From a virus, in IMG/VR virus record IMGVR_UViG_3300021371_000004, positions 1 to 64,000 of that record: a stretch of DNA of 64,000 bases; one strand, written 5' to 3'. The notes below the pieces were generated by a model. That model made no database searches and was not told where the DNA came from. It worked only from the letters and a program-made list of their open reading frames with translations. This document shows positions 1 to 64,000 of this stretch, in pieces. Position 1 is the first letter of the stretch. Each line of letters starts with the position of its first letter. The position numbers and the translations under genes are program-made.

Positions 1-64
1 ACCAATGGCCTTCTTCGTCCTTCTGTAAGTCCATTGCCTCTAGAAACTCTTGTTTATCTTTCAT
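1..64 (-). CDS. Partial paralogue of the next gene (N-terminus only)
   Basis: Only the first 21 codons lie inside the window; the rest runs off the left edge. It starts at an ATG whose preceding bases carry a GGAGGA-like ribosome site inside the end of the upstream gene. The N-terminus reads MKDKQEFLEAMDLQKDEEG, almost the same as the start of the gene at 54-329 (MKDKQEFIDAMDLQQDENG). The junction bases are also nearly identical, so this is a tandem gene duplication. Function is not recognised. Confidence 0.7.
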   Translation of the reverse strand, partial: MKDKQEFLEAMDLQKDEEGHW

Positions 65-329
65 CGTTGTCCTCCTCGACATACGCCCCATAATGCCACT
101 CTCGTCCGTTGATTGTGCCCTGGACGCCGCCCTCGATATTGCCCCATACATTGCCCCATACATTGCCCCAGACACTGCCCTTGACACTGCCCAAGACATC
201 GAGCTCGACCTGCCCGACATTGCCATCGACCCGCTGGATATCGCCAAAGACAGTGCCATTCACATACCAGTGACCGTTTTCGTCCTGCTGTAAGTCCATT
301 GCATCAATAAACTCTTGTTTATCTTTCAT
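54..329 (-). CDS. Small protein with short glycine-turn repeats; tandem duplicate
   Basis: A 91-residue protein that I do not recognise. The N-terminal 20 residues form a polar segment shared with the partial gene at 1-64. The middle is a run of short repeats of the type GxVxGNV, including VWGN three times in a row, which looks like a small beta-solenoid or bactofilin-like stack. The ATG at 329 is chosen over an upstream extension because GGAG lies 8-9 bases before it and because the paralogue starts at the same point. It overlaps the end of the upstream gene by 11 bases. The C-terminus (EEDNDER) resembles that of the upstream gene because both encode the same ribosome-binding junction. Confidence 0.65.
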   Translation of the reverse strand: MKDKQEFIDAMDLQQDENGHWYVNGTVFGDIQRVDGNVGQVELDVLGSVKGSVWGNVWGNVWGNIEGGVQGTINGREWHYGAYVEEDNDER

Positions 330-495
330 CGTTGTTCTCCTCTTCCACAGTAACGGGTAGGCGTTTCTGTTTCTGTAGTTCTGCCCAGTACCATGTACCA
401 AAGGCATGGGCGAACTTTCTTGGTTGGTGCTCGGGGTTTATATTCTGCGAGTTGTGCTCGGCAAAATACAGTTCCAGTGCTTCATCCAAGTTCAT
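319..495 (-). CDS. Hypothetical small protein (58 aa)
   Basis: Unrecognised 58-residue protein starting MNLDEALELYF. AAGGA lies about 8 bases before the ATG at 495. Its last codons (EEENNDER) overlap the start and ribosome site of the following gene, which ties the two translationally. The content is mixed, with an aromatic centre (FGTWYW) and no membrane segment. It is part of the small early-type gene run at the left edge of the window. Confidence 0.55.
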   Translation of the reverse strand: MNLDEALELYFAEHNSQNINPEHQPRKFAHAFGTWYWAELQKQKRLPVTVEEENNDER

Positions 496-520
496 CGTTA
501 TTATCCTTCTGCCCTTTCCA

Positions 521-736
521 TCATTGTTGTTCTCCTTGATAATATAATCGTACAAAATACTTTCTTGCTATTGCTAACACAGTGAACACCGCTGTCATCA
601 TACAGGATAACAGAAAGGCATCCATCTCCAGATACAGACCAATGCTGAGAAGAACCCAGTTCACAAAAACGTTAACAGGCAGTCCGATAGCAGTATCAAC
701 CACGGACTCGCGAAGTGCATGTTGCTTGTTAGTCAT
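521..736 (-). CDS. DUF7220-like small membrane protein
   Basis: A 71-residue protein with two predicted membrane segments (about residues 17-34 and 40-58), separated by an acidic turn and ending in a basic tail (ARKYFVRLYY). The pattern of an N-terminal polar helix with ESxxxTxxG, two membrane helices and an IARxY motif matches the small phage family DUF7220, whose function is unknown. The ATG at 736 overlaps the stop of the upstream gene (TGATG), so translation is probably coupled. The family assignment is from memory of the motif pattern and is moderate. Confidence 0.6.
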   Translation of the reverse strand: MTNKQHALRESVVDTAIGLPVNVFVNWVLLSIGLYLEMDAFLLSCMMTAVFTVLAIARKYFVRLYYQGEQQ

Positions 737-975
737 CACATTTCGCCCAATTTTGCCTGTAACAGTGACAGCGTCACCTGCTCGATAATGTCCTTCCGTG
801 TTTGGATTTTATCCAAGACGGATATGTCGATGTTGATATCATATTTGTCCTCGAACATGTCGAGTATCGTGAGACGAGACAGACTATCTGTTTCCTCGAA
901 TGTGTCAAACCCTTCTTCCTTCAAAGCGTCATCAAGGGCACCGCCGATCTTCTCTTCAAACGTTGACGTTATCAT
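736..975 (-). CDS. Acyl carrier protein-like protein
   Basis: A 79-residue acidic protein. Residues 28-68 have the layout of an acyl or peptidyl carrier protein: a DSL motif at residues 30-32 (Ser31 would be the phosphopantetheine site), a helix (TILDMFEDKYDINI) and the late helix preceded by IQTRKDIIEQV. In carrier proteins the serine holds acyl intermediates as thioesters. What it would carry here is unknown; no acyltransferase or condensing enzyme is adjacent. The start at 975 overlaps the stop of the nuclease gene upstream (ATGA), and a longer in-frame extension inside that gene is ignored. It could instead be an unrelated helical protein with a chance DSL. Confidence 0.55.
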   Translation of the reverse strand: MITSTFEEKIGGALDDALKEEGFDTFEETDSLSRLTILDMFEDKYDINIDISVLDKIQTRKDIIEQVTLSLLQAKLGEM

Positions 976-1325
976 TTTACATACTCCTCCGCCAGACCTT
1001 TTTCCAGCATTTCTTCGTTGATGTTTACTTCGTTGATGTGCAGTGTTCCGATGCACCTGCCAAACTTGCCTCGAGGATTGTACTGTGTTGTGCGTAGGAT
1101 GATTGGTATGCCGTCGAACTTGGCATCCCAACACCGTTGCTCCAACCAAAGCGTGGATATTTTTCCTTTCTCTTTCTCGAACAAGTCCCTTGTGCGTACC
1201 TCGGGTGCATCGATACCTGCCAGACGCACCCGCTCCTTGACGAAAACCTCAAACCCAAGATCAATGGTAACGTCAACCGTGTCGCCGTCAACAACCCTAT
1301 CAAGTACCACTTTGTATTCGTACAT
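972..1325 (-). CDS. Staphylococcal nuclease-like thermonuclease
   Basis: A 117-residue protein with the SNase (OB-fold) signature: VVDGDTVDV near the N-terminus (calcium-binding aspartates), then VRLAGIDAPE with the catalytic arginine and aspartate, and NPRGKFGRCIG carrying the second arginine region. The family cleaves DNA or RNA with calcium. Small SNase proteins are common in T4-like marine phages. It lies directly after tRNA-Thr, and its possible start codons at 1337, 1331 and 1325 follow the tRNA CCA end within 15 bases; 1325 (MYEYKV) is preferred from family starts. There is no obvious signal peptide, so it should act in the cytoplasm. Confidence 0.85.
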   Translation of the reverse strand: MYEYKVVLDRVVDGDTVDVTIDLGFEVFVKERVRLAGIDAPEVRTRDLFEKEKGKISTLWLEQRCWDAKFDGIPIILRTTQYNPRGKFGRCIGTLHINEVNINEEMLEKGLAEEYVK

Positions 1326-1339
1326 CTTCATTCCCATAT

Positions 1340-1415
1340 TGGTGCCGCCACAAGGAATCGAACCCTGTTCTGAGGATTACAAGTCCCCTGCATCGCCATT
1401 TATGCTTTGGCGGCA
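1340..1415 (-). tRNA. tRNA-Thr (anticodon TGT)
   Basis: A full cloverleaf can be drawn on the minus strand. The acceptor stem is TGCCGCC/GGCGGCA, the anticodon loop is CTTGTAA within a GGGGA/TCCTC stem, and the T loop is GTTCGATTC. The 3' CCA is encoded (1340-1342). Anticodon TGT reads ACA threonine codons. Confidence 0.9.
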
Positions 1416-1430
1416 AATTTTGTCGTTGTT

Positions 1431-1505
1431 TGGTCAGAGCGGGAGGAATCGAACCTCCGACAAATGCTCCCAAAGCACTTATGTTACCTCTACACTACGC
1501 TCTGA
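1431..1505 (-). tRNA. tRNA-Pro (anticodon TGG)
   Basis: Cloverleaf on the minus strand: acceptor TCAGAGC/GCTCTGA, anticodon loop TTTGGGA in an AGTGC/GCATT stem, T arm GGAGG-TTCGATT-CCTCC, and an encoded CCA at 1431-1433. It lies 15 bases upstream of tRNA-Thr and downstream of a good promoter, so the two are probably co-transcribed. Confidence 0.92.
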
Positions 1506-1524
1506 ATTCTCTACAACGACCTCT

Positions 1525-1553
1525 ATTATCCTTCATCCGGATTGAAAAGGCAA
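1525..1553 (-). promoter_or_regulatory. Sigma70-type promoter for the tRNA-nuclease unit
   Basis: On the minus strand TTGCCT (1548-1553), a 17-base spacer and GATAAT (1525-1530). The spacer contains TCAATCCGG, shared with other promoters in the window. It begins right after the stop codon of the gene at 1554-2027 and points at the tRNAs. Confidence 0.75.
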
Positions 1554-2027
1554 CTATCGCCTCGTCAACCACTTTGATAGGTGTGCCTTGCGCTCCTGTT
1601 CCATTTCGTGCTCTGCCTCCATCATGCACATCTCCTTCTCCAGTTGATCGGCGTCGATCTGCGTCTCAATTTTGCGGATGGGTTTTGGTGCTACCTTCGG
1701 AATCTTTTTCTGGGCAGCAGCATTCAGTTGCCTCCAGTACTTGGATATCCGTGGTGTGCCCTTGGCGTTCTTCTTCAACCAGCGTTCCACCTGCCAGTCC
1801 AGCAGGGTTCCGTGCTTGAGAAAATACTTGGCGGTGATGCAACCTGAGTGACCATCCGCGCCAGTGAAACCGATACCGTTGTCCTCACGGACATCTGAGG
1901 CACGCTTCTCCTCCTCGGTCTGGTTGTTGAATATGACAACCAACGCTCGACCGATGAACCGAGCATTCTGTGCATCGGTGTGTGTACCAATGTACTCGGA
2001 TATGAATTCTTTTGTTACTACTGACAT
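1554..2027 (-). CDS. Conserved phage hypothetical protein (157 aa)
   Basis: Function is not known. The N-terminal half contains FNNQTEEEK, and the middle GIGFTGADG is followed by a segment ending in LLDWQVERWLKKN. This combination (NG-GF-D, then a Q-x-x-x-W/R helix) recurs in hypothetical proteins of many phages. The C-terminal third is charged and helical (residues 110-157), possibly a coiled coil. It starts at an ATG 10 bases from the end of the next gene on the left and precedes the tRNA promoter. Confidence 0.65.
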   Translation of the reverse strand: MSVVTKEFISEYIGTHTDAQNARFIGRALVVIFNNQTEEEKRASDVREDNGIGFTGADGHSGCITAKYFLKHGTLLDWQVERWLKKNAKGTPRISKYWRQLNAAAQKKIPKVAPKPIRKIETQIDADQLEKEMCMMEAEHEMEQERKAHLSKWLTRR

Positions 2028-2036
2028 GACATGCCC

Positions 2037-2261
2037 TTATTGGTTATCCAGTAATCGAAATTTCCGTGTCTTTGACGTTGGGAGAGAAAAAATCTCGACA
2101 ATTCCCAACTCAGCGAAATCAAACAACTCATCTTTAATTTGCTGGAGATTCTCGCTGGTGGTTTCTATGTTTGCCTCTTCAGCAATTTCCCGTGTAGTTC
2201 GAAACCATCCCAAATTCTTCAGTGCCTGTAGGATACCGAACGCTGTTACTTGATTTTTCAT
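2037..2261 (-). CDS. Small winged-helix-like protein
   Basis: A 74-residue protein. Residues 5-60 look like a winged helix: QALKNLGWFRTTREIAEEANI (helix-turn-helix), a second helix (ENLQQIKDELFDFAELG) and a short beta wing (IVEIFSLPTSKTRKFRL). A DNA-binding role is inferred. The ATG at 2261 has GAGGAG 5-7 bases upstream. It lies behind one of four copies of a recurring promoter cassette, so it may be an early regulator. Confidence 0.55.
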   Translation of the reverse strand: MKNQVTAFGILQALKNLGWFRTTREIAEEANIETTSENLQQIKDELFDFAELGIVEIFSLPTSKTRKFRLLDNQ

Positions 2262-2286
2262 ATGCTTCTCCTCAATCAGAACACCT

Positions 2287-2315
2287 ATTATGGAGCAATT
2301 GAGGTACAAGAACAA
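2287..2315 (-). promoter_or_regulatory. Promoter in recurring intergenic cassette (copy 1)
   Basis: On the minus strand TTGTTC (2310-2315), 17 bases, CATAAT (2287-2292). The whole interval 2262-2347 is nearly identical to 21111-21194 and more distantly like 18400-18493 and 20768-20852, including an upstream AGTTGTTGAT block and the downstream GAGGAGAA ribosome site. Confidence 0.7.
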
Positions 2316-2344
2316 GTTGTGAAAAACTGAATAGAATCAACAAC

Positions 2345-2698
2345 TTAGGGGGATCGGCGGTCTTCTTCCACATTTAGGGACTGGTATACATCACTGTATA
2401 TGTCCTCAACGTATGACAGCGCACGCAGGTAATCGTCACGGTGTGCCGCCTCACAGTGGTTTGGTTGACCAAGCACGTGGAAGAAAGCATCGATGACATG
2501 GTGTATGAAACCAAACCAGCGACTGTCACGATTACGCCATGACCGCGCTGACAAGGACTCACAGGGATTCTTTGACAGAAAGAAGATGGTGTTGATTGCC
2601 TGAGTCAGCGTTGCACCGACTCGGCGAAAATAACCTGGAGAATAATTATGTTTTCTCTTGGGAGTGAGTTCTTCAGGCCAGAAGTCTTCCTGATGCAT
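2345..2698 (-). CDS. Conserved phage hypothetical with SLSARS motif
   Basis: A 117-residue protein. The centre reads CESLSARSWRN, then a tryptophan-rich helix (RWFGFIHHVIDAFF) and NHCEAAHRDD. This order (E-S/T-LS-R, later D-F/W and HC) resembles a small family of phage proteins of unknown role found near replication genes in many tailed phages. The histidine and cysteine residues could bind a metal, but this is not shown. It starts 2 bases after the stop of the upstream gene, and its stop codon lies in the conserved promoter cassette. Confidence 0.6.
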   Translation of the reverse strand: MHQEDFWPEELTPKRKHNYSPGYFRRVGATLTQAINTIFFLSKNPCESLSARSWRNRDSRWFGFIHHVIDAFFHVLGQPNHCEAAHRDDYLRALSYVEDIYSDVYQSLNVEEDRRSP

Positions 2699-2700
2699 GA

Positions 2701-3300
2701 CTAATCCGATTTAACACGTGTGGGATTATCTATAATGATGCCGTTGATTGGAACAGTTCGGATGTGAGCATCGTGACATATTACCATCAAACGGTTCAAC
2801 TTCTTTGGTAGACCTTCGACCTCGACTTCGACAAAGTGGTTCACTTCCTGCTCGCTGTCTGTCCAAAGAATTTTCTTTGCGGAGAACAATGCTGTTATGA
2901 ACTCTTCGTCTAGTTCCCATATAACACTAAATTCTTTCAGTGGTCCAGCATCCGTCTGGGATGGACGCTGAGCAGAGAATAGAAATTTCTTATCATCGAT
3001 CAAGAACCCACCACGGAAAGAAGTATCTACAAGAGATGCCTGACGCGGGTCGACAAACTTGCCAACGTGCAACCTCAGATCTGTACAGTCTTTGCTGTTT
3101 ATATAAGTGAATGAGATCGATGTCCTCGTTTCCAGATCAACGTACCTGATTCTGGGTGCACCATTACTCATCACAAAACCTTGCCATTTGTTCATCTTTG
3201 GTCTGGGTTGTGATTGTACGTCAAAGACCAAACCCATACCAATCATGAAAATGACTGCAACCCAAAGTAGTTTGCTCATCCACTGGCGTTCTTTCTTCAT
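2701..3300 (-). CDS. Exported or membrane-anchored hypothetical protein
   Basis: A 199-residue protein with a basic N-terminus (MKKERQW) and a hydrophobic segment at about residues 9-27 (LLWVAVIFMIGMGLVF), followed by VQSQ, which fits a signal peptide or anchor. The remainder is beta-rich and soluble, rich in F, V and D, with no motif I recognise. The likely location is the inner membrane or periplasm. Its start overlaps the stop of the upstream gene (ATGA). Confidence 0.6.
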   Translation of the reverse strand: MKKERQWMSKLLWVAVIFMIGMGLVFDVQSQPRPKMNKWQGFVMSNGAPRIRYVDLETRTSISFTYINSKDCTDLRLHVGKFVDPRQASLVDTSFRGGFLIDDKKFLFSAQRPSQTDAGPLKEFSVIWELDEEFITALFSAKKILWTDSEQEVNHFVEVEVEGLPKKLNRLMVICHDAHIRTVPINGIIIDNPTRVKSD

Positions 3301-3566
3301 GAGTTATTTCCCATTATCTTATCAAGGTGTTTCTCAAATGCCACGATCTTTGGTAGACGGTTCTCCCAGTAGATATAATCCTTCTCGTGGTCGCGCTTCA
3401 GGTTATTCAGCAGTGGTTGTATTGCCTCGCGCATGGTAGTAAGTTGGGCACGAACAGCGTCTATCTCCGCTGTTACGTTGTCAACTTCCTTCTTCTGCTC
3501 TTGGATGAGATCGAGTTCATCCAGCGTTACTGCAGTAAAACCAAAATCTTCAAAGTCGTCACTCAT
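3297..3566 (-). CDS. Coiled-coil hypothetical protein (89 aa)
   Basis: The N-terminus is acidic (MSDDFEDFGF) and residues 18-70 form a long heptad-like helix (LDLIQEQKKEVDNVTAEIDAV and onward). No catalytic motif is visible. It overlaps both neighbours by a few bases, which supports it as a real gene in a tightly packed operon. Confidence 0.6.
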   Translation of the reverse strand: MSDDFEDFGFTAVTLDELDLIQEQKKEVDNVTAEIDAVRAQLTTMREAIQPLLNNLKRDHEKDYIYWENRLPKIVAFEKHLDKIMGNNS

Positions 3567-3735
3567 CTGAATCTCCCACAGATTCTTCCTCTATAGGTTT
3601 AAACATATCGACGCAGGTGAACGGTTTATCCTCGGGTACATATGCATTTTTAGAACCTGACTTGAAAATCCTGTCCCAATTTGCATCTATCTTTGCTCGA
3701 TCTTCTGGTCTGCGCTTGTCGCCTTTACCATTCAT
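3559..3735 (-). CDS. Conserved small phage protein (MNGKGDKRRP family)
   Basis: A 58-residue protein starting MNGKGDKRRPEDRAKIDANW, an opening that recurs in short phage proteins of unknown function (basic start, then a KxxxNWDRIF block). The ATG at 3735 overlaps the TGA of the small gene just upstream (ATGA). The basic N-terminus may bind nucleic acid; that is only a guess. Confidence 0.65.
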   Translation of the reverse strand: MNGKGDKRRPEDRAKIDANWDRIFKSGSKNAYVPEDKPFTCVDMFKPIEEESVGDSDE

Positions 3736-3866
3736 TCGTATGGACTCCACTCTCTGTTGCACTTACTGCAACGCCATCTGTTTGGATCGTTGTTCACCAT
3801 ATACCAATCAGTATCCTGTGCACGATGAAACAACTCACACCGAAGTTTTCTGAACCAAGCAATCAT
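3732..3866 (-). CDS. 44-residue protein with CxxC motif
   Basis: Reads MIAWFRKLRCELFHRAQDTD and ends RWRCSKCNREWSPYE. The C-terminal CSKC with one more cysteine and a histidine upstream could form a small zinc knuckle. Support for coding: the ATG overlaps the stop of the gene before it (ATGA at 3863-3866) and its TGA overlaps the ATG of the gene after it (3732-3735), leaving no gap. No function recognised. Confidence 0.6.
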   Translation of the reverse strand: MIAWFRKLRCELFHRAQDTDWYMVNNDPNRWRCSKCNREWSPYE

Positions 3867-4132
3867 AGGATGATTCCGGTCGTCGCAGAAGTCCAACCCT
3901 TCACGAGGTCATCATGCGTCAACAATACTGTCAGCACAACGCTCTTGTTGAACGTAATCTCTGATGGATCTTTCTGACCAGTCATACAAACACCTGGGGC
4001 GAAACCAGCACCCTGATCCTGCTGTACGAACAGACGAGGGTCTGTCAATGTCACAGAGGTTTCGGTTTCTTCTTTTAGGCGACCAACTACTTCACCCAAC
4101 ATACTAACGACTGTTACAACTTCACCTTTCAT
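3863..4132 (-). CDS. Small beta-barrel protein, possibly LSm-like
   Basis: An 89-residue protein beginning MKGEVVTVVSMLGEVVGRLK, followed by TSVTLTDPRLFVQ and later FAPGV and ITFNKSVVLTV. The alternation of strands with G-E-V-V-G-R-L and an S-V-T-L-T-D-P-R turn resembles the Sm1/Sm2 layout of LSm/Hfq-type proteins in other T4-like marine phages. If so it may bind RNA. A similar start occurs in the gene at 30171-30584. The assignment is by pattern only. Confidence 0.5.
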   Translation of the reverse strand: MKGEVVTVVSMLGEVVGRLKEETETSVTLTDPRLFVQQDQGAGFAPGVCMTGQKDPSEITFNKSVVLTVLLTHDDLVKGWTSATTGIIL

Positions 4133-4369
4133 TTACTTCTCCTGCTTATCATTCCAACGCTGGATTGCGTCAGTAATTTCTTCTTCGGTATATGTGCCTT
4201 CATCGGCAAGTATATATAGAAGTTCACTTGCGCTAAGTGCACTCTGCTGCTGTCGAAGGATTGACAAAGTGGTACGCTTTATCACCGATCTTGACAGATG
4301 CAACTGACCTATTTTATATGCTGCATACAGAAGGGATGTTGCGAGCAAAGTGTGTGCTATACCTGACAT
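4133..4369 (-). CDS. Small protein with N-terminal hydrophobic segment
   Basis: A 78-residue protein. Residues 3-19 are hydrophobic (GIAHTLLATSLLYAAYKIG) and could anchor it in the membrane. The rest is a charged helical domain with a LxxxADEGTYTEEEITDAIQ stretch that looks like a small helix-turn-helix. First gene after the promoter at 4392-4420, with AAGGAG before the ATG. Not recognised. Confidence 0.55.
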   Translation of the reverse strand: MSGIAHTLLATSLLYAAYKIGQLHLSRSVIKRTTLSILRQQQSALSASELLYILADEGTYTEEEITDAIQRWNDKQEK

Positions 4370-4391
4370 AAGTTTCTCCTTGATTTATTCT

Positions 4392-4420
4392 ATTCTATTC
4401 CAATGGGAATGGAAAGGCAA
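4392..4420 (-). promoter_or_regulatory. Sigma70-type promoter after gp41
   Basis: TTGCCT (4415-4420), 17 bases, TAGAAT (4392-4397) on the minus strand. It starts one base beyond the stop codon of the helicase gene and drives the small gene run at 2.3-4.4 kb. Confidence 0.72.
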
Positions 4421-5803
4421 CTACATCTTAAACCCTTCGGTGGCAATCTTCTTACCAGCATCCGTTAGGTCAAACACTGGACCATTGTCCTTTTCGGTCT
4501 TACTATCATCCACCAGAGTCTGTTCCTCGGGGTCAACGTCGGACAGTTTCTGTTTGGAATAGTCCACGCCGATAACAAACCGCTTGTTGTTTGTATCGCA
4601 ATAACGATTTTTGAGAACCTTCACCATTATCTGGTTCAGTTCCCTCAACTCATCGTTGCTTATGAGAGCAAACATGAAGTCGGCAGTTGCTGGCAAACCA
4701 AATGATTCGCTGGTGTCTTCAAGACCAACGTCAGAGTTACCAAACCCGCTTCGCGTTGTCTGGGTTGCTGTCATGATAGGCAGGTTAAACTCCACCGCCA
4801 GACCACGCAGTTCCTCTGCTATGCTCTTGATGTATGTGTATGAGTTGATAGAACCACCCTGCTTCATCCTACTGCTGGCACAGATGTTCAGGTAGTCAAT
4901 GTAGACGATGTCAGGAACAAACTTCTTCTTGAGTTTCAACTCATTCAGCAGAGCACGGAAGTGTCCGGCATGTGCCTGTGAGGTTGGGTACTCTTTGATA
5001 ATTAGTCTGCCTTGAGTCTTTGCTGCGATCTTCGCAACCTTGTTGACATACGCCTCCTTGCTGAAGTCTACCAACTTATCGAGAGGCGTGTCAAGCAGGT
5101 TGGAGTCAATGCGCTCCGCGATTCTCTCCTCTGCCATTTCCATAGTGATATACAAAACGTTCTTGCCATCCGATAGGTTAGCAGCAGCATTGTGGCACAT
5201 GAACAAACTCTTACCAACGCCTGTTCCTGCAAGTGCAACGTTCAAGGTCTTGTTGGGTAGACCTAACTTTGTTATTGCGTTGAAATACTCCAGGTCAAAC
5301 GGGATACGTTCTTCCACTTTGTTGTAGAAGTCATGACGTTCGCTGGCACTGTTCAAGTAATCATGACCAACGTTGGTGTCAAACGTAACAGCAAGTGCCT
5401 TTGATAATATCTCTGGCAATGCATTCTTGGTCATCGTCTGGTGCTTACCATCGATGATGGAGATTGACTCCATAACAGCGTTAAATAGTGCGCGGTCTTG
5501 ACACCACTTCTCCGTGTTGTCCAACAACCAATCAGAGTCTGTTTCCTTGTCCTCTGTGAACAACTCAGGGAGTATATCCATTGCGTGTTCAAAGATCTGT
5601 TCACTCGCGGGATTCTCCGATTCCCTCAGGGAGATACGAAAGGCATCCTGTGATGGTATGTTGTTATACTTGGCGACATACTGCACATATTCCTTGAATA
5701 GAAAATTGTGAGTGCCTTCAAAGTAAGCAGCATCCATGAACGGAACCACCTTGCGCATGAAAGCATCGTTCGTGAAGAAGTGCTTCAAGATCATACTGGG
5801 CAT
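4421..5803 (-). CDS. 41: Replicative DNA helicase gp41
   Basis: A 460-residue DnaB-family helicase that unwinds DNA at the phage fork. The N-terminal third is helical (MPSMILKHFFTNDAFMRKVV, as in T4 gp41). The RecA-like domain carries Walker A GTGVGKS, the DnaB-type YITMEMAEERIAERID segment, and Walker B VYIDYLNI. The ATG at 5803 is used instead of a longer extension because family members start with this helix and it follows the stop of the upstream gene by one base (TGATATG). It lies in a T4-like block with uvsX. Confidence 0.93.
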   Translation of the reverse strand: MPSMILKHFFTNDAFMRKVVPFMDAAYFEGTHNFLFKEYVQYVAKYNNIPSQDAFRISLRESENPASEQIFEHAMDILPELFTEDKETDSDWLLDNTEKWCQDRALFNAVMESISIIDGKHQTMTKNALPEILSKALAVTFDTNVGHDYLNSASERHDFYNKVEERIPFDLEYFNAITKLGLPNKTLNVALAGTGVGKSLFMCHNAAANLSDGKNVLYITMEMAEERIAERIDSNLLDTPLDKLVDFSKEAYVNKVAKIAAKTQGRLIIKEYPTSQAHAGHFRALLNELKLKKKFVPDIVYIDYLNICASSRMKQGGSINSYTYIKSIAEELRGLAVEFNLPIMTATQTTRSGFGNSDVGLEDTSESFGLPATADFMFALISNDELRELNQIMVKVLKNRYCDTNNKRFVIGVDYSKQKLSDVDPEEQTLVDDSKTEKDNGPVFDLTDAGKKIATEGFKM

Positions 5804-5804
5804 A

Positions 5805-6197
5805 TCAGAGTTCAATTTTTTCTCCTGTTTCCAAGTCAAGGTAAACATTGCCTTGATGTTCATGCAACTCTGTAACTATTTGGACGAGTATCGTGCCAAA
5901 GTAGTTTGCTATCTCGGTGTCGACGACCTGATACCCTTCAGGAAGATCGGGCATGAAAAGAGTCTCATAACCAAACTCCAACCCATCTTTGTCCAATTCA
6001 ACGTTGTTGTACTTGATGACCCAGTCTTCATATTCGCCCTTGAGGATATGTACTGCCCATGCTTCGGGGTCAGATGGGTTTGTTGGGTCTTCAGTCACAA
6101 CATAGTCTACGTTTTCTTCAAGGGAGACTTCTGGTGCATCACCCTTTCGCAGGTGGACAGGAGGAATTTCAACCGTAACTTCTGATTCTTCGTTCAC
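5805..6197 (-). CDS. Hypothetical protein between uvsX and gene 41
   Basis: A 130-residue acidic protein. It opens MNEESEVTVEIPPVHLRKG and has a central WAVHILKGEYEDWVIKYNNVEL and a C-terminal LDLETGEKIEL. Proteins with this composition sit at the same place in other T4-like phages, but no activity is known to me. It overlaps the gene upstream (ATGA) and ends one base before the helicase start. Confidence 0.6.
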   Translation of the reverse strand: MNEESEVTVEIPPVHLRKGDAPEVSLEENVDYVVTEDPTNPSDPEAWAVHILKGEYEDWVIKYNNVELDKDGLEFGYETLFMPDLPEGYQVVDTEIANYFGTILVQIVTELHEHQGNVYLDLETGEKIEL

Positions 6198-6394
6198 TGA
6201 TAATATCCTCCGAGGTATTGTTCCCCTGATTTCCCCTCAACAACGGCATCGCCCTTGCTGACAAAGTTGACATATCCCGCTGGTTCACGGGACTTGTACT
6301 CGGTTTCTTCGATCGCAAGAAGTGGCACCACCTTTCCTACCATATGATAGTACCACTTCAGCGGGTCTTTGCAACTAACAATTTTCAGATACAT
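6194..6394 (-). CDS. Hypothetical small protein (66 aa)
   Basis: Starts MYLKIVSCKDPLKWYYHMVG and looks like a small beta-barrel (GKVVPLLAIEETEYKSREP, then YVNFVSKGDAV). Its ATG overlaps the stop of uvsX (TAATG), so it is probably translated together with the recombinase. Function not recognised. Confidence 0.6.
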   Translation of the reverse strand: MYLKIVSCKDPLKWYYHMVGKVVPLLAIEETEYKSREPAGYVNFVSKGDAVVEGKSGEQYLGGYYQ

Positions 6395-7437
6395 TACTCA
6401 ATACCCAGATCAAGGTCGCCAATCTCACCACCGATCTGGTATGAATCAATCACAAACTGTTTGAAGTCGGTCTCCTCGAAAATGGGATCCCAGAACTCAG
6501 CAGTCATGGTATCCTTCTCACGGAGTTTGCCGTTGAGCAACTCGCCAGTCTCCTTATTGACTCGCTGGTACCATCCGTTGTTTGGTTTGATAACGTAACC
6601 ACCCGCCAGACCAATTTCCAGCAAACCAGAATACTTCTCGATACCACCTTCCCATGAAACAGAAACGGGAACCTTTGACTTCTCTCGAACATAACGAGAC
6701 TTTTCAACGTTGATGATAAAGTCATACCCAGTGATTTCGGTACCAGTCTTGTTCTGACGTCGACCGATAATCCAGACGTTGTCTGCTGAGTACATAATGC
6801 CAGTACCACCGGAGACGATGTCCTTCGGAAACAGACCGATCTCCTTGTAGGTGTGGTTGATGGCAAGCATCGGGATATCCTTCATCGTAAGGTATGGCGT
6901 GCACATACGAAACAAACCCTTGAGTGCTTTGGCGCGAGTCATGTCTGCTACTGACTTCTCGTTCATAGCATCTTCCAGTTCCTTCTTGGATGCCATGTTA
7001 CCGATGGAGTCAATCACAACACAAACCTTGTCTTTCTCGTCCAACTCTTCCAATTGGTGCACGAGGTCAAACTTCAATTCCTCAACGTTGGTGATAGGTG
7101 TATGCAGTACACGGTCGGTGTCAATACCAAACGTCTCAAAGTATGCTTGCGGTGAACCAAACTCACTGTCATAGAACAACACGACTGCGTCCTCGTGAGT
7201 GCGCTGGTACGCTGCTGCCATGAGCAGGGCGAAAGATGTCTTGAAGTGCTTGCTTGGACCAGCAAGTACTGTCAGACCACTCGTCAGACCACCATCAACA
7301 TCGCCACTCAGGGCAACGTTGACCATGGGCACACCAGTGTCAACCACGGTCTTGGTTCCAAAGAACTTTGAGTCCTTCAACGGTGCCGACAGTTTGATCT
7401 TGCTGTTCTTCTTCAATTTGTCCATTATGCTTGACAT
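6394..7437 (-). CDS. uvsX: UvsX RecA-like recombinase
   Basis: A 347-residue strand-exchange protein that forms filaments on single-stranded DNA for recombination-dependent replication. Walker A is at residues 60-68 (GPSKHFKTS, the UvsX variant). Walker B is VCVVIDSIGNM, and the L2-type region includes MLAINHTYKEIG and SGGTGIMYSAD. An acidic C-terminus (GGEIGDLDLGIE) is typical. Partners in the window are the mediator UvsY (32077-32517) and the helicases gp41 and UvsW. Confidence 0.95.
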   Translation of the reverse strand: MSSIMDKLKKNSKIKLSAPLKDSKFFGTKTVVDTGVPMVNVALSGDVDGGLTSGLTVLAGPSKHFKTSFALLMAAAYQRTHEDAVVLFYDSEFGSPQAYFETFGIDTDRVLHTPITNVEELKFDLVHQLEELDEKDKVCVVIDSIGNMASKKELEDAMNEKSVADMTRAKALKGLFRMCTPYLTMKDIPMLAINHTYKEIGLFPKDIVSGGTGIMYSADNVWIIGRRQNKTGTEITGYDFIINVEKSRYVREKSKVPVSVSWEGGIEKYSGLLEIGLAGGYVIKPNNGWYQRVNKETGELLNGKLREKDTMTAEFWDPIFEETDFKQFVIDSYQIGGEIGDLDLGIE

Positions 7438-7438
7438 A

Positions 7439-8209
7439 TTATGCTTCCTCTTGGTTTTCGGTGTATTCTATAAGTGGTGTTAAACTGGTTTGTATCTCGG
7501 GGATATTTCCTACGCTTGGAAAATAACCAATCCGAGGGTCTGATATGATCGCTCTTTCAGCGTTCATGTAAGAGCACTGACCCGCAGAATGCAGTTGATA
7601 TAATTCTTTACGGAGTTCATTCATAGATTGTGTTCTGGATTGTATAAGTTTCCTTTTAGAAATTGTTACGATTGCTGCTTCTATAGGGGAACAGGGGTGG
7701 TATGAACTTATGTTTATATTCGTGCAGTGTTGCAGGAAGTCGAGGTATTGCTCTACATTTCCGATAGAACCTAAAACAAGGTGGGGTGGGTTACGAAATT
7801 CTTCTTCGCTTTCCGCTGAAATGATAGGAGAAAATATGACCCGATGCAACTGTCTACGCGCATACAGTTCTTCACAAAGACCGTTAATCTTCTCTGGAGG
7901 GATAAATGACCTGACAACAACTGCGGAATCAGAATTGTCGAGGTAATGCTTTATCAACTTGACCGACTCTTTCTCGTCATCGAGGCAGATAAATGTGATG
8001 AGGGGATTCTTCTCGGCAATCTCATCGAGAGTCATTGTTTGAAACAGACTACCCGCTGCCAGTGTGCTCTGATTCAGCAGGACGTTCACATGTTGACCGA
8101 AACACCAAAGTAGGTTCTTCAGGTTATATTCTTCTCCGATAAGGGCGACGGTTGGATTGGAGGTCACCGCGTTTTCGGCGAATAGTGACAGTGGTTGTTC
8201 TTCTTGCAT
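7439..8209 (-). CDS. Degenerate UDP-sugar dehydrogenase-like protein
   Basis: A 256-residue protein of uncertain role. Its parts line up in order with nucleotide-sugar dehydrogenases: ITFICLDDEKES (as in the end of the Rossmann domain), VVVRSFIPPEKINGL (compare the usual VVIKSTVPPG), a PxHLVLGS strand, SPIEAAIVT near a family E-x-x-K site, NELRKELYQL, and DPRIG. The N-terminal dinucleotide fingerprint is not intact, the catalytic cysteine region after DPRIG is missing, and the C-terminal domain is absent, so it is probably not an active dehydrogenase. The ATG at 8209 has GAGG 9 bases upstream. It lies directly before uvsX in the transcript. Confidence 0.5.
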   Translation of the reverse strand: MQEEQPLSLFAENAVTSNPTVALIGEEYNLKNLLWCFGQHVNVLLNQSTLAAGSLFQTMTLDEIAEKNPLITFICLDDEKESVKLIKHYLDNSDSAVVVRSFIPPEKINGLCEELYARRQLHRVIFSPIISAESEEEFRNPPHLVLGSIGNVEQYLDFLQHCTNINISSYHPCSPIEAAIVTISKRKLIQSRTQSMNELRKELYQLHSAGQCSYMNAERAIISDPRIGYFPSVGNIPEIQTSLTPLIEYTENQEEA

Positions 8210-8235
8210 ATTGTTGTTCCTCAAGTTAGAGATCT

Positions 8236-8264
8236 ATTGTAGTTGAACGGGATTGAGATGTCAA
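8236..8264 (-). promoter_or_regulatory. Sigma70-type promoter for the uvsX-41 unit
   Basis: TTGACA (8259-8264), a 17-base spacer (TCTCAATCCCGTTCAAC) and TACAAT (8236-8241). The -35 box overlaps the thyX stop codon. Confidence 0.82.
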
Positions 8265-8932
8265 TAATGCGGATAGATCTGCGCGATTACCTTGGCGCAT
8301 GCCCGAGCAACCAGTATGTGCTCCCGCTGTGTACCGTTAGCACCACGCAGTTCGATATAGTGAATCCAAGAGCGCAGAGTACCATTCATGTACATACGGG
8401 AAACAGTATTTCCTTCGGGCAGTACACAACGTGCTTGTTCCTTGGCGATACCATTTTCAATTGCCCAGTTGTATGCCTTCAAAGACTCATCGATGACACC
8501 CTGTTGCATTGCTTTCCAAGTGGCATCAAGTTCAGAACCTTCTTCCAGTTCTACGCTGTTCTGCCTGTTCTTCTCGTCCTGTAGTCGGGCATCACGCAAC
8601 ACAAACATCTCATCGCCCATTTGGTCGATGTTAGCATATCTTTGACTGAACTCCTGAAATGAGAAAGACCTGTGGCGCAGTATTTGTCTTGCGATATCGC
8701 GAGTGGTTTCTATTTCTAGACAAGCAGAGACCATCTCAAACGGACTGAAATGTTTGTGGTCGATTAGGTATGCCAGCAACCTTTCGTTGGTGTCGGTGTT
8801 CATCTGGTTTGCTGGGTTTGATACTCTGGCGCAGTATGCAATCAATTCGTCCAGTTGCTTTGGTTCTGCTATGGCGTGGTCTGCATCTGCCCAGTATGGA
8901 CCCTGCGAATAACTCACAAGATTAACTTTCAT
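8261..8932 (-). CDS. thyX: Flavin-dependent thymidylate synthase ThyX
   Basis: A 223-residue enzyme that methylates dUMP to dTMP using methylene-tetrahydrofolate, NADPH and FAD. The ThyX motif RHRx7S is present at residues 86-96 (RHRSFSFQEFS), followed by QRYA. Other family features are the R-Q-I-L helix before it and the late ARCVLPEGN block (substrate binding). The start at 8932 (MKVNLVSYSQ) has GAGG 8 bases upstream and replaces a longer extension. It supplies thymidine nucleotides for phage DNA, which matters if thymine is later modified. Confidence 0.93.
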   Translation of the reverse strand: MKVNLVSYSQGPYWADADHAIAEPKQLDELIAYCARVSNPANQMNTDTNERLLAYLIDHKHFSPFEMVSACLEIETTRDIARQILRHRSFSFQEFSQRYANIDQMGDEMFVLRDARLQDEKNRQNSVELEEGSELDATWKAMQQGVIDESLKAYNWAIENGIAKEQARCVLPEGNTVSRMYMNGTLRSWIHYIELRGANGTQREHILVARACAKVIAQIYPHY

Positions 8933-9164
8933 CGGCGTTTCCTCTCTCATCACATTGAAGGTATTTGTATCGGGATATAGCGTCAATCCTAAATTTCTTC
9001 CATATCTGCATTTGTTTGGTCGTGCCACCCTTTCTACTCAACTCAGTCAGGTGCGTAATTTCCTTCTTCACTTTCTCGCAGTCACTGCTGGTACTGGCAA
9101 ATACTGATTCACACAAAACCATCATGCCATACAAGGCAAGGAAGAACACAATCGCTCTACTCAT
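8922..9164 (-). CDS. Small exported protein with signal peptide
   Basis: An 80-residue protein. MSRAIVFFLALYGMMVLCE is a typical signal peptide, with a likely cut after VFA (about residue 22). The mature part is small, basic and helical with two cysteines (SDCEKV and LQCDERG) that could form a disulphide in the periplasm. The ATG at 9164 follows a GAGGAG site and the stop of the upstream gene by two bases. It could be a periplasmic inhibitor or lysis-related factor, but nothing in it shows this. Confidence 0.6.
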   Translation of the reverse strand: MSRAIVFFLALYGMMVLCESVFASTSSDCEKVKKEITHLTELSRKGGTTKQMQIWKKFRIDAISRYKYLQCDERGNADES

Positions 9165-9166
9165 AA

Positions 9167-10087
9167 TCACTCCTCGAATGTGTTGGCATACGCCCATTCC
9201 AAAGCACCACCTGCTTCTCTGGACAGTGGACGGTTCTCATACCAGTTGCCCGTTTCCTGGTCCAGTTCTTGGCACATCTGAGCAATCTGCTCTTGTGTTA
9301 TGGGATACTTGTTCTTGACGGCATTACATGCCACTGCAATCATAATGCGATACATCTGCGAGTACCAACCAGTTTCACTGACCGACTTATACTTCTCTGC
9401 CATCTTGTTCGGAAAGAACGGACAATCACGATACCCAGACCAAGAGTAGTCTGTGTTGGTCAACTGGGACTTGCGATACTCCAGAACCTGCTCACGCATC
9501 TCTGGTGACATACGGTCAAGAAATGAGTTACCCGTTTTCTCGACATACGGGTGTAACAACTTCAACTTGCCTATGGAGACAGGATCCCCCTCTCCGCGAT
9601 AGAAGAAGTGGTTTGACCCCCGATACAATCCAGGAATATAGTACATGCGCGACAGGTCTTTGGTCTGCTCATCACCAAGTTCACCCAAGTATTTCTGCAA
9701 GGCAAACCAGAATGCTTTTATCTCATCTGCCTCTGCGTTTCTGTCTAGGTCAAACACGATACGAAACTTTGGTTGCTTCACTGTGGAAGATGGCGTGGAG
9801 TATATGACAAACCTGTGCTTTATCGCACTCGCGAGTTTCTCCACATCGCCATCAAATTCGTCAACGTCAACTGCTGCCCATCCACCCCAATACTTCACGG
9901 TTGCGTTTGATCTGGTCGTTCCTTTCTCATAGACAGCAGGACTGATCAACTGCGAATTCTCTTTGCCTGACATGGGAGTCTTTGAGAGCATTTCCAACAG
10001 GTTGGTAAACTCTTCCCATGTATCAAACTGCATGGTCTTGTCGGTTATATTATCAAACGGAGATTTGAAAATTGTTAGTTCGTACAT
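9167..10087 (-). CDS. AEP/PrimPol-like protein, candidate primase
   Basis: A 306-residue protein. GWAAVDVDEF (about residues 69-78) matches motif I (hhhDhD) of archaeo-eukaryotic primases, FVIYSTPS plus KFRIVFDL matches the strand that normally holds the second motif, and KDLSRMYYIPG matches motif III. The usual histidine of motif II (sxH) is replaced by serine, so activity is doubtful. The C-terminal helical part (residues 190-306) resembles a primase C-terminal domain (MIAVACNAVKNKYPITQEQI). It lies immediately downstream of the DNA polymerase. The T4 primase gp61 (TOPRIM type) is not seen in this window. Confidence 0.55.
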   Translation of the reverse strand: MYELTIFKSPFDNITDKTMQFDTWEEFTNLLEMLSKTPMSGKENSQLISPAVYEKGTTRSNATVKYWGGWAAVDVDEFDGDVEKLASAIKHRFVIYSTPSSTVKQPKFRIVFDLDRNAEADEIKAFWFALQKYLGELGDEQTKDLSRMYYIPGLYRGSNHFFYRGEGDPVSIGKLKLLHPYVEKTGNSFLDRMSPEMREQVLEYRKSQLTNTDYSWSGYRDCPFFPNKMAEKYKSVSETGWYSQMYRIMIAVACNAVKNKYPITQEQIAQMCQELDQETGNWYENRPLSREAGGALEWAYANTFEE

Positions 10088-10097
10088 AATTTATCCT

Positions 10098-12623
10098 TTA
10101 TCCAAAAAAGTCTTCAAGTGATACTGAATCTTCCTCTTTCCAACCAATCGCCTCGAGTACTGGTCGGACAACAGCAAGGAATGCCTTGTCAAACTGCGTG
10201 TCATAATCGATATACTTGTGCAATCCCAATTCCGGTGGGAGATAGTCAGGAAAGGCGATTACGTTTTCCCTCACTGGGTTTTTCTCATCAAGGTAGATGA
10301 ATTTTATCTTCTCGCCATCCTTGATTATCGTGTTTCTCTTTTCCAACTCATGCTTCTTGATGAGGTTGTTATATAACAGGGAACCACGAACGTGTATGGG
10401 TGTACCCTTCTTGTATATCGTGTCTATGTCCTTCCACTTGGTAACATCAGAAACACCTCGGGGAAACGCGATCTCATGCGGATCCAGTCTGTTGAAGTGT
10501 GAGCGAAACAATTGGATTGCTGTCTGCGTTTCCTTCTCTGTACCGGAGATCATAACCTTGAACAAACCCTTCAGGGCATCACGACAAGAGGCAGGGGTCG
10601 AGGACTTGACTGCCTCAATGCCCATGATCTTCAGTTTAGGTTTGGCATACTGCACACCCTCGTTGTTACGCACGTTGAGGATATAACGCTTCTTGGCGGT
10701 CCAGATACCCGAGTCAGCAATTGCCTCTCGACCCATCACCATCTTGTTCTCATATGCGCTCATGTATGCGGCGAGGTCTTCGTATGATTGGGTGAACAGC
10801 GGCACAAACTTATCATTGCCCATCTGATCAAGCAACTTGACTATCTTCGCCGTGTCGGTCAACCCCATCTTCTTGACCAGTGGACCAAAGTTCACATACA
10901 GCGAGTCAGTGTCCATGGCGACCACATAGTCGAAGTTGTCCGTGCCCACTATCTTGTTCATGTAGTCATTCACTGCGCGTTCTGCCCAGCGTATCGATAA
11001 CTGACCCGACATCGTGATTGCTTCTGCCATGCGGATGTCATAGTACCGAAACCATCTGTTTGCCAACGCGCCATAGAGAGAGTTCATCATGATCTTAATC
11101 GCCATTTGCTGCGAGTCGAGTTTGGCGATATCTTTCTCTGCGGCAGCATCACCTGCCTCCACCCTGCTCTGTAACTGGAGCATGTTCTGCTTTATCTGCT
11201 TTCGCTCGGCATACAGTCCAGAAATGATACTGGGTAGCACACCCTCTTTGCCCTTGCTGAATTGAACACCGTTTGCGGACAATGCATCTTCGGGAGACTC
11301 TGGCGCAGGTCTAGTTTGGTCAAGGCAGTTGTCAACGGTAACGCCCAACGTTCTTGCTTTCAAGATGGTCTCGGGTGACATATTGTACTGCATAATCAAG
11401 TGGGGGTATAGTGAGTTCAAGTCAAACGAGACAATCCAGTCGTGTCGACCCACTTGAGGTTCCTTCACATAACCACCACCGAAGTCCTCTTTGTCATTCT
11501 CTTTCTTGGGAGGTACAACGATCTTGCGCTTACACAGTTCACGATATATGTAAGTGTCCCACAATTGTGTAGTACCAAACGAGTCTTGATAGTTACACCC
11601 ACCCTTGTATGCGATGGTCATTGCCAGTTCAATGAGTCCGATCTTGTCATCCAGTTTCTCAACCAGCAGAACGTCCTTGATGTTATAATCAATGAACTTT
11701 TGATAGTCCTCCTTGTATAGGGTGAACAGGTTGCCGTGTTCCTCGTAAGAGAGTTTCTTCTCGCCGAGTACCACGTTGGCAATGTGATCAAGTTTGTAGG
11801 ATTCTTGTACGCCATATATCAGGTTGCCAAACTTCTGGAACAACTCATAGTAATCCAGTTGCTCAATACCAACCATGTCATAGGTCTGTTGCTTGCGCCC
11901 ATGTCCCGTGGATATATTCTTCTCACGGACAGTATTCCATGGCGACATCTTCTTGTATGTGTCACCACCAATCATGCGCTTCATGCGATTGATAAGGTAT
12001 GGGAAATCAAACCCGCGACAGTTCCAACCAGTGACAACGTCAGGGCAGGTATCCTTGCCGCTCCAGAAGTTCACAAACTTCAACAGCAAGTCAACCTCGC
12101 CATCGCACTTGATGTACTTGATGTCAGCAGGGTCAATGTCAAGGTGCTTCGTACTGGCAGCAGGGTCATACTGGTCAAGGAGTGCCCACACATAGACGGT
12201 GGGATGACCATGATACTTCAGGCAGATAGACTGGACAACGCGGAGCGCATCTTCGGGTTCGGGAAACCCATCCTCACTCTCGACCTCGATGTCTATGTCA
12301 GCAACGAGAACATGCGCTGGGTCAAATTCTATTTGGTTGGGAAATTTGTCTTGGATGTACTGGGCAGCAAAGTTGTTATTGCCGTGTGCCTCAAGAGAGT
12401 CAACATACTCATATCTCTTGCTGAATTCGGTTGCCTCTTTCATGCTTTCGAAGGAGACAGGTTTGACACCGCGACCATCCATGGTCTTCCATTCGGTGTC
12501 GTTACTGGTTGTCAGGTATAAGACAGGGTCAAACGTGTCACGAAACTGCTCACGAATACCGTTGTCATATCCACGGTAACAGATGTTGTTGCCAATACGA
12601 GATATGTTGGTGTAAAACTTCAT
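10098..12623 (-). CDS. 43: DNA polymerase gp43 (family B)
   Basis: An 841-residue replicative polymerase with proofreading. Exonuclease motifs: DIDIE near residue 111, NCRGFDFPYL, and the third motif near KDVLLVEKLD. Polymerase motifs: A, FDLNSLYPHLI; B, KIMMNSLYGALANR; C, MDTDSLYVNF. All catalytic aspartates are present. The C-terminus ends SLEDFFG, the hydrophobic tail by which T4-type polymerases dock on the gp45 clamp. It has its own promoter at 12649-12677. Length is slightly shorter than T4 gp43 (898). Confidence 0.97.
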   Translation of the reverse strand: MKFYTNISRIGNNICYRGYDNGIREQFRDTFDPVLYLTTSNDTEWKTMDGRGVKPVSFESMKEATEFSKRYEYVDSLEAHGNNNFAAQYIQDKFPNQIEFDPAHVLVADIDIEVESEDGFPEPEDALRVVQSICLKYHGHPTVYVWALLDQYDPAASTKHLDIDPADIKYIKCDGEVDLLLKFVNFWSGKDTCPDVVTGWNCRGFDFPYLINRMKRMIGGDTYKKMSPWNTVREKNISTGHGRKQQTYDMVGIEQLDYYELFQKFGNLIYGVQESYKLDHIANVVLGEKKLSYEEHGNLFTLYKEDYQKFIDYNIKDVLLVEKLDDKIGLIELAMTIAYKGGCNYQDSFGTTQLWDTYIYRELCKRKIVVPPKKENDKEDFGGGYVKEPQVGRHDWIVSFDLNSLYPHLIMQYNMSPETILKARTLGVTVDNCLDQTRPAPESPEDALSANGVQFSKGKEGVLPSIISGLYAERKQIKQNMLQLQSRVEAGDAAAEKDIAKLDSQQMAIKIMMNSLYGALANRWFRYYDIRMAEAITMSGQLSIRWAERAVNDYMNKIVGTDNFDYVVAMDTDSLYVNFGPLVKKMGLTDTAKIVKLLDQMGNDKFVPLFTQSYEDLAAYMSAYENKMVMGREAIADSGIWTAKKRYILNVRNNEGVQYAKPKLKIMGIEAVKSSTPASCRDALKGLFKVMISGTEKETQTAIQLFRSHFNRLDPHEIAFPRGVSDVTKWKDIDTIYKKGTPIHVRGSLLYNNLIKKHELEKRNTIIKDGEKIKFIYLDEKNPVRENVIAFPDYLPPELGLHKYIDYDTQFDKAFLAVVRPVLEAIGWKEEDSVSLEDFFG

Positions 12624-12648
12624 TCAGTACTCCATAATATAAGAATCT

Positions 12649-12677
12649 ATTCTACACCAAGCAGAATAGGATAGCAA
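12649..12677 (-). promoter_or_regulatory. Promoter for gene 43
   Basis: TTGCTA (12672-12677), 17 bases, TAGAAT (12649-12654) on the minus strand, 26 bases before the polymerase ATG. Confidence 0.65.
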
Positions 12678-12681
12678 CAAA

Positions 12682-12825
12682 TCAAACTAAACCGTATACC
12701 ATTACTCCTGTCCAAGTTAAAACCCAAGCAGACAAGACGAGGTTTAAGAAAAACTCTCTCTTGCGAATGCCCATTGTCTGTGCTTTCTTGTCAAACGGTG
12801 TTTCAATAAAATCTACTTCAGGCAC
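12682..12825 (-). CDS. 47-residue membrane protein coupled to regA
   Basis: Starts at GTG overlapping the regA stop (TAGTG) with GGAGG 9 bases upstream. The N-terminal half is charged (PEVDFIETPFDKKAQTMG, then RKREFF). The C-terminal 22 residues form one membrane helix (LNLVLSAWVLTWTGVMVYGL). Function unknown. The arrangement suggests the same mRNA level as regA, ahead of the gene 43 promoter. Confidence 0.55.
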   Translation of the reverse strand: MPEVDFIETPFDKKAQTMGIRKREFFLNLVLSAWVLTWTGVMVYGLV

Positions 12826-13232
12826 TACCTATTTCCTCCTATGTTGTATTTTTGACAGAGTTCCCATTCCTTCTTATCTCGAAAGGATACGATCTTTATC
12901 TGTCGTAGTGGGGTCTTGTCTTTTACCTGCTCGTTGTCGACCAAGTTGACCAAACCCCAATCACTAAGCAACGTTGCTATAGTGTTTCTCCTACCCAAAT
13001 CAGAAACCTCAAGGTTCGCTTTCTTGCCATCAAGCAAGAACAACTCCTTGAAGTGGACGATGAAGTATCGTCCCTGTTTGTGTAGTATGTGACAGGACTG
13101 CCACAATTTCTGTTCTTTCCTAGAAGCAACCCCGATACGAGTCAGGGTTTCCCTGACCTTCAGGAAGTCGTCCGGTTCATTTAATGTAATCTCGAGCATT
13201 TCGCTGGGAGACCAAGACGCTAATTCATTCAT
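12825..13232 (-). CDS. regA: RegA translational repressor
   Basis: A 135-residue RNA-binding protein that in T4 represses translation of early mRNAs by covering their start regions. Close matches to the family: MLEITLNEPDDFLKVRETLTRI, LWQSCHILHKQG, RYFIVHFKELFLLDG, RRNTIATLLSDWGLV, and the end EWELCQKYNIG. The annotated start adds about 10 residues (MNELASWSPSE) before the T4-like beginning; an internal ATG at residue 11 is the alternative. It lies between gene 62 and gene 43 as in T4. Confidence 0.95.
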   Translation of the reverse strand: MNELASWSPSEMLEITLNEPDDFLKVRETLTRIGVASRKEQKLWQSCHILHKQGRYFIVHFKELFLLDGKKANLEVSDLGRRNTIATLLSDWGLVNLVDNEQVKDKTPLRQIKIVSFRDKKEWELCQKYNIGGNR

Positions 13233-13292
13233 GTGATAGACCTATCGCAAAAGTTATTATTATTTCCAAGCATATCATTTATGCGAATGTAT

Positions 13293-13673
13293 TTAGCGTT
13301 TTCCTCCTTTGTACAATTTGCTCTTCAATGCGTCAATCTGCTCTGGCGTGAATAGGTCAATCACACTCTGCGCCTTGCTGTCGCTGTAACCATAATACTC
13401 TTTGATCACGTCAACATTATCGACTTCGGTTTTCTTCGCCCACTTACCAAACCGCTTTTTCTTTCGGATGGTTCCTCGTAAGAAGTCATACTGTAATCGA
13501 CCGTCCAGTTGGTGATATAGGTTCATCTCGTTGGCGAGCATGACGGTATCTTGGAATTGCGACAGACCTCGATTGATCATGAAAGAAGGATACTTATCCT
13601 CCTCCATGGGATCCATTATGTCTTCCTTGGTGTAGTTGATGCTGTTGGTGTAGTCAAACGGATTACTACTCAT
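13293..13673 (-). CDS. 62: Clamp loader small subunit gp62
   Basis: A 126-residue subunit that with gp44 loads the gp45 clamp on DNA. The pattern MSSNPFDYTNSINYTKEDIM, then FMINRGLSQFQDTV and LRGTIRKKKRFGKWAKK, matches gp62 of T4-like marine phages. The ATG at 13673 is used because it overlaps the stop of the upstream gene (TGATG) and fits family starts; a longer frame begins at 13712. It is shorter than T4 gp62 (187). Confidence 0.88.
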   Translation of the reverse strand: MSSNPFDYTNSINYTKEDIMDPMEEDKYPSFMINRGLSQFQDTVMLANEMNLYHQLDGRLQYDFLRGTIRKKKRFGKWAKKTEVDNVDVIKEYYGYSDSKAQSVIDLFTPEQIDALKSKLYKGGKR

Positions 13674-13921
13674 CAGTGTATAGTCTCCGATGAGGGCGGC
13701 AATGCGAGACATTCAGCAACATCCATATACAAACCATACACAAGGTTCTTCCCATATACTTTCTGGAGCATTTGCAATTCTTCTGTCGTGAAGTCTCGCA
13801 GTTTCTCCCCAGCAAGTTTCTGTATCGAATTCAGAAGTTTCTGCAACTTGGCGTAGAGTTCATAGTCGTATTCGCTGTCCTCGAATTCTTCCGAGAGAAT
13901 CTCATCATCATAATCATCCAT
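13673..13921 (-). CDS. Acidic hypothetical protein in clamp-loader operon
   Basis: An 82-residue protein with a strongly acidic first 22 residues (DDYDDEILSEEFEDSEYDY) and a helical remainder (YAKLQKLLNSIQKLAGEKL and later). Its stop overlaps the gp62 start, and its start overlaps the end of the upstream gene by 8 bases. Not recognised; possibly a small regulator of the clamp loader. Confidence 0.55.
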   Translation of the reverse strand: MDDYDDEILSEEFEDSEYDYELYAKLQKLLNSIQKLAGEKLRDFTTEELQMLQKVYGKNLVYGLYMDVAECLALPPSSETIH

Positions 13922-14153
13922 CTTGATTCAATCCCCCTATATCAGAAACACTCTGGATAAACCGTTCGGGTGTAATGTATCTTTTCACAGGAAACCCATT
14001 ATGGTCTTTCACTGCTTCTGTCCAGTTGTGGATATCTATAAACAACTTATCCGATACAGAATTATATGCAACCTTTTGTGCATACCCCACGATCTGCGGC
14101 AGACCATCACCAACCTTTTCCCACAGAACGTAGACTCCTGCCCGATTATCCAT
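13914..14153 (-). CDS. Hypothetical protein downstream of gene 44
   Basis: A 79-residue protein starting MDNRAGVYVLWEKVGDGLPQ at an ATG that overlaps the gp44 stop (TGATG). Strands such as GVYVLWEKV and VSDKLFIDIHNW suggest a small beta domain. Function unknown. Tight coupling with 44 and 62 implies a role in or with the clamp loader. Confidence 0.55.
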   Translation of the reverse strand: MDNRAGVYVLWEKVGDGLPQIVGYAQKVAYNSVSDKLFIDIHNWTEAVKDHNGFPVKRYITPERFIQSVSDIGGLNQDG

Positions 14154-15094
14154 CACAGGTACTCCAGTTGTGCCATACACTCGGTCAAACAAGCAACCAT
14201 ATTCAGTTCATGGTCTGCAACAAATGCCGCCTTGTGCTGATAATCCGCGAGGATGATAACCAGCTGCGGGATGCTATTGGGTTCAACCTTGTCGGTCATG
14301 TTGTCGTACACGCCACGGAATATCGCTGCGCTCTCGGTGTCCATGTTGTTGGCAACCCACTTGCGCATTGACTTGAAGTCTTTTTCCTTCAGGAACCCAA
14401 ACAGGTCTGAGAAGTCGCCGGAGGAATCGGATTTGCCTACCAACACCAGTTCGTTGCCTCGCCTGGATCTCTGCAGTTCATTGAGGATCCTGCGCCAGTC
14501 TGGTGCATGCCGCATAATGAGTTCAGCAATAGAGTTGGGGTTGACATCACCCTTGATGCCTTCCTCGGGCAGTATTTCGTTCATAACTCTCTTCATGAAC
14601 TGTTCGCAGAGTTTCGCCTTCTCTTTCTTGGAGGCATTAAACTCTACAACGCCACAACGAGAGTGTAGCGGTTCGATGATCTTGTTCTTGAAGTTGCAGG
14701 TGAGGATGAAACGACAGTTGTCGCTGAACTCCTCGATGAACCCACGCAATGCAGGTTGGGTTGATTGTGCGTTCAGGTAGTCTGCCTCGTCAAGGATAAC
14801 AACCTTGTATCCACCTTGTAGGGATACGCTGGAAGCAAACTGTTTGATCTTGCCACGGAGGGTGTCGATGTTACCTGACTCCGATGCGTTGATTAGGATA
14901 TTGTCTAGACCAAGTTCGTTACACAGTGCACGCGCAACGGTGGTTTTGCCCAGACCAGCAGTTCCGGTGAACAGGAGGTTTGGCACCTCTCCAGAATCAA
15001 CTATTTCTTGGAATACTTTCTTGATGTGCTCCGGTAGGATACACTCTTGGATAGTCTGAGGTCTGTAAGCCTCCACCCATAACGATTCTCGCAT
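14153..15094 (-). CDS. 44: Clamp loader ATPase gp44
   Basis: A 313-residue AAA+ ATPase (RFC small-subunit type). Walker A is GTAGLGKTTVA, Walker B VVILDEADYL, and the SRC motif appears as LHSRCG (arginine finger). It starts MRESLWVEAYRPQTIQECIL, the usual beginning of the family; the ATG at 15094 has GGAG 8 bases before it and an in-frame extension to 15205 is rejected. With gp62 it opens and places the gp45 ring at the primer end. Confidence 0.95.
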   Translation of the reverse strand: MRESLWVEAYRPQTIQECILPEHIKKVFQEIVDSGEVPNLLFTGTAGLGKTTVARALCNELGLDNILINASESGNIDTLRGKIKQFASSVSLQGGYKVVILDEADYLNAQSTQPALRGFIEEFSDNCRFILTCNFKNKIIEPLHSRCGVVEFNASKKEKAKLCEQFMKRVMNEILPEEGIKGDVNPNSIAELIMRHAPDWRRILNELQRSRRGNELVLVGKSDSSGDFSDLFGFLKEKDFKSMRKWVANNMDTESAAIFRGVYDNMTDKVEPNSIPQLVIILADYQHKAAFVADHELNMVACLTECMAQLEYL

Positions 15095-15206
15095 ACTACA
15101 AACTCCATAATATAAAATAAGGTGAGCAGTTTTCCTCTTGCTCAGGAGACGGGTGCGGGTTGCACCGACCAGAGCGAGTTTAGTGTCTTCTCGGGACGTT
15201 CGCATA

Positions 15207-15449
15207 CTACGCGCCCATCAAGGCATATGCAGCAGTTACCATTGCGCGGGTTGGAGTGCCCAGACGATAGAATGTCTTGGTTTCGCCCTTGCTGTTGGTT
15301 TTTTCGTTAGCGAATACAGCGTAACCCTGGATGCGGAGTTGACGTACAACTTCGTGTGGGTTCTTTGCGCTGAACCGAGCAGAGATCTGCTTCGCTGTGA
15401 GTTGCTCACCTGCTTTCAGTGAGGTTAATAGACGTGATGCTTGTGACAT
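15207..15449 (-). CDS. Winged helix-turn-helix protein near clamp genes
   Basis: An 80-residue protein beginning MSQASRLLTSLKAGEQLTAK. Residues 3-38 form a helix-turn-helix (QLTAKQISARFSAKNPHEVV), then RQLRIQGYAVFAN and a wing (GETKTFYRLG). Proteins of this type accompany genes 44 and 45 in T4-like marine phages. It should bind DNA or RNA; target unknown. The family start (MSQA) decides between possible starts at 15449 and 15461. Confidence 0.65.
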   Translation of the reverse strand: MSQASRLLTSLKAGEQLTAKQISARFSAKNPHEVVRQLRIQGYAVFANEKTNSKGETKTFYRLGTPTRAMVTAAYALMGA

Positions 15450-15504
15450 AATGTATACCATTTTAAATTTGTGCCCGTTGGTAAAGGTGGGCACTCACCT
15501 TATT

Positions 15505-15579
15505 TGGCTGGCGAGGTAGGGATCGAACCTACGACATCCTGATTAACAGTCAGGCGCACTACCGCTGTGCTACTCGCCA
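15505..15579 (-). tRNA. tRNA-Asn (anticodon GTT)
   Basis: Minus-strand cloverleaf: acceptor TGGCGAG/CTCGCCA with discriminator G and encoded CCA (15505-15507), anticodon loop CTGTTAA in a CCTGA/TCAGG stem, T arm GTAGG-TTCGATC-CCTAC. It sits between the small gene at 15589-15765 and the winged-helix gene. Confidence 0.93.
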
Positions 15580-15588
15580 ATCAACCTG

Positions 15589-15765
15589 TTACAGAGTGTA
15601 GTCACTCTTGATACTTTCCAGTTGTTCGATGCGAGCAGCGTTTTCTGCTGCCCACTTCTCTTCAGAAACGCCATTGCGCTTCGCCTTGGAGTTGGCATAG
15701 GTGTAACCCTTTGCCTGTTCAAGTGCTGCTGCGCGACGTTGCGCTGTTGAGCGTTGTGCTTTCAT
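15589..15765 (-). CDS. Small basic protein (58 aa)
   Basis: Reads MKAQRSTAQRRAAALEQAKG, then YTYANSKAKRNGVSEEKW and a helical end (AENAARIEQLESIKSDYTL). GAGGAG lies 5-6 bases before the ATG. The first 15 residues are basic and alanine-rich. It lies between the 15778-15999 gene and tRNA-Asn in the clamp operon. Not recognised. Confidence 0.55.
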   Translation of the reverse strand: MKAQRSTAQRRAAALEQAKGYTYANSKAKRNGVSEEKWAAENAARIEQLESIKSDYTL

Positions 15766-15777
15766 GCATTCTCCTCG

Positions 15778-15999
15778 TTAATCGTTTTCGGATTGAAACT
15801 GCTCACACATCTGGGCGATGTTGACACACTGGTCTCGGAGTTGACCGATAGCAGATAGTTCCTCGCCCTTCACTGCTCCACGTTGACACATAGCGTCGAT
15901 GACGGAGATGGTCGTGCGTGATGCGCGAAAAGATGCGTCATAGATAGGACGGACATCTTCGACGCCGAATGTTTTTTCTTTTGGTTCTTTGGTTGACAT
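15778..15999 (-). CDS. Hypothetical protein following gp45
   Basis: A 73-residue protein. The start MSTKEPKEKTFGVEDVRPIY at 15999 has AAGGA 9 bases upstream and follows the gp45 stop by four bases. The rest is helical with two cysteines (MCQRGAV and AQMCEQFQ). No motif recognised. Co-transcribed with gp45. Confidence 0.55.
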   Translation of the reverse strand: MSTKEPKEKTFGVEDVRPIYDASFRASRTTISVIDAMCQRGAVKGEELSAIGQLRDQCVNIAQMCEQFQSEND

Positions 16000-16003
16000 A
16001 CCG

Positions 16004-16678
16004 TTATCCTTCGTATGTGGATGATTTTTCGAGAGCGATGTAGTAAACCACATCAACAGTTTTGCAAGTGAACTTGCTGATCAAACGCGAGGAAACCTCG
16101 ACGTCATAGTCGCCAGAGATCAACTTCAGGTTGGCGATGTTCATAACAAAGCAGAAATTATCTGACTTTGCTGTTCCTGGAACCGTGATGTTGAACGCAT
16201 TTGAGGTAGCGTCTGTGTTGTCTACAACAGACAACTCAATACCACCCTCGGTCGCGGTCACAGAAACCTTGTCGTGACCCAGTGCTGCTGCTGCGCTTCG
16301 GATGCGCTTGAGCGTTGCTTCGTCCAAGGTGAACGTGACTTCTGCTTCGGGCATCGGAATATCCTTCGCCGGAGAAGTCAGAATACCAGGGTCACTGTAG
16401 AAATACTTGACGCTAGATCGACCAGAGGAATCGGATACCTTGACTGAAGAGTCGCCGAACTCCAACGTTGGAGCATCAACAAGACCAAGCACTGACAGGA
16501 ACTCATTCAGGTTATAAACCCCGACGGTCTTGTCAAACGACTGGTCAAGATTAGCAACCGCCATGACGTTCTTTGCTTCGGCGATAGTCTTGACGACATT
16601 GCCTTCGTTCATCACGATATTGTCTTGGATGGTAGCAAAGTTCTTCAGTACTGCCATCGTGTTTTCATTTAACTGCAT
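16004..16678 (-). CDS. 45: Sliding clamp gp45
   Basis: A 224-residue processivity clamp. It forms a trimeric ring that tethers the polymerase and, in T4, also the late transcription factors gp55 and gp33. Family marks are the N-terminal LNENTMAVLKNFATIQDNIV, the PTLEFGD strand, MPEAEVTFTLDEATLKRI in the middle and the C-terminal VDVVYYIALEKSS. The length equals T4 gp45 (228). It has its own strong promoter at 16721-16749. Confidence 0.95.
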   Translation of the reverse strand: MQLNENTMAVLKNFATIQDNIVMNEGNVVKTIAEAKNVMAVANLDQSFDKTVGVYNLNEFLSVLGLVDAPTLEFGDSSVKVSDSSGRSSVKYFYSDPGILTSPAKDIPMPEAEVTFTLDEATLKRIRSAAAALGHDKVSVTATEGGIELSVVDNTDATSNAFNITVPGTAKSDNFCFVMNIANLKLISGDYDVEVSSRLISKFTCKTVDVVYYIALEKSSTYEG

Positions 16679-16720
16679 AGTATATTTCCTTGCTGTGGTT
16701 GTTTCTCTAAATGAGATTCT

Positions 16721-16749
16721 ATTATCGTCGAACCGGATTGAGATGTCAA
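16721..16749 (-). promoter_or_regulatory. Sigma70-type promoter for gene 45
   Basis: TTGACA (16744-16749), a 17-base spacer (TCTCAATCCGGTTCGAC) and GATAAT (16721-16726). The spacer differs from that at 8236-8264 in only a few bases. Confidence 0.85.
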
Positions 16750-16752
16750 CAC

Positions 16753-17247
16753 CTACAGACCCACCTCATACTCAACAGATATCCCGTCTTGGTTTGGGGT
16801 CATACTCACCCCGAATCTTCCCCCTCGAGGGTTCCTCTCGGGCGTCTCGAGGTCGAGTATCACCCTCGGCGACCACTTATACCCACCCGCTACCAGCGGG
16901 TCTCGAGGAGCGCGAGAGGCGTCCAGAGGGACGGTATCGACCCCTGAAACCCTCTCCCCTCGGGCGTCTCCAGCGTCCCCGAGAGGGCGTTGGAGGGTGT
17001 CGAGAGGACGCTGGAGGGCGTTGATACAACCCTCCAGACGCGCCTCGAGGACGCTGAAACGGGTCTCTAGGGCGGTATACTGCGCCTCGAGTAGGGCGTA
17101 ATCGGGTTCCTCGAGGAGGTAATCGACCTCTTCAGTGGGTGGTGCGCCACGAAAGACCAATGTCAGTGGTACAGCAACGCATACGACTATGATAGTCGAG
17201 TCTACGAATCCCCAAAAACGATCCCCCGCAGGGTCAACTTTACTCAT
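16753..17247 (-). CDS. Small GC-rich membrane/coiled-coil protein
   Basis: A 164-residue protein unlike its neighbours. Residues 14-32 form a membrane segment (STIIVVCVAVPLTLVF) after a short cytoplasmic start. Residues 40-80 form a coiled coil (LEAQYTALETRFSVLEARLE). The rest is proline-, glycine- and arginine-rich and ends in a beta-like tail (GISVEYEVGL). The DNA is about 60-68% G+C on sampled lines, well above the flanks, with repeated CTCGAG and GTCGAG-like words. The ATG at 17247 overlaps the end of the CobS-like gene. The N-terminal anchor plus coiled coil resembles an inner-membrane spanin, but this is only a shape match. Confidence 0.5.
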   Translation of the reverse strand: MSKVDPAGDRFWGFVDSTIIVVCVAVPLTLVFRGAPPTEEVDYLLEEPDYALLEAQYTALETRFSVLEARLEGCINALQRPLDTLQRPLGDAGDARGERVSGVDTVPLDASRAPRDPLVAGGYKWSPRVILDLETPERNPRGGRFGVSMTPNQDGISVEYEVGL

Positions 17248-18385
17248 CACCCTCACCGTCAACTATGACCGTCTCATCAACCTTGCTGTACAATTCCATG
17301 AATGCGCTCTTGGTCTCATCATCGAAACGGTTGGTACAAACTTCGATGGCAGTGGCGCGTTCGCCGAATATCTCATATGCCTTCACGATGTGAACCAGTC
17401 GGCGAGTTGAGATAATTTCCTCAACGCCACCATCAAGGTAGGTCTTGCGGATAATATCTGCCCAATCAACCAACTTGCCGATGAAGTGATCGTCAGAGAT
17501 ATGCTTGCGCAGGATCTTCTTCTCGATCGCAATGGAAGGGTATTCCTGCTCAAAGGTCACGGGGAAACGCTCAAGGAATGCTTCGTTGAGTACGTTTGTG
17601 CCCATGAACTGACCATCGTCAGAACCCTTGCCCTTGGTGTTGGCAGTAGCAACCACCGTGAAACCATTGGCAGGAGCAATGTACTCGCCAGTTTTCTTGA
17701 TGAAGTACCCTGAACCTTCCATGATAGACTGGAGGCACATAACCTTCCCAGGTGTCACCAAGTCAATCTCGTCGAGCAGGAGTACTGCGCCACGCTCCAT
17801 TGCTTTGATGACTGGACCTTTGAAGAATTTGGTCTCACCATTCACCAAACGGAAACCGCCAATGAGGTCATCCTCGTCGGTTTCTTCGGTGAGGTTGACA
17901 CGAATAACTTCGCGTTTGGACTTGGCACATGCCTGTTCAACCATGTAGGTCTTTCCGTTACCGGATAAACCTGTGATGAACGTCGGATAAAACATACCAG
18001 ACGCGATAACTCGCTCAACCATCTTGAAGTTGCCAAACGGGACATACATCTTGTCCTTCGCTGGTATAAGGTTGTCGCTGAAACCGCTGGAATCCGCGTT
18101 CAGGTTGGCAACCACTGTGGCAGGGGCAACTTGGGCAGCAGGTTTGACCGCAGCGACCTTCGCAGGTACGGAGATCTTCGGAACCTTGCCAGAAGGTTGT
18201 GACTTGCCCAGTGGGGGAAAGTGATATTCGCCGTTATCGGCAAGGTTGTTCGCGTTCAGTACGCGATACAGAGAGTTGATGTCATTCGCCTTCGCGACAT
18301 CCTTGATCTGCTCACGCGACAACGTTCGGGGTTCGTCACCGTACTCATCGGCGAGGAGGGCGACTAACAATTTTGCTTTACTCAT
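17240..18385 (-). CDS. cobS: MoxR/CobS-like AAA+ ATPase
   Basis: A 381-residue AAA+ protein. Residues 1-60 form a small helical domain (LSREQIKDVAKANDINSLYR). The ATPase core has Walker A GLSGNGKTYMVEQ, Walker B VLLLDEIDLV, sensor 1 VVATANTKGKG, and an arginine-finger region around LERFPVTFEQEYP. T4-like marine phages often carry this gene and call it cobS for its likeness to the cobaltochelatase ATPase. The next gene upstream in the transcript is a VWA protein with a CobT-like layout, so the two likely work as a MoxR-VWA pair that inserts metal or remodels a target. Confidence 0.85.
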   Translation of the reverse strand: MSKAKLLVALLADEYGDEPRTLSREQIKDVAKANDINSLYRVLNANNLADNGEYHFPPLGKSQPSGKVPKISVPAKVAAVKPAAQVAPATVVANLNADSSGFSDNLIPAKDKMYVPFGNFKMVERVIASGMFYPTFITGLSGNGKTYMVEQACAKSKREVIRVNLTEETDEDDLIGGFRLVNGETKFFKGPVIKAMERGAVLLLDEIDLVTPGKVMCLQSIMEGSGYFIKKTGEYIAPANGFTVVATANTKGKGSDDGQFMGTNVLNEAFLERFPVTFEQEYPSIAIEKKILRKHISDDHFIGKLVDWADIIRKTYLDGGVEEIISTRRLVHIVKAYEIFGERATAIEVCTNRFDDETKSAFMELYSKVDETVIVDGEGDE

Positions 18386-18429
18386 AATATAGACTCACTT
18401 TTGTTTACTAATTCACTCAACGAACAACT

Positions 18430-18458
18430 ATTATCCCGCAAATAGGGTACAAGAACAA
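18430..18458 (-). promoter_or_regulatory. Promoter in recurring intergenic cassette (copy 2)
   Basis: TTGTTC (18453-18458), 17 bases, GATAAT (18430-18435) on the minus strand, just before the CobS-like gene. It is preceded by the AGTTGTTGAT block that overlaps the stop of the VWA gene. Confidence 0.68.
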
Positions 18459-18487
18459 CTTCCAAATAACCCTGTAATATCAACAAC

Positions 18488-20767
18488 TTACGCAACCCGC
18501 TTCACTATATCCTGCAGCAGAGCACGTGCTTGCTTCTGTCCAGTGGAGGTTTTACCGAATGCCCGTTTCAGCGCACCCTTTGCCGAACCTGCTTCCACGT
18601 CCATGCTCGCATTGCTGACTACCATGTTTTTGCTCCACACGAGGTACATCTCATCGTAACCTTCTACATCGAGCACAGCGTGGAAACCTTTCTTCAACAA
18701 CTTGTAGTTTTCTTCTGCAGTATCATAGGAAACGCGCATGCAACGCATCGCACCCATTGCCGCCGATCTGCCTCTTCCGGAAAATACAAAGTATCCGAGT
18801 ACAGAACTGCCAGTGACATCTTTGAGTATTGACAGCAGAGTGCCAGTATATTTTTCGCCGTTTTTCGGAGCAGAGTATGTCTTTTTGCCATAACGGAGAG
18901 TGATATAGTTTCCTGCCATCTTTCGCGGCAGATCCAGCATATAGTCACGATCACCACTTCCGGCAACATACTTGAGACCGTGCGACGCGCCATCGGTCAG
19001 GAATATAGTGTTCATGATATCCAGACGGTGCTGCTTCTTGAACTCCTCGATCTTGGGTATCAACGCAAGTATAGATGAGTCAAGGGGAGTGCCGCCCAAA
19101 TAGAATGGAGTGAATGTCGGTTTCCATCCGCCCGCATGACGAGCGAGGGTACAAGAACCCATCAATGCATGAGAAATAAACAGCATATCAGACTTCGACA
19201 TCTTTTCGTTGAAGATCTCGATCATACGCAAACATCGATCTGGATTAGCAGTCATCAAACCAGTATCTTGTTCTCTCGGTTCTTCTCTCCTTGCAAGGTA
19301 GTCTGTGAAACCATATACACGGAAAGGCACATTGATTCGGCGACAGAAGTGCGTCATAAGCATAGTTTGCTTCACGACATCTGAGAGTATTTCGGTCATA
19401 GAACCCGAGAGGTCGACCACCATTATAAATCCGTGATTCTTGCCTTTCGGGATACTCTTGACCTTCTTGAATATGTCGTCGCTGCAGCGATAGTTGTTCA
19501 TCTTGAGAGTATCAAGGGTGCCAGAGCGAGAGATACGAGTACGGGAAAGTTGTGTTGCTGACTTCTTCATCTCGAATTCCTTCACCATCAGGGAGATAGA
19601 CCGACGAGCACTGCTGTACCATTCGTCATAGACCTCAGCACCTGATTCCAGTGTTCTCTGGTAGTCGCTTTGGTTATCCATATCTTCACGACACATAGCA
19701 ATCACGTCTTTGTAACCAATGAAGTATTGCTCGTGGTTGTCTGCACGGAGTTCGATATTCAAAACATCTATGCGGGAAGCATCACCAGCATACTCACGTT
19801 CTATAGATTCGCGGAGTGCTTCATCGGTGAATGAACGTGGACCATCTTCTTCTTCAGATACACCACCCTCTGTGCCGCCAGTGTTACCCCACTCTTCTTC
19901 GCCATCGTTGTCATCTTCTTCACCATCCTCTTCGGGCGAGGAGGGGGATGATTCGGTGTCAGACTCTTCTTCGCTGTCACCGTCACCGTCACCGTCGGAT
20001 GAAGAGGAATCTTCTTCCTCTTCGCCTTCGGAAGATTCGTGCGTGGACCCAGACTCACCATCTTCGGCGTCATCCGAGTCGGCATCATCTTCGTCTTCGT
20101 CAAAGTCCTCGTGCATAGAGTAACCAGAACCATCGGAATAGTCGCCCGAGTCATCGTCGCCATCTTCAGACTCTGATTCTTCGTTGCGTTCTTCTTCCTC
20201 TTGCTTCTGCTCTTCTTCTTTTTGTTTGCAGAACTCAAACAATTCGTCAGTCACTTCAACAACTTGTTCCCAAGTCTCGAGTTTGGCGATACGGTCGACC
20301 CACTGAACTTCATCTTCAGCGAATGGAGTGTTTGCCGCCATGCCGCACTTGAAGTGAGTGTTGATTCGGTCAATGAGACCAAATTCGGCAGCGTCTTTAG
20401 AACCAAAGAAACCTTTGGACATCAATTGCTTGTATCCAGAAACAAAGTCGCGTCGCAGTCCAGGGTACTTGCGCTGGATCAATTTCTCGATACGCGCATC
20501 CTCGACCACATTCAGAAAAGACTTATAGTTGCCACCGCGTGAACAAACTGCTTCATGCCATCCCTCTTCGGGTGTATAAAGCGCATGCCCCACTTCGTGC
20601 CCAGTCAGCAGTGACTGAACCGCAGCGTCAACGTCTGCCCACAAAGGCAGGGTCAGCACGCGATTCTTCACGTCGAACATAGCAGTAGGAACATTTTCCT
20701 GTACCACCGTTATATTCTCGTTGGCGAGCAGTTTAGCAACGCTGGAGTTTGTATTGTCAGTAATCAT
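18488..20767 (-). CDS. CobT-like VWA protein with HExxH motif
   Basis: A 759-residue protein. Residues 50-75 contain GHEVGHALY (H57-E58-x-x-H61), a zinc-protease-like motif. Residues about 190-320 are extremely acidic, almost all E, D and S. The C-terminal half has a von Willebrand A domain with the MIDAS motif DLSGSM and a later threonine and aspartate (FLTDGASHG). This order resembles CobT-type chelatase subunits and other VWA partners of MoxR ATPases. The acidic arm may bind cations. It probably acts with the ATPase at 17240-18385. Whether the HExxH is catalytic is unknown. Confidence 0.75.
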   Translation of the reverse strand: MITDNTNSSVAKLLANENITVVQENVPTAMFDVKNRVLTLPLWADVDAAVQSLLTGHEVGHALYTPEEGWHEAVCSRGGNYKSFLNVVEDARIEKLIQRKYPGLRRDFVSGYKQLMSKGFFGSKDAAEFGLIDRINTHFKCGMAANTPFAEDEVQWVDRIAKLETWEQVVEVTDELFEFCKQKEEEQKQEEEERNEESESEDGDDDSGDYSDGSGYSMHEDFDEDEDDADSDDAEDGESGSTHESSEGEEEEDSSSSDGDGDGDSEEESDTESSPSSPEEDGEEDDNDGEEEWGNTGGTEGGVSEEEDGPRSFTDEALRESIEREYAGDASRIDVLNIELRADNHEQYFIGYKDVIAMCREDMDNQSDYQRTLESGAEVYDEWYSSARRSISLMVKEFEMKKSATQLSRTRISRSGTLDTLKMNNYRCSDDIFKKVKSIPKGKNHGFIMVVDLSGSMTEILSDVVKQTMLMTHFCRRINVPFRVYGFTDYLARREEPREQDTGLMTANPDRCLRMIEIFNEKMSKSDMLFISHALMGSCTLARHAGGWKPTFTPFYLGGTPLDSSILALIPKIEEFKKQHRLDIMNTIFLTDGASHGLKYVAGSGDRDYMLDLPRKMAGNYITLRYGKKTYSAPKNGEKYTGTLLSILKDVTGSSVLGYFVFSGRGRSAAMGAMRCMRVSYDTAEENYKLLKKGFHAVLDVEGYDEMYLVWSKNMVVSNASMDVEAGSAKGALKRAFGKTSTGQKQARALLQDIVKRVA

Positions 20768-20791
20768 GTCTTCTCCTCAACTTGAACATCT

Positions 20792-20820
20792 ATTATCGTA
20801 CATTTTCAGTACAAGAACAA
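20792..20820 (-). promoter_or_regulatory. Promoter in recurring intergenic cassette (copy 3)
   Basis: TTGTTC (20815-20820), 17 bases, GATAAT (20792-20797), upstream of the VWA gene. Same cassette layout as copies 1, 2 and 4. Confidence 0.68.
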
Positions 20821-20849
20821 GTTCGTAAAAGTTCAATAAAATCAACAAC

Positions 20850-21110
20850 TTAGGAGTACTTCTTGTGGGAGGTGATGTCCCACTTCTCAACTACTGGCAG
20901 ACCATATGCATCCTCGTCCACAGCAATATAGGCAACCGTCTTGAGGATACGCGCATACCGCACACCATCGAATGTATGAAGTACATGGGGAAAATCCCAC
21001 GCGCCTGTCATGTCATCGGTGTTCGCCGAATACTCATGGAAACCGCGCACGTCCTTCTCAACGAAAGAACCGAGCAGACTGCTATAGTCATCGATCTTAC
21101 ACATACCCAT
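20850..21110 (-). CDS. Hypothetical protein (86 aa)
   Basis: Starts MGMCKIDDYSSLLGSFVEKD and contains WDFPHVLHTFDGVRYARIL and a C-terminal VVEKWDITSHKKYS. It looks like a small alpha/beta protein. A second ATG lies at residue 3. It sits alone between two promoter cassettes, next to the modification operon. No function recognised. Confidence 0.55.
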   Translation of the reverse strand: MGMCKIDDYSSLLGSFVEKDVRGFHEYSANTDDMTGAWDFPHVLHTFDGVRYARILKTVAYIAVDEDAYGLPVVEKWDITSHKKYS

Positions 21111-21140
21111 AATCTGTTGTTCTCCTCAATCAGAACACCT

Positions 21141-21169
21141 ATTATGGAGCAATTGAGGCACAAACACAA
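21141..21169 (-). promoter_or_regulatory. Promoter in recurring intergenic cassette (copy 4)
   Basis: TTGTGT (21164-21169), 17 bases, CATAAT (21141-21146). The 21111-21194 interval is almost the same base for base as 2262-2347. Confidence 0.65.
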
Positions 21170-21190
21170 GTTGTGAAAAACTGAATAGAA

Positions 21191-21745
21191 TCAGGAACTT
21201 ACGCAACCCAGCATATAATCGACAACGATACGTGTGTCATCTGGGGTTTCGTGGGGGAATTGTACCACACATCCCTTTTCAGTACCAAACAGCGTATGCT
21301 GGTCACCGAATTTTTCGAGGATGTTGGTGCACTTGGTGCGGGTTGTCTGGATGAATTTCTCAGACTGTTCAGAACCACGCTGCTTATATCTGCGCTCACG
21401 TTCAGCGTCTGATACGGTCAGGTGGATTATAGTGAGGTCATCACCTGCTGCTGTGAAGAAACCTGCGTTGTTGAGTCGGTCACCTTCGCCAAATATAACT
21501 TCATCCGGTTTGGTTGAGATCCACTCAACTGCTTTTGGTGCTACTGCCATTGAAAGCAGGTCTGTGCCTGAGAAAGTTTTCTCGGGGACATACTTACCAA
21601 GAACTCGAACATTGCCTGATACATGGGTGTCAAGCAGGTCTGTTACTCGCTCCTGTTTCCAGTTCGGACTAAATTCTTCCATGAATTGCTTCATGATGGT
21701 AGACTTACCCGTTCCAGGAATACCCATGATGTATATCAGTTTCAT
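21191..21745 (-). CDS. P-loop kinase, candidate 5-hmdU DNA kinase
   Basis: A 184-residue P-loop kinase. Walker A is at residues 8-16 (GIPGTGKST). Other marks are VIFGEGDRLNNAGFF, IIHLTVSDAERERRYKQRGS and the late FIQTTRTKCTNI. Kinases with the GDR-L-N-x-x-F and R-x-K-x-x-N pattern are found beside candidate amino acid:DNA transferase genes in phages with hypermodified thymine, where they phosphorylate 5-hydroxymethyluracil in DNA. That role is inferred here from motif and context. Its start overlaps the stop of the zinc-ribbon gene (ATGA), making it the last gene of the modification unit. An alternative is a plain nucleotide kinase. Confidence 0.6.
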   Translation of the reverse strand: MKLIYIMGIPGTGKSTIMKQFMEEFSPNWKQERVTDLLDTHVSGNVRVLGKYVPEKTFSGTDLLSMAVAPKAVEWISTKPDEVIFGEGDRLNNAGFFTAAGDDLTIIHLTVSDAERERRYKQRGSEQSEKFIQTTRTKCTNILEKFGDQHTLFGTEKGCVVQFPHETPDDTRIVVDYMLGCVSS

Positions 21746-22035
21746 TGTAAAAAGGACTCCAAAGTTCCTGCGGCGGGGTAGTCTGCCTTTGACACATATC
21801 CTTTTCTGTTATATCCCTTTTCCAGTGCGCGTGCAGTAGTATCATCGTTCCAACAATTACAGCAGTACCCTTCGTGACCTTTGTACTGTTCGCTGATCAG
21901 GAATTCATTTCCACAGGTGCGACAGTCAAACGTGGTCAACATTTCCGTTCCATATAAAGTCATGTGCTTTACCTCAGATGGGGGTGGTACTTCTCTCGAC
22001 TGACGACCGATAACTTGGGAATTCTTACGTTTCAT
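21742..22035 (-). CDS. Zinc-ribbon protein with clamp-like C-terminal tail
   Basis: A 97-residue protein. CRTCGNEF and GYCCNCWND (two CxxC pairs) form a zinc ribbon at about residues 40-65. The N-terminus is basic (MKRKNSQVIGRQSR). The C-terminus ends AAGTLESFLQ, like the tails of gp43 (SLEDFFG) and the TET/JBP protein (GTLDEFFG). The ATG at 22035 has GGAG 7 bases upstream. It lies directly behind a strong promoter and overlaps the kinase gene. I infer a DNA- or clamp-binding accessory factor of the modification system. Confidence 0.6.
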   Translation of the reverse strand: MKRKNSQVIGRQSREVPPPSEVKHMTLYGTEMLTTFDCRTCGNEFLISEQYKGHEGYCCNCWNDDTTARALEKGYNRKGYVSKADYPAAGTLESFLQ

Positions 22036-22061
22036 ATAGGTTCTCCACAATTTGATATCCT

Positions 22062-22090
22062 ATTCTAACCGAAACAGAATAGGGTGTCAA
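22062..22090 (-). promoter_or_regulatory. Sigma70-type promoter for zinc-ribbon and kinase genes
   Basis: TTGACA (22085-22090), 17 bases, TAGAAT (22062-22067) on the minus strand, seven bases after the stop codon of the transferase gene. It splits the modification cluster into two transcription units. Confidence 0.82.
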
Positions 22091-22097
22091 CAACTCA

Positions 22098-23090
22098 TTA
22101 TGCAAAGAATGCCTCGAGTCCACCAGCGTTTCGGTCTACTGGTTCAAAGTTGCCTGTATCCAAAAACAGGTTATATAATTCAGGGTCAATCAGGTCTGTC
22201 AACCATTTCTCTTCCAGACACTCTCGCCTTGCTTGCCACAAGGGTTCCCAGTCTATACCTTCCCACTTATCTGCCTGAACTTTCTTGATCTCTTCTGCCT
22301 GTCGGTCAATGTAGAAACCAAGGTAGCGACCACGACTCCGGCGAAACAACTTCTTGAAGGAGCACAGACTGGTTTCCATAGAAAAGAAGTCTGCCTTGTC
22401 GGCAACATGCGGGTAACGTAACTTGACCTCTTGTAGTATCTCCCTGCCATTTGCTTCGAGAAAGTCTATCTGAGTTGCGTCGAGTTTCACTTTGTTCTTC
22501 TTGGAGTCAACCCACTCAGGTTTGTCCATGGCATAACACATACCGTTACGGTGCGACTTTGACCCACTGCGGTCATGGAACCAGAGACTATCAACGTCAA
22601 CCTTTATGCCACATGTCTGCTTGAGTGTCTGTATATAAAACCAAGAGGTGTAGCGACCAAACTTGTGCCAAGAGTTGACAGTGTCCCACAAAGAGTAGAA
22701 GTCCTTGACAGGGTCACCAACAAAGTTGGCAGTGATTGCTTCATGCTGTGTACGACCACCAACGAAGTCTCTATACGATTCAAACTGTTGGGGCAGGTGA
22801 CCCTTGTTCCACTTGGTGTCTGTCTGGTAGCGTAGGCGTTTGTAGTTGGCGTTGTTCCAAGAACGCAAACGCTCCAGACCCACCAACTCCATATCTGGAA
22901 ATTCGTTCCAAACAACGTATGAGGTTGGCCAGTAATAGGTAGTGCCATAGATCCAAGAGATCCATAGACGCTGTTCTGTGTTATACTCAAACCGATCAAA
23001 GAAGTAATTCTGTAGGTATAGGGATGGGTCACAGTCCTCTATTTCAAGACCACGACCAAACCACTGAGTGAATATCTCCTTATTGTTCAT
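22098..23090 (-). CDS. Candidate amino acid:DNA transferase (AADT-like)
   Basis: A 330-residue protein rich in tryptophan and tyrosine. The N-terminal part has LWISWIYGTTYYWPTSYVV and EFPDMEL. The middle has FGRYTSWFYIQTLKQTCG, and then a GSKSHRNGMCYAM motif. This W/Y-rich helical layout with FGRY-x-x-x-F and G-S-x-x-x-R-N-G is what I recall for amino acid:DNA transferases and their thymine-pyrophosphorylase relatives, which replace the phosphate on phosphorylated hydroxymethyl-dU with an amine. It ends GGLEAFFA, a clamp-like tail. It overlaps the GNAT gene upstream. The family call is from motif memory and needs profile confirmation. Confidence 0.55.
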   Translation of the reverse strand: MNNKEIFTQWFGRGLEIEDCDPSLYLQNYFFDRFEYNTEQRLWISWIYGTTYYWPTSYVVWNEFPDMELVGLERLRSWNNANYKRLRYQTDTKWNKGHLPQQFESYRDFVGGRTQHEAITANFVGDPVKDFYSLWDTVNSWHKFGRYTSWFYIQTLKQTCGIKVDVDSLWFHDRSGSKSHRNGMCYAMDKPEWVDSKKNKVKLDATQIDFLEANGREILQEVKLRYPHVADKADFFSMETSLCSFKKLFRRSRGRYLGFYIDRQAEEIKKVQADKWEGIDWEPLWQARRECLEEKWLTDLIDPELYNLFLDTGNFEPVDRNAGGLEAFFA

Positions 23091-23737
23091 AGAAACGCAT
23101 CCAAAGAGAAGTGTGTCGGTTCAAATAGTGTTTCGCGCATCCAGTATTCTCCCACTGACTCAATGGCAGTCTCGACCTTTTCGGTTTTCTTGACACCAAA
23201 GTTGTGGGACTCAAGGGATTCTTCCTTCAGTTTTTCTGCTACCTTGCTTGGCGGGATAGCAACAGAAGGATCCTTCAATGCAAGTTCACGAAACGTCAAC
23301 TGCTCATGTTGGTTCGGGAATATAGGCACGTCACAACGCAGAGAACCAGATGGGTCAACTGCCCAGAAGATGGTGCCATTACGTTTGTGCCATGTAACAG
23401 AAGATGGGGTACAGGACATCTTGAGTCTCTGCATGCCTTGGTTATGCGCCTCTTCCATCACCTTCCAGTATACTTCGGAAGCATAACCTTGCCCCTCCTC
23501 TCCTTCGAGGGTTACTATCTCATACAGGTTGGCATACTTTGACCGCGCACTGAATGTGATGAACACCAGAGCAACCGGATCAATTCCACCTTCCATCAAA
23601 GCAAACGGTGGTTGCTTCACATAGTTCTTGAACCGAAACCAGAGGTTGTGTGAAGACTTCAGGAACTTCGTGTTTGTTCCTTCTGGTTGGGAAGCAATGA
23701 GCGTTTCCACTTCTTCTTTGTTAAGTCGCTTTAGCAT
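23087..23737 (-). CDS. GNAT-like acetyltransferase of the modification operon
   Basis: A 216-residue protein. The GNAT core is at about residues 48-130: VALVFITFS, then LYEIVTLEGEEGQGYASEVY (acetyl-CoA loop, x-x-G-x-G-Y/x-A), a helix (VMEEAHNQGMQRLKM) and HKRNGTIFWAV, where the family has a Y/F-x-x-x-GF end. The C-terminal 70 residues are a charged helical tail ending FSLDAFL, similar to clamp-binding tails. In modified phages such enzymes can acetylate amine-bearing bases; that substrate is an inference. It overlaps both neighbours by 4-7 bases. Confidence 0.6.
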   Translation of the reverse strand: MLKRLNKEEVETLIASQPEGTNTKFLKSSHNLWFRFKNYVKQPPFALMEGGIDPVALVFITFSARSKYANLYEIVTLEGEEGQGYASEVYWKVMEEAHNQGMQRLKMSCTPSSVTWHKRNGTIFWAVDPSGSLRCDVPIFPNQHEQLTFRELALKDPSVAIPPSKVAEKLKEESLESHNFGVKKTEKVETAIESVGEYWMRETLFEPTHFSLDAFL

Positions 23738-24408
23738 GGTTGCAGATCTGCCAGTTCTGGGTCAAAGTATGTTCTATCCATATGTAGACCGAACCCACCG
23801 AAAGTATATTTGACAAGAGGTTCGCAACTGGAAACGTTATCAGTAATTCCTGCTCTTCGGAGAATATCTCTCGTAGAAGCAAACACCATTCCGTTTTTCC
23901 GGTTCGCCATCCAAAGTGGACGTTCATGATTACGAAACGCAGACAGTTCTCCGCCATCGATAGCAACAACTGCCATGCTTCGGTCACGGTACTTTTCGAG
24001 AGGAGTATCTCCTGCTTCGATACAACGCAGTATCAACTCAGAATCGTTCAGTGTTTCTGTTTCATATTCCCATATGTCAGGGTCTTGAGAAATAACTCCG
24101 TTGTGGGCAATTGCTGTTTCTCTGCCCTGAAACGGTTGGTTGTATCGCAGGTCAGAAGTTGAGTATCGGATATGCCCAATCATGGTCATCTTCTGTGTAG
24201 CAGGGTCAACAAACTCACGAGGGTCATACTTCTCGATAAATTCATAAGCAGCAATTGGTTCTTTGTGCGTATGTAGTTTGCCGCAGGAAAGGTATGTGAC
24301 TCCCGTGGCATGCTTACCACGAATCATACTTTCCCTGAACAAACGCTTGACCATCTCGAGGTCTTCCGCGTAGACTTCTTCTAGGTGTACACCAATTACT
24401 CCGCACAT
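23731..24408 (-). CDS. Class II glutamine amidotransferase (stand-alone Ntn domain)
   Basis: A 225-residue protein starting MCGVIGV, where removal of Met exposes the catalytic Cys. Other family motifs in order are RGKHATGV, GHIRYSTSD, AIAHNGVI, NDSELIL and SMAVVAID. The enzyme splits glutamine to glutamate and ammonia and normally passes ammonia to a fused synthase domain. No synthase domain is attached, so ammonia would go to a partner, perhaps the AADT-like protein. The ATG at 24408 is chosen because only this start puts Cys at position 2; a longer frame starts at 24423. Confidence 0.85.
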   Translation of the reverse strand: MCGVIGVHLEEVYAEDLEMVKRLFRESMIRGKHATGVTYLSCGKLHTHKEPIAAYEFIEKYDPREFVDPATQKMTMIGHIRYSTSDLRYNQPFQGRETAIAHNGVISQDPDIWEYETETLNDSELILRCIEAGDTPLEKYRDRSMAVVAIDGGELSAFRNHERPLWMANRKNGMVFASTRDILRRAGITDNVSSCEPLVKYTFGGFGLHMDRTYFDPELADLQPC

Positions 24409-24584
24409 GGTATTTCTATCCATTTGTATATGAATTTGGGATACACAAATAACGCCTTACGATAAGTGTATGTCCCTGTGTGTAAGTGTATGCCATTCTT
24501 CGTGAGAGGATTTGAACCAATGGCGATCTCTTTGTAGAAAGAGATTGTGCCGTTTTTATTCTCATGGTACCAGATCTGCTTCAC
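24396..24584 (-). CDS. Hypothetical small protein (62 aa)
   Basis: Starts MKQIWYHENKNGTISFYKEI, with later THTG-like turns (HLHTGTYTYRKALF). It looks like a small beta-rich protein. Its start overlaps the upstream gene (ATGA) and its end overlaps the amidotransferase start region. It is probably a real operon member, but no function can be seen. Confidence 0.55.
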   Translation of the reverse strand: MKQIWYHENKNGTISFYKEIAIGSNPLTKNGIHLHTGTYTYRKALFVYPKFIYKWIEIPCAE

Positions 24585-24853
24585 TTTTCTTCTTCCAAAT
24601 CATGGACGTGGAGTGCAATCAAACCGTAGTGGAGAACTTTCAGCAAGTCCTTTCGGTTCTTACCCTCTTTCTTACCGTACCGTTGGGTGTACTTGATGAC
24701 GTTTCCTAAACAGAAACCCTCTCCATGACCCGCATCGATAACAAACTCGGTTGTCTGGACTTTGTCCTGCGAGTAGTGTTGTCCATAAGTAATGTCAACA
24801 TAATCTCGGAGTTCTTTGATCAGGGCATCTTCGTTATATTTGTAATCGATCAT
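24581..24853 (-). CDS. DUF3310 family protein
   Basis: A 90-residue protein. The family pattern is present: FCLGNVIKYTQRYGKKEGK, then RKDLLKVLHYGLIAL. DUF3310 proteins are widespread in phages and often labelled nucleotide kinases, but they lack a P-loop and their role is unknown. They resemble MazG-type helices in their E/K-rich pattern. The ATG at 24853 (MIDYKYNEDAL) lies 7 bases after the dioxygenase stop. It lies inside the modification operon. Confidence 0.75.
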   Translation of the reverse strand: MIDYKYNEDALIKELRDYVDITYGQHYSQDKVQTTEFVIDAGHGEGFCLGNVIKYTQRYGKKEGKNRKDLLKVLHYGLIALHVHDLEEEK

Positions 24854-24860
24854 ATCATTC

Positions 24861-26258
24861 CTATCCAAAAAATTCATCAAGAGTACCAGCAACATCGAAC
24901 GACTCAGGGTGATACTTGCGAGTCATCTCCTCACCACCGTTGTCTGTCAACCAGTCGTACCATTCATTGTCGTCCCACATGCTCGGTGATACACCGTTCC
25001 AGTATGGTCGCCACAGTTTGTGTTCTTCGTTCAGTCGACGCGAGTCAACGTATGCTCGGCGCAGATGCTCATATTCCCATGTACCCAACTTCAACATATC
25101 TTCTCGGAAGTAGAATACAAGGGACATACGCATCAGGTCATCTTCGCCAGAGTCTGGTGCTTCAATTGGGGTGTTGGCGTGGATGACGCGCATGTTGTCA
25201 ACCAACAGTAAGTCGCCTGGGCGGATATTGATAGCAGCGCGAACTTCTGGGCAGACCAACATGCCGCCTTTCCAGTCTTTCTTACCATCACTTATCACAG
25301 TCAGGTTGCTGAAACCTTCGTTCAACGAACCAGAGTCACGGTGACATGCCATACGTGCATTGCGTTCCTTTGTTGTCGTGTTTACCGTAATGGTAGTGAA
25401 CGTTGTGTCCTCTCCAATCAGAAACTTTGGATCCATTCGGTCAGCGCATTTCTTCTGACGACCATAGCGCACAGGCAGTAGTTCGGCAAAGGTTGCGTCT
25501 AATCGACGAGCAAATGGATAGCATTTCTCAAATACTTCGCGATTATGATCGGTGAAAGCAGTAGCACGACCATAAGGTATGCGAGGATAACGACCATAGA
25601 AACCAGCAATGCCAGACCATATTGCGGTAGCGTACATAGTATCGGAAATAAAGTCCTTGCGCAGAAGTTGTACATATGCCTTTGCTTCCTCGAGAGTCAT
25701 AACTCGCAGTTTGTTCAGTAGTATTGGAAAGAAATCAGTGTAAGTCCCAAACTCTGGTTCAACTTTGGTGCGCAACCAAACGCCACCACGGTTTTCATCG
25801 TCGTTGGGGATAGCAGCAAACTCGGCGAGTGGATCAGAACCGTCGATGTTGGGCGGTTGCCCTTCTTCAAACCAACGCAGAACGTTCAGTTGGTATTGCG
25901 TTACCCAGTCACGGTTGCCTTGAGATTCTTCTCTTGGACCCGCTGCCATGCCTCTGTTGTTTGACTCAATTGCTGCGTCAAACAGACCAGCGTATGCACC
26001 GTCTTGTTCTGCTTGAGTGAATACGTTTTTACGGAATTTAAACGCGATACGGTCTTCAGAAAGTTCCTCGTCTTCAACGCCCATGGAAGGCATATAGAAG
26101 TCCGCATCGGAGTCAACGACGATGTCATAGTGACTTTCGTCTGGATATTGCCCCTTGAGTGCTTCTGAATCTTCGAGAAACAAGGCGACATACACGTCCT
26201 GCCCCTCTGAACCAGTGCTCTTTTGCCAAGAACGACCGCCTATTTGTACTGTTTCCAT
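24861..26258 (-). CDS. TET/JBP-like 2OG-Fe(II) DNA dioxygenase
   Basis: A 465-residue enzyme. The iron and 2-oxoglutarate ligands are visible in the C-terminal half: H306-x-D308 in ACHRDSGSLNEG, H360 in RVIHANTP and R377 in LMRMSLVFYF. The run HRDSGSxNEGFSNLTV is typical of the TET/JBP branch, which oxidises the methyl group of thymine (JBP) or 5-methylcytosine (TET) in DNA. Next to a kinase and a transferase candidate, hydroxylation of thymine is the more likely reaction; no cytosine methyltransferase is seen. The protein ends GTLDEFFG, nearly the same as the clamp-binding end of gp43. Residues 1-280 are family-specific or unknown. First gene after a strong promoter. Confidence 0.8.
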   Translation of the reverse strand: METVQIGGRSWQKSTGSEGQDVYVALFLEDSEALKGQYPDESHYDIVVDSDADFYMPSMGVEDEELSEDRIAFKFRKNVFTQAEQDGAYAGLFDAAIESNNRGMAAGPREESQGNRDWVTQYQLNVLRWFEEGQPPNIDGSDPLAEFAAIPNDDENRGGVWLRTKVEPEFGTYTDFFPILLNKLRVMTLEEAKAYVQLLRKDFISDTMYATAIWSGIAGFYGRYPRIPYGRATAFTDHNREVFEKCYPFARRLDATFAELLPVRYGRQKKCADRMDPKFLIGEDTTFTTITVNTTTKERNARMACHRDSGSLNEGFSNLTVISDGKKDWKGGMLVCPEVRAAINIRPGDLLLVDNMRVIHANTPIEAPDSGEDDLMRMSLVFYFREDMLKLGTWEYEHLRRAYVDSRRLNEEHKLWRPYWNGVSPSMWDDNEWYDWLTDNGGEEMTRKYHPESFDVAGTLDEFFG

Positions 26259-26282
26259 GCGTTTTCCTCAATTTATGCTTCT

Positions 26283-26311
26283 ATTCTACAGGAACCGGAT
26301 TGGGATGTCAA
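26283..26311 (-). promoter_or_regulatory. Sigma70-type promoter for the modification operon
   Basis: TTGACA (26306-26311), a 17-base spacer (TCCCAATCCGGTTCCTG) and TAGAAT (26283-26288), 25 bases before the dioxygenase ATG. The -35 and the ATCCGGTTC core of the spacer match those at 8236 and 16721. Confidence 0.85.
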
Positions 26312-26341
26312 CCACCCCAATTACCCAAAAATTCAGTTGAA

Positions 26342-26512
26342 CTACGCCTCTTCCTCGATCAATTTGCCTTCGAACATACTCCATTTCTTGTTCTTTGTTT
26401 TAAGGACACAACCATCAAAATAAGCAACCTTCACTCCCCCAGAAACCATCTCATTATAAAGGGAAGTGAGGTCGTTATAAGACTTTCTCTTTGGTTTATA
26501 TTCTTTCTTCAT
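26342..26512 (-). CDS. 56-residue basic protein
   Basis: Reads MKKEYKPKRKSYNDLTSLYN, then EMVSGGVKVAYFDGCVLKTK and ends KWSMFEGKLIEEEA. The ATG overlaps the stop of the gene at 26509-26721 (ATGA), which supports translation. The N-terminus is strongly basic and the end acidic. Not recognised. Confidence 0.55.
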   Translation of the reverse strand: MKKEYKPKRKSYNDLTSLYNEMVSGGVKVAYFDGCVLKTKNKKWSMFEGKLIEEEA

Positions 26513-26721
26513 GGCATTGTTGAGTGGGATCTAGCAATTGCTTCCTTGTAGGCGGGGGTTGACCAAACATTGTCTCGATTCTTCCATTCAGTTCTATCAT
26601 CGAGTGCCTGTTCGAACCCACACAAGGCAGCAAACCCCAAAGCGTCATGGTCATCAACAGCGATGAAGTGAATGCTGTTTCCTTCAGAAACGCGAATTGT
26701 GTAATGCTTCGGAGTAATCAT
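26509..26721 (-). CDS. Hypothetical small protein (70 aa)
   Basis: Starts MITPKHYTIRVSEGNSIHFI, with VDDHDALGFAALCGF in the middle, and ends with ARSHSTMP. It could be a small alpha/beta protein. It begins 12 bases after the gp46 stop and is coupled to the small gene after it. No function recognised. Confidence 0.5.
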   Translation of the reverse strand: MITPKHYTIRVSEGNSIHFIAVDDHDALGFAALCGFEQALDDRTEWKNRDNVWSTPAYKEAIARSHSTMP

Positions 26722-26733
26722 AATATAACCCTA

Positions 26734-28452
26734 TCAGTTTTTGATTTGTGAGAAGTTTTTAACTTTGGTGAATTCTATCTTTGACTCAAACTTGCCTTCG
26801 AGTATCTCGCCCTTGTGAGATATAATGAAGACGTTAGTGTCTTCACCAAGGGTGTGGATAATCTTCAGGAGGTTATCGATACCTGCTTCGTCGAGAGAAG
26901 AATCAAAGGTCTCATCGAGTATGAGGAGGTTGGTGCTGATGCTGTTCTTCATCTTGGCAACCTGCCTCCAAGTGAATAGCAGTGCCAAGTCAATACGTTG
27001 CTTCTCTCCTTCAGAGAAAGAATCGTATGAGAAAGAATCTCTATGGCGTGAGCGAATCGTTTCTTCAAACTTTTCGTCAAGGTCAAAGTGGACATAGAAG
27101 TCCAAGATGGAGAGGTACTGGTTGACCATCTGGTTAATCACAGGCAGATACTGCTTGATAACCTTGGTCTTGATTCCGCTGTCTTTCAACATCTCTGATA
27201 TGACGGTGTTGTACGCAGATTGGTCGTTCATTGTAGAACGATCGGCGACCAGTTCATGGTATTCTTTCATGAGTTCATCGTATTCGGCATTCGCCGCTGC
27301 CATGTCAGACTGATTGCTACTCAGGGAAGAAATTTCTTCTTGTGTTTTCTTTATGTTTGCAGTGTAAGTTGCCATGGTACGGACATTGCTGTTTATCTCG
27401 CTGAGCAGAACCTGAACCTCTTCCATCTTAGATTCGAATTCAGAGATCTTGCTGTTGGTTGAATCTTTTTCGGCAACAAGTTCTACTTTGGCAGTTTGCA
27501 ACTCTGTTGCCGCTGCCCTTGCCTGTTCGAGTTTTTGTTCACGGAATCCCTCAGCAATGGTTTGGGTGCAGGTTGGACACTCTTCATTATTCTCGTAGAA
27601 TTTGGCTTCCTTCACGAGGTTTTTTATCTTCGTGTTGAACTCTGCCTCAAACCCATTCAACCTCTCCAGATTACCTTGTTGTGCTTTCAGGAGAGGGGAA
27701 ATTTCCTCAGTTACCCCTTCCGCAACTTTTTGGTTCTTGGCATTCTCATCAACGAGTTTGTTTATCTCTGCTGTGGTTTCTTCGATGAAATCTTCTTTCT
27801 GTTTCTGTACATCGTGGTTCAACTTGGAAACGTCGCGGATATACTTCTTCTGCGCGTCAACTTTAGTTTCGTTCATCGCGATTTGGTGGTACACGGTATT
27901 CAGTTTCTCTTTCAGTACCGCATTCTTCTCCTTGAGCAATGCATTCATCTTGGAGAAAACGCCAATGTCCAGAAGGTCTTCGATGACATCCCGTCTGTTG
28001 AGCGCGGACAACTGCATGAATGGTATGAACGAGGAAGAACCAAGCACAACAACTTGGTGGAAGGTCTTGTGGTTGAGTTTCAGGATATTCTGTTCAAGAA
28101 CCTTCTGGTACTCCTTGTTATGGGAGTTCTGGTTTATCATCGTGCCGTCGACATATATCTCAAACTTGATCGGTTTGATGCCGCGCACAACTTTATAGTT
28201 CTTGCTTCCCACGGAAAACTCAACCTCAACAACCATCCCCTTGTCGTTGATCGAGTTTACCAACTGTGCTTTCTTGATACTGCGGTGGGACTTGCCGAAC
28301 AAACCATAGGATATGGCATCAAGCATGGTGGACTTACCCGAACCATTCTGACCTACAACAAGGGTGTGCTTGCTTCTGTCAAGTTGTATCTCTGTCCAGT
28401 TGTCGCCTGTAGAGAGAAAGTTTTTGTATCGGACTGTCTTAAATATAATCAA
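26734..28452 (-). CDS. 46: Recombination endonuclease subunit gp46 (Rad50/SbcC-like)
   Basis: A 572-residue SMC-type ATPase that with gp47 resects DNA ends for recombination. Walker A is GQNGSGKSTMLDA, the ABC signature FSEGEKQRIDLAL, Walker B LLILDETFDSSLDE and the D-loop/H-loop end VFIISHKGE. The two coiled-coil arms (residues about 170-400) meet at a zinc hook, ECPTCTQ. Length matches T4 gp46 (560). Confidence 0.95.
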   Translation of the reverse strand: MIIFKTVRYKNFLSTGDNWTEIQLDRSKHTLVVGQNGSGKSTMLDAISYGLFGKSHRSIKKAQLVNSINDKGMVVEVEFSVGSKNYKVVRGIKPIKFEIYVDGTMINQNSHNKEYQKVLEQNILKLNHKTFHQVVVLGSSSFIPFMQLSALNRRDVIEDLLDIGVFSKMNALLKEKNAVLKEKLNTVYHQIAMNETKVDAQKKYIRDVSKLNHDVQKQKEDFIEETTAEINKLVDENAKNQKVAEGVTEEISPLLKAQQGNLERLNGFEAEFNTKIKNLVKEAKFYENNEECPTCTQTIAEGFREQKLEQARAAATELQTAKVELVAEKDSTNSKISEFESKMEEVQVLLSEINSNVRTMATYTANIKKTQEEISSLSSNQSDMAAANAEYDELMKEYHELVADRSTMNDQSAYNTVISEMLKDSGIKTKVIKQYLPVINQMVNQYLSILDFYVHFDLDEKFEETIRSRHRDSFSYDSFSEGEKQRIDLALLFTWRQVAKMKNSISTNLLILDETFDSSLDEAGIDNLLKIIHTLGEDTNVFIISHKGEILEGKFESKIEFTKVKNFSQIKN

Positions 28453-28460
28453 GGTTTACC

Positions 28461-29522
28461 TCAAACAATATCTTGTGATTGTGCTTCTGTCATAAGGTCT
28501 AAGACCTCATTTCTAATACGCTCTTTGTCAAGGGCAGTTTCTACATTCTCGACATATGCGCTGAGAAGGGAAGTCGTGTCTTCGATTTCGATGCCCTCGT
28601 CAGATACGTTTTCCCCAGTAAACTCGGAGAAGTCCTCTTGTATCTTCAGGTCGTAAACGTCACGTTGCATAACTCGGTCAACGAATCTGTCGAAGGTGAA
28701 AGAGTCAGACTTATTCATGACAACAACCTTAACAAACTGGTTGTCGAACCTGGAAGTGTCGAATTCGCTATAGTCTTCCTTCGTGTCATCGTAGTAAACA
28801 CGCTGGAACATAGTCAGAGGGTTTCTAACAGGAGTGAGTTCCCTTGTTTCTGTATCGAGGATGTGGAAGAACTTATCGTCGTGTGCATCGTTCCAGAAGA
28901 ATTCCATCTGGGAACCAAGGTAGTGGATATTGTCTTGGTTAGACTTGACGTGGTAATGACCGGAAAGAACCAACTCAAACCTGTGCAGGTTTTCAGCAGA
29001 CATACCGTGTGTACAAGGCACACCGCGCAGCATGTCAAAACCATTTAACTCGAAGTGCCCGCCGATAACATCAGCAGCGCAATTCTTGAGAAAGTCGTGA
29101 CACTTCTTTTCGTTTTCTGGGCATATCCAAGGAACAAAACCAAACTTCAATCCATCGTAATCAAGTACGCTTGGATCCATTATGATATTCACTTCGTTGA
29201 TGTAGTGTCCCATCAACTCCTTCAGAGAATTCAATTCGTTGGTGTTCTTGAAGTATGTGTCGTGATTACCACAGATAATATCCATGGTAATGTTATCAGC
29301 GCGTAACCTGTCCAGAAAAACTTCTCGGTTACTGTTGAGTGCTTTGACGTTTATCTGTCGTCGATTTTCGTAATAATCCCCCAAGTGGATTATATTTTTG
29401 ATATTGTGTTCTGCCAGATACGGGAAGAATACGTTGTTGTAAAAATTTTCTTGGTAGGCAATGAATATATCACTGCTCTGCCTGATGCCACAATGGGTAT
29501 CATTCAGTATCGCCAACTTCAT
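28461..29522 (-). CDS. 47: Recombination nuclease subunit gp47 (Mre11/SbcD-like)
   Basis: A 353-residue calcineurin-type nuclease. Metal-binding motifs appear in order: NDTHCG, HLGDYYENR, CGNHD, IGGHFE and LSGHYHVKS. It forms the nuclease of the gp46/gp47 complex. The gene ends 8 bases before gp46 starts, as in a T4-like operon. Length agrees with T4 gp47 (339). Confidence 0.95.
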   Translation of the reverse strand: MKLAILNDTHCGIRQSSDIFIAYQENFYNNVFFPYLAEHNIKNIIHLGDYYENRRQINVKALNSNREVFLDRLRADNITMDIICGNHDTYFKNTNELNSLKELMGHYINEVNIIMDPSVLDYDGLKFGFVPWICPENEKKCHDFLKNCAADVIGGHFELNGFDMLRGVPCTHGMSAENLHRFELVLSGHYHVKSNQDNIHYLGSQMEFFWNDAHDDKFFHILDTETRELTPVRNPLTMFQRVYYDDTKEDYSEFDTSRFDNQFVKVVVMNKSDSFTFDRFVDRVMQRDVYDLKIQEDFSEFTGENVSDEGIEIEDTTSLLSAYVENVETALDKERIRNEVLDLMTEAQSQDIV

Positions 29523-29524
29523 AA

Positions 29525-30112
29525 TTATTCCTCGAAGAAATTAGAGAGGTCTGAGTCGACACGCACAGTGCGTTTCGTCTTCATAACCTTCTTGTGCTCT
29601 TTGACCTTTTCGTCTTTCTCCTTGACGTCATCTATCCTTCTTCGCAGGTTATCGACAAAGGACTGAACTGCCTTGGCGACCTGCGGGTCTTCATCGGCAT
29701 CAATCATGAACTCTTCGAGTCCTGACTCTGCCAGATAATTCATTTTAACTTCCTGCTGCCTTTGTTCTTTCTTGATGCGCCGAAGGAATGCATACCAAGA
29801 GATCTGGGTGAAGTACCCAAACGCATTTGGTTTACCCTTGCGTGTTGCTGCTTCAACGTCATAGTTCTTGCATGCACGGAGGCAATTCTCAACAGCATCC
29901 ATTACCATCTCTTCACGGTAGGTGTAACGAACAAAGTTGGATTTGTGAGAAAGACCCTCTGCGATTTTGAGAAAACACTCGGCAACGTAGGTGGGCATGA
30001 TGGGCGGCACAACCCCATCATTGTCTGCTTTATTGACAGCGGTGACATGGTCAACAACTGCCTGTGAGAACTGTGCATTGTTGACGTAATGCGGACGTTC
30101 ACTTGGTTTCAT
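29525..30112 (-). CDS. 55: Late-transcription sigma factor gp55
   Basis: A 195-residue sigma factor that directs host RNA polymerase to late promoters and contacts gp45. The sigma region-2 like core spans FVRYTYREEMVMDAVENCLRA and PNAFGYFTQISWYAFLRRIK. The C-terminal part is charged and ends SDLSNFFEE, the hydrophobic tail that in T4 gp55 binds the sliding clamp. Late promoters of the TATAAATA type lie before virion genes in this window. It ends 2 bases before gp47. Confidence 0.93.
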   Translation of the reverse strand: MKPSERPHYVNNAQFSQAVVDHVTAVNKADNDGVVPPIMPTYVAECFLKIAEGLSHKSNFVRYTYREEMVMDAVENCLRACKNYDVEAATRKGKPNAFGYFTQISWYAFLRRIKKEQRQQEVKMNYLAESGLEEFMIDADEDPQVAKAVQSFVDNLRRRIDDVKEKDEKVKEHKKVMKTKRTVRVDSDLSNFFEE

Positions 30113-30145
30113 AATAAATTCCAGTGTTCCTTGATTAGAAACTCT

Positions 30146-30174
30146 ATTCTATACGAACAGGATCGAAATGTCAA
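30146..30174 (-). promoter_or_regulatory. Sigma70-type promoter for gp55-gp47-gp46
   Basis: TTGACA (30169-30174), a 17-base spacer (TTTCGATCCTGTTCGTA) and TAGAAT (30146-30151). The -35 overlaps the stop of the gene at 30171-30584. Confidence 0.83.
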
Positions 30175-30584
30175 TCTTCGGTCAATAGTTTGGGGGATGA
30201 AGGAAATGACAGAACATTGCTGCTCGAGTCCTCTGTTTCTTCTCCAGTTGTAGTAGATGCATCAGTGAGCATCTCTTGTATGCTAACAAGGGAGTTGGTG
30301 TACTGTTCTATCACCTTCTTACTCGGAGCATTGACAGTTACTATGGATGATGGGTTGATGGAAATCAATACGTCCAACCGCTCGGGGTATGAGATAAATG
30401 GTCGTAAGATATAGTACGAGGTCTTCAAAGATTCGTCATAATCCGGATCTTCGAGTTCCACAGCAACCATTTCAAGTGCGCAGTTGACACTAAACGTAGA
30501 GTCATTTTCGTTGAACTTCTGTGCGATAATTTCTTGTCCAGTTACAAGTTTGACTTGTACAATCTTTTCGTTTTCGACGTTCAT
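30171..30584 (-). CDS. Hypothetical, possible LSm-like protein
   Basis: A 137-residue protein. The start IVQVKLVTGQEIIAQKF resembles an Sm1-like strand-turn (V-K-L-x-x-G-x-E-I-x-A) that recurs in hypothetical proteins of T4-like marine phages. The C-terminal third is low complexity (TTTGEETEDSSSNVLSFPSS). RNA binding is a guess. It overlaps the UvsW stop (ATGA) and follows uvsW in the transcript. Confidence 0.5.
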   Translation of the reverse strand: MNVENEKIVQVKLVTGQEIIAQKFNENDSTFSVNCALEMVAVELEDPDYDESLKTSYYILRPFISYPERLDVLISINPSSIVTVNAPSKKVIEQYTNSLVSIQEMLTDASTTTGEETEDSSSNVLSFPSSPKLLTED

Positions 30585-32044
30585 AGTTTCACCTTATGTA
30601 TTTCTAAATTGAATTTTTCAGTGTTGTACATCTTAACCCTCTCCCCTGCGTGCTTTAGGGTGAAGTTCTTTTTCGACTTAATGGATAAGTCGTCCGACAA
30701 GTCAAACAATAGTGTACCCTGCCCATTATCTGATTTGCGTAATCCCCTACCAATGGACTGCAAAACCTTCACCTGCGATTTAGAAGGCGAGGCAAATACA
30801 ATGTTGTGTAGGTTCTTTATATTGATACCCGTGCTGAACGTTCCCAGGGAAGCAACGATGATGGCACCATCACTACGCTCAACGATTCCTCGAATCGCCT
30901 CACGGTCAGAAACATCAGTACCACCGTGCACATAGAAGACAGTATCGCTCTTTTCCTTGATCATTCCGTAGAGGACTTCTCCATGCTTCTCCACGAACTG
31001 ATACAGCACAAGGGTGTTACCTGTTTGCGTGAGTGCTATGTTTCGTATCAACTTGTTTCTGGGTTCATACCCAACAAGGAAGTCGACTTCTTCCTGATAT
31101 GTTCGGTCTTTGTTTCTTTGTCTTTCCTCTTTTGGGTAGTCCAATAGTAGCATATCGATGTGCAGTTCAGCGAGTGTGCCACTGTCCTGTAGATCCCTTG
31201 TGAACGTGACCCTCTTTGTCGGACCAAACAACCCTTCCAAAACCAGTTTGTTTACCTGTGTGCCATCCAAGGTTCCCGTTGTACCAAACCGATATTCTGC
31301 TTCGGTGCACTTATTCATCATGGTAGTGAGTGATTTTGCTTTGAACAGGTGACACTCATCGCCAAATACGCATCCAAAGGCATCGAACCAGTCCTTTCCA
31401 AGACGATAAACAGACTGCCACGTGGTAACGATAACCCGCTTCTTCGTTATCTTATCCTTGCCGGAATAGATCTTGTGGACTTCGGTTTCTACGTCCATCC
31501 CATAGTCGGAAAAGTCCTTGTACATCTGCTCTACGAGGGAAGTGGTTGGGACGACAACAAGGACAGACTTTTCATAACTGTCCAGATACCAACGCATGAG
31601 ATTGTAGATGATAAATGACTTACCAGAACCAGTTGGTGAAAGAAGCAAGCAACGTTTGTGTTCTATGGCGTGAGTGATTGCATCATACTGGTAGTCACGT
31701 GGAGCAAATGGCATGCCCCAAATTGCCTGAGAAGAAACTAGGTGTTGGTGGTTAACGGTGTTTCTTTGGTTGGGCAGTCCGTAATCACTGTGTTCCATCT
31801 GTAAGTGGTAGTGTCTGTCTGCCGCGAACCTACAGAGTTTTGTATAGAGTCCTACATTCAGTTCTGAAGTAACGCCGGAAAACAGGCGGATTCTTCCGTC
31901 CCATTTGCGCTGCTTGAAGGCGGGCATCCACTTATAACCTGGAGCAAAAAACGCAAAGTATTCGTTCAACTCCGCTCGGATTCCTGCATCACAATCAACG
32001 TACATCATAGAATGGTTTAACATCTTAACCGTAAGTTTTCCCAT
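30581..32044 (-). CDS. uvsW: UvsW DNA/RNA helicase
   Basis: A 487-residue superfamily 2 helicase. Motif I is SPTGSGKSFI, motif II DECHLF (DExH), motif III FGTTGTLDG, and motif VI SIGRGLRKSDNGQG. In T4 it unwinds branched DNA and R-loops and turns off origin replication late in infection. The N-terminal 90 residues include the UvsW-type domain (FKQRKWDGRIRLF). Upstream gene is uvsY. Confidence 0.94.
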   Translation of the reverse strand: MGKLTVKMLNHSMMYVDCDAGIRAELNEYFAFFAPGYKWMPAFKQRKWDGRIRLFSGVTSELNVGLYTKLCRFAADRHYHLQMEHSDYGLPNQRNTVNHQHLVSSQAIWGMPFAPRDYQYDAITHAIEHKRCLLLSPTGSGKSFIIYNLMRWYLDSYEKSVLVVVPTTSLVEQMYKDFSDYGMDVETEVHKIYSGKDKITKKRVIVTTWQSVYRLGKDWFDAFGCVFGDECHLFKAKSLTTMMNKCTEAEYRFGTTGTLDGTQVNKLVLEGLFGPTKRVTFTRDLQDSGTLAELHIDMLLLDYPKEERQRNKDRTYQEEVDFLVGYEPRNKLIRNIALTQTGNTLVLYQFVEKHGEVLYGMIKEKSDTVFYVHGGTDVSDREAIRGIVERSDGAIIVASLGTFSTGINIKNLHNIVFASPSKSQVKVLQSIGRGLRKSDNGQGTLLFDLSDDLSIKSKKNFTLKHAGERVKMYNTEKFNLEIHKVKL

Positions 32045-32076
32045 AATATATCCACAAGTATTATTCTTGTAGGTAT

Positions 32077-32517
32077 TTAGGCACCTGCTTCAAACTGCTT
32101 CCAGCGAATTGCATTACCTATCGTCTGGTGACGCCACTTCAAGGTGTCGATTATCTCTTTAAGTGCTTCTAGCATGGTTTTGAAGTATACAACCTTTGCT
32201 TCGCTCTGTTGTATCTCTGGGTCGCTGTCATAGTAGTATGACAGGTCACCCTTCATTATCTTCAAACCATCGAATGGGTCGGGGTTCCAACCAAGCGCAG
32301 AAACTTCTTCTTGGGACAACTTGCCGTTGTACCAGAGAAACTTGTTCTTGAGAAGTATTTGCTGTTTCTCTTCTGCTCGTTTCAGAAGCAATTTGGTTTG
32401 TATATGATAACCCAAATACTTCGCGTGCAACTTGGGAGTGTCACGGGAAGCTTCATCAAGGTTATGTCCAATCTCACAGTCTTCGCCCCACTGGGCAAGG
32501 ATATCATTTAAGTCCAT
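32077..32517 (-). CDS. uvsY: UvsY recombination mediator
   Basis: A 146-residue protein that loads UvsX on single-stranded DNA coated with gp32. Matches the family in order: NDILAQWGEDCEIGHNLDEA, AEEKQQILLKNKFLWYNGKL, then WNPDPFDGLK and the C-terminal WRHQTIGNAIRWKQFEAG. Length is close to T4 UvsY (137). Just upstream of uvsW as in T4. Confidence 0.93.
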   Translation of the reverse strand: MDLNDILAQWGEDCEIGHNLDEASRDTPKLHAKYLGYHIQTKLLLKRAEEKQQILLKNKFLWYNGKLSQEEVSALGWNPDPFDGLKIMKGDLSYYYDSDPEIQQSEAKVVYFKTMLEALKEIIDTLKWRHQTIGNAIRWKQFEAGA

Positions 32518-32520
32518 AAA

Positions 32521-33036
32521 TTATTTAATTATCTCAAAGTAGGAAAATCGAAAGGATACTGGAAAGGCGACATATTCAACTGATTGGTTCTGTGCTTCAA
32601 AAGTTATATCACCGACAGCAGTGGGGAGAGCATCAACGTACTTGAACTTGACGCTAGCGTTGTTATGACTGGATAGTGCCACGATGGTTATATCCGCATA
32701 GTTTGGGGTGGTTGACGTTTTACCAGAAAAATTGTCCCTTTTCGTGATCATGTCTTCATTCACGGTTCTCAGCAACCAGTCGTATACCTCTGTATATGAG
32801 TTCATATCTTCGTCGAGAAGAACCTGCATCGACAGATCACTATACTCGATTGAACTTCCAGGCATTGGAACACTGGCGATTCTGGAAAACGGTGTTTCCA
32901 CCGCAGGGCAAGTTGCGCCTGGATGGTTAATTGACTGAACAAAGAATTCAAGGTTGCCGTAGTTTTTACGGTCAATAAGAACCCTGAACCCTGTGGGTTG
33001 AAAATAGTTTATATTAGTACCTATACTGCTCGACAT
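32521..33036 (-). CDS. Tail-tube-fold protein (gp19 paralogue-like)
   Basis: A 171-residue protein. The layout FRVLIDRKNYGNLEFFVQSI, a central PGSSIEYSDLSMQVLLDEDM, a W at the end of a helix, and late beta strands (VEYVAFPVSFRFSYFEI) resembles the T4 gp19 tube fold. Similar proteins occur next to uvsY in T4-like marine phages. It could be a tail completion or tube-associated protein. The true gp19 is at 38735-39274. It sits behind an early-type promoter rather than in the tail operon. Confidence 0.6.
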   Translation of the reverse strand: MSSSIGTNINYFQPTGFRVLIDRKNYGNLEFFVQSINHPGATCPAVETPFSRIASVPMPGSSIEYSDLSMQVLLDEDMNSYTEVYDWLLRTVNEDMITKRDNFSGKTSTTPNYADITIVALSSHNNASVKFKYVDALPTAVGDITFEAQNQSVEYVAFPVSFRFSYFEIIK

Positions 33037-33062
33037 TGTATTCTCCTCTAACCTGACTCTCT

Positions 33063-33090
33063 ATTATCGTTATTTAGGATGAAATGTCAA
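33063..33090 (-). promoter_or_regulatory. Sigma70-type promoter for the uvsY-uvsW unit
   Basis: TTGACA (33085-33090), a 16-base spacer and GATAAT (33063-33068), 26 bases before the ATG at 33036. The same stretch also contains CTAAATAA, a possible late-type element. Confidence 0.75.
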
Positions 33091-33197
33091 CATATTGTGA
33101 TGAACTTTAAAACGCCTAATTTTTAGGGGCGAAAATTTCAAGGACGATTTGTATATCAACATCATGGAGGTTTTGGGGGTCACCTTTTTTCAGGCAT

Positions 33198-33220
33198 AAA
33201 AAAACCCGCTTGCGCGGGTT
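33198..33220 (-). terminator. Rho-independent terminator after gp23
   Basis: On the minus strand a stem AACCCGC / GCGGGTT with a 4-base loop is followed by seven Ts. It lies about 95 bases after the capsid gene stop. It would end the heavily expressed capsid transcript before the recombination genes. Confidence 0.85.
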
Positions 33221-33270
33221 AAAACCTTTTATAATTATTCTGGTTTTTGTCCCAAGGTAGTGGGATGATT

Positions 33271-33290
33271 AGACCCGCCTAGACGGGTCT
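33271..33290 (-). other. RNA hairpin just after gp23 stop
   Basis: Inverted repeat AGACCCG / CGGGTCT with a 6-base loop, 23 bases after the capsid stop codon and before the terminator. There is no T run, so it is more likely an mRNA-stabilising 3' hairpin than a terminator. Confidence 0.5.
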
Positions 33291-33312
33291 GATCGTTTAC
33301 CAATTTACCGGA

Positions 33313-34647
33313 TTAGGCAGCAACCATCAGGTTGTCTACGCGGAAGATGCGGTAGTATTGGTTAGTCTTAGCATCAGCCAGACCGTTAGCAGGAGTTTCT
33401 CCAACGAAGGGGTTAGAAGCCATGCCGTAGCGTGTCTTGAACCCGATGCGTGGTTGGAAGTCATCCTCGCCAACAGCGCGAACCATTTGCAGAGGAACGT
33501 ATGGGCAGTAGAATACACCTGCGTCATAAGGGTTGGTGCCTTTGTAACCAACGGTTACATAGTCAGCAACAGCATATGGATCGATGTATACACGGATACG
33601 ACCGTTGATAACACCAGCAAAAGTATTGCCAGTATCGTCAACCTGCAGACCAGTGGCCAGAGCAGGAGCGTAGTCGAGTTGACCAGACATGCTCAGGGCA
33701 GTAGCAACGTCAGAAGAGACGATAGCAATGTTACCTTTACCGCGACGAGTATCTTTCGCGATTTGGTTACATTCACGGTCAAGTTGAACCAACAGACCCT
33801 TGAACTTCTCAGCAGACCAACGTCCATCAGCATCAGTGCTGAGGTCGAAGATACCATTTACTGCAGTGTTGTCAGTAGAGGCACCAGTCAATGCTTGGCT
33901 GTTGATAGTACGGATAACTTCACGGTTGATTTCAGCAAGGATCTCAACAGAAAGAATGTTAGCCAGTTCAGACTCAGCGTCCAGACCGTGGATTGCTTTC
34001 AGGTCTTGTGCCAGTTCAATGGTGTACTCTGCTTTCAGGGCACGAGACTTTGCTTCAACAGAAGCTTTCTCGATGCTGAAACCCATCTCAGCGAATTTAC
34101 TTCCGGTGTTACCCAGAGCTTCAGCGTCAACAGTTGGCATAGCACCACCAACACTTGGACCAGTGCGCTGGTCGTGAATAGTGCTGTCAGCGTTAGTGTC
34201 AGTAAGTGTGGCAAGACCAGAAGGTCCACCGCTCTGAGTGACAGAACTGTCGCCAGAGAAAGGAGTTACTGCTTCAGCGAACAATGCTTCGTCACCAGTA
34301 GTTGCTCCACCACGGTCAGACTTGTACTTGCTCTTCATGGCGAAGATCAGTCCAGTAGGACCAGTCATAGGCTGTACGCCACATACGTCATATGCCATAA
34401 GGTTAGGCATAGCGCGACGAACGAGAGAGATCAGTACGGGATCCCAGTTAGCAGCAGAACCAGTGTTGTTAGCAGCAGTTTCGTTCAGAAACTGAGACTG
34501 TGAACCTTCAGCAATCATTGCGCGTTCTTGGTTTTCAAGAACAGCAGCAGTTACATTGCGTCGGTGACGGTCATCGATGCTACCAGCAGATTCTTCGTTA
34601 AGTACTGGTGCCCACTTGGATACCAGTGATTCGTAGTTAATTTCCAT
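33313..34647 (-). CDS. 23: Major capsid protein gp23
   Basis: A 444-residue shell protein. The N-terminal 56 residues are the propeptide; the gp21 cleavage site is likely FLNE/TAAN at residue 56 (consensus L/I-x-E), with an earlier similar site at residue 47 (MIAE). The mature start leads to NWDPVLISLVRRAMPNLMAYD and CGVQPMTGPTGLIFAMKSKY, hallmarks of T4-like capsid proteins. Length is less than T4 gp23 (521). AAGGAG lies 8 bases before the ATG. Followed by a hairpin and a terminator. Confidence 0.97.
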   Translation of the reverse strand: MEINYESLVSKWAPVLNEESAGSIDDRHRRNVTAAVLENQERAMIAEGSQSQFLNETAANNTGSAANWDPVLISLVRRAMPNLMAYDVCGVQPMTGPTGLIFAMKSKYKSDRGGATTGDEALFAEAVTPFSGDSSVTQSGGPSGLATLTDTNADSTIHDQRTGPSVGGAMPTVDAEALGNTGSKFAEMGFSIEKASVEAKSRALKAEYTIELAQDLKAIHGLDAESELANILSVEILAEINREVIRTINSQALTGASTDNTAVNGIFDLSTDADGRWSAEKFKGLLVQLDRECNQIAKDTRRGKGNIAIVSSDVATALSMSGQLDYAPALATGLQVDDTGNTFAGVINGRIRVYIDPYAVADYVTVGYKGTNPYDAGVFYCPYVPLQMVRAVGEDDFQPRIGFKTRYGMASNPFVGETPANGLADAKTNQYYRIFRVDNLMVAA

Positions 34648-34677
34648 TTTTTAATCTCCTTGAGAGTGTAATGGTTT

Positions 34678-35703
34678 TTACTTTTGGGTGGTTTTACGGA
34701 TTGCGTTGACGTATCGGTCCATAGAAGGAGAAGTTTCTTCAGACAGAGCAACAGCTTCGTCTTCTTCAACAACTTCTTCGGCGACTTCTACACTCTTCGC
34801 AAAGAAAGATTCTTTGATGGTTTCAACTTTCGATGCAAATTGCTCTACATCTTCAAAGTCAACACCCTCAACGAGTTCTTCAAACTTTTCTACCTGAGTA
34901 TCGGCAAGGTCAGCAACTGCTTCAGATACAACCAGTTCGCGCTGGAGCAGTTCAACTGCTTCGCTCAACTCGATTGCGTCTTGAGTGGTAGTGTTAAGAG
35001 CTTCTTCAAGTTCTTCTACCTGATCTGCCAGATCGTCAACTAGGTCAACCTTTGATTCGGGTACTTCGATGTAAGACTCAACGAACAGTCCTTTCAGACC
35101 TTCCATAAAGTTCTCAGCAATCTCGGCACGCAAACCGCTTTCGATAGCAACTTCGTTCTCTGCCATCCAGTTCTCAACAACATAGTTAAGGTAGGAATCG
35201 ACTTTCTCGACCAACTCTTCAGACTGCGCAGCAGTCTCTTCAGCGAGTTTTTCTTCGTAAGCGGATTCAATTCGCTCGACTTCTTCAGCGAGCTTTGATG
35301 CCAATGCTGCTTCAAAGATTACAGCAGTTTTTTCTTTGAACTCTTCTGAAAGAGTTGCTTCGGAATCAACCAGAGCACCCAATTCATCAGAAACAAAGTC
35401 ATCTACATCTTCAGCAACGAGGTCATCATCGGAAAGATCAACGTCTTCGCCCATGATAGCACCGTATGAAGCGGCAAGATCTACCTTCTTCATACCGCTC
35501 AACTTACCGTAAGCGGCAGCGAGCATTGCGCCTTTAGTCTTTGGCATTGGTTCACTGTTACGCTTGTCGCCCTTACGTGCTGGTGCTTGCTTAGTAGCAT
35601 CACCTGCTTTATCAGTAGCGGCAACAGATTGCGCTTCAGCGTTCTTCATGTCATGTCCTTCTGCGACGTCATCATGAAGTTCTACACTATTTTCTTCATC
35701 CAT
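34678..35703 (-). CDS. 22: Prohead core scaffold gp22
   Basis: A 341-residue acidic, helical protein. It fills the prohead core and is cut up by gp21 during maturation. The first 60 residues are charged and polar, residues 60-90 are GAMLAAAYGKLSGMKKVDLA, and the rest is a long series of E/V/A-rich coiled-coil helices. Some L-x-E or similar sites could serve gp21. It is longer than T4 gp22 (269). Position between 21 and 23 fits. Confidence 0.87.
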   Translation of the reverse strand: MDEENSVELHDDVAEGHDMKNAEAQSVAATDKAGDATKQAPARKGDKRNSEPMPKTKGAMLAAAYGKLSGMKKVDLAASYGAIMGEDVDLSDDDLVAEDVDDFVSDELGALVDSEATLSEEFKEKTAVIFEAALASKLAEEVERIESAYEEKLAEETAAQSEELVEKVDSYLNYVVENWMAENEVAIESGLRAEIAENFMEGLKGLFVESYIEVPESKVDLVDDLADQVEELEEALNTTTQDAIELSEAVELLQRELVVSEAVADLADTQVEKFEELVEGVDFEDVEQFASKVETIKESFFAKSVEVAEEVVEEDEAVALSEETSPSMDRYVNAIRKTTQK

Positions 35704-35715
35704 AATGGACTCCTT

Positions 35716-36381
35716 TTATAAGGTTTCTTTTAAAGACGAGAGGAAATTTTTGAACTCACGAGTCTGTTCAGCATACGAATATGTCCGTACAGAAGGAGTA
35801 ACGATTTCAGTCTCTTGTTCTTCACATATTTCCTGAGCGACCAAGATTCCTTTGCTCCACACCCAATCAACGCCTTCCATAATTCCATTAACGAAAGCAT
35901 TTGGTGCTGATGGATCTTGTACAATATCTATTGTACTTAAAGCAAAGTCTTCTCCGACATACGAGGCACCGCCACGTTGCTCAAGACTACCCATACCACG
36001 AGTTGAGACACCAAGGTTGACACCGCCCTCAAGCAAACCCTTTACGATTCTGCCCATAGGAGTATCTAATATTGATGCCTTTCCGATCACATCATTACCT
36101 TCAAAATGAAGATCAGTGATGAGATGCGAAACTTTGTCGAGGTTGACTGTTGGACCTTCGGGATGGTTCAACTCGCCAACTGCTCGGTTTTTTGAAACTT
36201 GTTCTGTAACGTACTTATCAACGGCAGACTTCATAGTTTTCTTCGGGTAGATTCGCCCGTTTCTATTCTTCTGCTCTGACTGTGCAAATACGCCTTCGAT
36301 CTTGAAAGACTTTTCGCCTTTCTCGTTCTTTTCAACGATACATTCAATATTGCTTTCGTTGAACTCAGTAATAAGTTTCAT
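35716..36381 (-). CDS. 21: Prohead protease gp21
   Basis: A 221-residue serine protease of the herpes-type assemblin fold. RNGRIYPKKTMKSAV is the conserved start region. The likely catalytic His is in GELNHPEG and the Ser in LGVSTRGMG. It cleaves scaffold and capsid proteins after L/I-x-E. The ATG overlaps the stop of the gene upstream (TAATG). Confidence 0.93.
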   Translation of the reverse strand: MKLITEFNESNIECIVEKNEKGEKSFKIEGVFAQSEQKNRNGRIYPKKTMKSAVDKYVTEQVSKNRAVGELNHPEGPTVNLDKVSHLITDLHFEGNDVIGKASILDTPMGRIVKGLLEGGVNLGVSTRGMGSLEQRGGASYVGEDFALSTIDIVQDPSAPNAFVNGIMEGVDWVWSKGILVAQEICEEQETEIVTPSVRTYSYAEQTREFKNFLSSLKETL

Positions 36382-36581
36382 TAAAACAATTCCTTGATTG
36401 CTGCCTCGATAGATTTAACAGCGTCCTTTTCAGAACGGAAGGTGTCGAGGAGGTCACCATCAATGTAAGCATCAAAACCTTTTTGGGTCTTGTATACAGC
36501 ACAAGTTACTTTCTTGTGCTTCTTGGTGTATACAACTTTGCCCTTTGGGGTTTTGTTCCTAAATTCTGAGAAGTATTTCAT
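36381..36581 (-). CDS. 68: Prohead core protein, gp68 position
   Basis: A 66-residue basic protein (MKYFSEFRNKTPKGKVVYTK, ending EAAIKELF). T4 has genes 67 and 68 between 20 and 21, both small core proteins. This gene lies next to gene 21, where gp68 would be. Sequence likeness to T4 gp68 is not obvious, so the name is by position. A late promoter element is 7 bases upstream. Confidence 0.55.
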   Translation of the reverse strand: MKYFSEFRNKTPKGKVVYTKKHKKVTCAVYKTQKGFDAYIDGDLLDTFRSEKDAVKSIEAAIKELF

Positions 36582-36587
36582 ACCTTT

Positions 36588-36595
36588 TATTTATA
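36588..36595 (-). promoter_or_regulatory. Late promoter element TATAAATA
   Basis: Exact T4 late -10 element on the minus strand, 6 bases before the ATG of the gp68-position gene; transcription would start near or within that gene and run into genes 21, 22 and 23. Confidence 0.6.
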
Positions 36596-36601
36596 CCGAT
36601 T

Positions 36602-37048
36602 CTATTCTTCAGTGTCATCGTCAGAAAGAATATCAGAAATATCTTCTTCTGCTTCTTCTTCGCCGTAGATGCCAAGTTCGTCTTCGACTTCTTCGTGCTC
36701 ATCTTCGGGAAGTTCTAAGTCAGTTTCTGCTTCCAATTCTGCTTCGAAGTCAGTCTCTGCTTCTACTTCGTCGTCTACTTCTGCTTCAACTTCAGCGTCA
36801 AACTCTTGTTCGAACTGATCAGAAAAATCTTCTTCGGCATCGTCTTCGACTTCTTCTGCTTCGGACTCGCCGTTGTAGACTTCTCCAGCAATTCGAATCT
36901 TTTCTTGCTCAAGGGCATCATCTATCCTTCCTGCCATCAGGTCGGCAAAGATCTGTCCTGTTTGGTGACCTTCGCCATTCTTAATTGAATGTAGCAGGTC
37001 ATCGATGCTCGGGGTAACAACTTCCACGTCCAGTGTATCGTCGCTCAT
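36602..37048 (-). CDS. 67: Acidic prohead core protein, gp67 position
   Basis: A 148-residue very acidic protein. Residues 1-60 hold a short helical part (TPSIDDLLHSIKNGEGHQTG and later MAGRIDDALEQEK), and residues 60-148 are nearly all E, D, A and V. In T4 gp67 is an acidic core protein at this place. It is longer than T4 gp67 (80). The assignment rests on place and charge. Confidence 0.6.
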   Translation of the reverse strand: MSDDTLDVEVVTPSIDDLLHSIKNGEGHQTGQIFADLMAGRIDDALEQEKIRIAGEVYNGESEAEEVEDDAEEDFSDQFEQEFDAEVEAEVDDEVEAETDFEAELEAETDLELPEDEHEEVEDELGIYGEEEAEEDISDILSDDDTEE

Positions 37049-37091
37049 AATAATCTCCAGTTAAATGTTACAGATTTATATAGGTTGGTTC

Positions 37092-38651
37092 TTATTGATC
37101 GTCTTCGCCAGCATCTGGGTCAACTTCGCCAGATTCTATCTCAGAAGCGATCTGCTTTTTCATTTCTTCGTTTTCTACATCATTGAATCGGAAGATGTTT
37201 TTCATTACCCAATCTTTACTCAGGTACTCACCAACATACTGTGATGCTTGGTCGACCAATTGAAGTCGTTGCGCGAGAACCTCGGCATCCTTCAACTCGG
37301 TGTAGTGGTTGTCTTTGTAAAAATCAACAGACACTCGGTTGTGGAAAAGTTCTTTCCAATCTGAGTCAGTGATAACACCACGCAGTATAAGTTGTTGCCG
37401 TAGTATATGCAAGAACAACTTGGAGAAGCGTGTGCGCAATCTGGTAATGAATTTTTGAAACTTAATTTCTTCTCGGTTAATTTCCGTGGCGCGACCCAAA
37501 GAGTATGCCGATTCCTGCTCAAGGCGGGAAACAGGCACATTCAATGCTTGGTACACTTTTCGTTGGAAGTATTTGACGTCATCAATCTCGCCAAGGTTAC
37601 TGCCACCTGGAAGTGTAGTCACTTCAGTACCACGACCACCTTCACGGCGAGGCAACCAGAAGTCGTCCAGCATAGACATATGCTTGCGCTGGTCTTTTAG
37701 TTCGCCAGTTGCTTGGTCGTAAACCAGTTTGTTGCGGTAGCGAGTCATCAAGGAGTTAACATACTCCTCAGACTTACCCTTGGGCAGGTTGCCCGTATCA
37801 ACGTAGAAGATTCGACGCTCTGGCGCACGTGCTAAACGATAGATGATAAGAGAGTCTTCCATCATGCGCAGTTGATTGATTGGGCGCATTGCTTTGTGTA
37901 GGTGAGAGACGACCCTTGCTCTGGTTTCATCGAGTAGACCAGAAGTGACATAGGAAACGGAGTCGGTACTTAACCGAACGCTGGTGTTCTGGGCATCATG
38001 TTGCGCCACTGCACCTTTCTTTGATTGATTAGCAGCTTTCTCGTTGAAGATGAAAAACTCTTCAACTCGGTCAACAACCTTCACGCCATCTGGGTTCGTC
38101 TTTTTCTTGACGTTCTTGACCTTACGGATTTTGAGAGAGTCGATGTGTCGAATTTCTTTGATGCCTTCGGATTGTTTGGTAGAATCCACAACAAGGTGGT
38201 GGTATAGTCTACCGTCAACATACCAAGAACGGAAAATGTCATGAGCACGTTCTTCGAAAGAAAGAAGGTTGAGAACTCCTTCGAATTCTTCAACAACCTT
38301 TGTTTTTATTTTGGGCGAAACTTTTACATCATCCAAATTGATGTTAACAAGTGCTTCGTTTTCTGGGACAACGATTGCTTCGTTCACTATCTCTTCGATT
38401 GCCATATCCACTTCGGGGTGGGCAGCATTCATTCGATATTTTTTTATCAGGTCTGTTTGATCTTTGAAATTGAGGTCGGCATAGATGTCCATGTGCATGC
38501 CGTAGTGAAATGATGGTGACGTAACATATCCTGCTCCATCATCGTCTGTGGGTGGAACGACGGATGCTGACGCTTGAGGAGTAATTGCTTCCTTGTCTTT
38601 CTTCGAGCGTTGAATCTCGAATCCAAACAATTTAATTCCATTATCTGCCAT
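37092..38651 (-). CDS. 20: Portal vertex protein gp20
   Basis: A 519-residue portal. Family marks: FGFEIQRSK near the start, MDIYADLNFKDQTDLIKKYR, AIEEIVNEAIV, PIKGSTRxEY-type region replaced by RHIDSLKIRKV, RRIFYVDTGNLPKGKSEEY, and DDFWLPRREGGRGTEV. It forms the 12-fold ring at the head vertex and nucleates head assembly. T4 gp20 is 524. It follows a terminator and ends 43 bases before the next gene. Confidence 0.96.
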   Translation of the reverse strand: MADNGIKLFGFEIQRSKKDKEAITPQASASVVPPTDDDGAGYVTSPSFHYGMHMDIYADLNFKDQTDLIKKYRMNAAHPEVDMAIEEIVNEAIVVPENEALVNINLDDVKVSPKIKTKVVEEFEGVLNLLSFEERAHDIFRSWYVDGRLYHHLVVDSTKQSEGIKEIRHIDSLKIRKVKNVKKKTNPDGVKVVDRVEEFFIFNEKAANQSKKGAVAQHDAQNTSVRLSTDSVSYVTSGLLDETRARVVSHLHKAMRPINQLRMMEDSLIIYRLARAPERRIFYVDTGNLPKGKSEEYVNSLMTRYRNKLVYDQATGELKDQRKHMSMLDDFWLPRREGGRGTEVTTLPGGSNLGEIDDVKYFQRKVYQALNVPVSRLEQESAYSLGRATEINREEIKFQKFITRLRTRFSKLFLHILRQQLILRGVITDSDWKELFHNRVSVDFYKDNHYTELKDAEVLAQRLQLVDQASQYVGEYLSKDWVMKNIFRFNDVENEEMKKQIASEIESGEVDPDAGEDDQ

Positions 38652-38679
38652 CTTGTTTTCCTGTGTTGTGATATAATAT

Positions 38680-38710
38680 AAAAAAGCAGGAGGAGTTTCC
38701 TCCTCCTGCT
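38680..38710 (-). terminator. Rho-independent terminator after gp19
   Basis: A perfect 11-base-pair stem AGCAGGAGGAG / CTCCTCCTGCT with a 4-base loop, followed on the minus strand by six Ts. It lies 25 bases after the gp19 stop, separating the tail genes from the portal and head genes. Confidence 0.92.
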
Positions 38711-38734
38711 TCTACTTATAACGACTCTCCAACC

Positions 38735-39274
38735 TTAGTTGGTGTTGTCGTTTGTCCAGTAGTCGTACTCAACCGTAACGGTGAACTGCTCAATCTCGCC
38801 TACCTGAGAGTAGTCGAGGTCGATAGCAGAAACGTTTACAGGGAAGCAGTTTTTCAAGAAGTAAGTCTTGACACCGCGACCTGCTTGATCGAGTTGAATG
38901 ACTTCCATATTAGAAGCATACGTCCCGAAACCAGCGTTATTAGATTGAATGCCAACGTTTCCGGCATGAGTATTCATGCCGTCCATCCATGCTTCAAAAG
39001 CATCTCGAACTTGGAAGTCAGTGTCATTATAGACAGTGATTGTCCAAGGTTCAAACGTTCGGTCACCCGCCAGTTTGACGATACGCCCACGGAAAGGGAC
39101 TTCAACAGGGTTGATTGTGGATGCAGGCAGTTGCGCTGCACGACACATGAAGTTGGTTATTTCTTTGCTTCCGCCAGAGTATCCTGGGAAACTAACATTA
39201 ACCTCGAACATGTTCGAGCGTGCACCGCCACCGGTCAACTTACCTTTGAAGTCATCTACGCGTAAAATTGCCAT
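38735..39274 (-). CDS. 19: Tail tube protein gp19
   Basis: A 179-residue tube subunit. Family features are the N-terminal VDDFKGKLTGGGARSNMFEV, CRAAQLPASTINPVEVPFRG, AGDRTFEPWTITVYNDTDF, and the end FTVTVEYDYWTND. T4 gp19 is 163. It assembles hexameric rings inside the sheath. A second protein of similar fold lies at 32521-33036. Confidence 0.95.
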   Translation of the reverse strand: MAILRVDDFKGKLTGGGARSNMFEVNVSFPGYSGGSKEITNFMCRAAQLPASTINPVEVPFRGRIVKLAGDRTFEPWTITVYNDTDFQVRDAFEAWMDGMNTHAGNVGIQSNNAGFGTYASNMEVIQLDQAGRGVKTYFLKNCFPVNVSAIDLDYSQVGEIEQFTVTVEYDYWTNDNTN

Positions 39275-39297
39275 CTTAATATCTCCTTAGATGATTT

Positions 39298-41088
39298 CTA
39301 TGAAAGCGTACCAATCACTTCTTCAAAATCAAGTCCGGCGCGAGTAGCGACAAAGTTGAGAGTGATGAAGTTGATTGCGTAAGCAGGTTTGATGAATACA
39401 GAAGCAACCAGTTCATTGCGCGCACGCACTTCTTCTGTGTTGTTTCTTGCGTCGCACTGAACGTAGAATTCTTCGATACCGCGACGTGCTTGGATCTCAC
39501 GAAGAAGTGGTTCGACGATTGCTACAAACTCAGAGCGGGTGAATTCATCGTTAAACTCGAACATAAAGTTACGAGCAGCGAGCGCGACAGATTTCTCGAC
39601 CGCGAGGAACAAACGACGAACATTGATGCGATCGAACGCACTTGCTCGTGATTGCTTAGTCTTGTCTCCGAACAACAGGATACCGCGACCACTGAATTGG
39701 ACAATGGGGTTTACATTGGCCTTATACAGCGTGTCTCGTTGCGCCTTGGTAGGAGAGTATGCGATGGAAGTGGCACCGAGGTATTCGCCTCGACGTTCTC
39801 CAGCAGGAGAGTACCATGGTCCGTAATTAGCATCAGTAGCAGCAAGCAGACCAGCAGTACTGGAAGCAGCAGGTACATAGATGTAATTGTCGTTGTACTT
39901 ATCGTATACACGCAGATAGTTGTTATCAACTATCAGATAGGAACCAGCAGTTCCGCCTGGAAACTGATTGGTGGTTGCGAGGGTAGATGTAACAGGATCG
40001 GTATTGCCTACCACTGCTGCGCGATCAGGGGAAGCCACAACAACGCAGTCTTTGCGGGTTGCAGATGCGATTCCAGTCAGGTCATTGACAACAGTTACCT
40101 GCTCTTCGGAATTAGGCATTCCTGGAGCAATGAGTATTTGTACGTCAATTTCGTCTTGGTTCTCGAAGTTGTTGAATGCCTGCGTGTAGTCTGCTGCAAC
40201 AAGTCCAGTGCTGTTTTTCCCGTTAGACAGAGAAACCTCAGCAGAGTCCAGAGATGTGTAGAAAACGTTCTGGGCATAGTCCTTAGTTCCTGATGGTTCG
40301 GTGCCCCAGTTGGAACCATATATCATGACGTCAGAATCGAAGTCGCCGAAACGGATGTACTTAGAAGAGTTGTTGATAACAGATCCAAGGTAGTTGTCAC
40401 CGTTGTCTACTGTCTTTGCGCCCTTCGCAACAGAAACGAATGGGAATACTTCCAAAACAGAACCAACTGTTCCAGATATTGCCCCGTCCTCGTCAATTAC
40501 CGCAACGTGAACTTCGTCATTGGTTATGGTTCCTGCGGGGAATTTCTCTGATGCCCAGGAACTGGTTCCTGGCTGCGCATCGAAGTTGGCACCGTATGCC
40601 CAAGTGTTGAAGTTGTTGACAGTTTCTTGGGAGTTCGCAGAATCTCCTGACTGAATCGAGAAAATAGAAACTTTCAAAGAGTTGCCCAGAATACCTGGAT
40701 ATTTCGCAATGAACATTTCTGAACTCGTGGCGGTTTCCCACTGTTCGTCGTTGTAAACCTCTTGGGTAGAAGAACCACTGACGCTGTTATATGCGCGGTT
40801 AATTGGAACTGCTGATGAAGTTGTCACTTGTCTGTTTACGATAAGGTTTCCGGAGTAACGCAGGTACTGCGCAGCAGAGAAGTAGTCAACAGCGTTGAAT
40901 TCATTCGGAGTTCCGAATACTTCAGCAAGTTGTGCTTCGTCTTGAATGCGAGTGGGTACGTCTACTGGTCCCCAGTTAAAATCTCCAACCATACCGGACA
41001 AAGAAGTTTCGACATTTGGCCCAACGCCAGTGAGGTCGATTTCTTTAACAACGATTGCTGGAGAAACTGATGGTGTTGTAAGTGCCAT
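39298..41088 (-). CDS. 18: Contractile tail sheath gp18
   Basis: A 596-residue sheath protein. The N-terminus contains SPAIVVKEIDLTG and NWGPVDVPTRIQDE. The C-terminal core has GRGILLFGDKTKQSRASAFD, INVRRLFLAVEKSVALAARN, FMFEFNDEFTR and the last DARNNTEEVRARNELVASVF segment, which is the conserved sheath fold. T4 gp18 is 659. A late promoter lies about 80 bases upstream. Confidence 0.96.
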   Translation of the reverse strand: MALTTPSVSPAIVVKEIDLTGVGPNVETSLSGMVGDFNWGPVDVPTRIQDEAQLAEVFGTPNEFNAVDYFSAAQYLRYSGNLIVNRQVTTSSAVPINRAYNSVSGSSTQEVYNDEQWETATSSEMFIAKYPGILGNSLKVSIFSIQSGDSANSQETVNNFNTWAYGANFDAQPGTSSWASEKFPAGTITNDEVHVAVIDEDGAISGTVGSVLEVFPFVSVAKGAKTVDNGDNYLGSVINNSSKYIRFGDFDSDVMIYGSNWGTEPSGTKDYAQNVFYTSLDSAEVSLSNGKNSTGLVAADYTQAFNNFENQDEIDVQILIAPGMPNSEEQVTVVNDLTGIASATRKDCVVVASPDRAAVVGNTDPVTSTLATTNQFPGGTAGSYLIVDNNYLRVYDKYNDNYIYVPAASSTAGLLAATDANYGPWYSPAGERRGEYLGATSIAYSPTKAQRDTLYKANVNPIVQFSGRGILLFGDKTKQSRASAFDRINVRRLFLAVEKSVALAARNFMFEFNDEFTRSEFVAIVEPLLREIQARRGIEEFYVQCDARNNTEEVRARNELVASVFIKPAYAINFITLNFVATRAGLDFEEVIGTLS

Positions 41089-41167
41089 TTTTGTTTCCTC
41101 GTTTTCGATCGAAAAATTATATGTTACATGATAAGTATGACACTCGCCATCGAGCGTTCAATGTTCT

Positions 41168-41175
41168 TATTTATA
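41168..41175 (-). promoter_or_regulatory. Late promoter element TATAAATA before gp18
   Basis: Exact match to the T4 late -10 box on the minus strand, between the gp17 stop and the gp18 start (80 bases upstream of the latter). Confidence 0.65.
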
Positions 41176-41191
41176 CTCCCCAGCATTTACG

Positions 41192-42823
41192 CTAAAATTC
41201 TCGGTCGTACATGCTCCAAGGATCGAGTTTTTCTTCGTATGTAATTTCTTCTACAGGGTCTGGGCGGAAACCAAATGGCGGGACATCCTCTTCAATTTCC
41301 TGCATCCTTTGGTCAAACATCATCTTCTTTATGTTAATGTCTGTGAGTTCTTGGAAGAATGTGGTACTTGTCAAGTAACCAAGCAACACAAAGTTCATCA
41401 CGAGGTCGTCGTGGTTTCCGGGGGATGCTTCATATGAAGCACCCTTGACCTCAAATGTGGATATTTCAAGTATAGTATTCTCGTCGACAATGTCGAGTTT
41501 GTTTGTTTCCATCAGGTCTTTGAATCCGGAGCAACCTATCCTTTTTGTTCTGCGGGTCATCTCTACACCAACTCCGCTGGACTTGGTCATGGACTCCATG
41601 TGGACGTTTTCATATTCCATCTCATGATAGATTCCATTACAAACCAAGGCACCTGCATCGTTTGATTCTATGACGACATATGCAGTGTTGTAGGAATTCG
41701 CCCACTTATAAATAATGTCAGGAAAGAGCAACGGAGAGATAAGATTGTTGCGATAGACAGCGACCTGCTTGAATGGTCTGCTACTGATATCGACTACGTT
41801 AAACGTACTAAAATCCTGCCCCCTTCCTTTTGCAACGTCAACGCACATGACGTATTGCGACCCCTTACGAGGTTCATCGTACACAAGTAGGTCACCGCCT
41901 TCTAGTATCTTGATTGGTCTGGAAGTCTTCAGGTTCAACAGAGTTTCTGGATTGATTAGCGTATCCCCTGTCCCAAAGAACGTATTACCAAACTCTTGGT
42001 CAAACTGAATCTGTGAAGTGTTCGCAATGGTCTCTTGCTTCCATGCTTCATCTCTCCCAGGAACGTCCCACCAATCTACCCTGAATGGTTTGAATTCATT
42101 TACTCCCTGAACTGCACCCTCCCATATCTTATGGAATGGATTGCCGATACCATTGGCAGTTGATGTTACGATAACCTTGGTGTTCTTACCAGAAGATACA
42201 ACAGGATATGTTGACGTGTAGAACTCTGCTGCCTTTTCGACGAAAGCAAACTCATCCATGAACAGCAGGTTAACAGACTGACCCCGAATAGAGGAACCAG
42301 AAGTCGCGGCAGCAAATACTTTTGAGTTGTTACTAAACTCGATCGTGCCTTTGTTCAGACTCTTACAACCTGGCTGAAGAAAGAATGGAAGGTTCTCAAG
42401 CATCAGGGTTATACGAGAGAGCATCTCCCGAGCAGTAGCACCTTTGTTCGCAACGATGGCAATGTTTTGTTCAGTGTGGAATATGGCATACCAAAGTATG
42501 AACCCGACAGAAGAAATAGACTTACCAGATTGGCGGCAAGCAAGGATAACAGAGAACCTGTTATTCATGAAGTGGTCAAACATCTTCTCTTGGTATGGGT
42601 ACAGGTCAAAGGGAACCAGACCATCATTCAAGTTGATAACCTTCAGATATGTCCTCGCAAAGTATGCAGGGTCGGACATGCACTTGGCATATTCCGAAAC
42701 CATGTCCTTGGTCCAATCCTCCTCAACACCGTCTTTCTTTACATGTGGGTTGGCAAGATAGTGGGTGTCGGGTTTTAGTTTGGAATCAGGTATCTGTGCT
42801 ATCTGTAGGGGTGATGTGCTCAT
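41192..42823 (-). CDS. 17: Terminase large subunit gp17
   Basis: A 543-residue packaging ATPase and nuclease. Walker A is CRQSGKSISS, Walker B LLFMDEFAFV, and the coupling motif region is VTSTANGIGN. Nuclease aspartates appear in MCVDVAKGRG, VIESNDAGA and GNHDDLVMNF. It cuts concatemers and packs DNA through the portal. T4 gp17 is 610. It overlaps gene 16 by 38 bases. Confidence 0.96.
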   Translation of the reverse strand: MSTSPLQIAQIPDSKLKPDTHYLANPHVKKDGVEEDWTKDMVSEYAKCMSDPAYFARTYLKVINLNDGLVPFDLYPYQEKMFDHFMNNRFSVILACRQSGKSISSVGFILWYAIFHTEQNIAIVANKGATAREMLSRITLMLENLPFFLQPGCKSLNKGTIEFSNNSKVFAAATSGSSIRGQSVNLLFMDEFAFVEKAAEFYTSTYPVVSSGKNTKVIVTSTANGIGNPFHKIWEGAVQGVNEFKPFRVDWWDVPGRDEAWKQETIANTSQIQFDQEFGNTFFGTGDTLINPETLLNLKTSRPIKILEGGDLLVYDEPRKGSQYVMCVDVAKGRGQDFSTFNVVDISSRPFKQVAVYRNNLISPLLFPDIIYKWANSYNTAYVVIESNDAGALVCNGIYHEMEYENVHMESMTKSSGVGVEMTRRTKRIGCSGFKDLMETNKLDIVDENTILEISTFEVKGASYEASPGNHDDLVMNFVLLGYLTSTTFFQELTDINIKKMMFDQRMQEIEEDVPPFGFRPDPVEEITYEEKLDPWSMYDREF

Positions 42824-43169
42824 ACTCTGCTGTCACTTCTTTCTCATTGTTTACATCTTGCAGCATTCGTTGCAAGTCAGTGGTGGAACCAATGAAGACA
42901 TTGGTTTGTCCAGCGGGGAGTTCTTTTGGTTTTGGGGCATCTTCTTTTTCGAGATCTTTCTTCTGTTGTTGTAGTCTCAACAACTGGTTGGAAACATCAG
43001 CGGTGTCCTTCATTAGTTTAGCAAGGACTTCATATGCACGAGGGTGTTCGGATTCCTTGGCGACCTCGAGCATCTCCTCCATACCCTCACGACCTTTACA
43101 GATCATATCGTATAGAGTTTCTCGGGCAAACTCGTAATCATTTTCCTTGTCGCCGTTTTCTTTACTCAT
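42786..43169 (-). CDS. 16: Terminase small subunit gp16
   Basis: A 127-residue protein. The central part is a long coiled coil (EVLAKLMKDTADVSNQLLRL and after), as in T4 gp16, and the ends are charged. It recognises DNA and stimulates gp17. A GTG at 43172 is an alternative start. It lies between 15 and 17 as expected. Confidence 0.85.
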   Translation of the reverse strand: MSKENGDKENDYEFARETLYDMICKGREGMEEMLEVAKESEHPRAYEVLAKLMKDTADVSNQLLRLQQQKKDLEKEDAPKPKELPAGQTNVFIGSTTDLQRMLQDVNNEKEVTAEYEHITPTDSTDT

Positions 43170-43181
43170 CACAAAACCTTA

Positions 43182-43978
43182 TCACGTAAATGGATGTGGC
43201 ACGTATTGATCGCTATCAATTATTTCTGTAGTTATCGTATAGTCTGAATCAGGAGAAACTGGACTGGGGTCGGTCGACAACTTAATCGTCTCGGTATAGT
43301 CAGAATCTCTGGGAGAATCGCCATCCATATTATATAGGTCGATGTCTATCCGGTTGATGATCGCGGTGTCGTCTGCTTTCGGTCCATAGAAATTGACTTT
43401 CATATCAAACTGTAGAGTGTATATGATAGTCCTTCTAGACTCCATGGCACCTTCGAAGTCGTCGCTGAATACAACTGATTGTAGTATAACAGGGACATCT
43501 TCTACGATGTCAACACCATCGACAGGTTTGACTGAAAGCGTATACTGGGGAGCAAAGTATGGAAGTATCTGCTCAACAACCTGCAACGCATCGTCGTGTT
43601 GTTTGGCATATATGCTCAACTCAAAAGAAATTATATATGGAGTTGGCGTATAAAAATTCTTTCCGGTTCCAGCAGTATCTCCAGGTTTACAAAAGGTGTT
43701 CATCTTCGGCAACTGGCGTTGTGGGTCATATTGCATGTTGACGATCTCAAAAGACATGCGTGGTAATTTTATCGCCAGTTGCCTTTCGTTATCTTCTCCA
43801 TTATTCATCTCAGCAATACGCTCGAGGAATTTGCGCTGGGGGCATATGCCAGAGGAACCTTCATCTGGTCATAAGTAGTGCTACCCTTTTTGCGAATTAT
43901 ATAAAGGTTATTGAACATCGCGCCAAATATAGCAACAGACTTTCTGACACGCTCATTATAGAAATGGTCGCCAAAAAT
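43182..43978 (-). CDS. 15: Tail sheath terminator gp15, split by a frameshift
   Basis: Homology to gp15 runs across two frames. The first (43978 down to about 43842) encodes FGDHFYNERVRKSVAIFGAM, then NNLYIIRKKGSTTYDQMKVP and LAYAP. The second continues QRKFLERIAEMNNGEDNERQ and reaches the conserved QVVEQILPYFAPQYTL and RRTIIYTLQFDMKVNFYG. Joining them needs one more base in, or a -1 slip on, the run of five C (minus strand) at 43838-43842; the joined protein is about 265 residues, close to T4 gp15 (272). In the first frame a TGA at 43805-43807 overlaps an ATG at 43806-43808. The start seems to be ATT at 43978, because AGGAGG ends 8 bases before it; a TTG at 44011 is the alternative. gp15 closes the tail and joins it to the neck. 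Confidence 0.8.
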
Positions 43979-43982
43979 TGTA

Positions 43983-44594
43983 CTACCCTCCTCTTCCGAA
44001 CGACCAACCAAGACTCAATCTTGCTTCCCATTCTTCCTTCGATACTTTCTGTGACTTATTATTCAGATACATCCACTTCTGCCCAATTCGTTTCTTCTTG
44101 AACTCTGGGTCTGCCCATCGCTTCAGGGCAGCGGTCTTGTAGTTGGTTGTGTCATCTGGTTTCGAGTATGTTATCTTACCTTCACGATGTGCTTTAGTCA
44201 GATTATAGCGAGAACTTTCCCTCTTACGCTCCTTTGATTCTTCGCTCCAGTCTGCGAATGCTCTTCGGTTTTCAAGATTCTTTATACGATCAAACGCAAC
44301 CACAGGTATGGCAATGTTGTCTGTGTGGTTCAGGTAGTTGACGTTCTTGACAAGACCTGCTCGTTTTATAACAGAGCATTCGTGTTGTCTCGCCTTGTCG
44401 GTATCTTCACCAAACGTCTTACGAATATCTATAACTTCTGGTGCTCCATGCTTCTCTGCATATGCCTGCACGTGCTTCGATGAGGTGAAGTAATTCTTCC
44501 ACAACTCAGAAGGATCGCAACCCTTGGCGTATCGAACACCATAGTAAGACATACCGGTGGACCATCTCAAGAGGTAACAGTAACTGTTCCTCAT
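43983..44594 (-). CDS. GIY-YIG-type homing endonuclease
   Basis: A 203-residue protein absent from the T4 gene 14-15 junction. The N-terminal part has CYLLRWSTGMSYYGVRYAKG, then LWKNYFTSSKHV and, about 30 residues on, ARQHECSVIKR, matching the GIY-YIG nuclease layout with a later catalytic glutamate. The C-terminal region has KRWADPEFKKKRIGQKWMYL and a last LGWSFGRGG, like the DNA-binding NUMOD-type repeats of mobile endonucleases. It begins by overlapping gp14, and its last codons hold the ribosome site of gene 15. Confidence 0.75.
   Translation of the reverse strand: MRNSYCYLLRWSTGMSYYGVRYAKGCDPSELWKNYFTSSKHVQAYAEKHGAPEVIDIRKTFGEDTDKARQHECSVIKRAGLVKNVNYLNHTDNIAIPVVAFDRIKNLENRRAFADWSEESKERKRESSRYNLTKAHREGKITYSKPDDTTNYKTAALKRWADPEFKKKRIGQKWMYLNNKSQKVSKEEWEARLSLGWSFGRGG
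43987..43992 (-). promoter_or_regulatory. Ribosome site that points to an ATT start for gene 15
   Basis: AGGAGG within the last codons of the endonuclease gene, 8 bases before ATT at 43976-43978. No ATG or GTG lies at a usable distance, so this site decides between an AUU start and the more distant TTG at 44011. Confidence 0.5.
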
Positions 44595-45484
44595 TATACG
44601 ATATCTCCGAATGGATTCTGCTCAGAAAAGTCTAAGAACTCCAAGGCAGAAACGTCGAATGAAGTGACATTGCCATCGGCACCACCAGGACTTGCTGGTT
44701 GAATCTCCTGCAACTCTTCAACGAGAGTTGGGGTAGCGGAAACACCAGACTCATCCCCCACTACAGCAACAGCAGGAGTCAGTGCCCTATATTCGCCGGT
44801 GTTGTTACCGACATGTGCAAGGTACAACTCATTATCCATAGAGTTGACAACCTTTCCGGTCACAACATGGTCTGCGTGGGTCTGTGTGATTGTTTCGCCT
44901 TTAATAAACCCAGCAGAAGTATCCATGGTCAACTTGTATTGGTACGCTGCAAATTCTTCTATGTCGTCTATCTCAGGAACACCAGTATCGAAATCAGCAT
45001 TAGTGTATTCAAACAATTCACAATTCATTCTGAACAGTGGTAGTTTACCCAACTGGTAGAATGGGTTCTCGTCCTCAACCTTCATTATCTCGAAAGTTGA
45101 ACCGCTGAGAGGGACGTGAATCAGATCCCCTTCCCTCGGTCTGTAGTATTTTTCTTCTTCCGTTTCTTGGTGCTTTCGTATCTCGTTGTTCCATCTTCGG
45201 CGTGCCATAAGCAGGGTTGCTGCGTCACGAATCTCTACGCCAAACTTGGAGAATAAATCTCCGTCACCATCAAACCCTTCAATGTTTTCGAGGTAGACTT
45301 CTATCCTGTATGCATATGCGAATCGAGACAATTCCTCGTCATTGAAAATCATATCACGGGAAACAACCTCGCGAGGCAGATAGTATATGTCTGTACCGAA
45401 AAACTTGAGAGACTCTACGATTATGTCTTCGTAGAGGTTCTGCTCGGAGAGAACATTGTGCCGGAAATGTCGGGAAGTCGCCAT
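44594..45484 (-). CDS. 14: Neck protein gp14
   Basis: A 296-residue head-completion protein. Family start SRHFRHNVLSEQNLYEDIIV, ESLKFFGTDIYYLPRE, and VEIRDAATLLMARRRW are present. It forms the connector between portal and tail with gp13. The T4 protein is 256. The start lies one base from the gp13 stop. Confidence 0.93.
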   Translation of the reverse strand: MATSRHFRHNVLSEQNLYEDIIVESLKFFGTDIYYLPREVVSRDMIFNDEELSRFAYAYRIEVYLENIEGFDGDGDLFSKFGVEIRDAATLLMARRRWNNEIRKHQETEEEKYYRPREGDLIHVPLSGSTFEIMKVEDENPFYQLGKLPLFRMNCELFEYTNADFDTGVPEIDDIEEFAAYQYKLTMDTSAGFIKGETITQTHADHVVTGKVVNSMDNELYLAHVGNNTGEYRALTPAVAVVGDESGVSATPTLVEELQEIQPASPGGADGNVTSFDVSALEFLDFSEQNPFGDIV

Positions 45485-45485
45485 A

Positions 45486-46247
45486 TCAACCTACGAAGAA
45501 GTCGGGTGGTACTTCTTGCTCCAACCGCATCCGCTCACGTAACTCGGTTATCTCGGTCTTTGCTTCTTCGAGTATCTGACGACCAGAAATGGTAATACCT
45601 CCAGGTAACTGCATGCCTTCAAACTTGGACATGTTCTGACCCCACTGCTCTTTAATCAAGGCAGTCGTGAAGTCTTTAACGAACATGTCGTTCCAGACAG
45701 ATGAGTTGGTATCTGGATCAACTGTTTGATAGACTTCAAAGGCAACGTGTTTGCCTTCGGTCAACTGTCCATCTTCTATATCGCTGTGCAAGAATATCTT
45801 GTTTGCTCGTCGAGCAAAAGTTATTAAAGGGAGTCCATTGATCTTCATGTCAAGCAGTGCCATATGTTGACGAGTCTGCTCCATATATGCCATACCACCA
45901 GTGCCATACATACCGCTCATATTATGCATATCGCTCATTGCCAATTGGTATTGGAAAGAGAAGAAGTTTGAACTTTGTATGAGAGCATTCGATACAGGAA
46001 ACATCTTTGTAACATATAAGATGTTGTCTGGTATAGTGATGTACTTATTCGCGATATCGGTTGAAGTCATCTGGTATTCATAGTATGCGCGCATAGTGGC
46101 ATCGCCATGAAACTCTTGGTAGACCTGTAGAGCATCGTCAACCTTATCTTCTATCTGGTCTTCATCAACGTTTATCTCGATAACGGGTTCGCCCAGTCTT
46201 CGGAGACTATAGTCTATCAGACCCTGCCTTGATGTTATTACTGCCAT
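45486..46247 (-). CDS. 13: Neck protein gp13
   Basis: A 253-residue protein. ITSRQGLIDYSLRRLGEPVI and DDALQVYQEFHGDAT begin the family fold. The centre has IPDNILYVTKMFPV, and the C-terminal helix LEEAKTEITELRERM is also conserved. It ends VPPDFFVG. It caps the portal after packaging. T4 gp13 is 309. A late promoter is 26 bases upstream. Confidence 0.92.
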   Translation of the reverse strand: MAVITSRQGLIDYSLRRLGEPVIEINVDEDQIEDKVDDALQVYQEFHGDATMRAYYEYQMTSTDIANKYITIPDNILYVTKMFPVSNALIQSSNFFSFQYQLAMSDMHNMSGMYGTGGMAYMEQTRQHMALLDMKINGLPLITFARRANKIFLHSDIEDGQLTEGKHVAFEVYQTVDPDTNSSVWNDMFVKDFTTALIKEQWGQNMSKFEGMQLPGGITISGRQILEEAKTEITELRERMRLEQEVPPDFFVG

Positions 46248-46272
46248 TGGTTTACCCTTCGAAGTTTAGTTC

Positions 46273-46280
46273 TATTTATA
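46273..46280 (-). promoter_or_regulatory. Late promoter element TATAAATA before gp13
   Basis: Exact late -10 box on the minus strand, 26 bases before the gp13 ATG. Confidence 0.75.
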
Positions 46281-46285
46281 CCATC

Positions 46286-46774
46286 TCAGAAGTTGTGTAT
46301 AGATTTCTGCATATTTTCATATAGAATTCCTGTTTCGAATTCCTTCTTGGTGTAGCACCAGCGTAATAAAGAAACACCCTGATTCGTTATGGTTTCGGTG
46401 GTTCCGGCAGCACCGCCATTTATGTCTATTAGTATTCTTCTAACCTTTGGTTCCCCCTCCTTTATAAAAGAAAAGACTGAATCGTACCCAAGGGTTTCAA
46501 AAATCCAGTGGAAAGTTCTATAGATGTGCATATTGCGCAGGGTTCGCCTTTGTTCTTTGTCGAGACCAGAATCCAATGCAGGACGCCAATTGGCGATTGA
46601 TTTTAATTCGCAGGAGTTTTCTGGTTCACTGGTGATCATCGCTAAATGAAACACTTCTTCATTTAACATACTGACAAAGTATTTGTCACAGACCCAGTGA
46701 TCTAAGTTATGGTTCTGCGCCTTGAGTATCTTTAACCCATTTTCATCCCAATCATTATGAAAGAATTTGATCAC
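46286..46774 (-). CDS. Hypothetical protein upstream of gp13
   Basis: A 162-residue protein. MIKFFHNDWDENGLKILKAQ and CDKYFVSMLNEEVFHLAMIT begin an alpha/beta domain, with an internal IYRTFHWIFETLGYDSVFSF. Nothing identifies it. It overlaps the gene upstream (ATGA). It may belong to the virion gene unit that precedes the neck genes. Confidence 0.55.
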   Translation of the reverse strand: MIKFFHNDWDENGLKILKAQNHNLDHWVCDKYFVSMLNEEVFHLAMITSEPENSCELKSIANWRPALDSGLDKEQRRTLRNMHIYRTFHWIFETLGYDSVFSFIKEGEPKVRRILIDINGGAAGTTETITNQGVSLLRWCYTKKEFETGILYENMQKSIHNF

Positions 46775-48201
46775 TCTCCGATTAAATCCAGACCTTTATA
46801 TATTTCAAAGACCGGATCTTTTCCTTTGAGAATCTGCTGCACCCGTTCGCCCCCTATATACACACCAGTCGATTTCCTTGTCAATATCAGGGCAGCGAAG
46901 AAAATCCCTTTATCGGAAGGTCCAGATAACCCAGTTCCAAGATACTGCCTAATACTGGTGTGGTCTACGGTTGCAGCAGTTGTATAGGTCACATCCCCTC
47001 CTGTTCCAGAACCGAAGTCGACGGTGGCCACGCCCCATTTATCTAACCTTGCTGCAGATACGTCCGAGGTGCTGGTGGATGACCCATGCCCAGAAGACCA
47101 AGTGCCTCCTTGTGCGACGCTACCTTTTTGAAATAGAATTGATTGCCCATAATCTTGGTCCATCGAGTTTACGCTTCCGTCGCCATCTTCTGATGTATGG
47201 ATCATCCCGATAACCGCAGCGTCATAACCATTTCTCAGATATTGTGGTGCTGTGGTAACCTGTTTAGTAAGTTCCGCTCCTGTCATACTATCTGTGACAA
47301 GGTTGATGTTTTCGGGGTCTTCTAACTCTATAGAAACCGCTGTTATAGTGAAGGATGATGCAACCAATCCATCCCCAACTTCGTCAACGACAAATTCACC
47401 GGTGCCAAAAGAGGATACTTCCAATGAATTTTCTTGTGTGGGGGTCACGGAATATTTTGGGTTTCCACAGATAGCATTATCAAATATTCCGCCGATGGGT
47501 CGGGGAGTATTCAGACCAGATGGAGATTGACTACAAAGCGCATACTGTTTTAGTGTGGTCCCTTGATGCATACCAGCAATGCCGAACGAATAAGTGGCGT
47601 CGTCCCCGCCAGTCGTGGCAGTGTTAACTGCCATAGTGCTGACGGCAAATAGTAGGTTTGGGTTGCAAGAAGAATTAACAAGTGAGTGGGTGTGCGGAAA
47701 CGAAGACATGGTTGCCGTGCTCAGAGAATCTAGGCTGGTGGATTTTATACCGTCACCGCCCAAAGCAATGACGTTGAGTTCAATCGCAGTTCCCTGATCA
47801 TCAGGAGTTATTGTTATGCCACCAGATATCGCAGTGACAAGTCCACTACAACTCAGGGAACCTCCGGAGCTGCTCAGAATCCAATAGGACAACTTACCAG
47901 CGTTTGCTGGCGCGAAAAAATTCGGGTATCCGTTTGAGGTGTCGCTGAAACCTTGATTATGCTCTTCATGAACCCAATGGCATACTGGGTTGGCGAATGC
48001 AGTTCCTTCATCGCACCAAATTGCTAGTGATTGCGAATTCCTGGACTGAGTCTGCTGAGCAGTTGATGGTGCCTTGAATGCATGTACTATCAAAACCTTT
48101 GGGGTTTCGGTTCCAAAGGCGGCAGAAGTTAAACTCGTTTCAGAATAAGAAGTAGTGACCCTTGCGCGAAACACATGAGAGAGTATTTGTTTCTGTGCCA
48201 A
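46771..48201 (-). CDS. Putative virion/tail structural protein (476 aa)
   Basis: A serine-, threonine- and glycine-rich, beta-type protein. The N-terminal 75 residues (LSHVFRARVTTSYSETSLTS onward) lead into repetitive strands typical of receptor or fibre proteins. The C-terminal part has DKGIFFAALILTRKSTGVYI and a last helix-like segment. No conserved name known to me. Position among fibre genes supports a virion role. Confidence 0.6.
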   Translation of the reverse strand: MAQKQILSHVFRARVTTSYSETSLTSAAFGTETPKVLIVHAFKAPSTAQQTQSRNSQSLAIWCDEGTAFANPVCHWVHEEHNQGFSDTSNGYPNFFAPANAGKLSYWILSSSGGSLSCSGLVTAISGGITITPDDQGTAIELNVIALGGDGIKSTSLDSLSTATMSSFPHTHSLVNSSCNPNLLFAVSTMAVNTATTGGDDATYSFGIAGMHQGTTLKQYALCSQSPSGLNTPRPIGGIFDNAICGNPKYSVTPTQENSLEVSSFGTGEFVVDEVGDGLVASSFTITAVSIELEDPENINLVTDSMTGAELTKQVTTAPQYLRNGYDAAVIGMIHTSEDGDGSVNSMDQDYGQSILFQKGSVAQGGTWSSGHGSSTSTSDVSAARLDKWGVATVDFGSGTGGDVTYTTAATVDHTSIRQYLGTGLSGPSDKGIFFAALILTRKSTGVYIGGERVQQILKGKDPVFEIYKGLDLIGE

Positions 48202-48220
48202 AATGTATCTCCATCATTTA

Positions 48221-48499
48221 TTATGTTAAAAAGTACATCGTGTCACTATCAACTGAAGATCCGAACACGAGCAACACGTACTCGGTTGCAGTTAAAACCT
48301 GAACTTTGTCGGGTTGGTCGCTGGCAGAGCTTGCTGCGTTATTCACTTCGACAAGATTCTTCGTGGCATACTTTGCGTCCCAGCGGGAGTCAACTTCCGC
48401 CGAGTCTTGTATTTCATTATTCAGGTTCGTGAAGTTATCATCGACCTCATCATGAGTGAGGGGTGAACCCTTACCGGATCTCAATGTGATGTTGGCCAT
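48221..48499 (-). CDS. Tail-fibre-associated small protein
   Basis: A 92-residue protein. The N-terminus NITLRSGKGSPLTHDEVDDN with FTNLNNEI is a motif widely seen at the start of phage tail fibres (LTxxEvDxNFxNL). The rest is a short beta-rich tail. It may attach a fibre. It begins a unit that follows the hairpin at 48535-48551. Confidence 0.65.
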   Translation of the reverse strand: MANITLRSGKGSPLTHDEVDDNFTNLNNEIQDSAEVDSRWDAKYATKNLVEVNNAASSASDQPDKVQVLTATEYVLLVFGSSVDSDTMYFLT

Positions 48500-48534
48500 T
48501 ATTGATTACCTCAATTTAAGCATGGAAAGAAGAT

Positions 48535-48551
48535 GGGGTGCGATGCACCCC
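48535..48551 (-). terminator. Hairpin, possible weak terminator
   Basis: Stem GGGGTGC / GCACCCC with a 3-base loop, followed by a moderately T-rich stretch (ATCTTCTTTCC) on the minus strand. It lies 22 bases after the 48574-48951 gene. The short T run makes termination uncertain. Confidence 0.45.
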
Positions 48552-48573
48552 AGAGTAGTGATCCTACTTCTTC

Positions 48574-48951
48574 TTATGCTGGAGCTTCGTACGTGAGGGC
48601 AGAGATACTGATCGTGTCTCCGCCGCCAATAGCAGTAGAAGACAGGATAATGTCTCCGCCGCCACCAGTTGCAGTTACATCTCCTTGGAATATAATATCT
48701 GTTCCATTACTGGCCTTGGCTACGAACTTTGTCACAGTTCCAGGATTACAAGAGTCGTCTGCTGTGATCGCAGCTGCGGTAGCAATTCCCGCGCCTGCAG
48801 TTCCTGCAGCATCGAAAGCAGTGGCGGAAAACGTTAGTGTTGCGACCTCCGCGTCGCCAGATGTTAGGAATTCAATTGTTCCACCATCCAGTTGTTCGAC
48901 CACGTGGTCTGCAATACCATTACGGATTGCGGTTGGGTGAGTTACTGCCAT
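48574..48951 (-). CDS. Small virion protein (125 aa)
   Basis: Starts AVTHPTAIRNGIADHVVEQL, then DGGTIEFLTSGDAEVATLTF, an alanine-rich loop, and beta strands (DIIFQGDVTATGGGGDIILS). The THPTAIRNxxADxVV pattern occurs in phage virion proteins of unknown role. It could decorate head or tail. One base separates it from the gene before it. Confidence 0.6.
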   Translation of the reverse strand: MAVTHPTAIRNGIADHVVEQLDGGTIEFLTSGDAEVATLTFSATAFDAAGTAGAGIATAAAITADDSCNPGTVTKFVAKASNGTDIIFQGDVTATGGGGDIILSSTAIGGGDTISISALTYEAPA

Positions 48952-48952
48952 T

Positions 48953-49129
48953 TTACTTCTCCTTGATTATAGAATCACTATTTTTATTTGCGTTCGATTG
49001 TTCGAACGACTTGAGTTGCTCTTCGGAAACAGGAACATCAATTTGGACCTCTTCCTTTGTACCGTTTTTACGAACGATTGTAGCAGTCCCAGTAAGTTTT
49101 CCAAAACTGCCCTTCGCTTCTGTACCCAT
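48953..49129 (-). CDS. Small protein (58 aa) in the virion operon
   Basis: Reads MGTEAKGSFGKLTGTATIVR, then KNGTKEEVQIDVPVSEEQLK and ends with a charged tail (NSDSIIKEK). The end codons contain the AAGGAG ribosome site for the next gene, whose ATG follows the stop by one base, so the frame is well supported. Not recognised. Confidence 0.6.
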   Translation of the reverse strand: MGTEAKGSFGKLTGTATIVRKNGTKEEVQIDVPVSEEQLKSFEQSNANKNSDSIIKEK

Positions 49130-49150
49130 TATTTATACTCCTTTGAATCC

Positions 49151-49513
49151 TCAATCAAATTTAGTTACACTTCGAGAAACTATAAGGTTGCCCTCAAGTA
49201 CTCTCTCAACTGTAGTTAGTCCAGTTCCTTGATCGACAAACTCGACCTCGAGGTCATAGACATACCTTCTTCGGGACATAGAATCTGTTTGCGTGTTCGT
49301 CAACATGAACTCAAACATTCCCTCGGACAGCGGAGGCAACAAACTTGTGGTGAATGATACAGAGTCGCTTGAGTCTGCATCATAACTCCTGTTTGCCCTG
49401 CCCCTGACTGTATATCCGGTAAGGTCCCTTGGCGTCCCATCCGAGGACAACATCTTGACCTGCCACTTAATGTCGGATCCTTGGTCAACTTCTAAATCTT
49501 CGTACTGTGCCAT
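49151..49513 (-). CDS. Virion protein with BppU/Ig-like fold
   Basis: A 120-residue protein. AQYEDLEVDQGSDIKWQVKM, then DLTGYTVRGRANRSYDADSS, and later FEFMLTNTQTDSM and YVYDLEVEFVDQG are the repeated pattern of a family of virion proteins that begins phage baseplate or fibre operons. Role unknown. A late promoter lies 28 bases upstream. Confidence 0.7.
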   Translation of the reverse strand: MAQYEDLEVDQGSDIKWQVKMLSSDGTPRDLTGYTVRGRANRSYDADSSDSVSFTTSLLPPLSEGMFEFMLTNTQTDSMSRRRYVYDLEVEFVDQGTGLTTVERVLEGNLIVSRSVTKFD

Positions 49514-49540
49514 TGTAGATTCAATCTCTTGTTTGTTATC

Positions 49541-49548
49541 TATTTATA
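49541..49548 (-). promoter_or_regulatory. Late promoter element TATAAATA
   Basis: Exact late -10 box on the minus strand, 28 bases before the ATG at 49513. Confidence 0.75.
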
Positions 49549-49555
49549 CTGGGTT

Positions 49556-52500
49556 TTATTCTACGTCAGAAACTCTACAGTTTATCGATCTTATTTTCTG
49601 CTTTCTAATATCTATGCTTCTCGAAACCTTTCTGCTAATGATTGTTCGGGTGTCCTTCTTCTTAACAACCATTTTCTTGCTGAGAGGGATATCTCTATTC
49701 TGGCGAAGGACTTCCAAGGCAGCACTTATCTCAGAAGAAGATGCCACCAAGGAACCGGATGCTGTAACTTCTTTCTCGAAGAAGGGTGTTACAACAACTA
49801 CAGAGTTTCCTGCTTGGGCATTACCTACCCCAGACACCACCCTCTCGGAAGAACCGGAAGATTGCGCATCACCACAGATAAGGACACCGCCAGCAACCAA
49901 AACCTTACTGGCAGAACCAGTAACAGAAGAATTTTGGGAAACTGATTCGCCGGAACCAGAAACCGCCCTCTCAGATACACCAACAACGGAGGATTCTTCA
50001 GAAACAATCTCGCCTTGTCCCTGTCCAGAGATCGCAGCAGAGATGTCAGAATTCGATGTTTGTAAAGAAGCACTCTCTGAGACGACAGTTCTTTCGGTGT
50101 CCGCGTTAGCAACAGAAGATTGAGCAGATAATTCGACTAGGGCAGTGACGACAGACCTTTCTCCGTCACCAGCAACTACAACCAATCCGATCTCTTCTGC
50201 GGTCAGGTCTGTATCTATTCCCACCACAGTTCTGTTTGCTGTAGAGGAAACAGACGAACTACCAGAAACAACGTTTGAATCGGAAGTTATTATCCTTTCA
50301 GCAGATGAGGCAACTTGGGAATTTTGAGAAGATAGTGCTACTGAGGTTCTTAATTCTCTCTCGGTAACAACGTTGACCTGCGAACCAACAACTTCTAACT
50401 CGCCCGAAGATACCACAGAGCGTTCTGCTGAACCCGACAAATTAGATTGTTGAGAAACAAGTTCTTGCGGTGGGTTTACTCCTAAATTTTCTCTTTCCGC
50501 AACTCCGGAAACTCCGGAAACTTGGGATTGAATATCGGCAGATATAGAATTAACAGTTCGCCCAACAGAAGCGGTAGCAATTGCATCTGTCGGTTGAATA
50601 GAAACAGAAGGGGATATTACCCTCTCTGCGACGCCAGAAACAATATTCTCTGGCGTTACTATAAAATCAGAAGTTCCATCTTGGGTGATGACCCTCTCCG
50701 CTACTGCGGAAACCGAGGAATTTCCTGTAACTATTTCTTGCGGTGGGTCTATGCCCAACGATTCTCTTTCTGCAACACCAGATACTTCGGAAACTTGTGA
50801 TTCGATTTGGGGTGAAGTTACTCGACCAATGTTCGAGGTTTCTGTAACAACAGAAGAACCAGCAGAAGGAGATTCAACAAGAACAATAGTTCTTTTACCA
50901 ACGCCAACAATCTCTGAATCGGTCGTAGTGGAGACGGAGGTTGTGGTGGAATTGGTTAGTGCGCTTGGGAAACCAGAAATTGCATCCCCTGCTGCGATAT
51001 TGGCGGCATCGTCGAACCCTTCAGTAAGCAGTATCCAACGAGACACGCCTATGTCTGGGTCCGTTGAGTACACTATAATGTTATACTCACTGCCATCTAT
51101 TCTCTGCCAAACAGAGAAACCTGCGCCCGAGACATATGTCGGGGTGTCGTCATACTCTACAGTAAACTGTACACCTTCTACAAGGTCGTATCTACCGTTT
51201 CTACCAGACGCCAGTCCGGTCAAGACAATTGTGTCGCCTTCATAGTTGATGTTAGAACTAGATTGAGGTATGTTAAGCGGTTCACCGACACCTTCCTCTA
51301 GAACAATAATACGCTCGGCAACACCGGAAGAAATATGAGCGGTGTTTGGTCGTATTTCTATGGGTTCCGCAGAATGTATTTGTTGGACGGAAGCATCTGA
51401 TGTGGTCAGATCCGCCGATGTCGTATAAGATCTGTTGGCGGAGACGGATATTCCCGAGGGTTGGACTTCTACATCACCCGAACCAGAAACAGTCCGATCT
51501 ACATCAGCAGATATTGTCGATGATTGCGACTGAATATCTGCCGAAACCTCAACAACGGTTCTTAGTGCAGATGCAACAACCTCAGATTCTCCGGAGACGG
51601 TCGATCCTCTTGCGAGTTTACCAGATATAATGTCAACTTCTATTGTCGAATTATCTGCTTGAATGCTCGCGTCAATGGAATTAGAAGTTCTGAATCCAAC
51701 GGATACTACCTGCGATTCAGAAACTTCTAAATCCGCGTCACCATTAAACGCCCATTCTGCTGTTCCTGTGACGATAGAATCGCCTGTAACTATTTCTTGC
51801 GGTGGGTCTATACCCAACAATTCTCTTTCCGCAAGTCCATCTACAGAGGATCCTTCTGTTTCTATATTACCAGAACCAGTGATATTCCTTTCAGAGACAC
51901 CAGATAAATTAGAACCAGATGTTTCTAAAGAAACAGAGGATATTATTCCTCTTTCACCAGTACCAGTAGAAACAGACTCTGCGTTTTCTATTGAAACTGT
52001 AGAACGGATTTCCCTCTCAGCAGTACCGGAAGAAAGGTTTTGTTCCGTTGGTCTTATAGAGATTGCTTCGGAAGTTATTAACCTAGTGGCAGAACCGTCG
52101 ACCGAAACAGAATTTGCTTCGAGGGTTGCTTCAGGAGAGACAATTGTTCTCTCTGCTAGAGAAACTATGGATGATTCTGAAGAAGTCAATTCTGCCTGTA
52201 TCGAATTCACTGTACGTCCGACAGTTGCTTCGACTTCGGAAGGCGAGGTTTGTTCTACACCAGAACCAACAACCACAATTCTTTCGCCAACCCCTGCAAC
52301 AACGGCGAGACCGATCTCTTCTGCTGTTAAGTCTGCCTCTATTGCAATGACAGTCCTAGAAACAGAAGATGATACTATGCTATTGCTGACAGTGTCTAGC
52401 GTCGATTGTACAGAAACAACTGTCCTCTCTGCTGTGCCAGATGTTTCTGAACTACCTGCTTCCAAGGAAGAAGATTGTTGCACGACAGTCCGTTCAGATG

Positions 52501-53914
52501 TTCCCGAGGCAGAAGAATTTGTCGTGATGTCGCCTTGTGCGGTGACCTCTCTTTCAGACAATCCAACCGATTCCGATTCACCTGTTACCAGGGATCCTTG
52601 TGCAGTAAGTTCTCTTTCAGAAGTACCGGAGATAGAAGAAGAACCAATTGAGATAGAAATCGATTCAGTCGGTATTATCCTCTCAGAAACCCCAGATATT
52701 TCGGATGAAGAAGATACCAAGGTTCCGGTTGCTGGGTTTATTCTTTCAACGTTTCCGGATACAGAAGACTCCCCCGTAACCATACCGCCTGATACATTGA
52801 TCGTTCTCTCTGCTGTACCAGAAGCAGCGGAGGGTTGTGCAGAAAGGGTCTGTGTAACTCCTCCCTCTTCAACCTCTCTTTCAGCAATGCCAGAAATAAC
52901 CGAGGAAGCGGAAGTTAGTGTACCCGAAGAAGTTGAGTGCCTTTCGCTGGAGGAAGATAACTCAGAAGACTGAGACTGTATGGTTCCTGTGCCAGTTATC
53001 TCGTTCTCAGAAATACCAGCGACAGAAGAAGCAGAGGATTCTATTGTTCCTGTGCCAGTTATCTCATTCTCAGAAACGCCAGAGACAGAAGAAGCAGAGG
53101 ATTCTATTGTTCCTGTGGCGTCTATCTGTCTTTCAGAAGCACCTGAAACGGATGATACAGGTGCACCTAAAGTCCCAGTGCCGGTTATCTCGTTCTCAGA
53201 AGTACCAGTGACAGAAGAAGCAGAGGATTCTATGGTTCCAGTGGCATCTATCTGTCGTTCAGAAGCGCCAGTGGCAGAAGAAGCAGATAAGACTAAAGTC
53301 CCGCTTGCAGAAAATTCTTGAGTAGCATCGAGAGTTGCCGAGACAGTTATCGAAGAAGCAGAGGATTCTAAGGTTCCAGTACCAGTTATCTCGTTCTCAG
53401 AAATACCAGCGACAGAAGAAGCAGAGGATTCTATGGTTCCGGTGCCTGTTATCTCATTCTCAGAAGTACCAGTGACAGAAGAAGCGGAAGCAGTTAAGGT
53501 TCCTGTGCCAGTTATCTCGTTCTCAGAAATACCAGTGACAGAAGAAGCGGATAAGACTAAAGTCCCGCTTGCAGAAAATTCTTGAGTAGCATCGAGAGTT
53601 GCCGAGACAGTTATCGAAGAAGCAGATGAGACTAAAGTCCCAGTGCCTGTTATCTCATTCTCAGAAGTACCAGTGGCAGAAGAACTGGACGCTTCTATGG
53701 TTCCTGTGGCATCTATCTGTCGTTCAGAAGTACCGGAGACATCAACTTGTCCCGCCCCTAACGTGCCTGATCCAGAACGAATAACCTCGGTTGTAGAACC
53801 AACCGTTGCTTCTTGACTAGAAACTTCGCAGGACAGTTCTTGGGTACTGACTGCATATCCAGCAACAACGTATCCGTCAACAGCGTATCTGGTAATTGTG
53901 GAAGATGATGCCAA
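49556..53914 (-). CDS. Giant repetitive virion/adhesin-like protein (1452 aa)
   Basis: Made of many degenerate 20-25 residue units of the type SG(T/V)SERxI-(x)-GTGTLESSASS, in two blocks around a unique domain at about residues 870-980 (YDLVEGVQFTVEYDD and WQRIDGSEYNIIVY). The repeat is rich in S, T, V, E and G, suggesting a beta-solenoid or stacked-strand fibre. The C-terminal 50 residues are basic (MVVKKKDTRTIISRKVSRSI). The N-terminal repeats are almost identical to one another. It is probably a tail fibre, whisker or head-surface protein. CTAAATAA lies about 30 bases before the ATG. Confidence 0.7.
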   Translation of the reverse strand: MASSSTITRYAVDGYVVAGYAVSTQELSCEVSSQEATVGSTTEVIRSGSGTLGAGQVDVSGTSERQIDATGTIEASSSSATGTSENEITGTGTLVSSASSITVSATLDATQEFSASGTLVLSASSVTGISENEITGTGTLTASASSVTGTSENEITGTGTIESSASSVAGISENEITGTGTLESSASSITVSATLDATQEFSASGTLVLSASSATGASERQIDATGTIESSASSVTGTSENEITGTGTLGAPVSSVSGASERQIDATGTIESSASSVSGVSENEITGTGTIESSASSVAGISENEITGTGTIQSQSSELSSSSERHSTSSGTLTSASSVISGIAEREVEEGGVTQTLSAQPSAASGTAERTINVSGGMVTGESSVSGNVERINPATGTLVSSSSEISGVSERIIPTESISISIGSSSISGTSERELTAQGSLVTGESESVGLSEREVTAQGDITTNSSASGTSERTVVQQSSSLEAGSSETSGTAERTVVSVQSTLDTVSNSIVSSSVSRTVIAIEADLTAEEIGLAVVAGVGERIVVVGSGVEQTSPSEVEATVGRTVNSIQAELTSSESSIVSLAERTIVSPEATLEANSVSVDGSATRLITSEAISIRPTEQNLSSGTAEREIRSTVSIENAESVSTGTGERGIISSVSLETSGSNLSGVSERNITGSGNIETEGSSVDGLAERELLGIDPPQEIVTGDSIVTGTAEWAFNGDADLEVSESQVVSVGFRTSNSIDASIQADNSTIEVDIISGKLARGSTVSGESEVVASALRTVVEVSADIQSQSSTISADVDRTVSGSGDVEVQPSGISVSANRSYTTSADLTTSDASVQQIHSAEPIEIRPNTAHISSGVAERIIVLEEGVGEPLNIPQSSSNINYEGDTIVLTGLASGRNGRYDLVEGVQFTVEYDDTPTYVSGAGFSVWQRIDGSEYNIIVYSTDPDIGVSRWILLTEGFDDAANIAAGDAISGFPSALTNSTTTSVSTTTDSEIVGVGKRTIVLVESPSAGSSVVTETSNIGRVTSPQIESQVSEVSGVAERESLGIDPPQEIVTGNSSVSAVAERVITQDGTSDFIVTPENIVSGVAERVISPSVSIQPTDAIATASVGRTVNSISADIQSQVSGVSGVAERENLGVNPPQELVSQQSNLSGSAERSVVSSGELEVVGSQVNVVTERELRTSVALSSQNSQVASSAERIITSDSNVVSGSSSVSSTANRTVVGIDTDLTAEEIGLVVVAGDGERSVVTALVELSAQSSVANADTERTVVSESASLQTSNSDISAAISGQGQGEIVSEESSVVGVSERAVSGSGESVSQNSSVTGSASKVLVAGGVLICGDAQSSGSSERVVSGVGNAQAGNSVVVVTPFFEKEVTASGSLVASSSEISAALEVLRQNRDIPLSKKMVVKKKDTRTIISRKVSRSIDIRKQKIRSINCRVSDVE
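53286..53362. repeat. 77-bp direct repeat, copy A
   Basis: Identical over 77 bases to 53550-53626 and inside the repeat protein gene. It encodes ASITVSATLDATQEFSASGT-like residues. The units between the copies are also near-repeats, pointing to recent unequal exchange. Confidence 0.85.
53550..53626. repeat. 77-bp direct repeat, copy B
   Basis: Second exact copy of the 77-base sequence at 53286-53362, 264 bases away in phase with the reading frame. Confidence 0.85.
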
Positions 53915-53944
53915 GATGATTCCTAAGAATAAGAAAGACTGAAC

Positions 53945-53952
53945 TTATTTAG
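53945..53952 (-). promoter_or_regulatory. Late-type element CTAAATAA
   Basis: CTAAATAA on the minus strand about 30 bases before the giant repeat protein start; it overlaps the stop of the 2OG gene. CTAAATA-type late boxes are known in T4-like cyanophages; the match may be chance. Confidence 0.4.
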
Positions 53953-54599
53953 GACTCAGAAATTTCCTCGATCAACATCTCTGCCATTTGTTTTCCTGAT
54001 TCGTCTCCGTTGAAAACGAACGCGACCGTAGAACGCAGGCAGTTTGTTCTTGCAGCGTGGTACAGTACTTTATCCGGTTCATCATAAGATCCATAATAAC
54101 CAAACTTACACTGCCAACCCTTAACGTCTGGGGTCACCACATGCTCCTTCGTCGCAGGATCCATATGCTCAAAATATCCATCTCCTGTTTCAGACCAAGT
54201 GAACAGGACATTGTACCCAGGAGCATTTGCATTTGTGTGCCAAGAGATGTATCCACCAGGAGGATAGACTGCTGCCAACGCGTTGTTTCTCGCATTCGCC
54301 CAAGATTGCAGACTTTCTACGAAACTTTCGAAGGAAGATGTGGTGCTTTGCCAAAGTTCCTGATTATTTGTAGAGAAACCTTTAGAGGAAATGTCAACGC
54401 CCAATAACTTTTCTGGGAACCCATCATGTGCTGTGGAACGATAGATAATTTGTTCCCTATATTTTTCACCACACCAACGTTCAACTTCTCCCATCCCACC
54501 GCAAAGGTTAACTTGATCAAAATCTATGTTGTGGAATGTGGGAACAATTGATTCGAGAAGTTCTATAAGTTCTTCATTTTTTATCGGAATATTTCTCAC
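53949..54599 (-). CDS. 2OG-Fe(II) oxygenase-like protein (HxN variant)
   Basis: A 216-residue protein. YPPGGYISWHTNANAPGYNV holds the first ligand pair as H-T-N instead of H-x-D, and LYHAARTNCLRSTVAFVFNG has the distal His and the 2-oxoglutarate arginine. The WHTNxxxPG form is common in T4-like marine phages among virion genes. It may hydroxylate a virion protein or act without iron. It overlaps the glycosyltransferase gene by 4 bases, so the two are made together. Confidence 0.65.
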   Translation of the reverse strand: MRNIPIKNEELIELLESIVPTFHNIDFDQVNLCGGMGEVERWCGEKYREQIIYRSTAHDGFPEKLLGVDISSKGFSTNNQELWQSTTSSFESFVESLQSWANARNNALAAVYPPGGYISWHTNANAPGYNVLFTWSETGDGYFEHMDPATKEHVVTPDVKGWQCKFGYYGSYDEPDKVLYHAARTNCLRSTVAFVFNGDESGKQMAEMLIEEISES

Positions 54600-55363
54600 A
54601 ATTTTATTTTACTCAGGTCTCTTTCTATTCTAGAGGAAAGGTGGACAAGTACTGCGTTATCCCTCGGCCAATCTGTTACATTTAGACTCGCCCAGTGGTT
54701 CCACCGAAGGTTATCTTTAAAACCTTCGACGATAAGGGGTTTGTATTTAGGTTCCTTGTTCACCAACCACCAAAGGGTGAACTGGTCCCAACGCGCCAGA
54801 CTCTTTGGGTAGAGTTCATAGTCAAATTGCCCATTTTCGTTAATAGGCCACCAGTCTCCGTTATGCTGCTGTACATATTTATCATACCATTCTTGCATAA
54901 ACTGCATGACAAGTTCAGACTTACGGTAAAGGCAGACCCCGCCGCACAGTTCAAAGGTTCCTCCAGGAAACTCAACCTCAGCGAATATATGCCAGTGTTC
55001 TCTTTGCAGTTTAGCGAAAACCATATCTGCTTCGCCCAACTCGTCAAACACCTTAGATATGTCTTCGTGCATAACTTCCATATCAACGTCGAGATAGAAG
55101 GTTGTGTCCCATGGGGTGTTTGCCATGCCCCAAAGTTTCGCCCTGACATGGTCATCGCAGAAAATAACTTTGTCAGCCTCATCTGCCCTGTGATCAAGAA
55201 ACCTTTCCTCGGTCACCAAGCAGATATTTGCTTCGGGGTGGAAGTCTCTTATTCCTTCGATTAGGTTGCATGCCCAACTGTAGTAGATTTCTTTAGTGGA
55301 AGCGACCAGGAGATATCCTTCGGACTTTTTACTCGGCATCATAAGTGACAAAACCGATTCCAT
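54596..55363 (-). CDS. GT-A glycosyltransferase-like protein
   Basis: A 255-residue protein. YLLVASTKEIYYSWACNLIE begins a Rossmann-like domain, TFYLDVDMEVM holds a DxD metal motif, and FELCGGVCLYRK and the W-rich LARWDQFTLWWLV follow, as in GT8-type glycosyltransferases. The acceptor could be a tail fibre or hydroxylated DNA base; the place among fibre genes favours the former. Starts at 55342 or 55339 are alternatives, since the first 25 bases overlap the upstream gene. Confidence 0.7.
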   Translation of the reverse strand: MESVLSLMMPSKKSEGYLLVASTKEIYYSWACNLIEGIRDFHPEANICLVTEERFLDHRADEADKVIFCDDHVRAKLWGMANTPWDTTFYLDVDMEVMHEDISKVFDELGEADMVFAKLQREHWHIFAEVEFPGGTFELCGGVCLYRKSELVMQFMQEWYDKYVQQHNGDWWPINENGQFDYELYPKSLARWDQFTLWWLVNKEPKYKPLIVEGFKDNLRWNHWASLNVTDWPRDNAVLVHLSSRIERDLSKIKL

Positions 55364-55799
55364 TTTCTTCCATCATAATAAGTTGTGCGTACATGTACAA
55401 CTCAACTTGCGTCTTGGACCTACGCAACTTCTTCTTGAGTTCTTTGTTTTTTGTTTTAGAGATGCATTCTATTTCTAGAATTTTTATCTTTGAATTGAAC
55501 AGGTGTTCTAGATCTCGAGCAGATTCTTCAGACTTCTTTCTGGCGAGGTGCAGCTGCCTTTCATTTTCCTTCCTTTCCTTTCTTTCTTTGGTGTTAGAAT
55601 CAATCTTTTCGATTCCCAAAGAATCTATCAGTTCTTCATAGTCTGCGTTGACCGCGCCTTGCGGAGAAAATTTGCGGACGGTCAAGACCTGTGTAATTTT
55701 TCTCCCATCATCATCCTCAATATTGAGGATTGCCTCGGCGACCTCTTTAGTATCATTGTGCCAAAATGCATTATCCTGCCAAGTTCTTTTCGAGGCCAC
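55329..55799 (-). CDS. Coiled-coil hypothetical protein
   Basis: A 156-residue protein. The N-terminal 60 residues (SKRTWQDNAFWHNDTKEVAE and later) may be a small beta domain. Residues 70-145 are highly charged and helical (ERKERKENERQLHLARKKSE onward). It could be a fibre chaperone or assembly factor, but no motif proves it. GGAG lies 8 bases before the ATG. Confidence 0.6.
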   Translation of the reverse strand: MASKRTWQDNAFWHNDTKEVAEAILNIEDDDGRKITQVLTVRKFSPQGAVNADYEELIDSLGIEKIDSNTKERKERKENERQLHLARKKSEESARDLEHLFNSKIKILEIECISKTKNKELKKKLRRSKTQVELYMYAQLIMMEENGIGFVTYDAE

Positions 55800-55839
55800 G
55801 TTAAATCTCCATAATTAACTGTTACTGATTATATGTATA

Positions 55840-57762
55840 TTACTCTGAAACTTTGACCCACAGAGTATATGAGTTTATTGTTTCTGTTGGATTCGTCACA
55901 GTACTGCCATCATACGAAATAGTGAACTGTTCTGTGAAACTTGCGTTCGAATATCCAGTATACTGTCCAGTGAAATTACCTGTGTACGGAACCTGTATTA
56001 TTGACGGTCTTTGTATAGGTGTTGGTCCGGTGTATTGTCCATCAAACTGACGTTCTCCGGTGTATTGTCCGTCAAAGGTTCTCTGTCCGGTGTACGGCGA
56101 CAACCATTGGCGTTGTCCATCAAACTGACGTTCTCCAGCAAAGGGGCGGTTGACCTGTATAGTACCATAGGTGGTCAAGTATACAACGAAGTACTGCGTG
56201 TATTGACCCGTAAACTGGCGAGTTCCCGCGTACGAGACCACCCTGGAGAAGTATCCAGTACCAATGTAGTACCGGGCGAAGGATTTGTTAACAAGTTGAT
56301 ACTTTCCCGAACCTTGGAACCCGCGTCCGCCAAGGAAACCATTGAAGTAACTTGCTGTCACATAGTTTATGAACCTGTTCGCGTCTATTCGAAGGTACTG
56401 TCCGGTATAATATCTCACATAAGCGGCAGGACCGGAGCGGTTGATGTAGATCAGGAAATTTTGTAAAGGTCCTTCGAAGGATCGATTGGCCTGCGCAGTG
56501 ATGATGTATTTGTCTTCACCATAGGACGTTGTGTTTACTTGTTTGTAGACATCAACAAACCTTGTATATTGTCCGGCATAGTTTGTTTGTTTTTGATGTA
56601 CAATTTCTTTTTGCACTGAACCGGCAAATAGAGAATTAGTTCCTTTTTGAAAGTTTGTCCTAAACCCGTCAAATTGGGTCTGACGAAAACCATCGTATTG
56701 TATCGGCGTAGGTTCTTGTCGAATACTGGTATATTCTCCATCGTACTGAGCACTATATTCCTCTACTCTGGTGGAACCGTCTATTGGTTCACTGTTGTAT
56801 TGTAAGTTTTCTACGGTGTTTCTTGTGTCAAGTATTGTGCCTCTCTCCGACCAAACGCCCGTTTCTCCTTCGCCATTCGGTGTTTCGTTATCCACCAAAA
56901 GTCTATACCTACCGATGTCAGTATACTTTCTTGCATGGCGCACACACTGAGTTATTGCTATACTTTCTTCAGAGCTGGACAATTGTCGAAGACTGACCCC
57001 AGTTCCGGTTGTGTCTATTACGGCGAGTCCGTATCCTGTTCCCACAAGGTCGCCCACATCGAGTGCAGGGGTAGAAGGGTATGGGGTGCCAGTAAGGGGT
57101 GTGTTGTTGATAACAGATTCTTCTAAAGAAGAGTTTGCCAACTTTCTCCAAAGACTGTATCTGGTTGTTCCTCCAGCAGTCTCGTCTTGATATACCTGGT
57201 CATTCCACATTTCCCAAGTTCCGTCGGTAGGGGAATTTAATGCAAGACGAAAAGCACCAGCATACTCTTGATTGAGGTGTTCAGAGAGTATACGTTTACC
57301 GAACCTCACAATACTGTCTGAATCCATCTCACGAATGTCCCCATTACCATCTTGGTAACACAAGCGGAGGTCGGGGTCGGGATAGTTCATTCGCGGTTTA
57401 GTGGTCGCAGAATCGGTGCTCTGTTTAATAGAACGACCAGTTGTTTGAATTGTTAGGGTAGTTCCGTTATGCCCCTCATGATCACCCACAGCGTTGTCAT
57501 AATTGGTGTTAGTATATGTGCCGATGTTGATGTTATCCATACTGGTGTCGACAGTGGTGCCGAGGTATGCGTCAAGAGAACCGTGATAGTTCCTGTCACC
57601 AGAAGCAGGTTTTGGATATTGAGAAAGAAGATACTCCTCCGCGATAGAAGAATAATGTTTCTCTACTATTTCATCAAGGGGCCAGAGCGTATCAACCGGC
57701 GTCGACAACGATCCATTAAGTGTGGTCGATATCGCCAGAGGTGTATCAGAATCAGTTCTCAT
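55840..57762 (-). CDS. Tail fibre-like protein with YTGQ/FDGQ repeats
   Basis: A 640-residue protein. The first 450 residues are beta-rich and unique. The C-terminal 190 have many short repeats of the form (Y/F)xGQ(Y/R)x(Y/F)xG, for example FDGQYTGERQFDGQYTGPTP. Repeats of this kind mark a class of structural proteins in T4-like marine phages. Likely a receptor-binding or fibre protein. It begins 8 bases after the next gene upstream. Confidence 0.72.
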   Translation of the reverse strand: MRTDSDTPLAISTTLNGSLSTPVDTLWPLDEIVEKHYSSIAEEYLLSQYPKPASGDRNYHGSLDAYLGTTVDTSMDNINIGTYTNTNYDNAVGDHEGHNGTTLTIQTTGRSIKQSTDSATTKPRMNYPDPDLRLCYQDGNGDIREMDSDSIVRFGKRILSEHLNQEYAGAFRLALNSPTDGTWEMWNDQVYQDETAGGTTRYSLWRKLANSSLEESVINNTPLTGTPYPSTPALDVGDLVGTGYGLAVIDTTGTGVSLRQLSSSEESIAITQCVRHARKYTDIGRYRLLVDNETPNGEGETGVWSERGTILDTRNTVENLQYNSEPIDGSTRVEEYSAQYDGEYTSIRQEPTPIQYDGFRQTQFDGFRTNFQKGTNSLFAGSVQKEIVHQKQTNYAGQYTRFVDVYKQVNTTSYGEDKYIITAQANRSFEGPLQNFLIYINRSGPAAYVRYYTGQYLRIDANRFINYVTASYFNGFLGGRGFQGSGKYQLVNKSFARYYIGTGYFSRVVSYAGTRQFTGQYTQYFVVYLTTYGTIQVNRPFAGERQFDGQRQWLSPYTGQRTFDGQYTGERQFDGQYTGPTPIQRPSIIQVPYTGNFTGQYTGYSNASFTEQFTISYDGSTVTNPTETINSYTLWVKVSE

Positions 57763-57770
57763 TTAAAACC

Positions 57771-58430
57771 TTATGGGTTTAACAACGTGCCAGATGCATC
57801 ATATATATTAGGTATACGGGCGTTTACCTCATCAATTGCGCCATGTACCGTGTTGGCAGATATTTCAGTGCTGGTTATACTACCAGTGCCCGAAGATGGC
57901 AGAGTGACCGAACCATAGAACTCCGCGTTGGCGTCAGTGAATCTGAGGGCATTCGTACCGCTTGCGCCTGACCGAATCCTTAATTGACCTGACGCGTTGG
58001 TGGAGAGTTGTCCAAAGTTGACCCCATTATCTCGTAGTACGATGTCATTGCCTGTTGCATCAAGGACGATATCGTTTGGGGTGATAATCTGGAAAGTTCC
58101 AGAGGCATTGATTCTGTTGGCACTGGCATCAAACACTGTTTCTATTTCATTGACAGCAGCAACCAAGCTGGACTTATCGGTGGTGGCCAGGGATGACAGA
58201 ACACCTATGTCGCCATCAAGTTCATTGATGGCGTCGACCAAAGATTTGCCTGTGGTCGTCAAACCAGAAAGTTCGAAAGAAGAACCGGAGAGGGGTCCAA
58301 ATGCAGAATCGAGGTATGCAAGGTCAGAGTCTAACTGAGTTCTTCCAAGGTTGAGTTTATCTACCAGTTGCTGGAAAGTGTCCGTGTTCTGATATATTGG
58401 TTGCGCTTTTGGTTGCCATTCGATAGTCAT
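57771..58430 (-). CDS. Tail fibre-like protein (219 aa)
   Basis: The N-terminal half has helices with LVDAINELDGDIGVLSSL and SLVAAVNEIETVFD, common in fibre shafts. The second half has D-I-V-L-D-A-T-G strands (TPNDIVLDATGNDIVLRDNG) and a late GAIDEVNARIPNIY. It could form a trimeric stalk. One base separates it from the small coiled-coil gene upstream. Confidence 0.65.
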   Translation of the reverse strand: MTIEWQPKAQPIYQNTDTFQQLVDKLNLGRTQLDSDLAYLDSAFGPLSGSSFELSGLTTTGKSLVDAINELDGDIGVLSSLATTDKSSLVAAVNEIETVFDASANRINASGTFQIITPNDIVLDATGNDIVLRDNGVNFGQLSTNASGQLRIRSGASGTNALRFTDANAEFYGSVTLPSSGTGSITSTEISANTVHGAIDEVNARIPNIYDASGTLLNP

Positions 58431-58431
58431 G

Positions 58432-58659
58432 TTATCTTCCTACGAGTTCTTTTATCAGTTCTTTTAGTTCTGTTATTTCTGATTTGAGATTAGAGACTTC
58501 TGCCTCGATACTTTCCTTTCGCGCTTCCTCAAGAATACGATTCTCCTTGCGCTTTCGAGCAAGGAGAATCTCTTCTTCGTTCGTATTTATAACAGTCCCC
58601 GTTTCTGGGTTCTTATATAATCCAGAACCACCATCAACCTTTAGGTAATCCCGAATCAT
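58432..58659 (-). CDS. Small coiled-coil protein
   Basis: A 75-residue protein. Residues 1-25 are short beta-like (DYLKVDGGSGLYKNPETGTV), residues 30-75 form a long charged coiled coil ending in LKSEITELKELIKELVGR. It could trimerise or join two virion proteins. It overlaps the giant gene upstream (ATGA). Confidence 0.6.
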   Translation of the reverse strand: MIRDYLKVDGGSGLYKNPETGTVINTNEEEILLARKRKENRILEEARKESIEAEVSNLKSEITELKELIKELVGR

Positions 58660-61600
58660 ATCAGAGCAATTGCCCTAATAGATTCGATAACAGGAGACTG
58701 ACAAGTGTTGGATGATTTCAAAACCAACTTCACTTGAAAGGAAACAAAGTCCGGAAGGTCTCCGTTTTCTCCGCCAATGAGGTAACGATATTCACTGAAA
58801 GTCAGATCATCTTCATTATTAACCCAGACAGACTTCGCGGGGTCGTTTTGCGGAGTAACAAGTACCCAATCTTTCTGGTAAAGGTTTTCGTCTGCCTCAG
58901 CGCCAGTCCTATAATACAGGTCGAAATCTGCACTTGGGGGAACATACATATCGCAAAGAACTTTAAGACCAGACGCTGCTTGTTGCAACTGAACAACCTT
59001 CGTTATGTGCTTAGAAGGACTGGTTCCCAGAGTTGGGTGCGTCTCCGCCACAAAGTTTGCTGGCTTGTTCTTAACGAGGGTTGCTGCTTCTCCCGCAGAA
59101 TCAACTTGGTTATCGATAACGTTATTCATGACAATCATGCCAAGAGACTGTGTATCGATGACAGGCGAAACGTCAGAAACATATCCATTACCAGCAGCAG
59201 ATGCAGCCAGGGTTCCGCCGAAAGACGATATTTGATCGGAGAACAATTCTGCTCCGATGATTATCGAGGGCGCTGAATCATTCAGGTTCGCTATTTCAGA
59301 GTACTCTTGCTCGGCGTTGCCGACATACTTCGGAGTTTCAAAGTAGTGTGTCCCGCCATTTTCAAGGGAAGTTGTTTGGTTATCAATGTCAAACCTGGGG
59401 TCACTAACTCCAGTTGAAGAGATTTGAGAATGATTCACTCCGCTAACGAATGAACCGGAATATTTGATTCCGCAACGTTCGAATTGCATGTCTTGAAAGA
59501 GCAACGTGGCGTTATCTAAAGGCATTGCCCTGTTGGTCTCAATTGCGCTGGAACCAAATGACCCAGAACTGTCAAAACTCCCAGAAGAAAGTGCAACATA
59601 GTAACCGTTCACATCAGGGTCAACAACCTCATTGGATGCATCGGAGATAACAGAAGAAGTAATTCCTTTGTAAGTTCCTGAAGGAAGACCTTCCATCGAA
59701 ACGAGGTCGCCCACGCCTAGTCCATGATTGGGGTGCTCGACCCTGAATCGGGTGGGGTCGTCAGAATCTACGCTCAAAGAAGTACTGTAGTTGTGCATGT
59801 ATTTCTCTAGAGGATTGTTATAGAAATTCGCTCCGCCAAGTTGTTTAAATTTAGCGGTGTAGATACGGTACGTCAAATCTTGATTCTGTTTCGGGGTCCA
59901 GGTGGAACCGTTCTGCGAGAGAAACAAGGAACCCTTCGAGGGTTGTTTGTTGATCCTTCTGCCCGTTGAACCCAAACTCAAATCATATGTAGAAGCAACG
60001 TATGCTTCATAGTTGTCTGTCTCTGCGAGAAGAACAAATGCATACTCGTCGCCGGAGCGCAGATACACTGGTTCTTTGAACTTCATTTTAACAGGGCGTT
60101 CCAGAACTTTGCTTCTGCGATCGAGGTCGTACCCAGCAGCAAAGGTTGCATCATATGCGGAATCCGCGCTGATAAAGACTGAGTGCTGTTCGCTAATAGC
60201 GTCTCTGTCAGGAACACCATTATCAACGCTCCTAATCTGGAGTTGAAGAGGTATCGCGAGGTCAGTACCGCCTTTGTTTGATGTTATTGGCGTTTTGTGT
60301 AAGAAAATATCAATTTCCGTTACAAAGACGCCAGGAACCCCAGAACCTCCATCTACAGTAAATGTCTGGGCAAGGGGATCCCTTGGTTGCCACATACCCC
60401 AGTTGACAGTGTTTGTCGTACTCGTAGAAATAGTATCGCTTCTCGATTCCAGAGTGCTCCTGAAGGCGATTGTTCTGGTTGTCTTGAGTTCCCGTTGCCT
60501 CACATTAACATTACCCTGAGCGGTGTATGTGGAACGCGCCATAGAAAGGGCATTCCCTTCCTTGTCGATAGAAACATCTAAAAGTTTAACAGGCAGTGTT
60601 CCGCATCGAAACTTCCAACCGGTCGCGTTCAAAGCATTGACAGACTTCACAGAACCGTATTCTTTCGCATTCCTTCTACTGTTCTTCTGCCATTGTTCCC
60701 ACTCTTTAACAGAATTGAACCGAGAAGATTTTGGCACAGGTACAGCAGCGTTATTGGGTATCCACAACTCAAAGTATAACTCGCCCCGTTCATCGGTAAT
60801 GAGTTTCTGGGAAGCAGCATCAACATAAAATGGGTGGCGTACAATGTTCACATTGGAAGGAGAATATTCTTTCCTGTGTTGCCCGTTGTCTATATCTTGC
60901 TGCCATGCAGTCTTGGTTCGAACCTTCGTCCACTGCTGCATAGCAACACCGTCCATGAATGCCCAGTAGCGAGTGTTTGGTCGCAAACCTTCTGCCATGG
61001 CATATACACGTCTTTGGCGCATAAACGGAACAGAAAGAATAGCAACTCTCTTGTCGCCGACAACCGTTGTGGCAGAGGTATCGGAAACCAACTCGTTTCG
61101 TACCCTTTGGGTCAATCGAACAACCGAGGTGGTTGTCGTAGTTACCCTTCTCTGTTGGAACCAGCGTCCACTCCACCGACCACCACCAGCGTTTCTTGTA
61201 CGCGAAGAAGTTCTGGAAAATGTTGTTGTACGTGGGATGACAGGTTCGCCGACTCTACGGAAAATCAACTCAGCATTTGTTTGTTTGTCGGGCAACCTTC
61301 TGTTGTCGAACCATATGTCTCGAGCAGGGTTCAGTCGAAGAACACCTTCTCCCATAAACACGTTGAATGGGTTTACGTTATAGTAACCACTTTCTTCGTA
61401 GTCGGCACCTGGACCTTTCCAAGAGATCATCTCCTGTTTCATCGTTGGGTCGAGAACGCTGACATAGTCTAGCATTACGTTGTCGCCGGCAACCTTGGTG
61501 TTTTCTGCAGTAACAGGTCTTCGGGAAGATTGTGTTATGCCGTTCTTGTCTAATACAAACCCTACGTTTTCTTGGGCGAGTTTACTATGCATAGTAAAAT

Positions 61601-64000
61601 TGCCCTCGTCGAGAGAAGAAGTTGCGAAGGAAGCATCGTCAATGAATTCGTTTTCAATCGTGGAAGCAGTGAATGCAACTCCTTTTGAAAAGTCGTCGAC
61701 AAAGAAACCAGTCTTACTTCGAATTTCTCCAGAGGAATTCAACTCAACAAGGTTGGCCGCTTCATTTTCGAGCGTGGATAACGAAACAGTTTCTTCCAAT
61801 TGCGAAACACGTTTGCTAATCTCGTTAATGTCTGTCATTTTGTAAGAACGATAAGTCCTGCGATTGAACCCGATGTCGGTGACACCCTTGGTGTTACCGC
61901 GCATCAATACATCAAACAGAACCATCTCGTTCACCTTCTCAGAAGGTGCGGTTGGTTGTAGTGCCTCTTCTCCTGAATTAACTACAACAAGTGCCTTCAA
62001 GTTTTCGTCGTAAGTCACAGCAATGTGGTCTATTCGATTGTTATAAAAATCGACATTATAATTGATGTTGGATCCATCCAGAGGCATTTCAAACCTTTGA
62101 GCGGAATTTGAGGTGTCGCTCAATGGATCTAGCGTAGGACGAAAGTCTAAGCAGTTATGCAGTTCCAGTACTTCTCCAGTTGCCTTAGAAGTATAAGAAG
62201 GAATATCTCCATAAGAGAAAAAGTCTGAATCCAATTGATAGGAATTGACAGAAAAGTAATCTCCCGATGTACCGTGTTCGAAGTAACCAACTTTGCAGTA
62301 GACTGTATTCACCGAAGAACTTATTCCGTCTGGACGGAGAACTGTCGGAGCATAATAGTTGTCGCGTGCGCCACCATCAAATTCTAAAGCGTCTCCATAG
62401 TCTTCAGATCCATTAGCACTATCTTTCGCTTCTAGGAGTTCAACTCCGTCATACAGCGAGGTAAAGGCAAAGTGTTCGCCGGAAGAATCGAATGTCCTTG
62501 TTGCGGTGAAGTAATCTTCTCGGTAAATTTTACTCCTAACGGCAGGGGCATTTTTCTGGACAAGATAGAAAACTCGATAAGTATTGCCGTTGATGCCACT
62601 AGTGGTTACTGTTGCGGTTTTTCCGACAATAGAGATATTGCCGGTCGGGATGTCGTCCACAGAATTGGTTGCCTGGTTTATGAACAACCATTGACCCTCG
62701 TTGATCAGGTCTTCGTCAGATCCACATGTGATAGTTATTTCGTTACCTATTGCGTTGATTGCCAAATACCTTTGGACAGTAACCTCTGTAGGAACGATTT
62801 GTTTAACCCTTCCTCCTGGGATCTCGAACAAGGAGGTGTTCACCGTGGGATCGGTGAGGTAGAGGTTGCCGTCTTCTAGAACAGGTACAATCCCGCCAGA
62901 GACTTCGTCGTATGCCCTAATTGTTCTCGTGTCCCTAAAATTATTGGAACCATCCATCTTAACATCATAAAGGTGTACCCGATATGAATCACTATCGGCA
63001 GTATTCCTGTTGACAATGGACTTCATTCTGGCACTACCGATTATATCGCCGCCAGTATTGATGAGGTTCAATTTCTTCTGAGTTGCCAGTCCATTCGTTA
63101 ACTTTAAAGAACCGAGGGAATTGTCCTTTGCTGCTTGATCTTCTCCCGCAAAAGAAACATAGTTCTTGTATCCAGTTTGCAGAGTTTGATTCGAAATAGA
63201 AGTGAAAGATTTAGGTTTAGCAGAATTGAACTGTACAGGAACTTGATGCTCAAGACGATAACCATCGAGGTATGCGATGGGATTAGAACCCAATTGGTTA
63301 GCAGGTATCTCATAAACCATGTTGGCGGAGTCGTCGCCTTCGAAAAACTGTACATCAAAATCATTTACGATGAAGTTGCCGTGTGTATCAGAGTGGCGTG
63401 TCGCCATTCGTTTTTCTAATTGGTTGAAATTATCGGTTCCGCCCTTTATCTGTACAATCTTTGAGGCACGAACGGAAGCAAATGTAACGAAGTCTTCGGG
63501 GTCTGCAACCTGATCCCTGGTCGACAAAAACATCTGTATTCGATATCGGTCTGCTCCTGGGGAAGAAAGGTTTGGTCGACTGCCTTGGTTGTCATAAAGG
63601 TCTTCAGTATCTGCCGTTGTCACTATGTCTTGCACAACAAGGAAACCCACCTCGGCGTCTACGTTGTCGATATACTTTCCTATAACAATGGTTTGCTTGG
63701 GTGCATAGACAAAGTGTCCCTGCACATAGAACTCGGCACTCTGCATAGAAAAGAGAACGCCCTTTCCGGTGGAAGTTATCGAGGAACCAATTGGTTGGGT
63801 TCTAACGACAAGCGCAGGAAGATTGCCGTCAACTTCCGTCAGGTCTTCTGCCTCCGAAAAGACCGGAGTAGATGTTTGAACGTCCGTAGAACTGGAAGAC
63901 TGCTCAGAAGAAACATACTTACCGTACAGGGTGGGGTAGTCAGAACCAGATGCGTCAACAACATACGATACTTGGAACTTGAGTCCAGAAGTTCCTGTTT
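58656..64000 (-). CDS. Giant baseplate/tail structural protein, 5' end beyond window
   Basis: The reading frame has no stop up to base 64000, so the start lies outside; at least 1780 codons are present. Near the right edge it reads TEVDGNLPALVVRTQPIGSS, TSTGKGVLFSMQSAEFYVQG, then HFVYAPKQTIVIGKY, matching the DUF4815 type of phage tail protein. The centre has a basic, arginine-threonine-rich stretch (RRVTTTTTSVVRLTQRVRNE) and many beta domains, and the C-terminus ends VIESIRAIALI. Likely a large baseplate wedge or fibre-anchoring protein. The ATG at 63746 is internal. Confidence 0.8.
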   Translation of the reverse strand, partial: TGTSGLKFQVSYVVDASGSDYPTLYGKYVSSEQSSSSTDVQTSTPVFSEAEDLTEVDGNLPALVVRTQPIGSSITSTGKGVLFSMQSAEFYVQGHFVYAPKQTIVIGKYIDNVDAEVGFLVVQDIVTTADTEDLYDNQGSRPNLSSPGADRYRIQMFLSTRDQVADPEDFVTFASVRASKIVQIKGGTDNFNQLEKRMATRHSDTHGNFIVNDFDVQFFEGDDSANMVYEIPANQLGSNPIAYLDGYRLEHQVPVQFNSAKPKSFTSISNQTLQTGYKNYVSFAGEDQAAKDNSLGSLKLTNGLATQKKLNLINTGGDIIGSARMKSIVNRNTADSDSYRVHLYDVKMDGSNNFRDTRTIRAYDEVSGGIVPVLEDGNLYLTDPTVNTSLFEIPGGRVKQIVPTEVTVQRYLAINAIGNEITITCGSDEDLINEGQWLFINQATNSVDDIPTGNISIVGKTATVTTSGINGNTYRVFYLVQKNAPAVRSKIYREDYFTATRTFDSSGEHFAFTSLYDGVELLEAKDSANGSEDYGDALEFDGGARDNYYAPTVLRPDGISSSVNTVYCKVGYFEHGTSGDYFSVNSYQLDSDFFSYGDIPSYTSKATGEVLELHNCLDFRPTLDPLSDTSNSAQRFEMPLDGSNINYNVDFYNNRIDHIAVTYDENLKALVVVNSGEEALQPTAPSEKVNEMVLFDVLMRGNTKGVTDIGFNRRTYRSYKMTDINEISKRVSQLEETVSLSTLENEAANLVELNSSGEIRSKTGFFVDDFSKGVAFTASTIENEFIDDASFATSSLDEGNFTMHSKLAQENVGFVLDKNGITQSSRRPVTAENTKVAGDNVMLDYVSVLDPTMKQEMISWKGPGADYEESGYYNVNPFNVFMGEGVLRLNPARDIWFDNRRLPDKQTNAELIFRRVGEPVIPRTTTFSRTSSRTRNAGGGRWSGRWFQQRRVTTTTTSVVRLTQRVRNELVSDTSATTVVGDKRVAILSVPFMRQRRVYAMAEGLRPNTRYWAFMDGVAMQQWTKVRTKTAWQQDIDNGQHRKEYSPSNVNIVRHPFYVDAASQKLITDERGELYFELWIPNNAAVPVPKSSRFNSVKEWEQWQKNSRRNAKEYGSVKSVNALNATGWKFRCGTLPVKLLDVSIDKEGNALSMARSTYTAQGNVNVRQRELKTTRTIAFRSTLESRSDTISTSTTNTVNWGMWQPRDPLAQTFTVDGGSGVPGVFVTEIDIFLHKTPITSNKGGTDLAIPLQLQIRSVDNGVPDRDAISEQHSVFISADSAYDATFAAGYDLDRRSKVLERPVKMKFKEPVYLRSGDEYAFVLLAETDNYEAYVASTYDLSLGSTGRRINKQPSKGSLFLSQNGSTWTPKQNQDLTYRIYTAKFKQLGGANFYNNPLEKYMHNYSTSLSVDSDDPTRFRVEHPNHGLGVGDLVSMEGLPSGTYKGITSSVISDASNEVVDPDVNGYYVALSSGSFDSSGSFGSSAIETNRAMPLDNATLLFQDMQFERCGIKYSGSFVSGVNHSQISSTGVSDPRFDIDNQTTSLENGGTHYFETPKYVGNAEQEYSEIANLNDSAPSIIIGAELFSDQISSFGGTLAASAAGNGYVSDVSPVIDTQSLGMIVMNNVIDNQVDSAGEAATLVKNKPANFVAETHPTLGTSPSKHITKVVQLQQAASGLKVLCDMYVPPSADFDLYYRTGAEADENLYQKDWVLVTPQNDPAKSVWVNNEDDLTFSEYRYLIGGENGDLPDFVSFQVKLVLKSSNTCQSPVIESIRAIALI

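Follow-up and report, generated by a model that had tools for sequence, protein, structure and literature searches.

In eukaryotes, the maintenance-methylation enzyme DNMT1 binds PCNA through a PIP box, a short motif that tethers a DNA-modifying enzyme to the replication clamp. In phage T4, gp43, gp55 and gp33 bind the sliding clamp gp45 via similar C-termini, which are interchangeable between these proteins (PMC2988020), and T4 ligase likewise has a sliding-clamp-binding motif (SCBM; PMC2988020, PMC7892883). In an SCBM of this kind, a flexible linker carries a brief hydrophobic peptide at the terminus of the protein (e.g., the T4 tails SLDFLFG and SLDFLYEAND). A phage DNA hypermodification enzyme, the T4 alpha-glucosyltransferase, also binds gp45, and modification concomitant with replication has been hypothesized for this pair (Sommer, 2004, as cited and reproduced in PMC13216743). 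The original prediction for the locus described here, that clamp-riding modification enzymes had no described example, was thus mistaken. According to the same 2026 NAR paper, alpha-glucosylation levels in T4 are not mainly set by gp45 binding (PMC13216743), and coupling of modification to replication should therefore not be assumed. The sequences of T4 alpha-glucosyltransferase, beta-glucosyltransferase and Dam have no SLDFLF-type tail, indicating that such tails are not a constant feature of T4-like phages.

The locus examined here lies in a window of 64,000 nucleotides (positions 1 to 64,000 of the viral record IMGVR_UViG_3300021371_000004). The enzyme families considered here include PF18747, PF18723 and PF18724, which are also those of the thymidine hypermodification pathways of phages ViI, phiW-14 and M6 (HMUD kinase, ADDT). 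Clamp tails on the ViI, phiW-14 and M6 enzymes are not described in the literature searched, a set that lies outside the main pathway papers (NAR 2022, PNAS 2021). While DNMT1 is one enzyme of maintenance methylation and alpha-glucosyltransferase is a single enzyme in T4, the putative tether in this and other phages is found on a number of unrelated enzymes belonging to de novo hypermodification pathways. Its carriers, unlike those of the T4 SCBMs, are base-modification enzymes and include dioxygenases, amino acid:DNA transferases, DNA kinases, glycosyltransferases and an adenine methyltransferase. New here are this tail code and the breadth of unrelated enzymes over which it holds.

Proteins and tails of the modification locus

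All features given with coordinates below are on the minus strand. Four proteins of the locus end in [STG]L[DE]xF(F/L): (i) a TET/JBP 2OG-Fe(II) dioxygenase of 465 a.a. (24861..26258; PF12851, Tet_JBP, E-value 6e-16), with the tail GTLDEFFG (...AGTLDEFFG, 24864..24887); (ii) an ADDT-like amino acid:DNA transferase of 330 a.a. (22098..23090; PF18724, E-value 2.6e-23, 83 bits against a cut-off of 26), with GGLEAFFA (...AGGLEAFFA, 22101..22124); (iii) a GNAT-family protein of 216 a.a. (23087..23737), whose PF00583 match is barely above the cut-off (E-value 3.8e-4, 21.1 bits against 20.7), with FSLDAFL (...HFSLDAFL, 23090..23110); and (iv) a zinc-ribbon-like protein of 102 a.a., called from a TTG start (21742..22050), with GTLESFLQ (...AGTLESFLQ, 21745..21768). 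The last contains a CxxC...CxxC arrangement in its translation, and profile searches returned no family match exceeding the cut-off. These putative docking tails resemble the C-termini of the same phage's gp43 DNA polymerase (10098..12623; phrog_262, E-value 0), which ends SLEDFFG (...VSLEDFFG, 10101-10121), and its gp55 late sigma factor (29525..30112; phrog_234, E-value 5e-50), which ends DLSNFFEE (...DSDLSNFFEE, 29528-29551). All six tails named in the original prediction are present in the translations as quoted. The phage's own gp33 ends ...LEKSAQLPVE, without the motif. Three further proteins of the locus are a class II glutamine amidotransferase (GATase_6; 23731..24423; PF13522, E-value 1e-8) and a DUF3310 protein (24581..24895; PF11753, E-value 6e-13), both without a tail, and a P-loop nucleotide kinase (Ploopntkinase3; 21191..21745; PF18751, E-value 4e-19) without a convincing one. 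The proposed docking partner, gp45, is encoded at 16004..16678 (phrog_223, E-value 1e-70) and resembles the structures of RB69 (PDB 1b77/1b8h) and T4 (1czd and 6drt) with E-values of 1e-24 to 5e-26.

The TET/JBP protein is predicted to be the first enzyme of the modification pathway. Its AlphaFold model (mean pLDDT 88) is matched by Foldseek to NgTET1 (E-value 3e-9), CcTET, TET2 (3e-8) and CMD1. His306, Asp308 and His360 are invariant across 37 sequences and probably represent the HxD...H iron ligands. No C5-methyltransferase (PF00145) was found in this record or in seven related ones, including the complete C48C1, DLP6 and Cr30. A pathway in which a phage C5-methyltransferase feeds 5mC to TET was rejected on this basis, making thymine the preferred substrate. 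The base attacked is therefore probably thymine, which would be converted through 5hmU to aminoacyl-type bases.

Enrichment and conservation of the tails

The motif L[DEGSN].F[FL].{0,2}$ ends 5 of 76 automatically called genes in the window, where 0.056 would be expected from internal positions, a figure that is biased if taken alone because the expression was composed after the tails were seen. The zinc-ribbon gene is a sixth match outside the 76, as the gene caller chose a longer ORF on the opposite strand. In a set of 2,142 genes surrounding TETs, 136 proteins terminate in the strict motif, against 1.3 expected. Its larger clusters are TET (55), GNAT (16), gp55 (15), ADDT (14) and gp43 (12), and TAGT and GT-B glycosyltransferases, two unrelated families, are also included. 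The pattern recurs in independent genomes: in phage C48C1, just 3 of 204 called genes carry the strict tail, namely the DNA polymerase, a D12 N6-adenine DNA methyltransferase and the TET. As a positive control, the first 50 kb of T4 yields gp43 and gp55 alone, and AGT, BGT and Dam do not score. A looser C-terminal motif gives 9 matches against 4 expected in the window and 15 against 13 in DLP6; this is too unspecific, and scoring was therefore kept strict and anchored to the polymerase tail. A baseplate-hub protein of the gp26 family also ends DFF, so the motif by itself is no proof. Despite its high score, this protein was rejected as a clamp client since it belongs to a structural family (PF12322).

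Tail-less homologues in related phages would have contradicted the original prediction; the TET homologues keep their tails. Among 39 non-redundant homologues, Leu460, Phe463 and Phe464 are conserved at 0.95, 0.97 and 0.90, while the preceding linker falls to 0.28-0.41, and the tail is retained down to about 49% identity. In the AlphaFold model this region has a reduced pLDDT of 63-73 (about 63 for the last five residues) and forms a short helix at 460-464. The tail thus consists of a few hydrophobic residues at the free end of the protein, outside the folded domain and on a variable linker. For ADDT, all 29 non-redundant homologues with 44% identity or more have [GA]L[EGD]xF, and most of the distant ADDTs (25-30% identity) are without a clear tail. 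All 18 non-redundant GNAT homologues have [ST]L[DEM]x, the majority ending F(L/F), and two distant relatives of the zinc-ribbon protein in other TET operons end NTLEMFLA and MTLERFFE. Tails are found in 0/28 non-redundant GATase homologues, which serve as an internal control, and in 0/21 of DUF3310. A loose pattern occurs in 4/30 homologues of the P-loop kinase; the two that are listed have ...IVSFLLSS-type ends and were rejected as tails.

Co-variation with the phage's own polymerase

The strongest evidence is that the tails of modification enzymes follow that of their own phage's polymerase (or gp33) even in lineages where the tail is divergent: a KRLW type in Vibrio Ackermannviridae, an NLLSMM type in ViI and LGxFF in phiW-14. 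For instance, in Vibrio 207E48 the polymerase ends KSKRLW, the HMUD2 kinase TKRLW, ADDT TRKLW and HMUDK_hel TKRLW, and the corresponding tails in Vi01 are NLLSMM (polymerase), SLLGLM (HMUD2), NLMSLL (ADDT) and NLLDRL (HMUDK_hel). In phiW-14, the polymerase (KLGAFFV), kinase (GLGGFFKG) and ADDT (GLGSFFR) agree in the same way, as do polymerase and TAGT-like protein in Cr30 (DLSSLFD and DLSKLF) and polymerase and N6A-methyltransferase in C48C1 (TLEDFFG and TLDAFFG). For the HMUD2, ADDT and HMUDK_hel families in three lineages, the own polymerase was top-scoring in 9/9 cases, and an exact permutation over 8 phages of enzyme against own polymerase tail gave 7/40,320 (p = 1.7e-4). The tails of the window, C48C1 and DLP6 are nearly alike and match one another's polymerase as well as their own, hence own-matching is informative between divergent lineages only. 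On contigs L214-L216, where VNVFSFIKKKAE or VNVLKFFK ends the polymerase and KLW/KRLW the enzymes, the enzyme tails match gp33 (KKLF, TARLF) rather than the polymerase. With the exception of this polymerase, the enzyme tails resemble those that the polymerase and late transcription factors carry in the same phage.

The distribution of gp45 agrees with this. It (phrog_223) is present in this genome and in every tested large record with tailed enzymes, and it was not found in HTVC112P, P12024L, Zemanar, S-CBWM1 or M6. The TET or ADDT checked in the first four of these, and the candidate modification enzymes listed for M6, have no gp45-type tail; among the phages checked, the motif goes together with gp45. 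The converse is less strict, as the Cr30 TET ends GATLF, without a clear tail, although Cr30 encodes gp45. In the gp45-less Nonlabens phage P12024L, a TET-associated TAGT glycosyltransferase ends QLEIF and a methyltransferase QQTLF, both resembling beta-clamp motifs.

Proposed mechanism and alternative explanations

These data suggest, with a probability of roughly 0.84, that the tails are SCBMs which dock the enzymes on the phage clamp and confine modification to replicating phage DNA. The short peptide on its variable linker would bring TET/JBP, ADDT, GNAT and the zinc-ribbon protein onto gp45, where they would occupy a site of the kind that the polymerase and gp55 may use. Since the phage's own loader would place gp45 at nicks and primer junctions, the docked enzymes would be enriched on phage DNA that has just been replicated, and a chemistry acting on an ordinary base would be kept off host DNA. 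The docking proposed originally is made more plausible by the homologues that keep the tail, its co-variation with the polymerase or gp33 and the lack of it on those enzymes that were checked in phages without gp45, while the coupling to replication has to be read against the T4 result above.

The tails may instead bind gp45 for coupling to transcription or repair, at parked clamps, nicks or late promoters. The same tails are present on gp55 and, in Ackermannviridae-type phages, on gp33; T4 gp45 acts as a mobile enhancer distant from the fork; and the tailed proteins of phiW-14 include an exonuclease. Against this, the tailed enzymes modify bases and are not transcription factors, and modification would presumably have to keep up with new DNA in order to protect it, leaving this explanation rather unlikely. 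That several operon enzymes share a tail could also mean that it joins them into one complex, its likeness to the polymerase being incidental. Such a complex is quite improbable, as it would not account for tails that track the polymerase or gp33 in divergent lineages, nor for the C48C1 adenine methyltransferase, whose gene is about 15 kb from TET and adjoins that of the polymerase.

A host partner, either the beta clamp or some other factor, would suit phages that have no clamp of their own and may use the host's, as the P12024L termini illustrate. The tails of gp45 phages, by contrast, do not have the Gln that is conserved in the bacterial motif, and they are the same as those of gp43, gp55 and gp33, whose partner in T4 is gp45; with the gp45-type motif accompanying gp45 in the phages checked, a host partner is very improbable. 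Small phage proteins often have hydrophobic C-termini, and both the many unrelated loose-motif matches and the DFF end of gp26 fit convergence by chance or composition. This is already contradicted, and retains almost no probability, given the excess of the strict motif, its conservation past variable linkers, the permutation result and the checked enzymes of gp45-less phages.

Docking on gp45 may be one instance of a general rule, for which the odds seem about even: hypermodification enzymes of any fold or chemistry would take on the docking peptide of the clamp that serves to replicate the genome, gp45-type where the phage has gp45 and beta-type QxxLF where the host clamp is used, such that phage DNA is modified as it replicates and the DNA of the host escapes.

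Implications for phage DNA hypermodification

Clamp docking would offer a possible physical answer to how phages whose enzymes act on ordinary bases (TET/JBP on T, ADDT and the adenine methyltransferase) could promptly modify the phage genome while leaving that of the host alone, and it would connect DNA hypermodification with the replisome across several large phage lineages. As the tail is only a few residues long, the idea is open to direct test. A terminus that ends like the polymerase may also flag unrecognized replisome-docked phage enzymes, of unknown function, such as phrog_4789 and the phiW-14 DUF4326 protein.

Conservation of the C-Terminal Tails

Every gene discussed here in the window (bases 1–64,000 of a 99,048-base virus record) lies on the minus strand. 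The modification operon runs in the order TET/JBP (a 2OG-Fe(II) dioxygenase; 24861–26258), DUF3310, a 62-aa ORF, GATase_6, GNAT, ADDT (amino acid:DNA transferase), zinc-ribbon, and Ploopntkinase3. The original prediction held that TET/JBP, zinc-ribbon, ADDT, and GNAT end in a short hydrophobic peptide like those of the polymerase (gp43) and gp55, through which they would dock on the sliding clamp gp45, and all six quoted tails are present in the window translations. The gp45 gene (16004–16678, minus strand) encodes a recognisable relative of the T4 and RB69 clamps (PDB 1b8h, 1czd, 6drt).

Among TET homologues from IMG/VR and named phages, [ST]L[DEG]xF(F/L) ends nearly all sequences from 93% down to 49% identity; toward the lower limit, the tails read ATLGDFFV (Stenotrophomonas phage DLP6) and SLEGFFS (L097). 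In 39 non-redundant sequences, conservation is 0.95 at the leucine, 0.97 at the first phenylalanine, and 0.90 at the second, against mostly 0.28–0.41 in the linker positions directly before the tail, and the spacing from the YHP motif to the tail is variable. The tail is likewise kept in 29/29 ADDT homologues (identity at least 44%) and 18/18 GNAT homologues; retention beyond the catalytic domain, a proposed check, is observed. It was found in 0/28 GATase and 0/21 DUF3310 homologues, and a loose pattern occurs in 4 of 30 operon kinase homologues. A clear tail is missing from most of the distant ADDTs and from the TET of Cr30, even though Cr30 encodes gp45. In the AlphaFold model of TET, confidence is high in the domain (mean 88) and lower in the final blocks (73, then 63), where residues 460–464 form a short helix; Foldseek groups the model with NgTET1, CcTET, TET2, and CMD1. 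GenBank labels the TET/JBP dioxygenases of three phage records (L002, L003, L004) "SNF2 DNA repair protein."

Tails Follow the Phage's Own Polymerase

ADDT homology led to Ackermannviridae and phiW-14, in which polymerase tails differ. In Vibrio phage 207E48.1 (polymerase KSKRLW), the top whole-genome matches to the polymerase tail are ADDT (TRKLW), HMUDK_hel (TKRLW), HMUD2 kinase (TKRLW), and one 99-aa phrog_4789 protein, and gp33 ends KTRKLF. Salmonella phage Vi01 (polymerase NLLSMMGKKG) has HMUD2 SLLGLMRKA, ADDT NLMSLLKR, HMUDK_hel NLLDRLKKPE, and phrog_4789 NLLSLMRK. In phiW-14 (KLGAFFV), the tails are GLGGFFKG on the kinase (gp36, a putative 5hmU-DNA kinase from its P-loop and position, Pfam giving weak P-loop matches only), GLGSFFR on an ADDT-type protein, and SLGGFAAT on gp33. 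Pseudomonas phage Cygsa01 has polymerase SVMDFFS, enzymes VFDLF, LMGFFQ, and VLDLF, and gp33 SLTTLFG. Further ViI-type IMG/VR loci agree. Own polymerase scored best in 9/9 comparisons (HMUD2, ADDT, HMUDK_hel; three lineages), and of 40,320 permutations of the polymerase tails over eight phages, 7 scored at least as well as the correct pairing, the enzymes having been chosen by the author, by family. This co-variation holds between lineages; the tails of the window, C48C1, and DLP6 resemble one another so closely that they cannot be told apart.

Records L214–L216 are an instructive exception to the polymerase match: the polymerase ends VNVFSFIKKKAE or VNVLKFFK, and the modification enzymes, unlike it, end KLW/KRLW (K[RK]LW). 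Their gp33 ends KKLF or TARLF, so the enzyme tail nevertheless agrees with that of gp33, a protein that in T4 binds gp45; since this KLF/RLF version accompanies a different polymerase tail, a single gp45 may accept two tail types.

Phages Without gp45

No gp45 (phrog_223) was found in Pelagibacter phage HTVC112P, Nonlabens phage P12024L, Mycobacterium phage Zemanar, Synechococcus phage S-CBWM1, or Pseudomonas phage M6. A gp45-type tail is absent from the TETs of HTVC112P, P12024L, and S-CBWM1, from the Zemanar ADDT, and from the M6 modification-cluster proteins listed. In P12024L, TET is directly followed by a TET-associated GT-A glycosyltransferase (TAGT, PF20691) that ends QLEIF, and a DNA methyltransferase beside it ends QQTLF (L255:17279–18674); these are the only two beta-clamp-like ends among 58 called genes (0.4 expected); two relatives of this TAGT end QTQLF and QTTLF. 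In this one lineage, these ends suggestively resemble the host beta-clamp motif.

Further Tail Carriers

Among 2,142 genes called around TETs with a simple greedy caller, the strict motif, a regex derived from the tails themselves, stands at the C-terminus of 136 proteins, where the rate at internal positions would predict 1.3; homologues are counted separately, so the count is not one of independent events. The whole-genome ranking by polymerase tail and the permutation are independent of this regex. The larger carrier clusters are TET, GNAT, gp55, ADDT, gp43, TAGT, a GT-B glycosyltransferase, and the zinc-ribbon family; the DLP6 TAGT ends DLSSFFN. In phage C48C1, only 3 of 204 called genes have the strict tail: polymerase, TET, and a D12-class N6-adenine DNA methyltransferase. 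The last (L001:3898–4782) adjoins the polymerase gene and ends STLDAFFG, matching the polymerase tail, which adds another modification chemistry that bears a clamp-type tail.

The small, function-unassigned phrog_4789 protein of Ackermannviridae-type phages ends like the polymerase of the phage that encodes it (L150:12652–12951, L153:10555–10767, L165:10399–10710) and is perhaps an unrecognised clamp client. Polymerase-type tails also end a DUF4326 protein (GLGAFFT; L172:11570–11887) and a PD-(D/E)XK exonuclease (GLGGFFA; L141:26496–27356) of phiW-14. The Cygsa01 large terminase (L160:1–1710) ends GGSLDDFFNN, a possible link from packaging to the clamp. The gp26-type baseplate hub proteins ending GLSDFF, GIDDFF, or GMENFFV (L020:17073–17783; L011:44299–45006; L014:37568–38269) were rejected as clamp clients: they form a structural family (PF12322) for which no clamp role is expected, and their DFF end has other reasons; they caution against clamp calls from motif alone.

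Implications for DNA Modification

The novelty of clamp tails on these enzymes is judged from full-text searches of the open literature, which returned no earlier account of them. In T4, gp43, gp55, and gp33 bind gp45 via highly similar, interchangeable C-termini, and the ligase also bears such a motif (PMC2988020, PMC7892883). T4 alpha-glucosyltransferase binds gp45 as well, and a 2026 study found that this binding does not chiefly set the level of alpha-glucosylation (PMC13216743); tethering may therefore influence when or where modification occurs more than its overall amount.

The modification enzymes would dock on gp45 and would thereby act on replicating phage DNA. Related records yielded no phage-encoded C5-methyltransferase, so thymine is favoured as the TET substrate. 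A Thy1/ThyX thymidylate synthase (PF02511; 8261–9028) lies near the window's polymerase gene, consistent with an ordinary supply of dTMP ahead of post-replicative modification. T4 already marks its DNA at the nucleotide stage, with hydroxymethyl-dCTP, and its glucosyltransferases lack the tail. Thymine-directed chemistry would have no built-in mark of phage versus host DNA, and clamp docking could supply one.
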